Positions 1 through 64,000 of a DNA stretch of 64,000 nt are shown here, one piece after another; within the stretch, counting starts at the first letter, position 1, and every line of letters starts with the position of its first letter. Below the pieces are notes generated by a model, which was given only the letters and a program-made list of their open reading frames with translations, was not told where the DNA came from and searched no databases. Source of the DNA: Hymenoscyphus infarciens. Taxonomy: Eukaryota; Ascomycota; Leotiomycetes; Helotiales; Helotiaceae. Location of the stretch: positions 38,937 to 102,936 of the forward strand of contig LLCB01000217.1 in NCBI GenBank assembly GCA_001414345.1, in the 5' to 3' direction. A program made the position numbers and the translations under genes.

Positions 1-80
1 TATATTTAACTAGTATAAGCCTTATCTCTTTAAACTAGATTATCTCTCTCTATAGTACTCTTATTCTTATAAAGTATATA
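1..80 (-). mobile_element. LINE copy 1, distal fragment left of the YR element
   Basis: This stretch is the reverse complement of roughly 37920-38000 in LINE copy 2. The match stops at base 80 and resumes without loss at 7710. Together with 7710-11395 it is therefore one LINE on the minus strand, split by the element at 81-7709. The 3' end of this LINE lies outside the window. Every C or G that differs between the copies changes by a transition, as RIP predicts. Confidence 0.8.
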
Positions 81-238
81 TAGAAAGGGTTTATAGTGAA
101 TTAAGGAATTAGCTTATTAAGTAAGAGAGAGGTATATATATATATACCTCCTCTTGTACTAAGTAATCTCTATTCTACTAATAACACTTTCTATCGCTTT
201 TAACGTCTTATTTAGTATTAAGCTCTTTTTTAACCTAA
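81..238 (+). repeat. A1 terminal repeat of the YR retrotransposon
   Basis: It begins TAGAAAGGGTTTATAG and matches 7306-7460 and 16678-16830. It carries a short (TA)n palindrome near 130-150 that is kept in all copies. A1 lies alone at the left end without a B segment, as split direct repeats require. Confidence 0.75.
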
Positions 239-755
239 TAATACTCTTACTTATCTATCTATTAAGAGAATACCTCTAAAGTATAGTAAATAAGTCGCTT
301 ATAAGAGTGTTATTACTAAGGCTAGTAATAGAGCTATAGAGGCGCTCTAAGCTTAACTAGTAGAAGACGATATCGAAGATAACGAGCGTAATAGACGAGT
401 TAGTAAAGTACGTTATAATGCTCGAGTAGCTACGTAAGTATAATATACTACCTAGGACGCTACTACTAATTAAGACGATGCTATAAACAGCGCTCGCTGT
501 CTAGCCTATTAAAGAAGACAGCTATAAGTATAGTAAGACTAGAGTTAGGCTCGAGATAATAATAGTATAGACTTCTATCTAAGAAGTATAGGCGATAATA
601 ATAGCGACGATAATAACGACGATAGTATTAATAAAACCTCTCTCTAAGACTCTGTTTAAGTAAATAAGCTAGCTAATAATAGACTACTAAATAGCTCTCT
701 TCTCTTTTAAGATAACTAATACCTTTAAGTTAATAGATATATAGATAGATATAAT

Positions 756-926
756 TATTAGTATAACTTATAGTTATAAAAGCGATGTAAAAAGAGTTGT
801 ATTATCGTTCGTATATATCGAGTAAAGCTAGCTACGATGCCTACTTAAGTAGCTCTTAAGCGAGAAGCACGTATACTTACGTATACTAATCTGAGTTGCT
901 ATTTACCTCTTAAATATATACTAACA
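756..926 (-). repeat. copia-derivative LTR, left
   Basis: The 171-bp terminal repeat reads TATTAGTATAACTT at its left edge (formerly TGTTAG) and CTAACA at its right edge. It is preceded by ATAAT. It differs from the 2845-3015 copy mainly by transitions. Confidence 0.85.
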
Positions 927-1727
927 CTAGTACTTCTTTAAAACGACAGAAGTTACTTAAAATTATTAAAAATCATATATCTAATCTAACTAATTAGAGC
1001 TCTCTATTCCCTGTTCTTAGCTAATAAGGAGGCTCTATTTCTATCTTCTATTATCTCTTATTCTATTCTATATGTCTAGCTTATTTATATTAACCTAGAT
1101 CGAAGTATATACTCTTTAGTACTAGTAGTCCTCTGCTAGGATCCTATTACTAATTATACTCTAAACGTTTAGTAGGAATGTTAAATTTATCACTATTATT
1201 TAAACTGAGAATAAAGGTTTTAAACTCTTAGAATAACACTTTAAATTCGAAGTTACTTAGAGGCCTTAGATGCTTTTAAAGTCGACTACGTCTACGCTTC
1301 TAGAGAGGGTCTAATAGAGGTTCTAGGATATTAGTATTCTAGTGAATTTGTAACTAATAAAGTTAATATTAAGAGAAGAGTGAATAACGAAGTTAATATT
1401 AAGAGAGAGTCTGTTGTTTAATATCTTACTAGAGTTAGGCACGTTTATACTTCTAGAGAGGGTCTAATAGTGGTTCTAGGATATTAGTATCTTCTTATAC
1501 TTTAAAAGCTCTCTCTTTTTTATAAGATTATAATATTAGATTATTTATTAGATTATTTATTAGATTATTTGACAGTACTATCCTAGAAATTCCTCTATTT
1601 GCTAGTACTATTCTAAAAGTTTTAAAAAAGTATAGTTTTATAACTATAGGTTAAAACTTTATAAGACTACTTAGTAGTACTATAATATAGTCTTTATTCC
1701 TAACTCTATTATCTTTATTATCTTAAG

Positions 1728-2095
1728 TTTAGGTAGTATATAATAGACCTAGGTTAGTGGGGTAATCGTTAAAGTTATTACTAGTAGTATCTAAGGAAGC
1801 TAAATATTAAGTTTAGATAGTATATAATAGACCTAGGTTAGTAAGGTAATTGTTGAAGTTATTACTAGTAGTATCTAAGAAGGCTAAATGTTATTATTAT
1901 TACTATAGTTTTTATTATCTTTTAGTATATATCTCTATATATTTATAATAGGATTTAAAGACTAATAGACCTAGGTTAGCGAGATTATTAAAGTAATTAC
2001 TAGTAGTATTTAAGGAGGTTAAATGTTATTATTACTATAGCTTTTATTATCTTTTAGCGTGTTCTACTATATATTTGTAATAGGATCTGAAGACT
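1728..2095. repeat. Imperfect tandem repeat inside the copia derivative
   Basis: The motif AATAGACCTAGGTTAG recurs near 1741, 1824 and 1963. Each copy is followed by a similar segment containing ACTAGTAGTA, and the last two units run on into ATGTTATTATTA. Three diverged units of about 80-150 bp are visible. No coding role is apparent. Confidence 0.6.
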
Positions 2096-2844
2096 TTAGT
2101 ACTAGCTCTTTTAGCTATTATAGCTTTTAATATTTCTTTATCTAACTACTTAGTTTAGTTAACCTTAGTAGCGGTATTATATAGTATCTAAGTATATCTA
2201 TCTATTCTAACTTATACGCCTCTACTATAAAGTGTCTATTGTAACTTAGTAGCGGTGGATTAGTAGATTCTAGCGAAGTTATCTTAGTCTTATCTCTTAA
2301 AGTCTACTTAAAATTTGTTCTAAAGAAGGAGGTCTTTATTCTCTTCTTTAGTATACTTCTCCTCTTATTCAGCAGTATACTACGTCTTATCTACTAGTAT
2401 ATCTACTATATTATTATTATTTAAAGTAGTAGATATTAATATTATTATTAGGTTTTAAGTGTCTTAGACAATTTGAATTATCTTAGAGAGAGGTAGAAGG
2501 TTAAGAGTGATAATTAGCGCTTCTTATCTTAAGAAGCGTTTATAGTTTATTAAAACAAAAGTATTATTAAAAGTATTAGTATTAACGATTTTATATATAG
2601 TAGGCGTTTAAGAAGTTGCTTAGAACGGTTATAATATCCTTAGCTTTTAGTAGTAGTAATAGTAATTAGTGCTTCCTATATAGAGAAGCGTTTATAGTAT
2701 ATTATTATAAATTTGAATAGTAGAAGAAACTACGATCTAAGAAGGGAAGTCTACTAGTAATATCGAGTTTACTTTTATATAAGTATACCTATAGTAGAAA
2801 TATACGAAGTAACTAAGTATCTGATCTATACGTTCACTAATTAG

Positions 2845-3015
2845 TGTTAGTATAACTTATAGTTATAAAAGCGATGTAAAAAGAGTTATATTATCGTTTA
2901 TATATACTAAGTAAAGCTAGCTACGATGCCTACTTAAGTAGCTCTTAAGTGAGAAGCACGTGTACTCACGTATACTAATCCGAGTCGCTATTTACCTCTT
3001 AAATATATACCGACA
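2845..3015 (-). repeat. copia-derivative LTR, right
   Basis: The 171-bp repeat keeps the ancestral TGTTAG left edge and ends CCGACA, followed by the target duplication ATAAT. On the minus strand this is the 5' LTR. Confidence 0.85.
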
Positions 3016-3029
3016 ATAATAGTAGATAC

Positions 3030-4230
3030 TAGAGTTATATAGAGAGACTATTTAATAGAGAATACTCTTAGAGCTTTGTCTTTAGATATTCTTAGAGATA
3101 CTCTTAGAGCTTTCTTTAGAGTAACTTCAGTTAAGACAACTTTAGTATAGAATACTCTAACTTTTAGAGCTCTTAGGGTTTTTAGAGCTACCTATAAGCT
3201 AATTTTAGCACGGGATACTCTTATAACTTTAGTACTATTACTTAGAGTAACCTAGTAGAAGTTCTAGAGCTTAGCTAGAGTAATTAAGATAATATCGCTA
3301 TACTAGTAGTTACTAATTAAGGAGTAGATAAGTAGAGCTAACGATTTAATATACTAGAGAGAGAGATAGTATATACTAATAATACTTAATAGGCTAACCT
3401 CTCTTCTTATTAAGAAGTGCTACTAATAAGTAAAGGAATTAATCTAGAAAAGAATCTATTAAAAGAGCTATTAGTAGTAAATAATAATAGTAAGAATATC
3501 TTCTCTTATATACTTAGTATAATTAATAACCTTTCTCTAGAGTATAAGAAGTACTTAATATAAATTATTTAAGGTATATTTAAGCTAAGAGATCTTTACT
3601 ACTTAAATAATAACACCTCTCTAATCGACGATAACGAAAGTACTATCTTCTTTAATAAGAAAGCTAATATACTAAATATTAAAGCAAAGAAGATACTAAA
3701 GGTTTTTAGATCTAATACTACTAAGTAGTCTTGTTACTTTCTAGTATATACTATATATACGATCTCCTTATTTAGTAGAGGTATCTATATTTAGCTTAAT
3801 AACTTTAACTATAGAATTATAGGCCTAGCTAAGGATTATACCTAGATAGAGGTAATCTAATTAGTACTATTTTAGTAGGAAAAGGTAGTTAGTAGAGGTA
3901 GATTAAGAAGAGTAGAATTATAGGAGATACTTAAGAGTATAATCGTATAATACTATTAGACGAGAAGACTAGGCTACGGTAGTAGTAGAGGAGGAGGAAG
4001 AGAAGGTTATTAAAGTTATAATTAGAATAACGACATCTCTTTATAGATATGCTTTAAGGTAAGTAAACTAAGAGGTTATAAGAACCTAAATTACGCTTAA
4101 ATCTATCTACTAAAGGAGGATGATAAAGGTAATAAGAAGGAGATAAGAAAGAGCTAAGAAGTTAGCGTAGAAGAGACGATAGATAGAGACTATAGTAGTA
4201 CTAATAAAGATCTTTTACTCTAATTTATAT
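3030..4230 (+). pseudogene. Gag-like ORF relic of the YR retrotransposon
   Basis: Between the copia insertion and the RT region the plus strand reads as a decayed protein. An early part repeats a short motif around NTLRAL. The end is Arg/Gly/Lys-rich, near 3950-4190. A possible CCHC-like knuckle sits near 4045-4095, but its spacing does not fit cleanly. The position ahead of RT fits the first ORF of YR retroelements. Function is assigned by position, not by a recognised domain. Confidence 0.4.
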
Positions 4231-4449
4231 CTTCTTATTTATACTCTTCTACACTTATTTAATTAAATACTATAGTATTCTTCTCTTTATATAATATATT
4301 AAAACTACTATTAGATATATTATCTTCTTTATTATCTTTTAAAGTATAGAAGGCGCTATTACTCTAATATCTTAATCGTTTACTTTTAGAAAACATTAAT
4401 AATATACTTTAATTTAAGGCATTAATTAGATATAAGAGCTTAGAAGTTT

Positions 4450-5990
4450 TATATATATTAAAGAACTTCTTATTAGCTATTGAATTTAATAAGCTTTTAA
4501 CTTTAAAAGTAAGAGACGATTTAAAAGCTAGCCTAATTAAGAAAGTTAATCTATGTTAAAGAGTACCTTATACTTAAACTAAAGCCTAATAGTAATTGAC
4601 GCTAAATATACTATTTATTCTACTTTAAAGATTACTTAATAAATTATTATATATTAGACAAGTATACGTATTTAAAGTACGTCTTCTTCTAGAAGGTATT
4701 AGTTATTATATAAGAAGCTAGCTAAGAGTATATAATACTTAAAAGAGATATATCTAATACTTTTTAAATAGTATTAATTATACTATAAATTTACTAGCTT
4801 TTAGGTTTCTAATAGAAAGGGATTTATTACGCTTATATAGTACTACTCTTTAGGCTTACTATAGTACTATTTATCTTTAATATCTTTATAAAAGCTCTTA
4901 AATAGATAATATAGTTATACTTAGAATAGTATATTATAAGCTACTATTTAGACAACGAGTTTACTATATTTAAAGCTATTAAAGCTACGTCTTAATTCCT
5001 TAAGAAATAAGCTATAGAGTATAAGACTCTTACTTAAATATTAGATATACTAATTAATAATAAAAAGAGTATCTAAGGTACGCTCTTAGAAGTAATAGAG
5101 TACCTAATAGATACTATTGCTTTTAGAGTCTCTATACTACTAGAAAAGCTAGCTAAGATAAAGCTTAAGATATATTAATTTATTAACTATAGAAGTATTA
5201 CTTATAACGAGCTTAAATCGCTTACTAGCCTTCTGTCTTTTTATACTTCTATAGTATAATTATACTAGGCCTTCTACTATAACTTCTAGATATTTATATA
5301 TATATAGCTCAACTACGTACCTTATATAGAAAGAAGGCGCCTCTTAAAAGAAGTCTAGAAGGACCTTAAGTAGTAGAATAAGATATTACTACGATTTAAG
5401 AGTATATACTTCTTTAATAATATCTACTTATATATATACCTTTTTTATAATACCTCTATTAAAGGTCTAGAGGCCTTCTTTTTAAAAGTAGATAATCTAA
5501 GATATATTTAGTAAGAGTATATATATACGCTATTAAAGGAATACACTCTTTAGTTACCTCTTCTAAGAATTAGAAAGGACTTTTAATTTAATATAAATAT
5601 CTTTAAGATTAAGATAGTAAGAGTATTCTTTAAATAATAAAGAGAAGTATAAATAATAAAGAAGGTAATTATCTATATAGATAATACTACTATATAGATT
5701 AGACTCTTTAAGTAGTCTTTAAGATACTTTTACTAAAATCGCTTTTTATAAGCTACTTTATACCTAGCTACCTAATTTAATATTAATATATAATTAGAGT
5801 ATATACTAGGAGTAGATAATATCTTAGTAGATACTCTCTTATATAATTTATATAGAATAATAGCTAATTAGTACTTATACTAGTAGTTCCTTATTTTAAC
5901 AATCTCTCTCTTAATTACTTTAAATATATAAAGAATAAAGTTAGAATATCTAAGATATATATAAAGCTCTTTTATTATAGTCTCTTATTA
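4450..5990 (+). pseudogene. Reverse transcriptase-RNase H relic, YR retroelement type
   Basis: Read through stops, a segment around 4830-4960 gives an RT palm pattern (VLFIFNIFIKAL) followed by YYLDNEF. That is a RIP-altered form of the YLDDF catalytic motif of DIRS/Ngaro RTs. Downstream, 5120-5250 reads EKLAKIKLKI and then SLTSLLSFYT, the linker typical of this group. Around 5590-5700 an RNase H pattern appears (NIFKIKIVRVFF, then IYIDNTTI), followed by GVDNILVDTLLY near 5810-5845. Many TAG/TAA stops fall at expected Trp or Gln positions. The protein would have acted in replication of the element. Confidence 0.7.
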
Positions 5991-6049
5991 AATACTTAAA
6001 AGGTATATAATACGTAAATATACTCTTTTAAGAGGTTCTAGGTTAAGAG

Positions 6050-6960
6050 ACTCTAGTAATTATAGCTAGTAATAACTTTAGTACTTTATAAGTAGGTTTT
6101 AAGAAGAGTATATAGTAAGATTAGTTAAAGACTTTTAAAGGCAGATTCTATATAAATTAGCTTTTCTATAATTCGATTAATATACGTAGAGTATAACTTA
6201 GATCTAAAGCTATTTAAGTCCTTACTTTTATAACGAATTATAGTAGGCGTTTAAGCGATATAGAGCTCTTATAAGAAGAAGAAGACAGAGCCTTTATTAA
6301 TATTATAATTATACTAGATTACCTTTTAAGCTCTAGAGGCTAGGCTTTAGGTTCTATAGCTAGAATAGATCGATAGCCTTAACTTTAAAGCTATTATAAA
6401 GCTAGCTTTTATAGGATTCCTTTATACTATAGAGATTATATATAAAGATGCTAATTTAGTTAACTATAGAGTATTTATATATATACGCTTTTAACGACAG
6501 GATATTACTTTTATTAAAGAAGACGAATATATAATTATATATCTATAATTAAGTAAATTAGACTACAAGTATATAAGAGTAGAGATATTAGTATTAGATA
6601 TAGGATTACTTACCTACTCTATAGTAGTACTTTAAGCGCTATTTACTCTTAATTCTTAACCTCCTATAGTACTACTCTTTTACTAGGAAAGTAGCTCTTT
6701 TATAAGAAACTAATATATTAGCTCTTTACGTTACTACCTTTAGATAGTCGGCGTTAGTAATAGTATATTATATTTAGAACATAGTCTATATAGAGGTACT
6801 ATATAATATACTTCTAATAATAGAGTATTAGATATAGATATTTAGATACTTAGAAGATAGACTTTAAATGCTTTTAAGAGGTACTTTACTCTAAGCTATT
6901 AGAAGCGATACCTTTTAAATAGGCGCTTTTTAATAGGTAGAGCTCTCTCTCTTCTAGCCT
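6050..6960 (+). pseudogene. Tyrosine recombinase relic of the YR retrotransposon
   Basis: The region around 6410-6480 reads FIGFLYTIEIIYKDAN, matching the box I surroundings of phage-integrase-like recombinases (usually FLR-GE; the Arg codon appears changed by double RIP). Around 6775-6890 it reads LEHSLYRG and then YTSNNRVLDIDI, the H-x-x-R box II region. A segment resembling NAFKRYF follows; in this family it leads to the catalytic Tyr. This enzyme would integrate a circular intermediate without a target duplication, consistent with the clean junctions at 80/7710 and 16677/17068. It is inactive through multiple stops. Confidence 0.72.
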
Positions 6961-7117
6961 AGTAGGCTTTAGAAGACCTCTATAGTTAGTAGATAGTATA
7001 TTCTCTATTATAACTACGTTATATTACTATTTACGCTGCTTATAGTCCTTTTTACTTTTAAAAAAGCTTTATTCTTTCTTATATTTATAGTAGCTTCTCT
7101 TTAATTAGTTAAATAAC

Positions 7118-7305
7118 CTTACTTAAAGTAGCTAATAATACTTACTCTTTTTACTCTTATATTAGTAAGATACTTAGAGAGCCTTCTAATTAGCCTAAAA
7201 AGAAGGTATATAAGAGAGTATAAAGTAAGATACTAGAAGCTAGCTAGTAAATATAGAAATTCTTAAAATAGCCTTAAATACGTATATATAATAAAAAGCA
7301 ATAAA
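7118..7305 (+). repeat. B1 repeat of the YR retrotransposon
   Basis: It matches about 7525-7709 and 16893-17067. It ends GCAATAAA directly against A2 (TAGAAAG), the same join a circularised element would form. Confidence 0.75.
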
Positions 7306-7709
7306 TAGAAAGAGTTTATAGTAAATTAAGAAATTAGCTTATTAAGTAAAAGAGAGATATATATATATATACCTTCTCTTATACTAAGTAACCTCTATTC
7401 TACTAATAACACTTCCTATTACTTTTAACGTCTTATTTAGTATTAAGCTCTTTTTTAACTCTACTCTCGTATCTCTTCGTAATACGCTCGCTAGGATTAG
7501 TTAGTACTTTTTAGTCTCTTAAATAAGTACGATAGCTAATAGTACTCACTCTTTTCACTCTTATATTAGTAAGATACTTAGAGAGCCTTCTAATTAGCTT
7601 AAAAAGAAGGTATATAAGAGAGTGTAGAGTAAGATACTAGAAGCTAGCTAGTAAATATAGAAATTCTCAAAATAGCCTTAAATACGTATATATAACGAAA
7701 AGCGATAAA
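7306..7709 (+). repeat. A2-B2 terminal unit of the YR retrotransposon
   Basis: A2 (from 7306) repeats the element's left end, and B2 (to 7709) repeats B1. The unit is 404 bp. A free-standing copy of 390 bp lies at 16678-17067. LINE sequence starts at 7710. Confidence 0.78.
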
Positions 7710-10700
7710 AGTACTATCTTCTCTAAGCTAAAAGCTATCTCTTACTTATTTACTTACTTATTATATACTTTTTAGACTATCTTAAGTATTTTATAGTTTA
7801 TTATTATACTTTTTAATATTATAAGTAGATTTATATTATCTATAAAGCTTATTATAATAAGCTTATTAATTCTTACTAAGTCCTTATATAGTATTAAGGT
7901 AAAGAGAATAAATAGTATTAGTAATAGTACTAATTCTTATAAGACATCTTATTTAAGATCTCTTTTATCTATTAATTATTTATTAAAGAATAGTATAGCT
8001 CTTTATTTAGAGAGGAAGCTCTTTATCTATATTACTATTTATTATAGAACCTTCTTCTCTCTTAATATATAAAGTAGCTATATATAGTCTACTTAGTTAA
8101 AAGCTTTTACTATATCTAGTTAGGCTAAGAACACATAGCTCTTATTTTCTTATATTATATATATACTCTCTATTACTATTCTAATTACTAGCTTTATACT
8201 TTAATACTTTTAGTTATCTATTTATAGCTCTAGTAGTATTACTATTTCCTTTATAAGCTATATAAGCTTTTATATTATTACTTTTTTAAAGATCTTATCT
8301 ATAGTTAAGAGTAGTGTTATTAGCTAGTAGACCTCTATCTTACTCTACTCTTTAGTTATTTTACTTAGTTTTCTTAGTACTACTACCTTTATATAGTAGA
8401 AGTAGAATAAGAAGTGTTATAAGTAGAAGCTTACTTCTATTATTATAGTAAGTACTTTATAAAGTAGTTTATTATAAGCTTTTAGAAAGCTATTTACTAG
8501 TATATTAAATCTTAGTACTTTTTATAGTACTAATCTTATAGCTATCTTAATATACTTATTAGTTATATATTAGTTTATTAAGTACTTTTTAGAAAAGCTC
8601 TTAGTATTTTAGTTTTTATTAGAAACGCTTAAGTAGTTAGCTATTAACTTTAGAAAGAACTTTTCTATAAGAATATAAGCCTTCTCTTAATAGGTCTTAC
8701 CTTTTATTCTATTAAGTAATATAAGTATTAGTAATACTAGTACTTCTAGTCTTATATATTTTTTAAGATATATTTACTTTTTAAGTATTTAGAGTTTCCT
8801 TTTATTCTTTACTACCTCTACTAGTATCTCTCTCTAGCTCTTTATCTTTATCTTTCTACTTACTATTTAGAGTTTCTAAAAAGTATTATTAAGCTACTAT
8901 CTTAAGCTTTCTATTTAATACTCTTTCTAGGTCCTTTTATATCTTCTTATCTTTCTTAACACTTCTTTAACCTCTATATTCTACTAAGGCTATACTCTCT
9001 CTCTATCTAGCTTCTAAAGTAGTATTAAGGCTTTTACTATCTTTTAAAGGTCTTTTATAAGTCTTTATACTACTCTCTTAAGTTCTTATATATTTTAGAT
9101 TATAAGTATTTCTAAGTAAGAAGCTTTTACTTTAACTAGAATCTTATTTATTAGTCTCTAGCTAAATCTATATGTCTATAATACCTTTCTTCTTTCTCTT
9201 ACTTTTATTATAAGAAGTTAAGCTATATAGTCTAATCTAGGTAGGTTTAGAGACCTTTACTAGGTTACTATGTTCTTAGTAGAGAAGGTAAGGTTAATTA
9301 TAGAGTTATAAGAGCCTTCTCTTCTTTATATAGCTTTATTATAAAGTATATCTCTCTCTAGTACCTATAGTATAATAAGTTTAAAGACGAGGTCTATATT
9401 CTTATTATATCTCCTATATATATCTTATAAAGGGTAATAAGTATTTAGGTTATCTATTATAAGTACTCTTCTTAGTCTTATTTACTAGAGTATATCCTTA
9501 ATTAGTATCTACTTTATCTATAAGTTATAGACTAAGTAAACTATTATCTTATCTACTCTCTCTCTTATTATTATACTTACCTAGTTCTTATCTATAATAT
9601 ATATCTAGCTTACTTTTAAGTATCTTTTATATATAAAGAATACTACTACTCTATCTAATTAGATTATATTATATCTTAAGCTTAAAGAGTAGCTAGAAGA
9701 GTCTCTTATACTATTCTATACTAGTTCTTAAATTACTAATATATTATATTCCTTCTTATAATTTAAAGCTATATTAAGAGCTTCTAATATCTTTCTTATA
9801 TTCTAGTATAATACTATTATACTTATAGTAGTTCTATAAGTAGAGTTTAAGTTACTTCTATTTCTTCCTTATTTAGATCTTTTATTATACTAAGAGAGCT
9901 TCTTAGCCTTTCTAAGAACTAGGTTAAGTTACTACTATTTATATATCCTACTTTATTTATATCTATTAGCCTCTCTAATATAGATCCCTATCTCTACCTC
10001 TTTCTTAAGCTTTATAAGCCTTCTTTCTAGCTAAAAGTAAATAGATAAGATATCTCTATCTTACTCTCTTTTAAGAGTCTTTATAGATTTATAAATATAG
10101 TTATCTTATTAAGATATCTTTCTCTTACTTATCTATAGTATTACTCTCTTATATAGTACTCCTTTATAAATACTAGATATTCTTCTTTATAATTCTTATA
10201 CTTTACTAAGTATTCTTTTAAGTCCTTTTTACTAGAGTACTCTTCCTTACCCTCTTTATACCTCTTATATATATACTAGATATATCTCTTATCTTATTTA
10301 TAAAAGTATACTATATACCTCTACTTTTAACACTTATAATACCTCTATATTACTACTTCTAAAACGTATCTTTTATATAAAAAGTATTATATCTCTTATA
10401 GTATTCCTCTTATATATAGCCTTCTTACTTTCTCTATTATTACTACTTTAAGAATATAATTCTTTTAAACTAGTTCTTTTTATCTTTAATACTCTCTACG
10501 TCTATTTCCTTATTATATAATCTTTAGTATCCTTATACTAGAGGCTTAAGAGATACTTTATAATATACTTTCTATCTTATTTTTAAGTATATTTACTAGA
10601 GCTCTTTTTATAAGTATTACTAGTATTCTTACTACTACTACTATTCCTTATCTAAATACCTTCTTTATCTAGCTATTATCTTATATATATCCTATCTACT

Positions 10701-11395
10701 TCTTTTTCTTAAACCTTATAATAATATCTCTACTCTAAAGCTTTTAAACTACTATTACTTCTATCTTATATCTACTTATATTTATAGCTCTAATTACCTC
10801 CTTTAGTAATAGCTTATTCTTCTCTTTATCTATCTCTATTACTTAGACTATACTCTCTCTAATATATTTAGCTAGTACTATATATTCTCTTTATAGTATA
10901 GTTACTACCTCTTCTTATAGTTTCTTAGTTCTAGCTCTCTCTACCTATATTAGACTACGCTCCTTTATTCCTCTTATTCTCTTAACTATAATAATAAGCT
11001 TCTCTTATAGAATTCTGTATATAATTATATTATTCTCTCTTTTCTTAGTTCTCCTATACTTAAGTACTTTTTCTACTACTTTAATAATTACTTTAATACC
11101 TCTCTTCTCTATTACTAAGTTAAGTATTATTTAGATTAGACTCTTCTCTATTACGTTTATATAGTCTAATACTCTCTTCTATTCTCTTATACTCTACTCT
11201 TCTTAGTTTATTATACTATATTCGTTAGTTACTAGTACTCTAGAGAGAGGAATAGAGGCTCTCTATAAGCCTCTCTTTTTCCTACTACTACTACTACTAT
11301 AATTATTTAGTATAATTATAGAGTACTTTAGTCTCTTTCTAAACTATCTAACGGTCGTCTAAACGTATTTTAAGACTTTTAAAGTTACTTTATTA
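7710..11395 (-). mobile_element. Non-LTR retrotransposon (Tad1-like LINE) copy 1
   Basis: This is the reverse complement of about 34230-37919, so the element reads right to left with its 5' end near 11395. The endonuclease motif near 9425-9462 reads DNLNTYYPL plus stop, a decayed form of the N-x-N-x-H-H-P-L-W box. The RT motif A near 8085-8150 reads LDIVKAFN. Both reading frames are broken throughout by TAG/TAA. It adjoins X-family sequence at 11396. Its insertion into an X element whose 5' part lies left of the window would explain the join. Confidence 0.8.
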
Positions 11396-12903
11396 ATTCT
11401 AAGTTCTAAAGATTTTTAATAGACTTTATATAAATACTAACTATTCTCTTATCTCTCTAACCTAAAAAGCTCTTATTTAAGATATAATAACTAGCTTTAC
11501 TAGAAACTACCTAGAGCCTAGATATAAGTTAGACTCTATTTAGAATACTTTTAAAGATTAAGAAGATATAATTACTCTTTTAAATATATACTTTTTAACT
11601 AGCTATAAGAAAGAGATTACTTAAAACGCTTTTAAATTCTTATAAATAGATAGAGAAGAAGAAAATACTAAAGAAACTTTTACTAATCTTAAAAGTCGCT
11701 TCTTAAGTATAGCTATACTTAGAGAGATATTAGAATCGAAAAGATGCTTTTATATATACTATAGCTCTAAAACTTAGCTATTATAAGAAAGAGAGATTAG
11801 AAAAACAACTTCGTTGAAATAGTATCTAATCTTCTAGCTATAGATAAGAAGTAACGCTAAAACGCTAAGTTATAAGAAGTTAGTAATTTAGTTTAAAATA
11901 CTCTATCTAGTCTAGAACCGAACTCTCTATAGCAGATCTTCTATTAGTACTACTTCTAAAGTAGAATTAGAAGATAATAAATATATTCTTAAGTACCTCG
12001 ATTTAGAATCACTAAAGAGAACGAGGCGGCCTACGAGTCTAAATAATATAGTTTTAATATCTAAACTTAGATATTATTATATCTAAAACTAGTTCTCTTT
12101 TTATTATCTTAGACTTTAGATAGCATTTTCAATATTTAGTAATAACTTCGTTTTAACTAGCTAAAACTCTACTAACTCTAATAAGAGTCTTACTTTCTTT
12201 CACTTCTAGCTAGACTAGAAGTTTTATTTAAATTTTTCGAATTAGATATAAATTAGTACGCTCTCGAAGTAAGCTCTTAGCTAAGTTATCACTATTACTA
12301 TCTTACGACTAAACGATATCTAACTCTACTCTAAATAGCCTTTAATCTATAAAACAGCTCGGACTTATACTCTTTTAGCGAATACGAATACGAATAGATA
12401 CTTTTAATACTAGAATAACTAGAAACAAAGCCTCTTTTATAAGTATCTACGAATTCAGTCGTCTATAATTTAGACCTAAACTAATATCTCGCTTATAATA
12501 AATATAATATATCTATTCTAATTCAGCTCTAATAACGATAAAATAGATAGACTCGAGAACGAGTCTTTTTTAAAAGATAGAGATATAATAGTCTACTATT
12601 CTATATAGCTAAGATTATATAGTATATATTATATATATAAGGTTTTAGTAGTTATTATTTTATATTATCTAATTTAGAAAGGTTTCAGATTCAGCTTTTA
12701 GATAGCTTTTAGACCTCTTTATATTATCTAAACCTCTTTTATATCGTCTAAACCTCTTATATATAGCTATCTACTCTTCTATAGTTAGAAAAGGCTAGTT
12801 TAGTCTTCTCTTCTATATTAGAGCCTAGTATTTATATATATTATTCTACTAAACGCACTCTTCTATACCTCTTTAATAGAAGTATATATTTTATACTATT
12901 ATA
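11396..12903 (+). mobile_element. X-family LTR element, 3' portion
   Basis: The interior is similar to 52900-54380 of the X element at 51680-54738, including the block with AAAGAAACTTTTAC and the block before the LTR that ends in a purine tract (12571-12583). A 320-bp LTR follows at 12584-12903 (TATAATAG to CTATTATA). The flank after it is CTACG, but its partner is not in the window. No gag or pol is visible. The left part is cut off by LINE copy 1. Confidence 0.65.
12584..12903 (+). repeat. X-family 3' LTR
   Basis: It has terminal TATAATAG/CTATTATA (formerly TGTAATAG/CTATTACA), a TATA-rich stretch before AAAAGGCTAGTTTAG, and a U5 end like the other X and Y LTRs. The body is shorter than the 355-bp X LTRs. 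Confidence 0.75.
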
Positions 12904-12908
12904 CTACG

Positions 12909-13433
12909 CTACTTATATAAATACTAACTACTAATTCTATTAAGAGATAGTACTACGTACTAAAGTCCTTAGTATATATTACTAAGCTTACGATTTATCT
13001 AAAGTACTTACTTAGAGACTTCCTAGCTTATCTTAGTAAGATAGCGTAGTAGTATAATATTAAAATAGAAAAGATAACGAATAATTAATAGAAAAAAAAA
13101 AGATTAGTATCTACTATAACTATCTCTAGCTTAGTAAGTTTCTATATCTTATATAAAAGCTTCTATTAAATAAAACAAAGTTTAGTAAGAAGCTAACTAA
13201 AAAGAGAATAGAGCCTTATATAATAGAGAATAGGAAGTGCGAATACTAGTTCTTATACGCCTATTAGCTCTCTTACTATTACGTAGTCGCTACTATTACT
13301 TTTAGCTAAATTAATAAGTCTAATTAGTTAGAATACTAGGCGTTATTTAAAGAGTCGAGCTACGAGATTTATAAGTTCTAAGATCTTATTAAAATAGAAG
13401 AAGTAGCTTTAGTATACTTGTATTTTATAGAGA
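12909..13433 (+). pseudogene. MULE-type transposase relic, part 1 (SWIM zinc finger)
   Basis: The plus strand reads as a decayed protein whose best landmark is near 13225-13285. It reads CEY, then LYAY-LSYYYVV, which with C>T and G>A reversed fits the C-x-C-x(n)-C-x-H SWIM finger of Mutator-like transposases. The frame runs to 13433 and continues after the Y element at 24471. The Y target duplication CTCGG (13434-13438, 24466-24470) joins the two halves. The DDE domain would lie to the left, lost beyond the X element. Confidence 0.5.
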
Positions 13434-13438
13434 CTCGG

Positions 13439-13808
13439 TATAATAGTATACTATTCTAAATTACTAGTATTCGTAGAACTACTAATATCTCTAATACCTT
13501 AAAGCTAAGATTATAATTAATCTAATACTTATATAATAGAAAGTACTAAAAAGATTAAGATTTAAATATTATATATTTAGCTTTAAAGTCTTTTATTTAA
13601 TATTAGCTATATTAGAAAGAGCTCGGTTATTATTATTATTAGAACTTAGTAGTCTCTAACCTCTTATATATAGATGTTTATACTTAGTATAGAAGAGAGA
13701 TAGTTTTTCCTTTTCTTTTATATTAGAGCCTAGTTTTTATATATATTATTCTACTAAATATACTCTTATATACCTCTTCTATAGTAGTATATAATTTGTA
13801 CTATTATA
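13439..13808 (+). repeat. Element Y 5' LTR
   Basis: The 370-bp LTR runs TATAATAG to CTATTATA. A TATA-like run near 13660-13670 precedes AGTTTTTCCTTTT at 13702-13714, the likely 5' end of the transcript. Its first 190 bp are unlike the X LTRs, while the last part is shared. Confidence 0.88.
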
Positions 13809-13810
13809 TA

Positions 13811-13823
13811 AAAAGGAAAAACT
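13811..13823 (+). promoter_or_regulatory. Self-priming primer-binding site of element Y
   Basis: AAAAGGAAAAACT starts three bases after the LTR end and is the exact reverse complement of 13702-13714 inside the LTR. This is the arrangement used by Tf1/sushi-group elements, where the RNA 5' end acts as primer. No tRNA complement is evident. Confidence 0.7.
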
Positions 13824-13849
13824 CTTCTTTACTAGTAATAGTCTTAATA

Positions 13850-16800
13850 ATATCTCTTTTAAGCTTATTATTACTTTTTATTTCAAAATCGATTTAGTCT
13901 AGATTTAGACTATTATAACACTATTCTTAAATAGCTAGATAATCAGAGACTACCTAGATAGCTAGTAATACTAAGGTTTAGTATCTATATAAATATCTAG
14001 TAAAAATCGTATTACTAATCTATTAAGAGATTAGAATATACTAAGTATTTCTAAGAATTCTAATAACTCTCTTAGTATAGAGACTACTATACTCGATTTA
14101 GATAGTTAATATACTATAGTTATCTAAAAGACTTTTAAATTAACTCTTTTATCTCTTCTAAATTAATATTTAAGAACTAGATTACTTAGCTAGCTAATTA
14201 CCTTCTAACTCTCTACTTTAGTAAAGAGAATTTACTTTTACTTTCTAGCTAGAACTAGAAACCTATTTTAAATTACTATTTAGATACAAATTAAAGAGAA
14301 TATATAATCTATTAATAAGAAAGATATAAAAAGAGTAGACTTATTAATATAGCTAAGTTATTACTCTTATCTATAAAAACATCTCTTAAAATTTTAACCT
14401 CTAACTATAGTTTAAAGCTTCTTTAAACTACTAGTATAGCTTTAAAAAGCTAGACTTTATACTCTTTTATTAGTAAAATAAGTATAAACACTATATATTT
14501 TAATATAAAATAATCTAACTTAGAATTCTATATAACTAGTATCTATAAGCTAGATTAGATTATTAATAAAAGATTAGTACCTCTTTAGAATAATAATAAT
14601 ATAAGAGCTCTAATATAAGTCTAACTTTTAAAATATTACTCTTTTTATAAAGACGTATTTTTAAAAATAGCTTCTAATAAACTCTCTTCTTACTATAAAT
14701 ATAACTATAAGATTACTTTAAATAAACTACTTCTTAACACCTTTTTACCTCTATATTAATAGTTAATTATAAAGCTTAAAGCTATAAAAGAGTATCTTAT
14801 AAAGAATCTAGATAAAGAGTTTATTATTAATAGTAAGAGCTCTTTTACCTCTCTAGTACTTTTTATTAAAAAAGCTAATAATAATAAGTTATAGTTCTAT
14901 CTTAATTATAGAAAGCTAAATACTCTAACTTAAAATAATCTCTATCTAATCTCTTAAATTAATAAACTTCTTTTAAAAATAAAAATAACTAAAATCTTTA
15001 CTAAGTTAGATATAAGATAAGCTTTCTATTATATCTAAATAGATCTTAACTTAGAAGAGATAACTATATTTAGAACTAAGTATAGTATATATAAATATAA
15101 GGTTCTTCTTTTTAAACTCTATAATAGCTCTATTACTTATTAATATTATATAAACAACGTCTTAATTAACTATCTAGATAACTTCTATATTATTTACTTA
15201 AATAATATTTTAATTTATTTAGATAATATTAAAGAATATAAGAAATAGGTTAAGAAGGTTCTAAATTAGCTTTAAGAAGTAAGACTTTAAATAGATATTA
15301 AGAAAAGCAAATTTAGTATTATTAAAGTTAAATACTTAAGATTTATCTTAACTATAAAGAGACTAAAAGTTAAGCTTAAAAAGGTAGTGTCTTTATAAAA
15401 CTAGGTTTAACCTAATACTATAATAGGTATAAAGTCTTATCTTAGGTTTATAAGATTCTATAAATAATTTATTAAAGGTTATACTAAAATTACTAAACCT
15501 CTAACTATAATAATATACTCTATAAAGCTATTTTTATAAATACTTAAATATAAAGAAGTCTTTAAAGTCTTAAAAACTAGGCTACTTATAATTTAAACCT
15601 TATACTACTTTAACTCTAATTATAATATAAAACTAGAAATAGACTTCTTAAAAAGAGTAATAGTAGATATATTCTTATAATAGTATAATAGCCTTTAGTA
15701 CTTTATTAAGTTTTACTTATAAATCTTAGTTAGCTATAAATTAAACTAGAAGATCTATAATAAAGAGCTATCTACTATTATAGAAGCTTTTAAGAAATAG
15801 TATCTTAAACTTATATTATATTAGAAGTATATTAATATCTATTTAGATTTTAGATTATTAGAATACTTTATAATAACTAAGCTACTTATAGCTAAGTAAG
15901 TTTAATAAATAGAGTTCTTATTAGACTTTAACTTTTAAATCTAATTTATATCTAGAAAGAGTAATTAAAAAGTAGATATATTAATTTAATATAAATAAAA
16001 CCTAAAAACCTATAATTAAGCTAAATTAGATAGCTACTTATATACTCTTTTAGACTCTAATTATTTAGATATCTAAATTAATACTAAACTTACTTAAACC
16101 TTTTTATAAGAATAGTCTATATCTCTTAATATAATTTAGTTAAATATTATTCTAAAAATAAGTTTAGATATAATTTAAAAGTTAAAAGAAGATAACTTAT
16201 ACTCTTTTTAGAAAGAACGTTATAAACTTCTAAATAAATACTATCTTTTAATAGATAATTTACTACTTTTTAAGAATCGACTTTATATTTAAAAGAATAC
16301 TAAACTCTATATAAAACTAATCTAAGAAGTCTATAACTAAGTATCTAGTATTTACCTAAGTATAAAAAAGATATACTAGTAATTAGTATAATACTACTAC
16401 TAGGCTAGAACAGTTTTAGACTATAGAAGGTATATAGTAAATTATTAAGCTTATAAATACTTCTATTCTTAATAAACTAAGTAATAAGGCTTTCTTTACT
16501 TTCTACTTATACTTAACTATTCTATATAATATTTATATATAAACTTTAAATTATTCTTAAAAGATAAAGATAGATTTAATACTATATTAGTATTTATTAA
16601 CTAGCTTAGAAAAGATTTAGTATTAATACTCTACTACTTAACTATAGATACTAAAGAACTAGTTAAATAGAAGAGGTTTATAGTAAATTAAGGAATTAGC
16701 TTAATAAGTAGAGAGAGGTATATATATACCTCTTCTCGTGCTAAGTAATCTCTATTCTACTAATAATACTTTCTATTGCTTTTGACGTCTTATTTAGTAT

Positions 16801-18100
16801 TAAGCTCTTTTTCAACTCTACTCTTATATCTCTTTATAATACGCTCGCTAGAATTAGTTAGAACTTTTTTAGCTTCTTAAATAAGTACGATAGCTAATAG
16901 TACTTACTCTTTTCACTCTTATATTAGTAAGATACTTAGAGAGCCTTCTAATTAGCTTAAAAAGAAAGTATATAAGAGAGTATAGAGTGAGATACTAGAA
17001 GCTAGCTAGTAAATATAGAACTTCTTAAAATAGTCTTAAATACGTATATATAACGAAAAGCGATAAACTTATTATTTAATAGATTTACTATTTTAGTTAC
17101 TACTTTATATTAATTATATCTAATTAAGAACTTTAATTTATATTATTATTTTAAACTAAATTTTATTAAATAATTAGTATTAAGCTTAAGCTTAATACTA
17201 CTTACTATAGATAGATAAATAAGTAGATAGAGATAATAAACTAATATATTAATTAGAGACTAAGGCTCTTTATAATCTACTATTTAGAGTAAAGTAATTC
17301 TTTTAATAAATAGAGTATAAATAATACTTTTATACTTATCTATTAGTATAACCTCTTATTAGCTTAAGTTTAGACTTAATCTAAGAACTTTATAGAACTA
17401 GAATATACTAAAGACTTTAATTCCCTAGAAATAACTTAACTATAATAAAGTAGTAAAAGTAGCTTAATATATATACTCTACTTAGAAGATAGCTAAAGAT
17501 AATATAGATAAAGTCTAATAAAGAATAGAGAATAGTAAAATTAGTACTAAAGAGCTATTAACTAGGATATTAAAGATAAAGTCTACTTATTAACTAAGAA
17601 CTTTAAGATAAATCGTCTTAGTTAAAAGCTTATTAAATAGTAGATAGAACCTTTTAAAATACTAGATCGTATAAAATACTTCTATAAGCTAAAACTTCTT
17701 AAAGGTTTATTAATTTATAATGTTTTTACTCTTAATATACTTTTAAAGGATTTAAATACCTCTCTACTAGAATAAGAAGCTTTAGAGCTCTTACTAGATA
17801 TTATTAAAGATATATAAGAATAGAAGAGATAAGAAATACTTAGTAGTAGACTTTTTAAAAGATAGCTATAGTATTAAGTAAAATAGGTTAGCTATAATTT
17901 AGATTCTACTTAGTATCTTAGAAATAACTTATAGAGTTTACTATACTATTTAAGAGACTTTTATATTAAATATCTAAAAGAGCTAGGACTATTTTAACTC
18001 TTATCTAAATAAATTAATATATAGGAATTAAATAAGAATTAGATAAAAGAGTTACTTTATAAACTTTATTAATACCTTTTAATTCTAGTTACTCTTAAAA
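13850..18100 (+). pseudogene. Element Y gag-pol relic
   Basis: Around 15150-15400 the plus strand reads YLNNILIYLDN (RIP-altered YLDDILIY) and then RFILTIKRLKV, the gypsy RT thumb region. The RNase H connection follows (RFIRFYK-FIKGYTKITKPL, 15440-15500) and then KLEIDFLKRVIV (about 15625). The integrase core begins before 16677 and resumes at 17068. With the 390-bp insertion removed, KELVKLII runs on to FILIISN and then IKLKLNTTYY, matching the integrase D-x(n)-D region and its STAYHPQTDG-like box. Gag probably occupies about 13850-14450, but no domain was recognised there. A C-terminal chromodomain was not identified. Confidence 0.75.
16678..17067 (+). mobile_element. Solo A2-B2 terminus of the YR retrotransposon
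   Basis: This 390-bp unit matches 7306-7709 from TAGAAGAGG to GCGATAAA. It interrupts the integrase frame of element Y between 16677 and 17068 with no target duplication; only AAA recurs at the two edges. It is the YR counterpart of a solo LTR. It could arise by recombination between the direct repeats of a full insertion, or by integration of a short circle. Confidence 0.8.
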
Positions 18101-18240
18101 GGAACTTATAATAAAAACCTAAGATAAAATACTAACTAGTAGGAATATTTAAAATTAATAAAGTAAAGAACTAAGACTAAGTTACTACTAAAATAAGGTC
18201 TATACTATCTCTTCTTCCTCTAACTTATTATTCTTCTCTC

Positions 18241-18780
18241 TATAATAGTATACTATTATTCTAGATAGCTAGAAGTATCTACTATATATAAGGTTTTAGT
18301 AGTTATTATCTTATATTATCTATTTTAGAAAGGTTACGTAGGTTTAGGCTTTTATATTAGCCGACGTATAACGTTAGTCGGTTTCGGATCTTTTTTTATC
18401 CGAACCTCTTATATTTAGTAGCCTACTCTTCTAGAGTTAGAAAAGGCTAGTTTTTCCTTTTCTTCTATATTAGAGCCTAGTATCTATATACGTTATTCTA
18501 TTCCGAACGTACTCCTATATACCTCTTCTATAGTAGTATATATTTCGTACTATTATATAAAAAGGAAAAACTAGCCTTTTCTAACTCTAGGAGAGTAGGC
18601 TGCTATATATAAGAGGTTTAGACAAAAAAAGGTCTAAAATTAACTAACGTTATACGTCGGCTAATATAAAAGCTCGAACCTATATAACCTTTCTAAAATA
18701 GATAATATAAGATAATAACTACTAAAACCTTATATATAATAGGTACTTCTAGCTATCTAGGATAATAGTATACTATTATA
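18241..18780. mobile_element. Palindromic LTR insertion (U3-R-U5-PBS plus inverted U3)
   Basis: A complete 317-bp LTR (18241-18557) is followed after two bases by the primer-binding site AAAAGGAAAAACT (18560-18572). From 18573 to 18780 the sequence is the reverse complement of 18241-18448, the part of the LTR upstream of its matching AGTTTTTCCTTTT (18449-18461). Both arms are exactly 208 bp, and the differences I compared are transitions. Both outer ends are U3 ends (TATAATAG and CTATTATA) flanked by CTCTC (18236-18240, 18781-18785). The unit therefore looks integrated as a piece, into element Y. The flanks are CT-rich, which weakens the duplication evidence a little. Confidence 0.85.
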
Positions 18781-19296
18781 CTCTCTACTCTTCTAAGTAT
18801 AAGAAGCCTAAATTAGCTCTTCTTCTACCTTCTTCTTATAAGAACGCTTCTTATCTTAGTAACCTCTTATAATAGACTTAGAAGAGGACGCTTATAAACT
18901 CTTTAAATAGGCTTTAAAAAAGACCTAAACCTAGTTTTAGATAGTGGTTCTATTCTCTATAGTACTATATAAGAACTATTAAATATTAGTAACTAAAACC
19001 TCTCTAATAAGTAAGAGATATCTATAATAACCTTAGTATAAAGCGTCTAAGTCTTCTCTAAGAGAGCGAACTATATCTCTAAACTATTCTTTAGTACCTC
19101 TATACTAGTAATAACTAATATCTTTTCTAAGGCCTTAGTTACTCTCTTAATCTCCTTTATCTCCTTCTTAAGCTTAAGCTTACTAAACTCCTTCTCTATA
19201 AACTATAGCAACTATCTAAGTTAGAATAGATTTAGTATATATTTAAGATTAAACTTACTAAGATATATATAGTATTCTACTTAATATAGTATCTAT

Positions 19297-19467
19297 TATT
19301 AGTATAACTTATAGTTATAAAAGCGATGTAAAAAGAGTTATATTATCGTTCGTATATACCGAGTAAAGCTAGCTACGATGCCTACTTAAGTAGCTCTTAA
19401 GTAAGAAGTATATATACCTATATATAATAATTTAAATCGCTATTTATCTCTTAAATATATACCGACA
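19297..19467 (-). repeat. copia LTR, left (3' LTR)
   Basis: The 171-bp repeat runs from TATTAG to CCGACA. It is the same family as 756-926, 2845-3015 and 23216-23386. Divergence among the four copies is mostly C/T and G/A. Confidence 0.85.
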
Positions 19468-20429
19468 CTAGTACTTCTTTAAAACGACAGAAGTTACTTA
19501 AAATTATTAAAAATCATATATCCGATCTAACTAATTAGAGCTCTCTATTCTCTATTCTTAACTAATAAGAAGGCTCTATTTCAGTCTCTTATTATCTCTT
19601 ATTTCGTTCTATCTACTCTATAAGGTTAATATCTAGCTTAGTAGTATTAATTAACTTTTATAGAGTATTATAGTAACTCTTTTTAGTTATAGTATCTATA
19701 AGATTACTCTTACTATTAATCTATTTAATCTTATTAATCTCTTTTAATTTATATACTTCTTATAAGTATATAATATAAATTATTAGTTACTTCTCTTTAG
19801 TTATATCTAATTTAGCTATATATTTATAAATAGACTTTGAATTAATATATACTATAAGTAGTATTTTAAATTCTAAGATGCTTTTAAAAGTTGATTTTAT
19901 TAAAGCTATAGTATTAAATCTAAAGCTTATTATATATAATTCTAATACTAAAATACTATAGATAACTCTCTTATATTTAGTAGAAGACTAATATAAGATA
20001 TTAGTATTATTATCTTTGTCTATAAGAGTAATAACGTAACTAATTTATAATAATAAGTCTTTATTATTAGCGAATAATCTATTAGTAAAAGCGTATAACT
20101 TTAAGAAAGATTTATCTAATTTAACGAATTTAAGTCTTCTTAAAGGATTATTAATTTACTATTAAATTCGCTTATTAAGAAGTAAAATATCGTTATTTTA
20201 AGGATTAATAGTTTAAGTAGTATATAATAAGTTGAAAGTAGTCTTAGACTAGAATACTATAGCTAAGTATACCTCTCTAGTATATTATATAATATATTAA
20301 TCTTTAGTATCTATTATATATAATGTCTCTTTTATATTAGATATCTTAGATAAGGCCTTTTATACTAAATCTAAGTGTTTTATATAATCTTAAGTAAGAG
20401 ATATAAAGCTGTTATAATACTTAGTAATT

Positions 20430-21290
20430 AGCTCTCTATTAAATTTAATTAGATAGTTAATAGAGAGCTCCTTTCTCTTCTTAGATATAAACCTAGCTTT
20501 ATTAATAGTAAGCTCTTCTTTATTAATAAAAGCGTTATTAGTAAGTATAAGAGTATTATTAGTTTAAAGGCCTACTATACTAAAAGAGGTATCTAACTTT
20601 ACTTACTCGTTATATTAGTATAACTTAGTATATAAAAGACAGAGGTAGAATATTAACTATTCTATTATAAGCCTTAGAATATAGTGTTTATAGTACGTTA
20701 TAAACTAATAATTACTAGCTTCTAGAATACTATATAATAGCCTAATTACTTTAAAGAATATATCTTCTTATTAAGAATAACTTTTAGAAGAGTATATAAA
20801 GAATTTCTAATTTAAGTTAGTTAAAGATTATATATATACTTATATAATATCTTAAATAAATACTCGTAAACCTAGAAGTATTATAATAAGTATAAGAATT
20901 ATTCTCTAGCTTACTCTCTAAATTATAGGCGCTTAAGTAAGCACTAGTAACTTTCTAGTATTATTATATACTTAGATTACTAATCTTAACTTTATAAAAG
21001 TAAGTACTATACTCTTAAATTTAATATTATCTATAAAGTATAATCCGAATATTCTAGTATTAGAAAGTAACTCTTTCTAGGTAATAATCTCAAAAACACC
21101 TTAATTAGTTAATCTATTAATCTCCTTTTATTATAATTTAACATATACTATACTATTATTAGCTATAAATACTTTAATATTAAAAGGTTTACTTAAATTA
21201 GTAAGAAAAGTTCTAATATCTTTAAGAGTAATATAGTTAGAATCGTCTATAAAAGTATCTAACTATTAGAATAATACTTTAAAAGACCTA
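20430..21290 (-). pseudogene. copia reverse transcriptase relic
   Basis: On the minus strand the frame reads QLDTFIDDSNYITLKDIRTF (with stops in place of Gln) near 21200-21280. Towards lower coordinates it then reads an I-SLTNLNRKFFIY segment near 20830-20900, equivalent to the QAYVQS-x-LNR-x-I-Y region of fungal copia RTs. Near 20480-20600 it reads TNNTLILTNNAF, KEELTINKARFISKKRKEL and IKFN. The TNN is a RIP-altered TDD-type motif. Stops match expected Gln or Trp codons. Confidence 0.75.
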
Positions 21291-23215
21291 TTTAGAGGCC
21301 TTAGATGTCTTTAAGACTATCTACGTCTACGCTTCTAGAAAGGTTCTAGTATAGTTTCTAGAACATCGGTGTTTTAGTAGATTTATAACTATCGAAGTTA
21401 GTATTAGAGAGAAGGTAAATGTTATTTAATATCTTATCTACTCTATTACTTAAAAGTTCCCTCTTTTTTATAGAGTTATAGTATTATTTTAGATAGTACT
21501 ATACTAGAAACTTCCTTAGTCGCTAGTATTATTCTAGAAGTTTTAGAAGTTTTAATAAAGTATAGCTTTATAACTATAGATTAAAACTTTATAAGACCGC
21601 TTAGTAACACTATAATATAGTTCTTATTCTTAATTCCTTAAAAGATAAAAGGTTCTATCTAAGACTTTATATACTCTCTTTATACTAAAACGTCTAAATT
21701 TAAGAGTAAGTTCTTAACTTAGTTAATTAGTCTATTTCGTATATTAAGAGCTTCTTTAACTTAATAGAATATAATCTACTTTCGTACCTCTTAAGTAGCC
21801 TTTTTATAGGTTTTAGACTTTATAGAAATCAGTTATAAAGATACGTCGGTTATAGTTATTTAAGTATATACTCTATATACTAATAGAGTAGAGACTAGTC
21901 TATTTAAGCCTACTATATCGTTAATTACTTTAAAAGCTATTTAAAGTACTAAACTTTATAAGAGATAAGATTCTTATTTATATATAATATTATATACCTG
22001 TCGAATTAGTCTATAGTAATATTCTACTATATTAATTAAATTATATATCTTAACTAGTATAGTTTTTACTATAGTACCTATTCTAGCTATAGAGTATATA
22101 AAGTCCTTTTTAATAAAGTTTATTCTAGTATTTATAATAATTTAATTAGAGAGTCTAAGATATATATTAATCTAATATCTTTAGAAGACCTCTTATATAG
22201 TCGTCGCTTTTATATCTAGTAAAAAGTTACTTACTTAATACCTTATTACTTTATCTATATAGTATAAGACTACTTACTTATTAAAGAAGAAAGTATTAAT
22301 TAAAATACTATAATTAAATTTAAGATTATTATAAAGAGTGAACTTAAATCAGCTAGGTAAACTTCTATGTTTTTAATAGTATTCGCAAAATTTAGTAAGA
22401 TATTAAAGAATGCCTTAGTTAATATAATACCTAGCTCTTTCTAATATACGTTGTAATCTTAGTACTAATAAGTAGCTAAAACGCTTATAAAGTTATTAAA
22501 TATTAATATCTATAAGAAAGGTTAGATACTCGTATATAAAGTTATATATAGCTTTATTCTAGAGTAGAAAAGGGTATCTAAATCATTATATAATAGAGAA
22601 CCTCTTAACTTCTATGCCTTTCTTATTTTCTTAGATAAGGATATTTTAAAGATTATTTAAAATAATATTTAGATTATCTATATTATTAATATAAAGGATA
22701 AAAGAGGTATTAGATTATACTATATAAAATTTAGCTTTTCCGATTAGTATATTAATTATTATCGATCTTAAAGATAGAGTATATTCTTTACTAAATTAGA
22801 TATTAAATTAACTCTTTATACTCTCGTTAATTAGAACGCTTTTAATAAGTCTAATATACGTAAGATATTAGTTATATTCTATACTTAACTTTTAAGCTAC
22901 CCTAGTATTGATTATTACGCTAAAGAAGTTCTCTTTTATATATCTTTTAGCTATTATTATAAACACTTCCTCTATAAATTCGTATATAATATTAGAAGTA
23001 TTATTCGGGTTATTCGGGTTTTATAGGATATATCTATCGATAGCGTGTCTTCGTGTCAAACTTATCAAATTCGTAGTAAGTTATTAAATAGTAGAAGGAA
23101 TCACGATTAGAGAAGAGAAGTCTACTAGTGATATTAAGTTTACTTTTATATAAGTATACTCGTAGTAGAAATATACGAAGTAACTAAGTATCTAATCTAT
23201 ACGTCTACTGATTAG

Positions 23216-23386
23216 TATTAGTATAACTTATAGTTATAAAAGCAATATAAAAAGAGTTATATTATCGTTCGTATATACCGAGTAAAGCTAGCTACGATGC
23301 TTACTTAAGTAGCTCTTAAGCGAGAAGCACGTATACCTACGTATACTAATCCGAATCGCTATTTACCTCTTAAATATATACCGACA
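23216..23386 (-). repeat. copia LTR, right (5' LTR)
   Basis: This is the 171-bp partner of 19297-19467. It retains the CCGACA edge and is followed by CCTAT. Because pol is on the minus strand, this copy is upstream. Confidence 0.85.
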
Positions 23387-24095
23387 CCTATACTTCTTTA
23401 ACTTAGCTTTCTTAAAAGCGTATATATAATCTCTATTCTAAGATTTTATCTAAAGACACTAAATAGAGTAGACTTAGTAGATAGCTAGAAGTATACTAGA
23501 AGAAGATAGAAGAGACATTTTACTATATTAAATTAGTCTTAAATCAGGTCTAATTAAGAGAGAAAAGACTTACTTTTATATATATATATAAAATATATAT
23601 ATATTCTAAGAGATAAGTTAGTATATAAGAATATACTTAATTAGAAGATATTCTTACTATTTATATTATTTAAATAAAAAGAAAAGAAGAAAAGAAGTTA
23701 GAATTAAAGAAAAGTCGTCTACTAATATACTACTTATAATAATAGCTATTACTTTATAATTATTATTTATTACTTAATAATTACTATTATAATATATAAT
23801 AATAGTAAGAATATAACAACTCTATAGTAGTATACCGCTTTCTATCTAATAGCTAATAATTAGCCTCGCTTCTATTTATATCTATTATTATATAATATAT
23901 AGTAGTAAATAAAGAGTGATTATCTCTTAAATAATAATAATACTAGCTACTAACTCTACTCTAACTACTAAATACTATAATAGTAAGATAAGTTATATTC
24001 TTTATAATAATTAGATAAATAATACTCTATATAACTAAATACTATACTAACTATTATCTAAAGACTTAAGATAAGTCTTTTTTAAGAAGAGGGAA

Positions 24096-24465
24096 TATAA
24101 TAGTATACTATCTTAAATTACTAGTATTCGTAGAACTACTAATACCTCTAATACCTTAGAGCTAAGATTATAATTAACCTAATACTTATATAATAGAAGG
24201 TACTAAAGAGATTAAGGTTTAAATATTATATATTTAGCTTTAAAGCCTTTTATTTAGTATTAGCTATATTAGAAAGAGCTTAGTTATTATTATTATTAGA
24301 ACTTAGTAGTCTCTAACCTCTTATATATAGATATTAATACTTAGTATAGAAGAGAGATAGTTTTTCCTTTTCTTCTATATTAGAGCCTAGTATTTATATA
24401 TATTATTCTACTAAACGCACTTCTATATACCTCTTCTATAGTAGTATATATTTCGTGCTATTATA
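24096..24465 (+). repeat. Element Y 3' LTR
   Basis: The 370-bp copy matches 13439-13808 with transitions. It is preceded by the purine tract AAGAAGAGGGAA and followed by CTCGG. Confidence 0.88.
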
Positions 24466-24470
24466 CTCGG

Positions 24471-25090
24471 CTTATAACTACTAAAGCTCTAGACTTAATT
24501 AGAACTAGGTTCTTTAAAATCGTCGAGGTTAGCTAGAAGCTTAGATAGAATATAAGTAATTAGATAATAGAAAGATAGAAAGACGCGGTAGCGAAGCTTA
24601 CTACTTTACTAATTAGCTAGCTATTAAGCGAGTAAGCTTAGGTTAGATAGATTAGAAATAAACTATCTAGCTAGCTATACTTATATATCTCTTACTTTTA
24701 TACTACTAGAGACCTAAATAAGCGTACTCTTTTTAATTAGTCTAACTTTTTAATTAGTCTAACTAGATAATAGTAAATCCGAGGCTGAAACTAGACGCTA
24801 GCTTACTTAGTCTCAGAATATAGAAGAACTATTATCTAGATTTTTTACTTAAAAACTTTAGTATTTTATAGCTCTTTATCTATATTTTCTTTCTAGAATC
24901 TTTAGCTAGAATTTATCTTATTTCTATACTAATTTCTATAATATAAAAGTAGCTTTAAAATAGCGTTTAATACTCTAGAAGCGGACTATCTATTAATACT
25001 AGTTAGACTAATTAAAAAGACTAACTCTCTTAAGTATAAGACAGTAGTAAGTAGAAGCGTAAGTTAGTAAATTTAACGATTATATTTAAT
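24471..25090 (+). pseudogene. MULE-type transposase relic, part 2
   Basis: The frame interrupted at 13433 continues here as LITTKALDLIRTRFFKIVEV and then ISN-IIERWKDAVAKL. Joined across the single CTCGG it reads through in one frame, which supports a single gene before the Y insertion. A short block near 24700-24730 (CCTAAATAAGCGTACT) recurs near 58890. The identity as a MULE rests only on the SWIM-like motif in part 1. Confidence 0.4.
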
Positions 25091-26407
25091 ATACGAAAGT
25101 TTAAATAAATATATAGTTTTTATTTTAGATTAGCTTTTTAGCGGTTTTATTAGTAGATTATTTATACTTCTCGAAGCTTTTATAAGTATAGTATAGTTAT
25201 TAAGCTATAACTAGCTAAGTCTAGAAGCTATATTTAAGTTAATAACTATCTCTTTATTTTATTTATTATTCTATTAATTTTATCTAAACTACTTTAGAAG
25301 TTACTTTTTCAGTTCTTTATACTCGTAGTTTTCAATTAATATAACTTTTTCTATCTTCTTACTTATTTATACTATAAATTTAAAATAAAATCCTTATTTA
25401 TCGCTATTACTTTATTCGCTAGTATTGTCGTAGTAATATCTATAGTATTACTCTTAGTATTAAAGCCACGGCTAGCGAGAGTACTATCGTAGATAGAGCT
25501 TCTAATTAAATATGAAATAGTGAAAATTTATAAAATAAGAAGTATTTGAAATAAATTCAAGACTTAATATAATTTTATAAATTAGTTGAAATAAAACAAA
25601 TAGATATATATAAATTTTATAACTTTTTATCTATTTTAGATTAGTAAGAGTATAATTTATATAATAAAACTCCGTAGTTATTATAAAATTTAGTCTAGAA
25701 TCTAAGGCTAAGACACTTATATAACTACTAGATTTTGTTTTAGTCTAAGGTTCTAGGCTAAATATTATATTATTATAATATTATAGCTATATAACTAGCT
25801 TTAATACTACTTAGTACTTCTTTTATATATAATATAGTCTATCTTATATAGTACGTAGACTAATAGCTAGTAGTATAATAGTAATAATTAGAGAGTAAGT
25901 AAGAACTACTAGTTTAGGCTTATATATAATATAGATAATTATTAATTCTAGCTAAATAATCTTATATAAATTTTATAAAATGTTTTATAAAGTTATACTA
26001 ATTATATTATTTAAAGTGAATTATCTAATAAATATAAGAAATAAATAATAACTTTAAAAGTGTCTTTTATATAGTTTATTTAGTAGGTCTAATCGTAGAC
26101 TTTTAAGTATTATTCGACTAAAATAATTCTAATAGAACGCCGACTAGTACTAGAGACCTAGATAACTTAAATAGAGATAAAGTTATTAATCTATTCGAAG
26201 CGAGTGCTTAAGTTAGCTAAAAGCTTAGCTCTACGAATTATAATATAATTAGATAAGTTTCTATAATATATTAAGTTAAAGTATTCTATAGCTAACTTTT
26301 TATCTAAACGTGTTTGTTTTAGAGTTAGAGAATAAGTTATAATCTTCGAGTCGCGAACCTATTTTAAGAAAGCGATATTTAAACTATATCTCTCTCTTAT
26401 ATATATA
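25091..26407. other. AT-rich stretch with no recognised element
   Basis: No long frame, LTR pair or domain motif was recognised. There are scattered CpG-containing patches, for example 25440-25500 and 26120-26240, and a (TA)n run at 26398-26410. It may be the 3' flank of the MULE relic. Confidence 0.5.
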
Positions 26408-27370
26408 TATTATAGAAAAAGAGAGTCTTATATAACCTCTTTTCTCTATATATATAGTAGAGTTTTTATCTTCTAAATTCAAGCTTCTTAGAGCGTTTTT
26501 AACCTAAAAATACGTTATAGTTATAAGCCTAGTTTATATATATAGTGTATTTTACACGTCTAGTATACTCTATAACTTTATCTTCTACTTATATAACGTA
26601 TTACTACGTATTTAAAGCGCTCTCTACTATTAGTTAGCGTAACTAACCTCTTAATACTTACTCTCGACGACGAGAGAACTCTTCTTACTTTAAATATAAG
26701 ACTCTCTTACTAAGTATAAATAAGAACTCTTCTAATAAGCGTAGACGAGACTCTTCTACGAGACGCTCTTAACTTCGAATATAGCGAAAGCTCTACTCGA
26801 GTAGATATATCTTAATTAGTAGCTTATTCTCTTAAAGAGCTTATATAAAGCTCTTCGCGGAAAGTATATAAAAAAATTAGAAGCCTAGCAGCGCGCTAGC
26901 TACTCTAAGAGATATTCGATTAAGACGATCTAGAAGCCTAGTACTCTACGAAGCTAGTATATATAAATATAATACTAACTACGAGCTACTATATCTACGA
27001 ACGCTATCTGCTGTCTTTACTAAAGCTAGAGCTAATAACGTACTAGAGTATAAGAGAGGAAGTTAGATAGAATCTAGAAGTAGGACTTTATTCTTAAGAA
27101 TACTACGGAATCGCTATTTAGGAGTTTAAAGTAAAATATATAGCTTCGTAGGTTTCTCTATAGTAGGAATAGAGAGTAATATAGTTAAGAGGTTCTTTTA
27201 TAATCTAGTTTAAGTTTATAAGCCTAGGAAGCTATTGTTTTCCTAGACCTAAGAGATATATTATAGAAAAAGAGAGTCTTATATAACCTCTTTTCTCTAT
27301 ATATATAGCAGAGTTTTCACCTCTTAAATTCAAGCTTCTTAGAGCGTTTTTAATCTAAAAATACGTTATA
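26408..27370. mobile_element. TRIM-like miniature element with 112-bp direct termini
   Basis: Near-identical 112-bp direct repeats (26408-26519 and 27259-27370) enclose about 740 bp without a long frame. Each begins TATTATAGAAAAAGAGAG and ends ATACGTTATA. ATATA flanks both sides (26403-26407, 27371-27375), but this is weak evidence in TA-rich DNA. The interior is less AT-rich than its surroundings (for example GCGCGCTAGC near 26890). Size and layout fit a terminal-repeat retrotransposon in miniature. The strand cannot be decided. Confidence 0.55.
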
Positions 27371-27414
27371 ATATATTTGCGATTTTAGTTACTTAATTAT
27401 AAGCTATAGTCTTC

Positions 27415-27714
27415 TAAATATACTAAAAAGTCGGATTAACTAAATCGTAAATAGGAAATCGTAAATCGTAAATCGTTACTTTCTATAAATATAAAAGAGA
27501 ATAATTTCTAATTTAAATTCCGTCTCTCTTCTTTCTCTCTCTCTATATTTAGATTAGATAGTCTTAATTATAGTAACTAGCTAATTAGAGAATAGAGAGA
27601 GATAATAAAACATATATCACGTATATAGTAGTAATATTACTCTCTTACTATCGCTCTTTTACTACTATCTTCTTACTATTATATTATATTCTTTCTATTA
27701 TTTCTAGATAAATA

Positions 27715-27778
<64 letters not shown>

Positions 27779-27990
27779 GATTATTTACTACTTTTGCTAA
27801 ACTTCTCTTATCTACGCTAGGAAAAACTTTCTATTAAAATATTTACTCGCTTTCTCTCTCTCTCTCTAGAGCGTCTCGTATATACTAAAAGTTAGAAACG
27901 ACGACTAAATCGCAAATTATAAATCGTAAATCGTAAATCGTAAATCGTAAATCGTAAATCGTAAATCGTAAATCGTAAATCGTAAAAGTT
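27415..27990 (-). repeat. Dispersed repeat with two heptamer (AAATCGT) arrays
   Basis: Short arrays of the 7-mer AAATCGT occur at about 27446-27476 and 27922-27986, the latter with about nine units. Between them lie a (GA)n run of about 50 bases at 27722-27772 and pyrimidine-rich DNA. The array edges carry ACTAAA next to TCGGA or GAAACGACG and then ACTAAAA. The same layout occurs in the opposite orientation at 45235-45745. Confidence 0.7.
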
Positions 27991-28195
27991 ATATAATTAA
28001 TAAATAATTATAAAAGGTATTAAATATTAAATTAAAATATATTATAATAAGAGATATATATATATAATATAAAAAGACTATATAAATCGACTTTTATTAC
28101 TATAATAAGTTCTTAAATTATATCTTAAAACTAGGCCTTTTTTGAACTAATTACTCTAGATTACTTAATATCGAAGTAATTAGCTTACTTTAAAA

Positions 28196-28290
28196 GCTTA
28201 AATAATCTTAATTTAAGATTATTTAAGTACTTTTAGTTACTTTTCTTAATCGTATACTAATTTCCTAATTAGAGTTAGCGCTATTTATTT
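28196..28290 (+). repeat. 95-bp direct repeat, left of the integrase-like gene
   Basis: It contains a palindrome (AAATAATCTTAATTTAAG and its complement) and ends CTAATTAGAGTTAGCGC. A directly oriented copy lies at 33840-33930. The last bases resemble the inverted termini of the MITE at 31090-31353. Confidence 0.6.
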
Positions 28291-28439
28291 TATAAGCTAA
28301 AAAGTATACTTACCTCGTATACTAACTCTCTTATATCGCTTCTTTCTTTAAATACTATATACTACTCTCTATTATTCCTTTCTTTAAAAGTACTATTCTA
28401 CTACTATATATACTCTCTCTTCTCTCTCGAATTCGAGTA

Positions 28440-30385
28440 CTAACGACGATAGAAGAAGGAAGAGAATAAGCTCTAGTAGTAGCTCTAGATATCTATTAAA
28501 GTATAATATTCTTAGTAGTAGTATTATAGCGTAATAATCCTAGAATTTTAAGTATAGTAGAAAGTGTAAAAAGAGCGATTTTAAGCATATAATAGAAGTC
28601 TAAATATACTACGTTAGTTTATCGATTTAGAGCTATATAAGGTGTTTATAGAGAAGTTATACTAAAAGGAAGTCGCTACTTAAGAGATATATAATATTCT
28701 TAAAAGTAAGTATAATATTAACGTTTCTAATACTACTCTTAAGCTCTAAATTAATATAAGATAGAACCTTTACTAGTATAAAAAAGGTAAGACTACTTCT
28801 ACCTTATATACGCGAGTAGTATATCTCTTTAAAGATATAAGATTATCTAATTTAAGTATAATATATATATTAAATTATAAGAGCTTTATAATTAAGCCTT
28901 AGAAGCTTTAAAGGTTATAATTTAAGATAGGCTTTTAACGTTGAAAGTTCCTTATATAGAAAGAGTATAAAGAGCTAGAAGCTATTCTTTAGTATAAGAT
29001 CTACAAATATAGCTACTTTAGTATCGTAAGAAGCTTTAGTCTTAGGTTCCTCTATATATATCTTAATACTCGTAGTATTAATAGAGACAGAGATAAAAGA
29101 TAGAGCTAGAATAAGATTTAAAAGGCGCTATTAAAAGTTAATAAAAAGAGATATAATCGTAGATTATAAGAGATTAAGAATACTTATAGTAAATATATTA
29201 TACTAGAGCCTAATTTTATATAGAGTATTAATAGATATTATAAATTAAAGTTCGTTAGTATCGAGATATATACTAGTATTAAAACCTATACTTAATTTCT
29301 CTCTTAAAGCTATTATAGTATCTTAAACGATATAGTAGTATCTACTTTATAGTAATATAGTAATACTATAAGTAGCCTTAGAAAGATACTACACTATATA
29401 TAATTAGATTAAGAATCGGAATCTCTAATAGTAGTAGACGCTTACTATATACCTTATTAATAATAAGCTATAGAAAGTAGTAAAGAGCTATACTAATTTT
29501 TAGATCTATATTAGTTTAATACTTTTATAGCTAACTAATATATTAAGGCTTAGTAGAGATAGCTTATAAAAGAGTTCTTAAATAAGTAGAAGATATACTT
29601 CTAAAGTATCTATAAAAAGAGATTATTTTCTAAAAAGAGCCTTTCTAATATAATTACTATATTATATATATATATTCTAATTATTTAGAAAGAGCTTTAA
29701 ATATTTATATATATATAGAATTACTATTATATTCGTACTAATACTAATTAAGAGTATAGAGTACTAGGAGTACTATAGACTAACTTTTACTATCTTAAGA
29801 GTAAAAAGTATCTAATAGACGATTATAGTATTAAGATACTTGTTAAGAAGCTTACTAAGCTTTAGGAATTATATAAGAATTAGAATATTAATATATATTT
29901 ATCTTAAGTAACTCTAGAGTAGTATAAAATAAAATTATTAGTATATAGATATATACTACTAATTAATAAGATAATATATACTAAAGAGAGAGAAACTTAT
30001 ACTATAGTATACTTAGATTTAAGAGTAGAATTATTAGTATATATTTAAGAGAGTAATTTAGTAGGATTAGACCTTTTAGATAAGCTAGAGAGAGTATATA
30101 AGTAGAAGCTATGCCTTAAGATAGCTTAAGAATTAAAGAAAGCTAGAGAGGCTAATTAAGATAAAATTAGTATATACTTTAATAATAAAGATAAGAGCGA
30201 TTAAGTAACGAATATAGTATTAGAATATCTATATAATAGTAACCTCTTAGATAAGGAATTAGAGAAGTTAGATAATAATAGTTTAATAGAATTAGATAAT
30301 AATTCAAGAGAGTATATAACTAATAGATATATCTTATTAGTAGAAGATAACTTAGAAGAAGATTTAGAGATAGATATTAGTAGAT
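28440..30385 (+). pseudogene. Integrase-core (DDE, rve-like) protein relic
   Basis: Read through stops, an N-terminal helix-turn-helix-like part (EIYNILKSKYNINVSNTTLK, about 28690-28750) is followed by a core near 29240-29300 that reads KLKFVSIEIYTSIKTYT. This fits the D-G-x-D-x-Y-S-R type motif around the first catalytic Asp of integrase-core proteins. SEYES-like SESLIVVDAYY near 29415-29450 may hold the second Asp. The region 29700-29770 gives YYYIRTNTNQEYRVLGVL, a C-terminal pattern also seen in fungal integrase-core proteins. No RT or RNase H was seen nearby. A DNA transposon is likely, but the family is not certain. Confidence 0.5.
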
Positions 30386-31087
30386 AAATTTATATTTAAT
30401 TAATCTATCTTAAAAGCTACTAATTCGTTCTTAGAATTAAGCTTTCTCCTTTATAGAGCTCTTTTACTAATAAATAGTATTAAATGTTATTATTATAGTA
30501 GAGAGTCTTAATAATTCTAATTCTAGGTTATCTATTAAAAGATAGTCTCTTAAATCTATTTAAAGAGTAAGGTTTTAAATTCTTAATCCTCTCTCTCTCT
30601 ATTAATAACCTTATATTTAATATATATCCCTAGCTATAGTAGTATCTCTAAGATTATAGTATTATAATCTACTAACTAACTATAGACTCTATAATAGTCT
30701 ATAATTATAATTACCTACTAGCTAGAGTAAATAAAATATTAATAAAGAGTAATATAATAAAGAAAGTATATATTACTATCTATGAAAGATATAGAGAGTT
30801 AACTAGTAGTATTACTTTTACTATCTATAATTAATAAGTAAATAGATATACTAAACTAGGAATAAACCTATACTAAATATAGACTAAGCTCTAGGCCTAA
30901 AATTCATATATTTTAAGTATAAAAAAAGGCTTAATATAACTTTAGAGAGGAATAGATATGTTTATCGACTTTTAATTAAATTTAAAAGTAATTTATATAA
31001 GGTTATAGATATAGTTATAGATATATAATTCTCTAAGTACTAAAGAGAGAGAGATTTTAGTAGTATAAACCTACTAACTATAACTGT
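30386..31087. other. AT-rich stretch without recognised features
   Basis: No reading frame, terminal repeat or known motif was recognised between the integrase-like relic and the MITE. A short inverted pair of TATAATAGTC/GACTATTATA type sits near 30680-30710. Confidence 0.4.
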
Positions 31088-31089
31088 TA

Positions 31090-31353
31090 ATACTAAGCCT
31101 AATTTATGAATTACTTACTACTACTAATAAAAGTTAGTAATCTTAAACTCTTAAATCTTTAAAAAATCATAATATTATAGATTCTATATCTATTAAGTTC
31201 TAGTTAGCTTTATAGAGATAAATAATACTATTCTACACTTAAATTAAAAGTAAAAGAATTAATTTAGAATATAATATTTTTAGGCTATTTTAAGTATATA
31301 GATTACTAACTTTTATTAGTAATAGTAAATAATTTATAAATTAGACTTAGCGT
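31090..31353. mobile_element. MITE with 53-bp inverted termini and TA target duplication
   Basis: The left terminus begins ATACTAAGCCTAATTTATG. The right terminus, reverse complemented, begins ACGCTAAGTCTAATTTATA. About 53 bp match, with transitions only. TA flanks both ends (31088-31089 and 31354-31355). At 264 bp without a frame it fits a Tc1/mariner-type MITE. Confidence 0.65.
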
Positions 31354-31721
31354 TAATTACTTACTTTTAGAACCTCTTTAGTCTCTAGAGAAGGTTTCTA
31401 AGCTAGCCTCTAAGTAGTTACTTAGAGTAGAATATTCTTTAATCTAGTCTTACTTATATCTACTTCTATAAATACTTATAGAATAGTAAATAAAGTCCTA
31501 GCCTTTATAAAGAATAATATACTATATAACTAGTAATTATTTAATATATATTAGAATAGTATATTAGAGCTTTATAAATAGTACTAAAAGTAAGAAGTAA
31601 GATATAGAAGGTTATATAGTTTAAGTAGAATAGTCTTTTAATTTTCCTACTTTTATTCTATTACTTTTACTTATACTTTTAAAAGCTCTATATCTACTAC
31701 TCTATAATACTAAAAACACGC

Positions 31722-33770
31722 TAGAATGTCTTAATATTAGTCTTCTAAATACCTAGAAGTCTAGGCTTCTTATTCTAAGAGTTTAAAGCTTAAAGTATAC
31801 TTTTATTACTTTCTAGTAAACTTAATAAGTACTCTAGAAAATCATATATCTACGCTTTCTTAGAGGCTAGGTAAACTACTCTCTAATAATAAGATTAAGA
31901 ACTATCTATAAAAAGTAAAAGACTACTCTATAAAAGCTATAATATAAAGCTTTAATAGCTAGAAGAAGAAATAATAGTTAATTATAGAGTCTAGAAGGAA
32001 GTAAGAGGCTATTATAGAACGTTTTACTATTAACTACTCTACTCTTATTATTAAGTAAAAGAAGAATAAATTAGCTATAGCTAAAAAGCAAGCTATCTAA
32101 GAGGAAAAGACTAGAGCTAGATAATCCTTTTTTATAAAGGCTTCTAATAATACTAAAATAATTAAAGCAAAAGTATATAAAAAGAGATTTATCTCTAATA
32201 AGAAAAAGACTAAAAGTAAGTAGTACTCTTAAACTTAGTATATACTACTAATTAGTATAAGCTCTCTAGCTCCTCTTTCTCTAACTTATAAAGTGCTAAA
32301 GTCTATCTCTATTATTAAAATCTATATTTAAGTAGCTCTATATATCTATATATATATAATAAGTACTAAAGACTTCTTTACTACTAAGAGTATCTTTATA
32401 ATTATATATACTTCTATAGTATAATATAATTAGATAATTAGAGTATAAAGTAATAATAAATTTCTACTTTAAGTATCTTACTTATCTACTAGTAGCTTTA
32501 AAGATCTATTTAACTTTAAATTAGTACTCTAGAATATATAAGCTAAAAGGTTTACTATTAAGCTTCTAGAAGATAGCTACTATATAATCTCTACTTCTAA
32601 TAAGTAGGATTCTATTAATATACTACTTCTTACTAATAAAGTAAAAGACGTCTTTCTAGCTATAAACGTTACTATTAGAAAAAGGAAAGCTAAGTATTTA
32701 AGTACTATAGATTATAAGAAAGTAAATAACGTATAAGCTCTTATATAATACTTTAATTTACTAAAAGGTCTTACTAACAAAAAGTACTATAAAGTATATA
32801 TAGTATTTAATAGCTATACTAATAATAAGCCTTAATCTTTTAAAAAGAGGTAATCTATTATACTCTTATAGAATACCTAAGAGCCGCTAATTCTACTTTA
32901 ACTCTTAACGTCTATTAAGATACCTAATAATAAGTCTATTATACTTAAAGATAATACTTAGAATAGAGAGAGAGATACTAGGTCTATACTATTACTAGAG
33001 AATAGTACTAGTACTAGAGTAAGTATAATATTAGTAGATAATTTAGAATTAGATAATCTTTTAGAGATATTAGTAATTATTACTATATACTTAGAAGACT
33101 ACTTTATAATTATTACTACTTATTTAGAAGAGAAGAATAATAGAGATAATAATTCTAGAGATAGTTCTAAGAGTAATATAGGAAGTAAGAATATAGATAT
33201 AGATATAGAGAAGGATATTAATAGTAAAGGAATATTAACTCTAGACTTATACTCGTCGTTGCCTCTTATAAAAGATAAGGAGAAGAAGAAGAAGAGCTTA
33301 ATAGTATCTACTAAGTTAAATATACTAGAGAGAGTAGATAAGATAGTATAATAATAAGTAGATATAGATAAGTAAATTATAAGAGATCTTAATACTTAAT
33401 TATATATAGATATTAATACTACTATTACTAAAGGTAGACTTAAATTAATTAATAAGAAAGAGTAATTAAAACTCGATTAAGAGCTTAATAAGAGAGTCTC
33501 TAATTCGCTCTTACCTACTTCTCTTATACCTATAAATACACTAGTAAGTAAAACAATATCTACTACTATAATCGCTTTTATAAATAGCCTTAATTTAAAA
33601 AGAAAGAGAAGAGATACTCTCTCTTAAACAACTCTTACTAATCGACTCTCTTATATTACTAAAAAGGTTAAGATTATATATAGCAAGTATAATAAGAAGA
33701 GAGATAAGAAGTAAGAGTATATAGTAGTAGATACTTTAAGTATAGATACTAAGAGGATTATCTATAATAT
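31722..33770 (+). pseudogene. Unidentified long ORF relic, low complexity
   Basis: One plus-strand frame can be followed for about 2 kb with stops mainly TAA/TAG. Early parts are Lys/Ser-rich (KKNKLAIAKKQAI near 32050-32100). A middle part is ordered (INVTIRKRKAKYLSTIDYKK, about 32660-32725). Later parts are acidic (LEDYFII, then EEKNNRDNNSRDSSKS near 33090-33180) and end Lys-rich. I do not recognise a domain. It lies between the 95-bp direct repeats together with the integrase-like relic, so it may be the second gene of the same element. Confidence 0.4.
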
Positions 33771-33839
33771 CTTAATTTTATTACTACTTTTCAGTTACTT
33801 TTTACTACCTTTACTCTTCTTTTACTCTCTTTATTAAAG

Positions 33840-33930
33840 TACTTAAATAATTATAATTTAAGATTATTTAAGTACTTTAAGTACTATCTTACTAATTATA
33901 TACTAATTACCTAATTAGGCTTAGCGTCTC
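33840..33930 (+). repeat. 95-bp direct repeat, right of the second ORF
   Basis: This is a direct copy of 28196-28290, including the TTAAATAATTATAATTTAAG palindrome and the ending CTAATTAGGCTTAGCGT. About 280 bp of featureless AT-rich DNA follow before LINE copy 2. Confidence 0.6.
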
Positions 33931-34469
33931 TTACTCTTAGGTTAAATTATATTTATATTTATAGTATTAAAAGTCTTAATTATCTCCTTTTCTCTCTTAT
34001 TTAATAGATATTTATATAACGTTATTATTTATACTAAGTATATCTATTACTTTTAATAATTTATAATATTTTAAATAGTAGATTTAAAGTTATATTATAC
34101 TTATATTTAATATAGTACTAGATAGTATATATTAAGAGAAAATAAGCGTTAAGTAATTATAATATATATATATTTAATAGATATATATATACTATATTAC
34201 TTTCTAGACTATAAAAAAAACTTTTTTAGAATTAATAAAGTAACTCTAAAAGCCTTAAAATATGTTTAGACGATTATTAGACGGTCTAGAAAGAGACTAA
34301 AGTACTTTATAATTATATTAAATAATTATAATAGTAGTAGTAGTAGGAAAAAGAGAGGCTTATAAAGAGCCTCTATTCTCCTCTCTAGAGTACTAGTAAC
34401 TAATAAAGATAGTATAATAAACTAAGGAGAGTAGAGTATAAGAGGATAAAAGAGAGTATTAGACTATAT

Positions 34470-35560
34470 AGACGTAATAAAGAAGAGTCTAATTTAAATA
34501 ATACTTAACTTAGTAATAGAGAAGAGAGGTATTAAAGTAATTATTAAAGTAGTAGGAAAAGTACTTAAGTATAAGAGAACTAAGAAGAGAGAGAATAATA
34601 TAATTATATATAAAATTCTATAAAAGAAGCTTACTATTATAGTTAAAAGAATAAGAGGAATAAAGGAGTATAGTCTAATATAGGTAGAGAGAGCTAGAAT
34701 TAGAGGACTATAAAGAGAGGTAGTAATTATACTATAGAAGGAATATATAGTACTAGCTAAATATACTAGAGAGATTATAATCTGAACAATAAAAATAGAT
34801 AAAAAGAAGAATAAGCTATTACTAAAGAAGGTAATTAGAGCTATAAATATAGATAGATATAAAGTAAGAGTAATAATAGCTTAAAAGCTTTAAAATAAGG
34901 ATATTATTATAAGGTTTAAAGAAGAGAAGTAGGTAGAATATATATAAGATAATAGCTAGGTAAAGAAGGTATTTAGATAAGGAATAGTAGTAATAGTAAG
35001 AACGCTTATAGTACTTATAAAAAGAGCTCTAGTAAATATACTTAAGAATAAGAGAGAGAGTATACTATAAAGCATCTCTTAAGCTTCTAATATAAGAATA
35101 CTAAAGATTATATAATAAGGAAATAGATATAAAGAGTATTAGAAATAGAAGAGACTAGCTTAAAAGAACTATATTCTTAAAGTAGTAATAATAGAGAAAG
35201 TAAGAAAGCTATATATAAGAGGAATACTATAGAAAGTATAATACTTCTTATATAAAAGATATACTTTAGAGATAGTAGTATAAAGGTATTATAAGTACTA
35301 AAAGTAAAGGTATATAGTATACTTTTATAAATAAAATAAGAAATATACCTAGTATATATATAAGAAGTATAAAGAAAGTAAAGAAGAGTATTTTAGTAAA
35401 AAGGACTTAAAAGAATACCTAGTAAAGTATAGGAATTATAGAGAAGAATACCTAGTATTTATAAAAGAGTACTATACTAGAGAGTAATACTATAAATAGA
35501 TAAGAAAATAATATCTTAATAGAATAACTATATTTATAAACCTATAAAAACTCTTAAAAA
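34470..35560 (+). pseudogene. LINE ORF1 (gag-like) relic with zinc knuckles
   Basis: Around 35275-35390 the frame reads KRYYKY-K and then VYFY-NKKY. Reversing C>T gives C-x2-C-type knuckles followed by a Cys/His-rich tail, as in ORF1 proteins of fungal LINEs. The preceding part is Lys/Glu-rich and charged. It would bind the element RNA. Confidence 0.55.
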
Positions 35561-35639
35561 AGAGTAAAGTAAGAATATCTTACTTATTTACTTTTAGCTA
35601 AAAAGAGAGCTTATAAAGCTTAAAAAAGAGGTAGAGATA

Positions 35640-38600
35640 AGGATCTATACTAGAAAGGCTAATAGATATAACTAAAGTAAGATATATAAATAGTAGTAAC
35701 TTAACCTAGTTCTTAAAAAGGCTAAGAAGCTCTTTTAGTATAATAAGGGATTTAACTAGAGAAGAAATAGAAGTAACCTAAACCTTACTTATAAGACTAT
35801 TATAAGTATAATAGTACTATACTAGAATATAAAGAAGATACTAGAAGCTCTTAATATAACTCTAAATTATAAGAAGAAATATAATATATTAGTAATCTAA
35901 AAACTAATATAGAATAGTATAAGAGACTCCTTTAACTACTTCTTAAGCTTAAGATATAATATAATCTAGTTAGATAAAGTAATAGTACTTTTTATATATA
36001 AAATATACTTAAAAGTAAGCTAGATATATACTATAAGTAAGAACTAAGTAAGTATAATAATAGAGGAAAGAGTAGATAAGATAATAGTCTACTTAGTTTA
36101 TAATCTATAAATAGAGTAGATACTAATTAAGAATATACTCTAGTAAGTAAGACTAAAAAGAGTACTTATAATAAGTAATCTAAATACTTACTACTCTTTA
36201 TAAGATATATATAAAAGATATAATAAGAATATAGACCTTGTTCTTAAACTCGTTATACTATAAGTACTAGAGAAAGACATACTCTATAGTAAAGCTATAT
36301 AAAGAAGAGAGAGCTCTTATAACTTTATAATTAACCTTATCTTCTTTACTAAGAATATAGTAACCTAGTAAAGGTCTTTAAACTTACTAAGATTAGACTA
36401 TATAGCTTAACTTCTTATAATAAAAGTAAGAGAAGAAAGAAAGGTACTATAAGTGCCTAGATTTAGCTAAAGACTAATAAATAAGATTCTAGTTAAAGTA
36501 GAAGCTTCTTACTTAAAAATACTTATAATCTAAAATATATAAGAACTTAAGAGAGTAGTATAAAGACTTATAAAGGACTTTTAAAAGATAGTAAAGGCTT
36601 TAATACTACTTTAGAAGCTAGATAAAAGAAGAGTATAGCTCTAGTAGAATATAGAGGTTAAAGAAGTGTTAAAGAAGGTAAAGAGATATAAAAGAACCTA
36701 AAAGGAGTACTAAATAAAAATCTTAAGATAATAGCTTAATAATACTCTTTAGAAACTCTAAATAGTAAGTAGAAAGGTAAAGATAAAAAGTTAGAGAGAG
36801 GTATTAGTAGAAGTAGTAAAGAATAAAAGGAAACTCTAGATACTTAAAAAATAGATATACTTTAAAGAATATATAAGACTAGAAGTACTAGTACTACTAA
36901 TACTTATATTACTTAATAGAATAAAAAGTAAGACCTACTAAAAAAAGGCTTATATTCTTATAAAAAAGTTCTTTTTAAAGTTAATAGCTAACTACTTAAG
37001 CGTTTCTAATAAAGACTAGAATACTAAGAGCTTTTCTAAAAGGTACTTAGTAAGCTAATATATAACTAAGAAGTATATTAAGATAGCTATAAGATTAATA
37101 CTATAAAAAGTACTAAGATTTAATATACTAGTAAATAGCTTCTTAAAAGTATATAATAAACTACTTTATAAAGTACTTATTATAATAGTAAAAGTAAGCT
37201 TCTACTTATAACACTTCTTATTCTACTTCTACTATATAAAGGTAGTAATACTAAGAAAACTAAGTAAAATAACTAAGAAGTAGAGTAAGATAAGAGCTTA
37301 CTAACTAATAGTACTACTCTTAACTATAAGTAAGATCTTTAAAAAAGTAATAGTATAAAGGCTTATATAGCTTATAAAGGAGATAGTAATACTACTAGGG
37401 CTATAAATAGGTAACTAGAAGTACTAAAATATAAAGCTAGTAATTAGAATAGTAATAGAGAGTATATATATAGTATAAGAAAATAAGAGCTATATATTCC
37501 TAGTCTAACTAGATATAGTAGGAGCTTTTAACTAAGTAAACTATATATAACTACTTTATATATTAAGAGAGAAGGAGGTTCTATAATAGGTAGTAATATA
37601 AATAAGAAGCTTTCTCTTTAGATAAAGAGCTATATTATTCTTTAATAAATAATTAATAAATAAAAGAGACCTTAAATAAGATATCTTATAAGAATTAGTA
37701 TTATTACTAATACTATTTATTCTCTTTACTTTAATATTATATAAAGACTTAGTAAGAATTAATAAGCTTATTATAATAGACTTTATAGATAATATAAATC
37801 TATTTATAATATTAAAAAGTATAGTAATAAACTATAAAATACTTAAGATAGCCTAAAAAGTATATAATAAGTAAGTAAATAAGTAAGAGATAGCTTTTAA
37901 CTTAGAAAAGATAGTACTTATATACTTTATAAGAATAAGAGTACTATAAAGAGAGATAGTCTAGTTTAAAGAGATAAGGCTTATACTAGTTAAGTATATA
38001 AGGTTTCAAAGAGTAGAGCTTAATAAGAAACTAAACTAGAAGGTATACTAAGAAAGAGTCTAGAAGAAGCTTATAATATAGACCTTTATACTTATAAGAC
38101 TTATTAGAAAAACATAAGAAGTAGACTACTACTAAGTAAGATAGATATATATAGTAGTAATAAGAAGTATAATAGTATATAAGGTATTAGTATAGTACTA
38201 TACTATACTAAAAGGAAGGAATATAAAGGGAATAGTAAAAAGCTTCTCTATATAATACTTAAGATACTTATAAGTAGTAATAAGAGTATATAAAGCTACT
38301 CTAGTTTAAAGCTTAGAAGTTAAAGTAGACTATATACTAATTAACCTATATCTTAACTTATAAGTAGCTACTTTTAAGAGGAAGTTCTAAAGGTCTAAGC
38401 TAGAAGAACTAATCTAGAATACCTATAGATATATAGTAATATAGCTAAAGAGGAGAAGAAGGAGTAGACTAATAAAAATAGAGAAGATAATACTATACTT
38501 ATAGATAGTAAAATAGAAGTAGGAAAGAGAGTAAGAAGTAAAAGAAGTAGGATTTAAGTATAATACTACGTTTATAGAATAGAAGAACTATCTAAAGACT

Positions 38601-38700
38601 TAAAAAAGAAGAACTTAAGAGAGAAACCTAATATAATATATAGAAGCGTTAGACAAAGTAGACCTAGATAAATAGAAGCTATAAAAGGTCTATAAAAGGC
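35640..38700 (+). pseudogene. LINE ORF2 (endonuclease-reverse transcriptase) relic
   Basis: The endonuclease domain (about 35770-36480) carries IISNLNTYYSL plus stop at 36168-36203, a RIP-altered G-D-x-N-x-H-H-P-L-W box. In copy 1 the same site reads DNLNTYYPL. RT motif A (about 37490-37535) reads LDIVGAFN, from the LDI-x-GAFD type. The downstream part (38320-38400) resembles the region after RT in Tad-like ORF2 (LTYILTYK). The protein would nick target DNA and copy the RNA there. Confidence 0.75.
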
Positions 38701-38932
38701 TTACTAAGATAAAGAGCTTACTACTTATCTAAGTATAAATAAAGATAATAGAACTAAACGCCTTCCTCTTTATAAGAAGAGTACTAAACTAGGTTATACT
38801 ATAGTATATTTATATAAGTAGTAGAGAGATAGTAAGATATCTAGTCCTATTTTACTAAGATATTCTATAAGAAAGAGACATACTTATAAAAGCTCTAAGA
38901 AAGAAGATTAAGGATTTATAAGAGCTAAGAGA

Positions 38933-39123
38933 TATAATAGTCCTAGTTATATACGTCACTTACGTGACTTGGTTGTCTCGAGGCTTTACTAAGGCTTTAC
39001 TTAATATATATAAATAAAGCTAGAGTATCTATACTCTTTGCTTTTCTCTTTAGTTTAGTTTTCCTTAATATTAGATACTATTCTATAAGTACTCTCTTTA
39101 TATATTTATAGAGAGCTATTATA
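38933..39123 (+). repeat. Element G 5' LTR
   Basis: The 191-bp LTR has a TATATATAAATA box at about 39005-39014. AGTTTAGTTTT lies at 39052-39062, about 40 bases downstream, where transcription probably starts. Confidence 0.92.
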
Positions 39124-39125
39124 CT

Positions 39126-39136
39126 AAAACTAAACT
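39126..39136 (+). promoter_or_regulatory. Self-priming primer-binding site of element G
   Basis: AAAACTAAACT begins three bases after the LTR end, the same offset as in X and Y. It is the reverse complement of 39052-39062. The sequence differs from the X and Y sites, yet its partner in the LTR differs in step. Confidence 0.65.
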
Positions 39137-39699
39137 CTCTCTCTTTACCTAGAAAGGCTTTTACTAATATCTTAATAATAATATATATATTTACTTATAT
39201 TAAATCTACTAAATTTACTATTCTCCTCTATAAAGCCTAACCTATTTATATTAAGTAGTAAGGTCTAGTATTCTTTTATTAGCTATATTAAGTCTTTTAA
39301 AAGTAACCTATTAACCTAAGAACTATTCTACTCTACTTTAGAGTTAGTAGAGCTGATCTCTCTTCTTTCTTCTATTAATATTATATTCTAATCTAGCTTA
39401 AGAACTCGACTTATAAAAATATATATACTAGCTATTACTATATTACTACTACTACCTCCTCTTATTAAGACAACTACTAGTTCCTTATAGTATAAGATTC
39501 TTAAATTACCTCTACTTAATTCTACTCTATAATAAATCCTTAAAATAATAACCTTATTAATAAATAAAGTTTATAAACTTAAAATAAATACTTTAAATAT
39601 AGCTAGTACTTCTTATTAATATACCTCTACTTAGCTATAAACTCTTAATATAACTCGTTCCTCTTCTATAGTTCTATTATTAAAGAAGATAAGTAGAAT

Positions 39700-42600
39700 A
39701 GCTAATCCTTACTAATTTATTATAGAAGACGAATTTACTTATATAACCTAGGAAACTAAAATTATAGTAAAGTTGTTTATTAATACTAACTACTTTAAGT
39801 CTAAAGAAGTAAGAATAAATTTAATTTACTATTATACTTCTAAAAGAGCCTAAAACTATATTTATCTAAGATATAAGTTTAATACTATTAATTAGTTTAG
39901 TAGCTATAAAGAGATATTAACTTACTTTTAAAATATTACTATTAGCTCTTACTTATACTAAGAAGCTTATTTCTAATATTAAGACCTTATTATATTAAAG
40001 ATAGAAACTTTTTATAACTTTTATACTAAGTTCTAATAACTTATAAATAAAGCTAAAGTTCTTTAATAAGACTAGATAAAAGACTTATAGAATAAGTTAA
40101 CCTCTATACTATACTAATCTCTTATTATTACTAAGTTCTAAGCTAAGAGAGATATAAACTCCTTTTATAATCTTATAAGTAGTATTAATAATAACCTTTA
40201 AAATCTCGCTTCTTAAAGAGTATAAGTAAGAAACTTTCCTCTTATCTTAAACCTATATACGCCTACTCCTATACCTACTAGCTCTTCTTCCTCTATAACC
40301 CCTTTTATCTCTCTTAGATACCTTAACGCCTCTACTATAAATAACTACTTAATTCTAGAACTATTAGATAAGTACTTTAACTATAGTAAGCTTAGTTATT
40401 ATATTAAGAATTATCTAAAGCTAAGAATATATAAAGTTAACTTTAAAGAGCTTAAAAGAGAAGATACTAGCTTAAAGTTAGGAAGTAAAGAAACTTAAAA
40501 AAAGACTCCTTTTTAAGTAAATATAGGATTAATCTCTCTAAGATTAATCTATAGTTATTAATTAGTAGAAAAGCGTTTACTTTACCTAGTATAATAACTA
40601 TTAATAGATTTAGTATATAAACTACTACTCTTAGTAACCTTAGAGTAAATACCTTTTCTTTTATAAATATATAACTTAGTTATAACCTTATAAAGTTCTA
40701 TAGTTTAAAAACTAAAAGACTTCCTACCTCTATTAAGATTTATAGATATAATAGAGAAATTAAGAGTAAAGCTATATATTATCTCTTTTTAAATTATATC
40801 TTAGATAGTTATAAATTCTTTAATATATTATTTATTCTTTTAGACTTAGATCTATATAATATTATCCTTAGTTAAAGGTTTTTTAAGTACTTTTATATTA
40901 ATATTAATATAACTTATTAGAAACTACTCTAGTCTAATAATCTTAAGTCTTACTTCTCTACTTAATAGCTAACTCCTCTCTCTTAAGATACTATATAACT
41001 AAAAGACTCTATACCCTCTTACTAAAATAAAGCTAATACTTATAACTAAGCTATAGAAATAGAGAAATAGTACTAATAAGATAGAAGACTCTTAGAGCCT
41101 ATAGATTACCTTAAAATTAATACTATAACTCTAACTAGTTATACTCTAACTATATATAGTAGAGGAGGCTATAAGTCTTTAATATAAGTATAATACTAGG
41201 TTATAAAGAAAGAACTTAAGAGTATTATAAAGAAAGTACTTACTCTAATATATTATTAGAAACTCTTTATCTTAAAAAAGTTAGACTCTATTATTAATAT
41301 TTTAACTATTTTAGTTATAGAAATATATTATTACTTACTTTAAAAGAATAGTAAGATATTTACTATAAGTATATACGAAATTAATACTATTATAGCTAAT
41401 TAAGAACTAGATATAGCCTTTAATATTACTCTTCTTAATAAGTACTAGGACTTTAAAGAGGTATTTTCTAAGACTATCTTAGATACTCTCTTACCTTATT
41501 AATACTATAATTATAAGATTAATCTTAAAGGTTTAAATACTCTTAGATATTCCTCTTTATATAAGATATTTATAAAAGAGTTATTAGCTATAAAGGAATA
41601 TATCTTAGAGAATCTTTATAAAGGGTTTATTAAATATAGCTAGTCTCTTTTTACTACTTCTATTCTATTTATAAAGAAAGTAGATAAAAGGCTATATTTC
41701 TATATTAACTTCTAAAAACTTAATAATCTTACTTAAAAAGACTACTATCTATTATCTCTAATTAATAAAACGCTTATATATATTAGTTAAGCTTATATTT
41801 TTACTAAGCTAGATATCTAGTAAGCCTTCTACTATATATAAATAGATCTAGATACTAAGGAATTAACTACTTTTCATATCTATTATAAAATATATAAGTA
41901 TAAGATTCTACTATTTAGTCTAATAAATAGCTTATCTACCTACTAGTACTATATAAATAATATCTTATTTAACTATTTAGATAGCTTTTACTCTATCTAC
42001 TTAAATAATATCCTTATCTACTTATTAAACGTCTTTAAATATAAAGAGTATATATAAAAAGTCCTTTAACGTCTTAAAGATACTAGGTTATAGGTTAATA
42101 TTAAGAAGTATAAGTTTAATATTAAGAAGATAAAATACCTTAGGTTTATTATTAGTACTAATAGTATTAAAGTAGACCTTAAAAAGGTCTTAGTAGTATA
42201 GAAATAGTAAGCTTTAAAGATAGTAAAAGGCGTTTAAAGCTTCTTTAGTTTCTATAACTTCTATTAAAAGTTTATCTAGAACTATAGTATAATTATAAAG
42301 CCCTTAGTATATCTAATATAGAATAACGTACCTTTTGATTTTAATAAGAAGTACTAAGAAGTATTTAAAGACCTAAAAGTAGCACTTACCTCTATACTAA
42401 TCCTCTACTACTACTCTCTTAACCTCTCTACTATAATTAAAATAGATACTTTAGATAGAATCATTACTAGAGTATTATAATAATAATAAGCTAATAGAGA
42501 ATAGTACTCTATAGCCTACTTTAGTAAGACTATATCTCTAGCTAAGTATAACTATAAAATATATAATAAAGAGCTACTTACTATTATATACTTACTTATA

Positions 42601-44335
42601 AAATAGAGACTAGAACTATAAAGTACTTATTTAAAGATCTATATTTATACTAATTATAAAGCGCTTAAATACTTTATAACTACTAAGTAACTTACTACCT
42701 ATTAAGTAAGGTAAGCTAAAGCCTTAGCTAAGTACTATTTTATTATTATATTCTATTTAAGATATAAGAATAGTAAGATAGATACTTTAACTTATAAAGT
42801 AAATAAGATATACTTATAGAAGGAACTTAAAAAGTAGTACTAGACCTATATACTCCTAATAAAGGAATAAGTTAATATAGAAGTACTTAAAGACCTAGAA
42901 GTTAAAATAAGCTTAATTATACTAGCTCTAGTTAATAATAACTACTTCTAAGAATTATTTATACTTTTAAAACAAATCTACTAAGTAAATAAGGATACTA
43001 TAACACTTTAAGCTATATAAGTATAAGCTAAAACTAATACTAATTCTCTATATACCTTAAAAGAAGGCCTTTTACTTTACTAAAACTACTTAGTAGTACT
43101 AGATATAGATATACTAAGAATAAACCTAATTTATAAAGCTTATAATTAGATACTTTTAGCTTACCTAAAGAGGGATATAATCTACTAGATTCTATATTTA
43201 AGATATATCTAGTAAAATATAAAAGCTAATATTATAACATATATATAAAACTATTATAAATATAGAAGAGTAAACGTTTCTTAAAATAAAATACTTAGCT
43301 ATCTATACCTACTTTTAGTACTACTATCTATATAGTAATATATAGCTATAGATTTTAAGTTCTTTCTAGTTAATAAGTATAGTTATAATAATATATTTAT
43401 AGTAATAGACTACTTATCTAAGTAGTCTATTTTAATACTCTATTATAAGAATATCACTTTTAAATAGATAGTAAGGTTATATATTAAACACGTTTTATAA
43501 TATTATAGGATTCTAGAAAGTATAATAGTAGATAAAGGCTCTTACTTTATTACTATGTTTTAAAAAGAGTTTACTTAAATCCTAGGTATTTAGCTTTAAC
43601 TCTTAACTATAAACTATACTTAAACTAATAGCTAGACTAAGATTATAAATTAATACCTTAATTAGTACTTATAGCTATATATTAATTATTATTATACTAA
43701 TTAGTTTAAGATCCTTCTAATAATAGACTATATATAGTTAATACTACTTTATAGTACTATTAGAATATTACCTTTTAAGTTATAAAAGGGATATATACTA
43801 AGAACCTTATTTAACTAGTAAATACTAGAACTAGCTATTATAAGAAGAGGCTATAGTAGTTATAAAGACAATCTAGAAAGTCTTAGATATTAGCTAAGTA
43901 AATATATTAAAAGCTTAATAAAAGAAGGAATAAGATATAAATAAATATAGATAAGACGTTGATTTTAGAGTAGGAGATATAGTCTTTATTATAATAAAAG
44001 ACTAAGTAACTTAACAACTAAGCTAAAAGCTAGACTACTAGATAGCTAGCCCTTTTAAGATTCTTAAAGAAGTAGGTTTTACTTTCTAATTATAACTACT
44101 AGCTTCTATTAAAGTTTACTCTATCTTTACTCTTAAGAAGTTATATAAGGCTATAGACGATCTCTTACTAGGATAGGTAGTTATACTACCTCTATTAATT
44201 ATTATAAACAAAGAAGAGAAATAGAAAGTTAAAGAAATACTAGCTAGTAAGAAGAGATAGTAGTCCTTTTATTACTAAATTAAGTAAAAAGGCTATAATA
44301 AAGACCTTAATTAGTATCTAGCTTAATAACTAATA
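39700..44335 (+). pseudogene. Element G gag-pol relic with C-terminal chromodomain
   Basis: Gag probably lies at 39700-40500. The protease-distal motif near 40845-40880 reads LDLYNIILS, from a YDVILG type. RT around 41790-42190 reads FTKLDI-QAFYYI, then YLNNILIY (from YLDDILIY) and YLRFIISTNSIKVD. Integrase reads AIDFKFFLVNKYSYNNIFIV (43340-43400), then IVDKGSYFIT and Y--TN--TKIIN (43530-43650), the D-D region. A GPF-box-like part KLDY-IASPFKILKEVG lies near 44030-44080. The tail near 44215-44330 reads KVKEILASKKR and IK-KGYNKDLN, a chromodomain. Chromodomains direct integration to H3K9-methylated chromatin, in keeping with this setting. Confidence 0.85.
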
Positions 44336-44527
44336 TATACGCTATAACTAGTAGAGAGGTTCTATTTAGAAAAGCTAAAAATAACTAGTTCTCTAGAAGC
44401 TCTTCTACTATAGAAAGCAGTATATAAGGCTAGGAGAGAGGATTATAGTAAGCTAGAGCTTAATACTCTTATATTAAAGAAGGACAAAGCTGCTTAGTTA
44501 TAAGAGACCTATTTAAAGAGAGAGTAG

Positions 44528-44718
44528 TATAATAGTCCTAGTTATATATATTACTTATATAACTAGGTTATTCTAAGGCTTTGTTAAGGCTTTACTTAAT
44601 ATATATAAATAAAGCTAGAGTATCTATACTCTTCGCTTTTCTCTTTAGTTTAGTTTTCCTTAATATTAGGTACTATTCTATAAGTACTCTCTTTGTATAT
44701 TTGTAGAGAGCTATTATA
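44528..44718 (+). repeat. Element G 3' LTR
   Basis: The 191-bp LTR keeps AGTTTAGTTTT. It follows the purine tract at 44515-44527 and precedes the second AGAGA. It is more mutated than the 5' LTR in its first 60 bases and less so near its end. Confidence 0.92.
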
Positions 44719-44723
44719 AGAGA

Positions 44724-45234
44724 GATACTAGTAGATAGGAAACTAGTACTAAGAGTAACTACTTAGCTACTTAGACTAGAGAGACTCTAGAAGTATAGGC
44801 TAGTACTAGAATTACTTAAGAAAAGAGAGAAGAGTAAAGAAGAGGTAAAAGAAAGAGAAGAATAAGAGGAGAAAGCTAAAGTATACTAGAAGATAAGACC
44901 TTAGCTCTAATAATTCTAGAAGTAAATATACCTCTTATACTACTAATATATACTTTAGTAAGTTAAACACGTTAACTAACTAAACTTCTCTACTATATTA
45001 CTAAGTTAAAGAGATAAGCTCTAAATAGATAGTAGTAAGAACTAAAGAAAAGGAGAATTATACTTATAAAGAAGCTTAAAAGATAAAGAAGAACGAGCTA
45101 AAAGGCTATATAAACTAGAATAGAAGATATACTACTTACTCTTAGAGCGCGGCTTATAGCCTACGTAGTATAAGAATAATAATAATATATTACTTTCTAC
45201 TTTCTACTCTCTCTTATACTTAAATTTTACGATT
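44724..45234 (+). mobile_element. LINE copy 2, 3' portion after element G
   Basis: The sequence resumes the LINE after the duplicated AGAGA. It is purine-rich (44800-44880) and has an ordered part near 44890-45010, but I could not identify a domain. The end is taken at the start of the heptamer repeat and is approximate. Confidence 0.5.
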
Positions 45235-45745
45235 TAAGCTTTATAATTTAAGTATTATAATTTAAGTATTACGAATTACGAATACTCTTACTTTAAGCTT
45301 TAAGATTACTAATTTAAGTATTTCGATTTACGTCTAAATAGCTTCTAAAAAATCTACGTTTATTAATTTACGATTTATAATTTACGATTTAGCTCTAAAG
45401 AGCTATATACTTAAAAATCTAAGCTTTACGATTTACGATTTACGATTTACGATTTACTATTTACGATTTAGTCGTTTCCGACTTTTAGTATATATAGAAT
45501 ACTATACTCTCTCTCTCTCTCTTCTATACTTTTATATTTATATAATATACTAAAGAAGAAAAGAGTAGTAAAAGAGAGAGACTAAGAAGTAGTAAAATAC
45601 TCTTCTACTCTTTTTTTAATAAAGAGCTTAGATAATATAATTATTAAGTTCTACTTTAGCTCGAATTAATAATTTATAATTTACGATTTACGATTTACGA
45701 TTTATAATTTATAATTTACGATTTAGTTAATTCCGACTTTTTAGT
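45235..45745 (+). repeat. Dispersed repeat with two heptamer (TTTACGA) arrays
   Basis: Arrays of TTTACGA occur at 45425-45470 and 45675-45725, with degenerate units from 45235. Each array ends in ATTTAGT followed by TCCGACTTTT and AGTATAT. A (TC)n run lies at 45508-45522. It is the inverted counterpart of 27415-27990. Its place directly behind LINE copy 2 would suit a LINE 3' tail, but the other copy has no LINE beside it. Confidence 0.7.
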
Positions 45746-45850
45746 ATATCTAGAACGCTTTATAAGTATATATTAATCTAAAAAAGTTTAAAACTAGAAT
45801 CTATAGAGAACCTTAAGTAGGAAAATAAGAAAGCTATTAATTAAAATACA

Positions 45851-46280
45851 AATTTAGAGCCTATTTAGCTTATATAAAGTATTTAAATATATATACGAAT
45901 ATTTAATAAGATACTCTAAATAGTAATCTCGTATATATTAGTATATATTATTAATTATTTCTTAATATATTAAGTAAACGTTTAGCTCGTAGTATCTATT
46001 CTAGTATATATTCTTATTAGTAGTATAGATAGATGTCTTAATAGTAGTAAAAAAACATATATATAAAAAGTTTTAAAGATTTATATCTCTAGAGGTCTAA
46101 AACCTTTTTTAGTAGTATATATTCTAATTATATATATACTAAGATATACGAGGTTAAATAAGAGATTTATATCACTTTTAAATATAGATACTAAATACTA
46201 GTATATATATATAATTAGTATATATATATATATATATTACCTTCTGATTTTTAGTAGTGTATATCCTAGATATAAACAGG
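45851..46280 (+). repeat. Dispersed 430-bp repeat, left copy
   Basis: It matches 61136-61500 in the same orientation, including TTAGCTCGTAGTAT, AAGTTTTAAAGATTTATATC and a TTCTGATTTTTA near the end. It lacks an ORF. It abuts the GC-normal island. Confidence 0.65.
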
Positions 46281-46504
46281 CCCTTAGTATGTTTTCATTA
46301 ATATTTATTATTAGAATTTTTTCGTAGATTTCCACGGATTCCACGGCATCCGACATCGAAGATGCGGGGAAGCGTCAAAGCACTTTCTTATAAGAGAACT
46401 TCAATTCGCTAGCTTTCTTCTCCGGAGTGGTGCTTTTTCATACCAAAAGAAAGTCTCCCGTCTTGAGAAAGTCACAATCGCAAAGCAAACTCCACGGCCT
46501 CCCA

Positions 46505-47321
46505 ATGGCAACCTTCCGTATTGCAACGGAGGCTGAAGATGAGACCTTGGCATGTTTATTTTACAACGGTTTCCTCCATGTCTGGTACTAGTTGCTATAG
46601 AATATTACTTGAAAGCCTTTAACAATAGAACAGGGGCGCCAACTGGATGCAAGCACGCATAGAACCCTTGCCCGACAGGTATATAAAACCTAGCGAACTA
46701 AAGTCTCTTGCAGCTCCTCAATTCGCACGCGTATCTTTCTACCTAGCCCTCATCAAACTGACACGCCTTATTTCTGGCTCCATCACCATCGCTATCCCCA
46801 CAAGTACGCCATCAGATCCCAATCCACCACCGAGCGCCGCACTCCTCTGGTTCCCTCCACATGCTAGACCGTCTTTCCTTTCTCTATGTCGGTCTGGCTT
46901 TCTTTATACCATGATTTTTCAATACGGGCTAAAGGCACTTTGGAATCTCATCAATTTTGAGCGGGATCTCGAAGCACTTAACTTCTCTGTACTCTCCCCT
47001 TTGGGATACCAAAGGCAAGACTGCGGCTTTGCATTCCTGATTGCGGCGGAGCCAAGATTTCGTGGGAAGGCATACGGTGCAAAACTTTTGGAGAGACAAA
47101 TTGAGATCCATAGAACGGAATATCCAGATGTTCCAGTAGTCTTAGACACGACGACGGATCAAGCGCAGAAGGTTTATGAGCGAATTGGTCTCCGACTCTT
47201 GGGCACGACGGCTGTGAATACAGGAACGGATGATCATGGGATTAAAATCAGAAATGCAGGACAAGCCGGACGCTTTTTGAAGAGGGTTCTGATTCTCCTA
47301 CCTAGCTCGTCAACTTCCTAG
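46505..47321 (+). pseudogene. GNAT-family N-acetyltransferase, broken
   Basis: The longest open frame (46647-47321, 224 codons) covers the acetyl-CoA fold. RFRGKAYGAKLL at residues 137-148 is the R-x-x-G-x-A acetyl-CoA loop, and KVYERIGLRLLG (residues 174-185) is the usual motif B. The ATG at 46647 is probably not the true start. Upstream, an ATG at 46505 begins MATFRIATEAEDETLACLFY, a typical fungal GNAT N-terminus. That frame meets TAG at 46589 and further TAG and TGA codons before ITIEQG-like residues (LTIEQGRQLDA, about 46623-46655), and lies one frame off the 46647 ORF. Several stops fit TGG or CAG changed by a G>A or C>T. The substrate is unknown. An intron that repairs the frame was not found. 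Confidence 0.72.
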
Positions 47322-47367
47322 GGGGAGAATCTTGAGCAACAACAAATCCGTTCGCTACCCGGGTATT

Positions 47368-47829
47368 CTACTTCGTAAAATTCAAGTCATCAAACACACC
47401 AATTCCCAGTTTCCCGATCGTCTTAAACCAGTGCCCATCCTCGCAATTGACAGCTTTATTCAATTGTAGCTTCTGGCATCTCGCATCTCGTCCGCAGCTC
47501 TCTAACCCCGGTTCTCGTCGCTCGCCTCTTGCAATGCTGATTTTTTCTTCTGCGCAGCCAATTTTCGACCAAGTTCCGAATTTGGTTTTGCGGTGCAATT
47601 GAAACGTGCCTCCGCTGCTGCTGCTCGTTGTACTCGTTGCTGTGGTCAAATCTTAGTCCGAAATAAATAAAACGTCCATGTGGGGTCGAATATACCTCTT
47701 TGTTTCTCTGAGCAACAACTTCAGGATCTCAGGATCGCTGTTGCACAGGGGCCTGAACTGGCGCGGCTTGACTCTGTGCGAAGACCTAAAAAAGATGACC
47801 GATGATAATGAAGAGACCTTAGGCTAGTA
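47368..47829 (-). pseudogene. Small cysteine-containing hypothetical protein, probably broken
   Basis: The open minus-strand frame (47649 to 47368) has no ATG and begins inside a Ser/Thr-rich part. It then reads GTFQLHRKTKFGTWSKIGC, with four Cys in all and a compact C-terminus ending FDDLNFTK. The same frame stays open upstream to about 47825 except for one TAA at 47655-47653. It reads QFRPLCNSDPEILKLLLRE on the way, which suggests a longer protein with a CAA-to-TAA change. Another frame upstream reads VFAQSQAAPVQAP, which looks like the end of a secretion signal. A TTTTTTAG just before it could be a splice acceptor. A secreted protein is possible but not shown. I do not recognise the family. 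Confidence 0.4.
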
Positions 47830-47995
47830 GAGCCAGCTAATGCAGGTACGCTTATTTGGTTCCCCAGTGGCATAAAAGTGAGAGATGCATAAGTGCGGCT
47901 GGCAGAGTAGTCTATTCCTAATCTAGCTAGCTTAGGCTCACTCGTTTAACGGCCGGGCGTTGTCGCACTATAAGCAGACCACACCCTAGTATACG

Positions 47996-48439
47996 TGACT
48001 AATATATTGCTTTTAATTATAAATATTATTAATAAGAGGCTAAAAGACTATCTAATTAGCTAAAGTAAGAGAGAAAGATATCTAAAGAGTAAATAGTAAG
48101 AGGTATATAAATCGAAGTTTAGAGATATCACGTATTAGCGTCTATAGATAGTCGATTCTTAGAGTTAAAAAAAAGTCGAAAAGTGTCTTATAATAAGATA
48201 GTAGAAGTATAAGCAGTTAAATACTCTAATTAGAAATAGTAGTAAAAGTAGTATAAGTTAGTCTACTACGAGTATACGGATTTAACTAGGCTTTAACCTA
48301 GACTAGAGCGAGAGTATAGCGTTATAACCTCGCTCTAACTTAGGTAGTACGATATACTAAGATATTATAACCTAATACTAGAAAACTATAATAGAAGTTT
48401 AATTTCTAAAATATTATATACTTTATAAGAACGTAAAAA
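47996..48439. other. AT-rich stretch with one arm of a distant inverted repeat
   Basis: No gene was seen. 48255-48375 (with GTTATAACCTCGCTCTAAC) is the inverted partner of about 58035-58160. The two arms sit outside the minisatellite, so they may be the ends of a larger old unit that contains it. Confidence 0.45.
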
Positions 48440-48638
48440 TTATATATTTATTTCTAGTTACTAGTTTATTAAATATATATATTAATATAATATTTATTAT
48501 TTATACTTCTAACTTTATTAGTAAATAGTCTAATAATAAGATATATATATATATATATAAATATACTTTTAAAATCTATTACTTTATTATAAAATAGTAT
48601 ATTAATAAGATATATAAATATAAATAAACTTTTAAAAC
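48440..48638. repeat. Minisatellite, left part (about 3 units)
   Basis: Degenerate units of about 63 bp match the array at 55473-57490. The array is split here by the X-family element, whose AAAAC duplication (48634-48638 and 55473-55477) is part of the repeat unit. Confidence 0.7.
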
Positions 48639-48994
48639 TATAATAGCACGAAATATATACAACTATAGAAGAGGCATATGAGAGTGCGTTTAGTAGAATG
48701 ACGTATGTAAATACTAGGCTCTGATACGGAAGAAAAGGCTAAACTGGCCTTTTCTGACTCTAGGAGAGTAGGCTACTATATATAAGAGGTTCAGACGATA
48801 TAAAAGGGGTACGAAACCGAACAACAACATACGTCGGCTAATATAAAAGCCCGAACCCTACGAAGTATATCCGAAAGTCCGGACGTACGTACAGACGTAT
48901 ATAACCTTCCTAAATTAGACAATGTAAAACAACAACTACCGAAACACGGCATATGCCATGTAATCTCGGCTATATAGGACGGCATGCTGTCACA
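48639..48994 (-). repeat. X host 3' LTR, lightly mutated
   Basis: The 356-bp LTR runs from TATAATAGCACG to GCATGCTGTCACA on the plus strand. It retains many CpA and TpG. The hairpin-like AAAAGGCCAGTTTAGCC lies on its minus strand. Confidence 0.88.
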
Positions 48995-49439
48995 TCCCCC
49001 TCCCTTGAAAAAGACTCGTCCTCGAGTCTCTCTATCTTATCGTTCAGGGCTGAATCGGGATGGTGTAAGTGTTGCATTTGTCGTATTTTATTGATTTTGT
49101 CGTAAGCGAGAAGGTAAGGGTCTGAATCGTAGCTGACCCGAGTTCGTAGATGCTTTGTTTATCGTAATGTCGTAAGCGAGATGTCGGCTTCGAATCGACT
49201 TCGTTGATGCTTGCAAAATAGAGACTTCGTTTCTAATCCTTCAATATTAAAGCAAGCATTCGCGTCCGCTAAAAGAGTGTAGTCCGATCCGTCTAGCAGT
49301 CGGAGAAAGTTCAAAGTTCAAAGTTCAAAAAGTTCAAAAGTTCAAAGTTCAAAAGTTCAAAAGTTCAAAAGTTCGGAGTAAAATCAGAAAAAGTTTAAAG
49401 CAGAGTCAGAGACGAACATCGAGAGGTAACGTTGTAGGT

Positions 49440-49900
49440 AACAGTGATATCTCAGCTAAGAGTTCACTTCGAGGGTGTACCGATTCACATCCGATTCAAA
49501 GAATTCAAAAAAAAGAGTGTAGGTCTGGAAAAGTTCAGAGTAGAGTCGGAGGTCGTTCAGTTGAGAGGCAGTGATGTCTCAGTTAAGAGCTTACTTCGAG
49601 AGCGTACTGATTCGTATCTGATTCGAATTTACTAAAAGAGTGTAGGTCTGAAAAAGTTTAGAATAAAGTCGGAAGCGAAATCAGAGTAGAGTCGGAAGTC
49701 GTTCGGTCGGTAGGCAGTGATAACTCAGTTAAGAGCTCACTTCTGAGTTGCGTCCTATTGGAAAGCGTATTTCGACCGATTCGCATCCGGGTCCGTCTAA
49801 ACTGAGGTCGGCTGGTTTTCAGAGTAAAGTTGGAAACGATAATGTCGTAGACAGTGATAACTCAGCTAAGAGGTCACTATCCTTTTGAGAGCGTACTAAT
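49440..49900 (-). repeat. Tandem repeat of about 130-145 bp inside X
   Basis: The motif CAGTGATNNCTCAGYTAAGAG recurs at about 49442, 49569, 49716 and 49852. Each copy is followed by a TCACTTC-like segment and TTCGTATCCGATTCGAA-like DNA. A diverged unit is seen near 51225. Upstream, 49310-49378 is a short array of AAAGTTC. No protein is indicated: short frames here are chance openings. Confidence 0.65.
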
Positions 49901-49984
49901 TCGTATCCGATTCGAAGAATTCAAATAAAAAGGAACTTCTAGCCTAGCCAGAAGTGAAAGAAAGTAAGAAAGTAAAGAATATAA

Positions 49985-50645
49985 GAAAGACTCCTTACTA
50001 GAGTCGGTAGGGTTTTGGCTAGTTAAAAGAGTTTGTTGCTGAATGTTGAAAATGCTGTCTGAAGTTCGAGATAACAAAAGGAGGAGTTTCGGCTGGTTAA
50101 ATGAACTTAATGCCTTAAGTTATTGTATTATTCTAGTAACTAGGGATAATAAAAAGGGTAGTTTCAGCTAGTTAAAAGCGAAGTTGTTACCGAAGTTTAT
50201 CGAATTGTCCGAGTATCTAGGGACAATAAAAGGGATGGTTTCGGCTGGTTAAAATAAAAGAGTTGTTACCGAATATTATTAAAATTTTGCTGTCCGAAGT
50301 TTAGGATAACAAAAGGGGTAGTTTCGGCTGGTTAAAGGCGAAGTTGTTTCCGAAGTTGTTAGAGTTTTGCTGTCCGAAGTTCGAGACAACAAAAGGAGGA
50401 GTTTTAGCTAGTTAAAAGCGAAGTTGTAGCCGTGTTGCCGAAGTTGTCGTATTATCCGAAGTTCGGGATAATAATAAGGGTAGTTTCGGCTGGTCAAAGG
50501 AGTTTGTTGCCGAATGTTATCAAAGTTTGAAATTTGTTATCCGAGTATCCGAGGACAACAAAAGGGGTGGTTCGGCTGGTTAAATGAGTTGTTGCCGAAT
50601 GTTGAAAACGCTGTCCGAGTATCCGGACAACAAAAGGGACAGTTA
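49985..50645 (-). repeat. Tandem repeat of about 70-84 bp inside X (8 units)
   Basis: Eight copies of a segment with TTTCGGCTGGTTAAA occur at spacings of 70, 79, 73, 84, 81, 82 and 83 bases. Each is preceded by GACAACAAAAGGGG-like DNA and contains GTTGTTGCCGAA-like DNA. The frame is not kept at multiples of three, so this is not a coding repeat. It is the main difference from the shorter X copy inserted next to it. Confidence 0.75.
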
Positions 50646-51679
50646 CAGATACGGCATCATCTAAGTGCGGATGTCTAGTCGTATGAAACTGTATTGCTCA
50701 GGCCCGTAGGCCGCCTCGTTCCCTTCAGCAATTCGGGTCTGAATCGGGGTACTTAAGGGCTTATTTGTAATCATCTTCCGATTTCGAAGAAAGAGTCGCT
50801 GTCGTATTATAGGGAGCTCGGAGCTAGATGGAGGGGTATTCTAAACCGAAATACTAATATCGAATAATTTCGTCGTTTCCGAATATTCAGCTTCGATGTC
50901 CCTCCTTATCTATAGCTAAAAGATTGTTTACTATTTTAGTAAAGTTGTAATTCTAGCGTCTCTTAAAAGTAGTAGACAGGTTTTAGAGCTAAGGTGTAAT
51001 CTTATCCCATATATAAAAGAACTATTCCTATTCTCTCCGAGTATAGCTGTACTCGAAAAGCGAACGTTTCTTTAGCGTAATCTTCTTCTTAATTCCACTT
51101 CTATCTCTTTTAACCTTTGTACCAGCGGGGACTCGGTCTGTAACTGTAGTCTTTCAAATGTTTGCTAGTAGAGGGAAGTTTAGAGTAGAGTTAGATAATA
51201 TTCAGTCGGGATTAATAAAGATAGCAATAACTTAGCTAAGAGCTCGCTTCTGAGTTTCATCCTAAAGGAAAGCGTATTTCAACCGATTTATATCCGATTT
51301 AAGGGAGATAGTAGAAAGGTATCAAGGGCAGCGGTGTCTCTTAAGCGAAAGAGGTCTAAATTCGGGCTTTAAAAGCAAAGGAGGGTTCGAACAAAGGTTC
51401 GAAAGAGAGTCGGATCAGTGAGGGTTCGAAGGTAGGATTTTTAACTTCGAAGTTCGCTTATAATTTTATCCTCCATCTCTCTAACCGATCGTTTTGTCCT
51501 TTGTGTGCCGCTATCTCGTCCGTATGTTATCCGCATTTTGAGAAGTCTCTTCGAGACCTTTTATGTTTACTATACGGTTTTCGGTTCAAAGAGGGTTCAG
51601 AGAGTCTTTCGAAAAGGAAGGGTGGCCCTGGAAGGTCGTTCAACGCCTCGTGGCGGAACTGATTCGGAGAGAGACCTAA

Positions 51680-52034
51680 TGTAACGGCATGCCGTCCTAT
51701 ATAGCCGATATTACATGGCATATGCCGTGTTTCAGTAGTTGTTGTTTTACATTATCTAATTTAGGAAGGTTACGTACGTCCGTACGTCTGTCTAGACTTT
51801 CAGACGTACTTTGTAGGGTTCAGGCTTTTGTATTAGCCGACGTATGTCGTTATTCGGTTTCGTACCCCTTTTTGTCGTCTAAACCTCTTATATATAGCAG
51901 CCTACTCTCCTAGAGTCAGAAAAGGCTAGTTTAGCCTTTTCTTCTGTATTAGAGCCTAGTATTTATATACGTTATTCTACTAAATGTACTCCTATATACC
52001 TCTTTTATAGTTATATATATTTCGTGTTATTATA
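51680..52034 (+). repeat. X inserted copy 5' LTR
   Basis: It begins TGTAACGGCATGCCGTCC, showing the ancestral TG edge. It is CpA/TpG-rich compared with the 3' LTR at 54384-54738. Confidence 0.88.
51889..51940 (+). promoter_or_regulatory. X LTR promoter: TATA box and self-primer segment
   Basis: TATATATA (51889-51896) lies about 32-39 bases before AGTTTAGCCTTTT (51928-51940). The spacing suits transcription starting at or just before this segment. Together with the bases before it the segment can form a hairpin, AAAAGGCTA-GTT-TAGCCTTTT. Confidence 0.6.
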
Positions 52035-52036
52035 TA

Positions 52037-52049
52037 AAAAGGCTAAACT
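52037..52049 (+). promoter_or_regulatory. Self-priming primer-binding site of inserted X
   Basis: AAAAGGCTAAACT starts three bases after the LTR and is the exact reverse complement of 51928-51940. Confidence 0.7.
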
Positions 52050-54383
52050 CTACTTCGCTAGTAACGGTATTTATAATATCTCTTCGAGCTTTTTGTTGCT
52101 TTTATTTCGCTTTAGGCCTAAATCGGTCTATTACGATAATATCCTTAAATAGCTAGGATTCTAGAGATCTCCTAGATAGCTAGTAATATTAAGGTTTAGT
52201 ATCGGTTTTAGATAGCTAGTAAAAATCGTATCTTACACGTCATAGGATTTAAATATACTAAGTGTTTAGAATTCTAATAACCCTCTCTATATAGAGACTG
52301 CTATATATAGGTTTAGTGAATAAGTCGACTATTACTAAAAGTTATTATAAAGGCTTCTAAATCTACTCTTACCCCCCTCTCTTCTAATATTATATTGAAG
52401 TTCTAAGAAGATCTTAGGTCTCTCTCTAAATCAGTTCCGTTATAAGGCGTTGAACGACCTTCTAGAGCTACCCCTCTTTTCAAAAGACTCTCTAAACTCT
52501 TTCTAAATCATACCTATATACTAAGATCTAGAAGATCTCGAAGAAATAATAATAATCGAAGAGACTATTAAGACTTCTTAAATACGGACGATATATAGAC
52601 GAGATAGTAGTATAAGAACAAAGGACAAATAATCGGTTAGATAAGATAGACAAAATTATAAGCGAACTCTAAAGTTAATAAAACTTAAAAAACACTCTAT
52701 CTCTAAACTCTCTCCGATCTAACTCTCTTTTAAACCTTCGTTCGAACTCTCCTTTGCTTTTCAAAGTCTGAATTTTAGACCTCTTTCGTTTAAGAGACCC
52801 TGCTACTCTTAATGCCTTTCTACTACTTCCTAACTCTTAAATCGGATATAAATCGGTTAAAATACACTTTCTATTAAGACGAAACTTAGAAGTAAGCTCT
52901 TAGCTAAGTTATTACTATCTTTAATCCTGACTGAATATTATCTAACTCTACTCTAAACTTCCTTTAAACCTCTACTAGTGAATATTTAAAAAGACTACGG
53001 TTACGGACCGAGTCCTTACTAGTATAAAGATTAAAAGAGATAGAAGCTAAAAGAGATAAAAGTAGAATTAAGAGAAGAATATACTAAAGAAACTTTTACC
53101 GATTTTAAAAAGTCACTTTTCAAGTATAGCTATACTTAGAGAGAAGTATATAAATCGAATAGGTTCTTATATATATAGGATAAGATTATACCTTAGCTCT
53201 AAAACCCGTCTGCTACTCTTAAGAGATACTAGAATTACAACTTTACTAAAACAGTAAATAATCTTTTAACTCTAGATAAGGAATAAAACCGAAACGCTAA
53301 GTAATCGCTAATAAAATAACCACGCTTATCGATATTAGTACTTTAGTTTAAAAGAATACCTCTCTATCCTTGTCTAGTTTAGCTCTAAATCCCCTATAAT
53401 ACGATAGCGACTCTTCTTCTGAAATCAGAAGATGATAAATAAGCTTTTAAGTACTCTGATTTAGACCCGATTTATAAAAGAGAATAAGGTAATATAATAA
53501 CTTTATAAATAACTCTTTTATTTTGATTAGCTGAAACCCCTTCTTTTATTATCCCTGGTTACTTAGATAAGAATTTCAAATATAATAACTCGGTTATAAC
53601 TTCGCCTTTAACTAGCTAAAACTACCTCTTTTATTATCTTGAACTTTAGATAGCGAAACTTTGATAATCTTTAGTAATAACTTCGTCTTTTAACTAGCTG
53701 AAACCCTACTGACTCTAGTAAGGAGTCTTTCTTACTTTCTTACTTTCTTTTACTTCTAGTAGAGCTAGAAGTTCTTTTTTATCTAAATTTAACTTAGATA
53801 CGAATTAGTATACTCTTAAAAGGATAGTAACCTCTTAGCTAAGTTATTACTATCTATAATATTATTAACTTTTCGTTTCCGACTTTATGTTTTTAAATTC
53901 TTTAAATTAGATGCGAATTAGTATACTCTCAAAGTAAGCTCTTAACTAAGTTATTACTACCTCTTAACTAAATAACCTCTAACTCTACTTTGAATTCGCC
54001 TTCGACTTTTAAACTTTTTCTGATTTTACTTTAAACTTTGAACTTTCTTCGACCTACTAGATAGATTAGACTATACTCTTTTAATAGACGTAAATACTTG
54101 CTTTTAATATTAAAGGATTAGAAACAAAGTCTCTTTATAAGCATCTATAGTTATAATTTAGAACCTATTTTGACATCTTACTTATAATAAATTTTAATAA
54201 TAAATAAAGTATCTATAAACTAAGTTAGCTATAATTCAGACTCTAATCTACCTTCTTACTTATAATAAAATTAATAAATACAACAAATACTTCAACCTCG
54301 ACAATAATACTATAGTATCTCGATTCAACTCTAAATAATAAGAGATAGAAGACTTAAGATAAGTCTTTTTCAAGAGAGAGAGA

Positions 54384-54738
54384 TATAATAGTATACCGTC
54401 TTATATAGCTAATATTACATAGTATATGCCGTGTTTTAGTAGTTATTATTTTATATTATCTAATTTAGGAAGGTTATATACGTCTATACGTCTGTCTAGA
54501 CTTTTAGACGTACTTCGTAGAGTTTAAGCTTTTATATTAGCTAACGTATGTCGTTATTCGGTTTCGTACCCCTTTTTGTCGTCTAAACCTCTTATATATA
54601 GCAGCCTACTCTCCTAGAGTTAGAAAAGGCTAGTTTAGCCTTTTCTTCTATATTAGAGCCTAGTATTTATATACGTCATTCTACTAAACGCACTCCTATA
54701 TATCTCTTCTATAGTTGTATATATTTCGTACTATTATA
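54384..54738 (+). repeat. X inserted copy 3' LTR, heavily mutated
   Basis: The 355-bp partner of 51680-52034 begins TATAATAGTATACC. Differences from the 5' LTR are nearly all C>T or G>A. Confidence 0.88.
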
Positions 54739-55101
54739 TCTAAGGTCTTCTCGGAAATTCGACATAATAATATCGATTTAGAGGGAGAGAGAGAGTAAGG
54801 TTAGGTTTAGAAGCCTTCGTAATAACTATAATAAGTCGACTTATTCACTAATCCTAGGGTTATTAGGATTCTCAAAAACACTTAGTATATTCTAATCTCT
54901 TAATATATCTATAATACGATTTTTACTAGCTATCTATATAAATACTAAACCCTAGTATTACTAGCTATCTAGATAGTCTTTAATTATCTAGCTATTTAAG
55001 AATACTATTATAATATCTAAATCTAGGCTAAATTAATTTCAAAATAAAGAGTAGCGACAAGCTTAAAGGAGATATTATTAAAGCTATTACTAGCGAAGAA
55101 G

Positions 55102-55114
55102 AGTTTAGCCTTTT
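55102..55114 (-). promoter_or_regulatory. Self-priming primer-binding site of host X
   Basis: On the minus strand this reads AAAAGGCTAAACT, starting three bases from the LTR at 55117-55472. Its LTR partner has one RIP-type change (AAAAGACTAAACT on the plus strand at 55211-55223). Confidence 0.65.
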
Positions 55115-55116
55115 TA

Positions 55117-55472
55117 TATAATAACACGAAATATATATAACTATAGAAGAGGTATATAGGAGTACGTTTAGTAGAATAACGTATATAAATACTAGGCTCT
55201 AATATAGAAGAAAAGACTAAACTAGCCTTTTCTAACTCTAGAAGAGTAGGCTACTATATATAAGAGGTTTAGACGATATAAAAGAGGTACGAAACCGAAC
55301 AACGACATACGTCGGCTAATATAAAAGCCCGAACTCTACGAAGTATATCTAAAAGTCTAGACGTACGTATAGACGTATATAACCTTTCTAAATTAGATAA
55401 TACAAAACAATAACTACTGAAACACGGTATATACTATGTAATCTCGGCTATATAGAACGGTATACTATTATA
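55117..55472 (-). repeat. X host 5' LTR, heavily mutated
   Basis: The 356-bp LTR runs from TATAATAACACG to CTATTATA on the plus strand. It is the partner of 48639-48994, followed by AAAAC. Confidence 0.88.
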
Positions 55473-57490
55473 AAAACCTCTTACTTTATTAGTAGATAGT
55501 CTACTAATATAATATATAAATATAAATATATCTTTACTATCTCGTACTTTTATTAGTAAAACGTCTATTAATAAGATATATTTAAATATATATATACTTT
55601 TTAAACTTCTTACTTTATTAGTAAATATTCTACTAATAAGAGAGTTATATATATAAATATTAATATAAATATACTTTTAAAACTTCTTATAATATTAATA
55701 GATTATTTATAAATAAAATATATAAATATAAGTATATTCTTAAAACTTCTTACTTTATTATTAATAAGTGTTTTAATAAGATATTTAACTATTAATATAC
55801 TTTTAAAAATTCTTAATATATTAATAGATAGTCTATTAATAAGATATATAACTATAAATATATCGTTAAAGTCTCTTAGGTTATTATTAGATATTCTACT
55901 AATAGAATATATAAATATAAAGAAAAATATACTTTTAAAGCCTCTTACTTTATTAGTAAATAGTCTATTAATAAGATATATAATTATAAATAAAGTTTTA
56001 AACCTCTTATTTTATTAGTAGATAGTATACTAATAAGATATATAAATATAAATATACTATTAAAACCTCTTACTTTATTAGTAAATAGTTTATTAATAAG
56101 TTATATAACTATAAATATACTTTTAAAACCTCTTATTTTAAACCTTTTACTTTATTAGTAAGTAGTCTACTAATAAGTTATATAAATATAAAAATACGTT
56201 TAAAACTTCTTATAATATTAATAATTAGTCTACTGATATAATATATAAATATAAATATATATTTAAAACCTCTTATATTATTAGTAAATAGTCTTCTAAT
56301 AAGATATAAGAATATAAATAAACTCTAAAAAACCGCTTACTTTATTAGTAAATAGTCTAATAATAAGATATATATATATATATATATATATATACTTTTA
56401 AAACCTATTACTTTATAAGTAGAAAGTCTACTAATAAGATATAAAAATATAAATATAGTTCTAAGACTTCTTATCTTATTAGTAGATAATCTACTAATAA
56501 GTTATATAAATATTAATAGAACTATAAGTATATTTTTATTACCTCTTACTTTTATTAATAGATAGTCTATTAATAAAATATATCTAAATATATATATACT
56601 TTTAAAACCTCTTACTTTATTAGTAAATAGTCTACTAATAAGATATTTAACTATTAATATACTTTTAAAACTTCTTATTATATTAATAGATAGTCTATTA
56701 ATAATATATATATATTAATAAATCTACTTTTTAAACGTATTACTTTATTAGTAGATAGTCTAATAAGATATATAAATATAAATATACTTTTAAAACCTCT
56801 TAGTTTATTAGTAGAAAGTCTACTAATAAGATTTATAAATATAACTATACTTCTAAAACTTCTTATAATATTAATAAATAGTCTACTAGAATAATATATA
56901 AATATAAGTATATATTTAAAACCTTTTACTTTATTAGTAGATAGTCTACTAATATAATAGAGAAATATAAATATACTCTTAAAACCTCTTTCTTTATTAG
57001 TAAATTATTTATTAATAAGATATATAAATATAAAGATACTTTTAAAATTTCTATATTATTAGTAGATAGTCTACTAATAGTATATAGAAATATAAATATA
57101 CTTTTAAAGCCTTTTAGCTTATTATTAGATAGTCTATTAATAAGTTAGATAAATATAAATATATACTTTTTAAACCTATTAGGTTATTATTAATATATAA
57201 ATATAAAGAAAAATATACTTTTAAAACTTCTTCTTTTTATTAGTAAAGAGTTTATTAATAAGATATATAAACTTAACTATACTTTTAAAACTTTTTACGT
57301 TATTAGTAGATAGTCTACTAATATAAGCTATATAAAGATAAATATACTCTTAAAACCTCTTCTTTTATTAGTAAAGAGTTTATTAATAAGATATATAAAT
57401 ATAAATATACTTTTAAAACTTCTTACTTTATTAGTAAGTAGTCTACTAATAAGATATATAAATATAAAGCTACTTTTAAAGAACCTTTTT
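55473..57490. repeat. AT-rich minisatellite, about 63-bp unit
   Basis: Around 30 units follow each other. Each has AAAACCTCTTACTTTATTAG, an imperfect palindrome of the type TTATTAGTA-GTCT-TACTAATAA, then TATATAAATATAAATATAC. Units vary in length and many carry small deletions. No gene lies here. Confidence 0.8.
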
Positions 57491-58160
57491 CTTTTATTAT
57501 TATATAGTCTAATTATTAATACTACTAACTTACTAGTATATCTAGTACTATTCTACTTCTAAAAGAGTTAGTTTTTTAATTAGTCTAATTAATAAATAAT
57601 ATATATTCTAGAAGATTAAAACTTACTTTTTTACTACTTTTAAGTTATAGAAACTAATATTTAAAGAAGAATTATAACTACTTTTTAAGTATATTCTCTC
57701 TAATAAATAATAAAGAATCTTCTAGTTAAAGTAGTTAATATAAAATAGGTTATAAAGAAAGTTATTTATATAAAAAGAGTTATAAGCGCTTTTATAATTA
57801 TCTTCTTATTAGCTAGAAAACTACTAATATATAATATAATATTATATATCTAAATATCTAAATCGTTTTATATTTAAAATAGTTTATAAACTAATATCTA
57901 GTTTTAGTCTAGATTATTAATTTATCTAGTCTAAACTAATTAAAATAACTAATACTTTTATAGATAAAATCATAGTAGATAGATAAATAGATTAGTAGAT
58001 CTAATAATTACTAATAAGCTCTAGTAGAAGCGTCTCTATACTTTACGTTATAATATCTTAGCGTGTTATACTACCTAAGTTAGAGCGAGGTTATAACGCT
58101 ATAACCTCGCTCTCGTCTAAGTTAGAGCTCGGCTAATTCAGTATATCTATATACTATAGA
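57491..58160. other. AT-rich stretch ending in an inverted-repeat arm
   Basis: No gene was recognised. The segment 58035-58160 is the inverted partner of 48255-48375, and a CTATATACTATAGATATA palindrome lies at 58140-58165. Confidence 0.4.
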
Positions 58161-58770
58161 TATACTAAATTAGCTAAACCTCGGCTTATATAAGAGCTAA
58201 AACTAACGTAAGAATTTAGCTCTACTAAGAGTCGTAGAATCTCGTCTAAATTCTTATAGAATAAAAAGTCAGCTATTAAGAAAATAATTCTATATAAGAG
58301 CTAATAACTAACGTAAGAATTCAAGTCTATAAAGAGTTATAGAATCGTATCTAAATTCTTATAATATAAAAAGTTAGTTATTAAAAAAAGAATAGATTAA
58401 AATAGAAGAAAGTTTATTAAAAGATATTAAAGAGTTTATTAACTAAGATTTTAATAACTTTATAATTTAATTAATACTATATAATATTTAAACTACTAAA
58501 AGTCTTTATATAAGTTATTTATTAGTAACTTTTAGTAGTTTAAATATTATATAGTATTAATTAAATTATAAATTTATTAAAATCTTAGTTAATAAACTCT
58601 TTAATATCTTTTAATAAACTTTCTTCTATTTTAATCTATTCTTTTTTTAATAGCTAACTTTTTATTCTATAAGAATTTAGACGAGATTCTACGACTCTTA
58701 GTAGAGCTGAATTCTTATATTAGTTTTAGCTCTTATATAAGCCGAGGTTTAGTTAAATCCGTATACTAGT
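58161..58770. repeat. Large hairpin / foldback element
   Basis: The left arm (from AGCTAAACCTCGGCTTATAT, 58173) and the right arm (to ATAAGCCGAGGTTTAGTT, about 58755) are reverse complements. The turn is near 58515-58535 (AACTACTAAAAG against CTTTTAGTAGTTT). The left arm holds an extra internal duplication of about 115 bp (TAAGAGCTAA-ACTAACGTAA occurs twice, near 58194 and 58299), so the arms are unequal. No frame was seen. A foldback or MITE-type element is likely. Confidence 0.65.
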
Positions 58771-60032
58771 AGTATATCTATAGTAGATTAGTCGGACTTT
58801 AACTCCGACGCCGCTAAGGCCTAGTACTAATTAGATATAGTATAGATATAGAGACGTCGTTATATATATTAAGAAGTTATACTACTAAAGACCTAAATAA
58901 GCGTACTTAGTAATACTTAGAAGTTAGAGTCTAAAGAGAATAACTAGCGCTATAGCTACGAAAATATAGATAAGTTTCTTTTTAGTTATTAGAGACGAAA
59001 ATTATTAGCTCTACTAATTTGATTTTTCTTATATTACTTAGTTCTAGACGAAATAGTCTATAGTAGGACTTAGTAAAGTAGGGTTTATTTAGAAAGCTCT
59101 ATTATAGACTATTATATTTAAGACGAAGTAGAACGCGGAAATCGTATAGCTTAAAAGAAGATTAGAGTCGGGAAAGGCGAGAGATATAAGATAGTAGAGT
59201 TAGTACTACTTAGCGAGGCTAATTAATAATAATAGATAAGAGAATTCAAGTATAGATCTAATTACGTATATAATAGATATTAAATACCTAGTATACTACT
59301 CTCTTTAGATAAATAGATACTAAACTATAATTCTCTTAGATAATACGATTAAAGCGATCTAGGTATAAATAAGTATTTCTCTACTACTTTTAAATTCTAA
59401 TAATAAAGAGAAGATTAGTTAATTATCTATTAGATATTATTTCTATATCGTTTATATAGTTTATCTCTTCTAAGCGTTCTATTTATTTAATATATTTCTT
59501 TAAATCTTATAAAAAGTAAGTAGTACTCTATAATATTAAAATTTCTATAAAGTCTATTAAGTTATAAAGAACTTATACTACTACTTAGTAATTAACTAAA
59601 ATACTAGCTAGTTTCAGATTTATAGTTATCTTAGTATACTTAGCGAATATATTTTCACGTCGCTTTTATATTTTCTATCTTTTTATATTATTTATATTAT
59701 TCTACTTATCTCTTTAGTTATTCTTATACTCTACGTATAGACGCGTTTAGTAGTCTAGTTTAAAACTACTCTTATTTAGCGTAGTTTTAGACTAAAATCT
59801 AAGTAGCTTCGAACTATAATACTACTAAACTAGTTTAGAAGTACTAAGATATTAAAATCTGAATTAAAGTAAGAAATACGTCTACGAGGCGTACTTAAGA
59901 GGCCTTCTTTTTAAGGACTTTTTTAGTAGCTTTTAGAGCTCTTTTAGTAGACTTTTTTATACTAGGAGTAGTATTAGTCTTACGCTATTCTAGAGAAGGT
60001 ATATTAATTAAAAAGAAGAATAAAAGAGTATA
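58771..60032. other. Decayed sequence, no certain call
   Basis: A plus-strand frame near 59085-59290 can be read with few stops (AEIV-LKRRLESGKARDIR), but I do not recognise it. Near 59440-59640 the minus strand also gives protein-like stretches. CCTAAATAAGCGTACT near 58890 recurs at 24708. The order of fragments suggests an old transposon, family unknown. Confidence 0.3.
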
Positions 60033-60100
60033 AAAGAGGTAGTAGAAGTAGTAGAAGTAGTAGAAGTAGTAGAAGTAGTAGAAGTAGTAGAAGTAGATAA
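60033..60100. repeat. GTAGAA microsatellite
   Basis: About ten units of GTAGAA/GTAGTA type occur in a row. No frame around them is open long enough to suggest coding. Confidence 0.8.
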
Positions 60101-60231
60101 GAGAAACTTAGCTTATATACTCGTATTATAGACTAACTTACGCTAAAATAATGATTTTTTTAGTAGAGCTTTTTAAATATAAGATTATAAGTAAATTATT
60201 ATTTAATTTCTATATTATTATTATAATAGCA

Positions 60232-60515
60232 TGAAATATACACTACTATAAAAGAGGTATATAGAAGTGTGTTTAGTAGAATAATATACGTAGATACTAG
60301 GCTCTAATATAGAAGAAAAGGAAAAACTATCTCTCTTCTACTCTAGAAGTAGGCTACTATATATAAGAGGTTTAGATATTATAAAAGAGTTCGAAACCGA
60401 CTAACGTTATACGTTACCTATATAACCTTCCTAAAATAGATAATATAAGATAATAACTACTAAAACCTTATATATAGTAGATACTTCTAGTTATCTAGAA
60501 TAGTATACTATTATA
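60232..60515 (-). mobile_element. Solo LTR of the Y/Z type
   Basis: The LTR has TATAATAG and CTATTATA edges and is 284 bp long. A perfect ATTAT duplication flanks it (60227-60231 and 60516-60520). On the minus strand its U3 start matches the palindrome at 18241 (AGTATACTATTATA edge, then TACTTCTAG). It carries AGTTTTTCCTTTT, the Y/Z primer segment. No interior follows, so it arose by LTR-LTR recombination. Confidence 0.85.
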
Positions 60516-61135
60516 ATTATATACTTTAGTAGAGTTTAAAGAATAAGATAATAATTTAAATATTTAGTCGTATTAGAGCTAGAAATATAAGATTAGAACC
60601 GCGTTCTACTAAATCACGTAGAGTATAAGAATAACTAAAGAGATATAATAATTACTTTTTAGAAATCGCTTTATTAAAGAAAATCTAATATTTAATCTTT
60701 ATCTATTAATAACGTAATAAGCGAATCTAAAAAAAGATTAAAGCTAAGAAATAAAGTTTATCTAAACTAAGTCTAACTAACTCCTAGAACTTATATTATA
60801 TAAAACTATAGCTTATTTTAAGTAAGAATAGAATTTACTAGTAGAAAATAAAACAGATTAAGTTTTATCTTAGTACTTTACTAAAAAGCGACAAAGTAGA
60901 CTAATTAGAGTAAACTTAAAGTCGTAATATATAAAATCAGCTATACTAGATTTATCTTAATCTTATATTAGAGAAGTTAAAGCTATACTTAGTAAATTTT
61001 TTCTATTTAAATCTTTTTTAAGTAAAAGTCTCTTTAAAAGTAACTATATATATTATAATAAATAATCTCTATTTTCTATAAATATCAACTTTTTATACTA
61101 TTCTTATTAAATTAAATATAACTATAAATTCTAAA
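60516..61135. other. AT-rich stretch without recognised features
   Basis: No frame, repeat pair or terminus was recognised by eye. CpG-containing patches near 60600 and 60890 suggest decayed coding DNA of unknown kind. Confidence 0.35.
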
Positions 61136-61500
61136 GATTTAGAGCTTATTTAGCTTAGATAATATTTTTATATATATATATATATAAGTAGTATTTTAAT
61201 AAGATATTCTAAATAGTAATCTTATATAAGTTTATATATATTCTTAATTATTTCTTAATATATTAAGTAATTATTTAGCTCGTAGTATATATTCTTATAT
61301 ATATTCTTAGTAAGTAGTATATATAGATATCTTAGTAGTATAAAGATATATATATATAAAGTTTTAAAGATTTATATCTCTAGAGATTTAAATCTTTTTC
61401 AAGTAGTATATATTATATTTATATATATACTAAATACTAGTAAATATAAATAATTAGTATTCTGATTTTTAATAGTATATATTCTAGATATTTACGAGCT
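61136..61500 (+). repeat. Dispersed repeat, right copy
   Basis: It is directly oriented with 45851-46280 and somewhat shorter. It ends near TTCTGATTTTTAATAGTATA and a TTCTAGATAT segment, as in the left copy. Confidence 0.65.
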
Positions 61501-61896
61501 AAATAGGCTCTTATATAGAGATAGCTTTTTTTAAATCTAAAATAAACTAAACTATTTAAAGAAACTTAATATATATAATATATTTAAAAGAACTTACTTT
61601 ATTATAAAAACTAAATATAGCTCTATTATAATTTTAGAGAAGTACTACTTACTTATATACTCTCTAAGTAGAGCTAATAGTTAGAAGTCTAAATATAAAA
61701 AGCTTATATATAATTTAACTTTCGCTAAAGTAATTAATTTTAAAACTTATACTTATATAATATTAGTATTAAAGCTTTATAAGTAATATTAAGTATTTGA
61801 AAAGATTTATATATATCTCTACTTCTTAAGCTAAAGCGTCTAAAATCGTTTAAACTTTATAAGACTATTCTAGAATAGTTCTAGCTTTATATAAAA
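61501..61896. other. AT-rich stretch without recognised features
   Basis: No feature was recognised between the dispersed repeat and the LTR relic. Confidence 0.35.
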
Positions 61897-62110
61897 GAAC
61901 GCGAACTATATAATATAACTATAGAAGAGATATATAAAAGTACGTTTAATAGACTATTATATATAATACTAGGTTCTAATATAAAGAAAAAGACGAAATT
62001 AGTTTTTTCTAATTATAAAAGAGTTAAGTATCTATATATAAGAGTAGACTATATAAAAGTCTATAACTAAAATCTAATAATATTAATAATATAGATATTT
62101 AAAGCTTAGC
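61897..62110 (-). mobile_element. Decayed X/Y-type LTR relic
   Basis: The segment resembles the R-U5 part and neighbouring U3 of the X/Y LTRs in reverse: ACTATAGAAGAGATATATAA, then ACTAGGTTCTAATATA, then a Pu-rich run and a TATATATAAGAG. The edges are not defined and no duplication was found. Confidence 0.5.
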
Positions 62111-63344
62111 TAGTACGTAGTCGTAGCTATTCTAGATTACTAGCTATTATATTATAAGACTATTCTAGATTAGTCTTTTATAAGAATAGTTAGTAATAAC
62201 TCTATTTCTTAAAAACTATCTAGTATATAAATAATCCTAGAATAGTATTACTTAAGAACTATTTTATTAATAGATAGTTATAGAAGTTATATACTATCTA
62301 GTTTATAAACTATTCTAAGAAGATTCTAGAATAGTATTAAACTTAGACTAGTTATATAACTATTTATTTTTATACTCTTTCTCTTTTAAGAAAGTAATTA
62401 TAAAGTTTAGAGAAGTATTAAAGAGATAGTAAACCGCTTTTTATACTAAGAATAATAAGTTAGAAATATCTTTAGTTAGTAAATAAAGAAATAATAATAT
62501 TTAAAATTATAAGAGGTTATATACGTATAAGATAGACTATAGAGTAGGCTATAGAGTAGGTCAGAAGTACGTAAGTTAAATCGGCATAGAGTAGGTTAGG
62601 TAATCGCTAAATCACGTTTCTAAGAAGTCGAAGTATAAGTATAAAAGACTTAGTGAATTTTAACTTAATTTCTAACTAAAAGATAGAAGAGGGCTATATA
62701 TACTTCTAGAGTAAATACTAGAAGCTTCTATAGCTTATAAATCAAAGAGGTTACTAGAAGGTTCTAGGGATCACGTGTTTACTTAACCGTAGCCGAGAAC
62801 GTAACTGAACCTTCTAGATAATACTAGAAAGAACTAGTATAGACTAAGGTTTAAACCTAAAGCCTATTAGTAAGTAAGGTAATTATTACCTAATACTAAC
62901 ACACTCTCTTAATAAGTACTTTACTTAATAATAGAGGAAATACTTACTTAACTTTAAAGTAGAAGTAAGTAAATAAAATAGAAGTAAATATTAACTTAAC
63001 TTTAAAGTATAAGTTAATAGACTAAGTAAGAGCTAAAAGTAGACTAATAACTAATCTAATCTTAAAGAACGAATACCTCTTTAAAGAGAGTAGTAAAAAT
63101 AAATAAAAGTATTTCTTTAATAGAGAATACTAGATATATAGCTTATATAAAGCTAAGTTCTTTAAGAAAGCTTTTATTATACTTAATAGCTTTAGTAAAG
63201 TGTATTTTACTCTTTAGTAGAGACTTATATAGAAGCTAAAAGTTAAAGAGAGACTAATAGACTAAAAAAGAGTATCTCTCTAATAGAGAATACTAAAATA
63301 AAAGTCTTTTATATAAAGCTGAGTTCTTTTAAAGAATATATTTT
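62111..63344. other. Repeat-like DNA, probable 3' flank of the copia relic
   Basis: Near 62130-62340 CTATTCTAGA-like motifs recur. 62560-62880 is less AT-rich, with a CTAGAAGGTTCTAG palindrome near 62755-62770 and CACGTG at 62774. This could be the 3' LTR region of the copia at 63345-64000, but no second copy is present to define it. 62890-63344 has no recognised gene. Confidence 0.35.
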
Positions 63345-64000
63345 AGACTAACTTTTAAGCTTTATATTATCTTCTTCAAAGTCTTTATTCTTATAAACTA
63401 ACCTAGATATAGTAGATATAGTAGAAGAAGAAGAAGAAGAAGAAGAAGAAGAGTCTTTAGTAATAAAAGAGTTATTTATCTCTTCTTTTATAGACTTAAT
63501 TATATAGTTCTTATAAGGATTATTAGAACTAATAGCTTCTTTATAAGTTTTAGGTTCTAAAATAAAACCTATAGAAGGCTTCTTAATAATAGTAGCCTTA
63601 TTATCTTCTTTTATAAGGTTTTCACTCTCTATTTTAGAGACTAAAACAGTAGAAGTTTTAGATTTTAAAGGCTTTTTAGAAAGCTCTTTATTAGTAGTCT
63701 CTAAGAGAGTAGACATATAGTCTTCTTTATATTTTAGTTTATTTTTAGACTTTTTATTAGAGTCTAGTTTCTTACTTCTAGTCTTAGATAAGTAGTTAGA
63801 GCTATTAGCTTTATAAACTATATTTTTAAGCTTACTATAATCTATAGCAAGGTTAGATAGATAGTAGACATTATCTAGCTAAAGAGCTTTAATCTTAATA
63901 TTAGCTTTACTATTACTAATATAAGTATAGCTCTTATTAAGCTTAATATCCTAACCTTTATTAGCTAAAGAATAAGCTAAAATAAGAGTATTCTTAAAAC
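63345..64000 (-). pseudogene. Ty1/copia pol relic, integrase part missing, runs off the window
   Basis: From 64000 downwards the minus strand reads ILAYSLANKG-DIKL, YTYISNSKANIKIKAL-LDN and VYYLSN, the gag-pre-integrase region, with TAG only at expected Trp. An open frame of 122 codons (63716-63348) continues in frame. It reads EPKTYKEAISSNNPYKNYI at about residues 53-71, which is the start of copia RT. The integrase core that should lie between is absent. A run of ten Ser codons (63427-63456) interrupts the RT start. The frame then ends at 63348, so RT is also lost. Confidence 0.65.

What the first reader, a model, noticed from the sequence alone, without database searches (positions are those of the whole stretch)
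18236..18785. Integrated fold-back product of a self-priming LTR retrotransposon
The unit reads U3-R-U5-PBS and then switches, at the last base of the primer-binding site, to the exact reverse complement of everything upstream of the matching primer segment. Both arms are 208 bp (18241-18448 and 18573-18780). If plus-strand strong-stop DNA (U3-R-U5-PBS) folded so that its 3' PBS paired with its own AGTTTTTCCTTTT, extension would copy U3 back to the end and give precisely this molecule. Both termini would then be valid U3 ends for integrase, and CTCTC flanks both sides. I know of no described insertion class with this structure. Seen: the arms, the switch point and the flanks. Inferred: the mechanism.
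Basis: partly seen in the sequence, partly recalled or inferred. Interest (0 to 1): 0.9.

Follow-up and report, generated by a model that had tools for sequence, protein, structure and literature searches.

The report
Fold-back ends of a self-priming retrotransposon
A fungal-type jumping gene that primes its own copying sometimes appears to bend its new DNA strand back on itself, copy its own end in reverse and still insert into the genome, leaving a mirror-image insertion seen at several places.

Summary
Window 18241-18780 is U3, R-U5, PBS, then inverted U3, between CTCTC duplications. The arms (208 bp each) are 90% identical, not exact; 19 of 20 differences are transitions, as RIP would leave. 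The parent is a Ty3-class LTR retrotransposon whose PBS matches the start of R and covaries with it (58 of 63), as in Tf1-type self-priming. Seven more loci in this genome carry the same U5-PBS/inverted-U3 join (searches asked for that join). In six loci with readable arms, arms match in length, without indels and with at most one transversion; different loci differ by indels, so they arose separately. Four of five testable loci have a 5-bp duplication; C247 does not. The decisive copy, C136, is a full-length element whose 3' LTR carries PBS plus inverted U3 inside one TTACT duplication. So the fold-back happens on reverse-transcription DNA before integration, and two U3 ends can integrate. 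Short copies may be solo-LTR derivatives or directly integrated strong-stop hairpins; undecided. Nine library searches listed no description. It is an aberrant product (about 1% of PBS joins), not a new kind of element.

The parts
18236..18240 (.). left 5-bp target-site duplication CTCTC
18241..18448 (+). U3, left arm (208 bp)
   Evidence: LTR start from alignment of other copies
18449..18461 (+). R start / self-primer AGTTTTTCCTTTT (transcription start inferred, not measured)
   Evidence: complementary to the PBS and concordant with it in 58 of 63
18449..18557 (+). R-U5, end of LTR (LTR = 18241-18557, 317 bp)
   Evidence: many LTR matches without PBS stop at query position 317-320
18560..18572 (+). 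PBS AAAAGGAAAAACT (after TA at 18558-18559); switch point at its last base
18573..18780 (-). inverted U3, right arm (208 bp)
18781..18785 (.). right 5-bp target-site duplication CTCTC
13658..13823 (+). partial 5' LTR with PBS of an ordinary copy upstream in the window (context)
14904..15338 (+). RIP-damaged reverse transcriptase domain downstream of it (PF00078, E 4.5e-12; 14760-16000 matches Ty3 RT/RNase H 4ol8, E 8.1e-32) (context)
   Evidence: frame read with X at stops, nothing mended
17575..17736 (+). weak Tf2-1-like SH3 domain match (20.8 bits, below the cut-off of 30) (context)

Best explanation
During reverse transcription of a Tf1-type self-priming element, plus-strand DNA copies the self-primer and so ends in the PBS. 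Instead of pairing with the minus-strand PBS complement (second strand transfer), this 3' end pairs with the complement that a self-priming element carries at the start of R. Polymerase extends it and copies U3 backwards to the 5' end of U3. The DNA then ends in an inverted U3, which integrase accepts, giving an insertion with U3 at both ends and a normal 5-bp duplication. C136 shows this on a full-length element; the short copy in the window is either the LTR-LTR recombination remnant of such an insertion (slightly preferred) or a directly integrated strong-stop product. SHOWN: structure, switch point, matching arms, duplications, PBS/R concordance, the full-length C136 case. INFERRED: strand identity, enzyme steps, the nick at the PPT/U3 border, how two 3' ends were supplied, and which route made the short copies.
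For: Eight loci with the U5-PBS/inverted-U3 join against 504 and 348 ordinary PBS-internal joins. Arms within each of six readable units: equal length, 0 gap events, 0-1 transversions, 15-41 transitions; every comparison between units has at least 1 gap event. Exact duplications: CTCTC (C132, window), AATAC (C245), ATTAT (C19); TTACT (C136); chance about 0.003 per site. C136: PPT precedes the left U3 and PBS-U3' follows the 3' LTR; a search for TTACT + LTR start, written to fit the C136 arm, had one 0-mismatch hit in the genome, at the expected place and strand in C136, with the uncommon TATAGAGC of the C136 left arm. An integrated 3' LTR has no PBS after it, so the join points to a cDNA intermediate. 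RT matches Ty3 RT and lies 2,859-2,925 bases after the PBS in 43 of 47 PBS/RT pairs found among 200 listed PBS sites. Single-stranded U3-R-U5-PBS of the window is predicted to fold with all 13 PBS bases on the R start (z -4.3).
Against: C247 has no matching duplication (TAAGA/TATAG). In C732 the inverted U3 runs on into PPT' and antisense 3' internal sequence (40 nt in all), then half a PBS plus sense internal sequence, so the copied strand did not always end at U3; its duplication was not tested. C225 and C721 are known only from the junction pattern (C225) and an alignment. The searches selected for the PBS-end join. No cDNA was observed.
Confidence: 0.78

Rival explanations
1. Same core, other route: plus-strand strong-stop DNA (U3-R-U5-PBS) folds back on its own, becomes a short duplex with two U3 ends, and is integrated as such; C136 is a separate variant. 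This rival concerns only the route of the short copies, so its probability overlaps with the best explanation.
For: Short copies with exact duplications (C132, C245, C19) outnumber the one full-length copy C136. The strand is predicted to fold as required.
Against: A hairpin has one 3' end and integrase needs two (established knowledge). LTRs with neither PPT nor PBS (solo-like) are common: 7 of 37 ordinary LTRs that I classified by eye, against 16 5' and 14 3' LTRs, so recombination can explain the short copies; 4:1 against 7:15 is not significant (p 0.13; the 4 includes C247 without duplication).
Confidence: 0.33
2. Chromosomal snap-back: a replication or repair fork at an integrated 5' LTR folds at the 13-bp PBS/R inverted repeat and copies U3 back.
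For: The PBS and R start form an inverted repeat in ordinary 5' LTRs too.
Against: It predicts inverted flanks; the flanks are direct 5-bp duplications at four loci. It cannot act at a 3' LTR, which has no PBS, yet C136 is a 3' LTR.
Confidence: 0.04
3. A mobile foldback or MITE-like family: one palindromic unit formed once and then spread.
For: Eight loci of one architecture.
Against: Arms match within a unit, not between units (0 against at least 1 gap events); three PBS variants are represented; one copy is part of a full-length element.
Confidence: 0.05
4. Assembly joins or later ectopic recombination between oppositely oriented LTRs.
For: The fetched loci hold many neighbouring and nested LTRs; C247 lacks a duplication.
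Against: Same base-exact join at several loci, duplications at four, reversed control pattern 0 hits.
Confidence: 0.03

Closest known systems
Tf1/sushi self-priming LTR retrotransposons (Tf1, Tf2, Tj1)
   Same: PBS next to the LTR complementary to the start of R; Ty3-class RT; leader RNA predicted to fold with the PBS on the R start (z -2.3); self-priming as described in passages seen of PMC4600332, PMC10085805, PMC6317226
   Different: The fold-back end (PBS plus inverted U3) is not mentioned in the passages I saw
Solo LTRs
   Same: Short, LTR-derived, own duplication; they arise by LTR-LTR recombination (PMC7175516, passage)
   Different: This unit also carries a PBS and a second, inverted U3, and ends in U3 at both sides
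DIRS-type elements
   Same: inverted terminal repeats in a retroelement (recalled)
   Different: DIRS elements use a tyrosine recombinase and make no target duplication (recalled); these units have 5-bp duplications and look like by-products of ordinary LTR elements
Self-primed (snap-back) reverse transcripts made in vitro and retroviral palindromic LTR-LTR junctions
   Same: a DNA end folded on itself as primer, or palindromic LTR junctions (recalled)
   Different: Here the fold is fixed by the PBS/R complementarity and the product is integrated and inherited

Membership tests
Tf1/sushi self-priming LTR retrotransposon (parent family) | PBS complementary to the 5' end of R within the LTR | tested here: met
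   three R-start variants matched by the PBS in 58 of 63 scanned copies (2 discordant, 3 with an unclassified motif on one or both sides; 6 of the 63 are the fold-backs). That the 13-mer is the start of R is inferred
Tf1/sushi self-priming LTR retrotransposon (parent family) | Ty3/Metaviridae reverse transcriptase | tested here: met
   4ol8 Ty3 RT/RNase H, E 8.1e-32; RT at a fixed distance from the PBS
Tf1/sushi self-priming LTR retrotransposon (parent family) | Tf1/sushi-clade integrase C-terminal domain | tested here: inconclusive
   SH3_Tf2-1 20.8 bits, below cut-off 30; no tree was built
Tf1/sushi self-priming LTR retrotransposon (parent family) | 5-bp target-site duplication | tested here: met
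   for four fold-backs (C247 fails); one search shows CCTAG and CTTTT on both sides of two solo LTRs (C738, C742)
Tf1/sushi self-priming LTR retrotransposon (parent family) | mRNA starts at the R start and its 5' end is cleaved as primer | not testable with these tools
   no RNA data
Solo LTR | one LTR and nothing else between duplications | tested here: not met
   PBS and inverted U3 present
Foldback/MITE DNA transposon family | units share descent from one mobile unit | tested here: not met
   arms match within, not between, the six readable units
DIRS | no target-site duplication (recalled) | tested here: not met
   duplications at four loci

The most novel reading that the evidence does not exclude
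Self-priming LTR retrotransposons have a built-in third end-state of reverse transcription: the PBS end of plus-strand DNA is captured by the R start, on the same or another plus-sense strand. This yields cDNAs with two U3 ends that integrate (about 1% of the PBS joins counted here) and can return to the normal pathway by a further template switch (C732). The resulting insertions carry two convergent U3 promoters around R-U5 and would make hairpin RNA from their own LTR, a possible silencing trigger.
Probability: 0.4. Interest if true: 0.8.

Novelty: new variant of a known kind. Interest (0 to 1): 0.7.

Why it matters
It looks like a genomic record of a reverse-transcription side-reaction open to self-priming elements, because they carry the PBS complement inside the LTR. 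It bears on whether the self-primer copy persists on full-length cDNA, indicates that integrase can use two U3 ends, and gives a sequence tag (PBS joined to inverted U3) that can be searched in other genomes with Tf1/sushi elements and tested in fission yeast.

Tried and rejected
Chromosomal snap-back, a mobile foldback family, assembly joins and independent nested inverted LTRs were considered (see rivals). Inverted LTR neighbours in the fetched loci: L022, L044, L050, L060 and window 54385/55102 have gaps of 110-353 bp and two largely complete LTRs, so I read them as separate insertions; L032 reads like an LTR inserted into another; L021, L024, L059 and L067 were not examined base by base. 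Head-to-head matches at about 60-72% (L012, L015, L016, L017, L020, L031) start at the palindrome at the LTR start and look like chance extension; not followed. After the PBS, 54 of 63 copies continue into internal sequence, 6 into inverted U3 and 3 into something else (one of the three, ATTCTTCGCTAG, looks like ordinary internal sequence). C361:12134 (2 mismatches) reads like an ordinary LTR on the antisense strand and was not counted. One search used a pattern with one N too many and found nothing. Six-frame translation of internal regions showed only broken frames. A fold-back switching inside U5 or U3 could have been missed.

Full report
Observation. The unit at window 18241-18780 is present as described: U3 (18241-18448), R-U5 to 18557, PBS 18560-18572, then inverted U3 (18573-18780), flanked by CTCTC on both sides. 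The arms are 208 bp each and 90.4% identical: 19 transitions, 1 transversion, no gap. CA and TG each make up about 0.7% of dinucleotides in the window, the mark of RIP as I know it, which would explain the transitions. Over the six readable units the arms differ by 155 transitions, of which 50 lie in plain CpA/TpG context and 60 next to another changed base.

The parent family. Other copies in the same 65.6-Mb genome define the LTR as 317 bp in this subfamily: 5' LTRs match on through the PBS, 3' and solo LTRs stop at about 317. The PBS is complementary to a 13-mer inside the LTR, taken here as the start of R. The 13-mer exists in three variants (TT, AG, ATT), and in 58 of 63 copies scanned in the fetched loci the PBS carries the same variant; 2 are discordant and 3 have an unclassified motif on one or both sides; 6 of the 63 are the fold-backs themselves (rows). 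This is the signature of self-priming, in which the PBS is rewritten from the mRNA's own 5' end. The element is Ty3-class: RT in the window matches Ty3 RT/RNase H (4ol8, E 8.1e-32) and PF00078 (E 4.5e-12). Of 200 listed PBS sites (100 of 504, 100 of 348), 47 PBS/RT pairs lie 0-6 kb apart on the same strand, 43 of them at 2,859-2,925 bases, with 0 opposite-strand pairs at 2.7-3.1 kb (RT list = the 150 matches). An RNase H and a Tf2-1-like SH3 match are below their Pfam cut-offs, so the clade within Ty3-class is not settled here. The leader RNA is predicted to fold with the PBS on the R start (z -2.3).

Other fold-backs. The second copy (C245) came up in plain LTR searches. A pattern across U5 end, PBS and inverted U3 found four loci (C19, C132 = window, C136, C245; reversed control 0). 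A pattern for the 12-bp PBS variant found two more at 0 mismatches (C247, C732); the other 63 of 65 hits are at 3 mismatches and read as the ordinary LTR on its antisense strand. A RIP-tolerant pattern (6 hits) refound the four, added C225 and hit C361, which I read as an ordinary LTR. A 231-base junction query aligned over 214 query bases or more at eight places: these seven plus C721 at 84%; the ordinary LTRs align over about 140-150 bases. It scored 40 of 2,521 candidates, so eight is a lower bound. All these searches asked for a join at the PBS end, so they say little about other switch points; among inverted LTR neighbours in the fetched loci I recognised none. Ordinary PBS-internal joins number 504 and 348 at up to 2 mismatches (assumed not to overlap), so the known fold-backs are about 1% (8 of 860).

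Independence. In the six units whose arms could be read, the arms are 208/208, 211/211, 257/257, 248/248, 257/257 and 245/245 bases (C132, C245, C19, C136, C247, C732), with 0 gap events, 0-1 transversions and 15-41 transitions within a unit; every pair from different units has at least one gap event (the C136 left arm was trimmed by one base). Each inverted U3 was therefore copied from the same LTR or an identical one, and the events are separate.

Duplications. CTCTC (C132), AATAC (C245), ATTAT (C19) and TTACT (C136) are exact; chance per site about 0.003. C247 has TAAGA/TATAG, no duplication. The far end of C732 and the flanks of C225 and C721 could not be read (34 covered C732, 37 and 38 C225; C721 was not asked for).

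The decisive copy. In C136 the left U3 is preceded by the PPT and internal sequence, and the 3' LTR is followed by PBS and inverted U3, then TTACT. About 3.5 kb upstream lies the end of a 5' LTR with the same PBS variant, 94% identical over 162 bases; its U3 is interrupted by another element. A search for TTACT plus LTR start, written so as to fit the C136 left arm, gave 58 hits, one of them with 0 mismatches: C136:115909-115939, on the same strand, with the uncommon TATAGAGC of the C136 left arm (the right arm reads TATAAAGC; one other listed hit, in C224, shares TATAGAGC). One other contig, C381, has TTACT before an ordinary LTR start at 1 mismatch. I conclude that the whole element, with U3 at both ends, went in at once. 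A PBS after a 3' LTR exists only in reverse-transcription DNA, which places the event before integration.

C732 extends the picture: its inverted U3 continues into the complement of the PPT and of 3' internal sequence (40 nt in all), then half a PBS and sense internal sequence. I read this as the same capture on a strand that did not end at U3, rescued by a second switch; this is inference.

Mechanism. Plus-strand DNA ends in the copied self-primer (PBS), pairs with the R start, and copies U3 to its end. A recalled result (Atwood-Moore et al. 2006; only the title seen, in a reference list; the paper is not held) is that the Tf1 self-primer is not removed, which would leave such an end on full-length cDNA. 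Single-stranded U3-R-U5-PBS of the window is predicted to fold with all 13 PBS bases on the R start. For the short copies, LTR-LTR recombination of a C136-type insertion is enough: 7 of 37 ordinary LTRs that I classified by eye have neither PPT nor PBS (16 are 5', 14 are 3'; of 46 rows, four weak partial rows were not passed on, four are fold-back arms and one had no fetched locus). Direct integration of a strong-stop product is not excluded (4:1 against 7:15, p 0.13).

Novelty. Nine library searches listed no paper whose title, abstract start or viewed passages describe such insertions; passages were viewed in PMC5445492, PMC6317226, PMC4600332, PMC7175516, PMC10085805 and PMC3601003. Most subscription papers, and so probably most of the Tf1 literature, are not held, so this is weak evidence of absence. 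I rate it a new variant of a known kind: an aberrant, integrated product of a known replication mode.

Noticed in passing
C732:220250-221250 (L074): Fold-back whose inverted U3 runs on into PPT' and antisense internal sequence (40 nt in all), then half a PBS and sense internal sequence; beside another LTR piece.
   Followed up: partly
L025, L028, L036: Copies whose R-start and PBS motifs disagree; possibly recombinants between subfamilies or co-packaged RNAs, which would show primer exchange.
   Followed up: no
window 13658-17736: RIP-broken ordinary copy with LTR-PBS, an RT domain and weak RNase H and Tf2-1-like SH3 matches below cut-off; RT lies about 1.1 kb after the PBS instead of 2.9 kb, so part of gag is probably deleted; the fold-back starts about 0.5 kb after the SH3 match.
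   Followed up: partly
window 46001-52000: Island of higher G+C with more CA/TG in the RIP-depleted window; a 224-aa ORF at 46647-47321 has GNAT acetyltransferase matches below cut-off.
   Followed up: partly
window 54385-55471: Two LTRs of the longer subfamily in opposite orientation 353 bp apart; read as separate insertions.
   Followed up: no
window 18242-18259: The LTR begins with an 18-bp perfect palindrome just inside the terminus; the first bases recur in many copies, and the exact 19-mer was found 21 times in the fetched loci, both strands.
   Followed up: no
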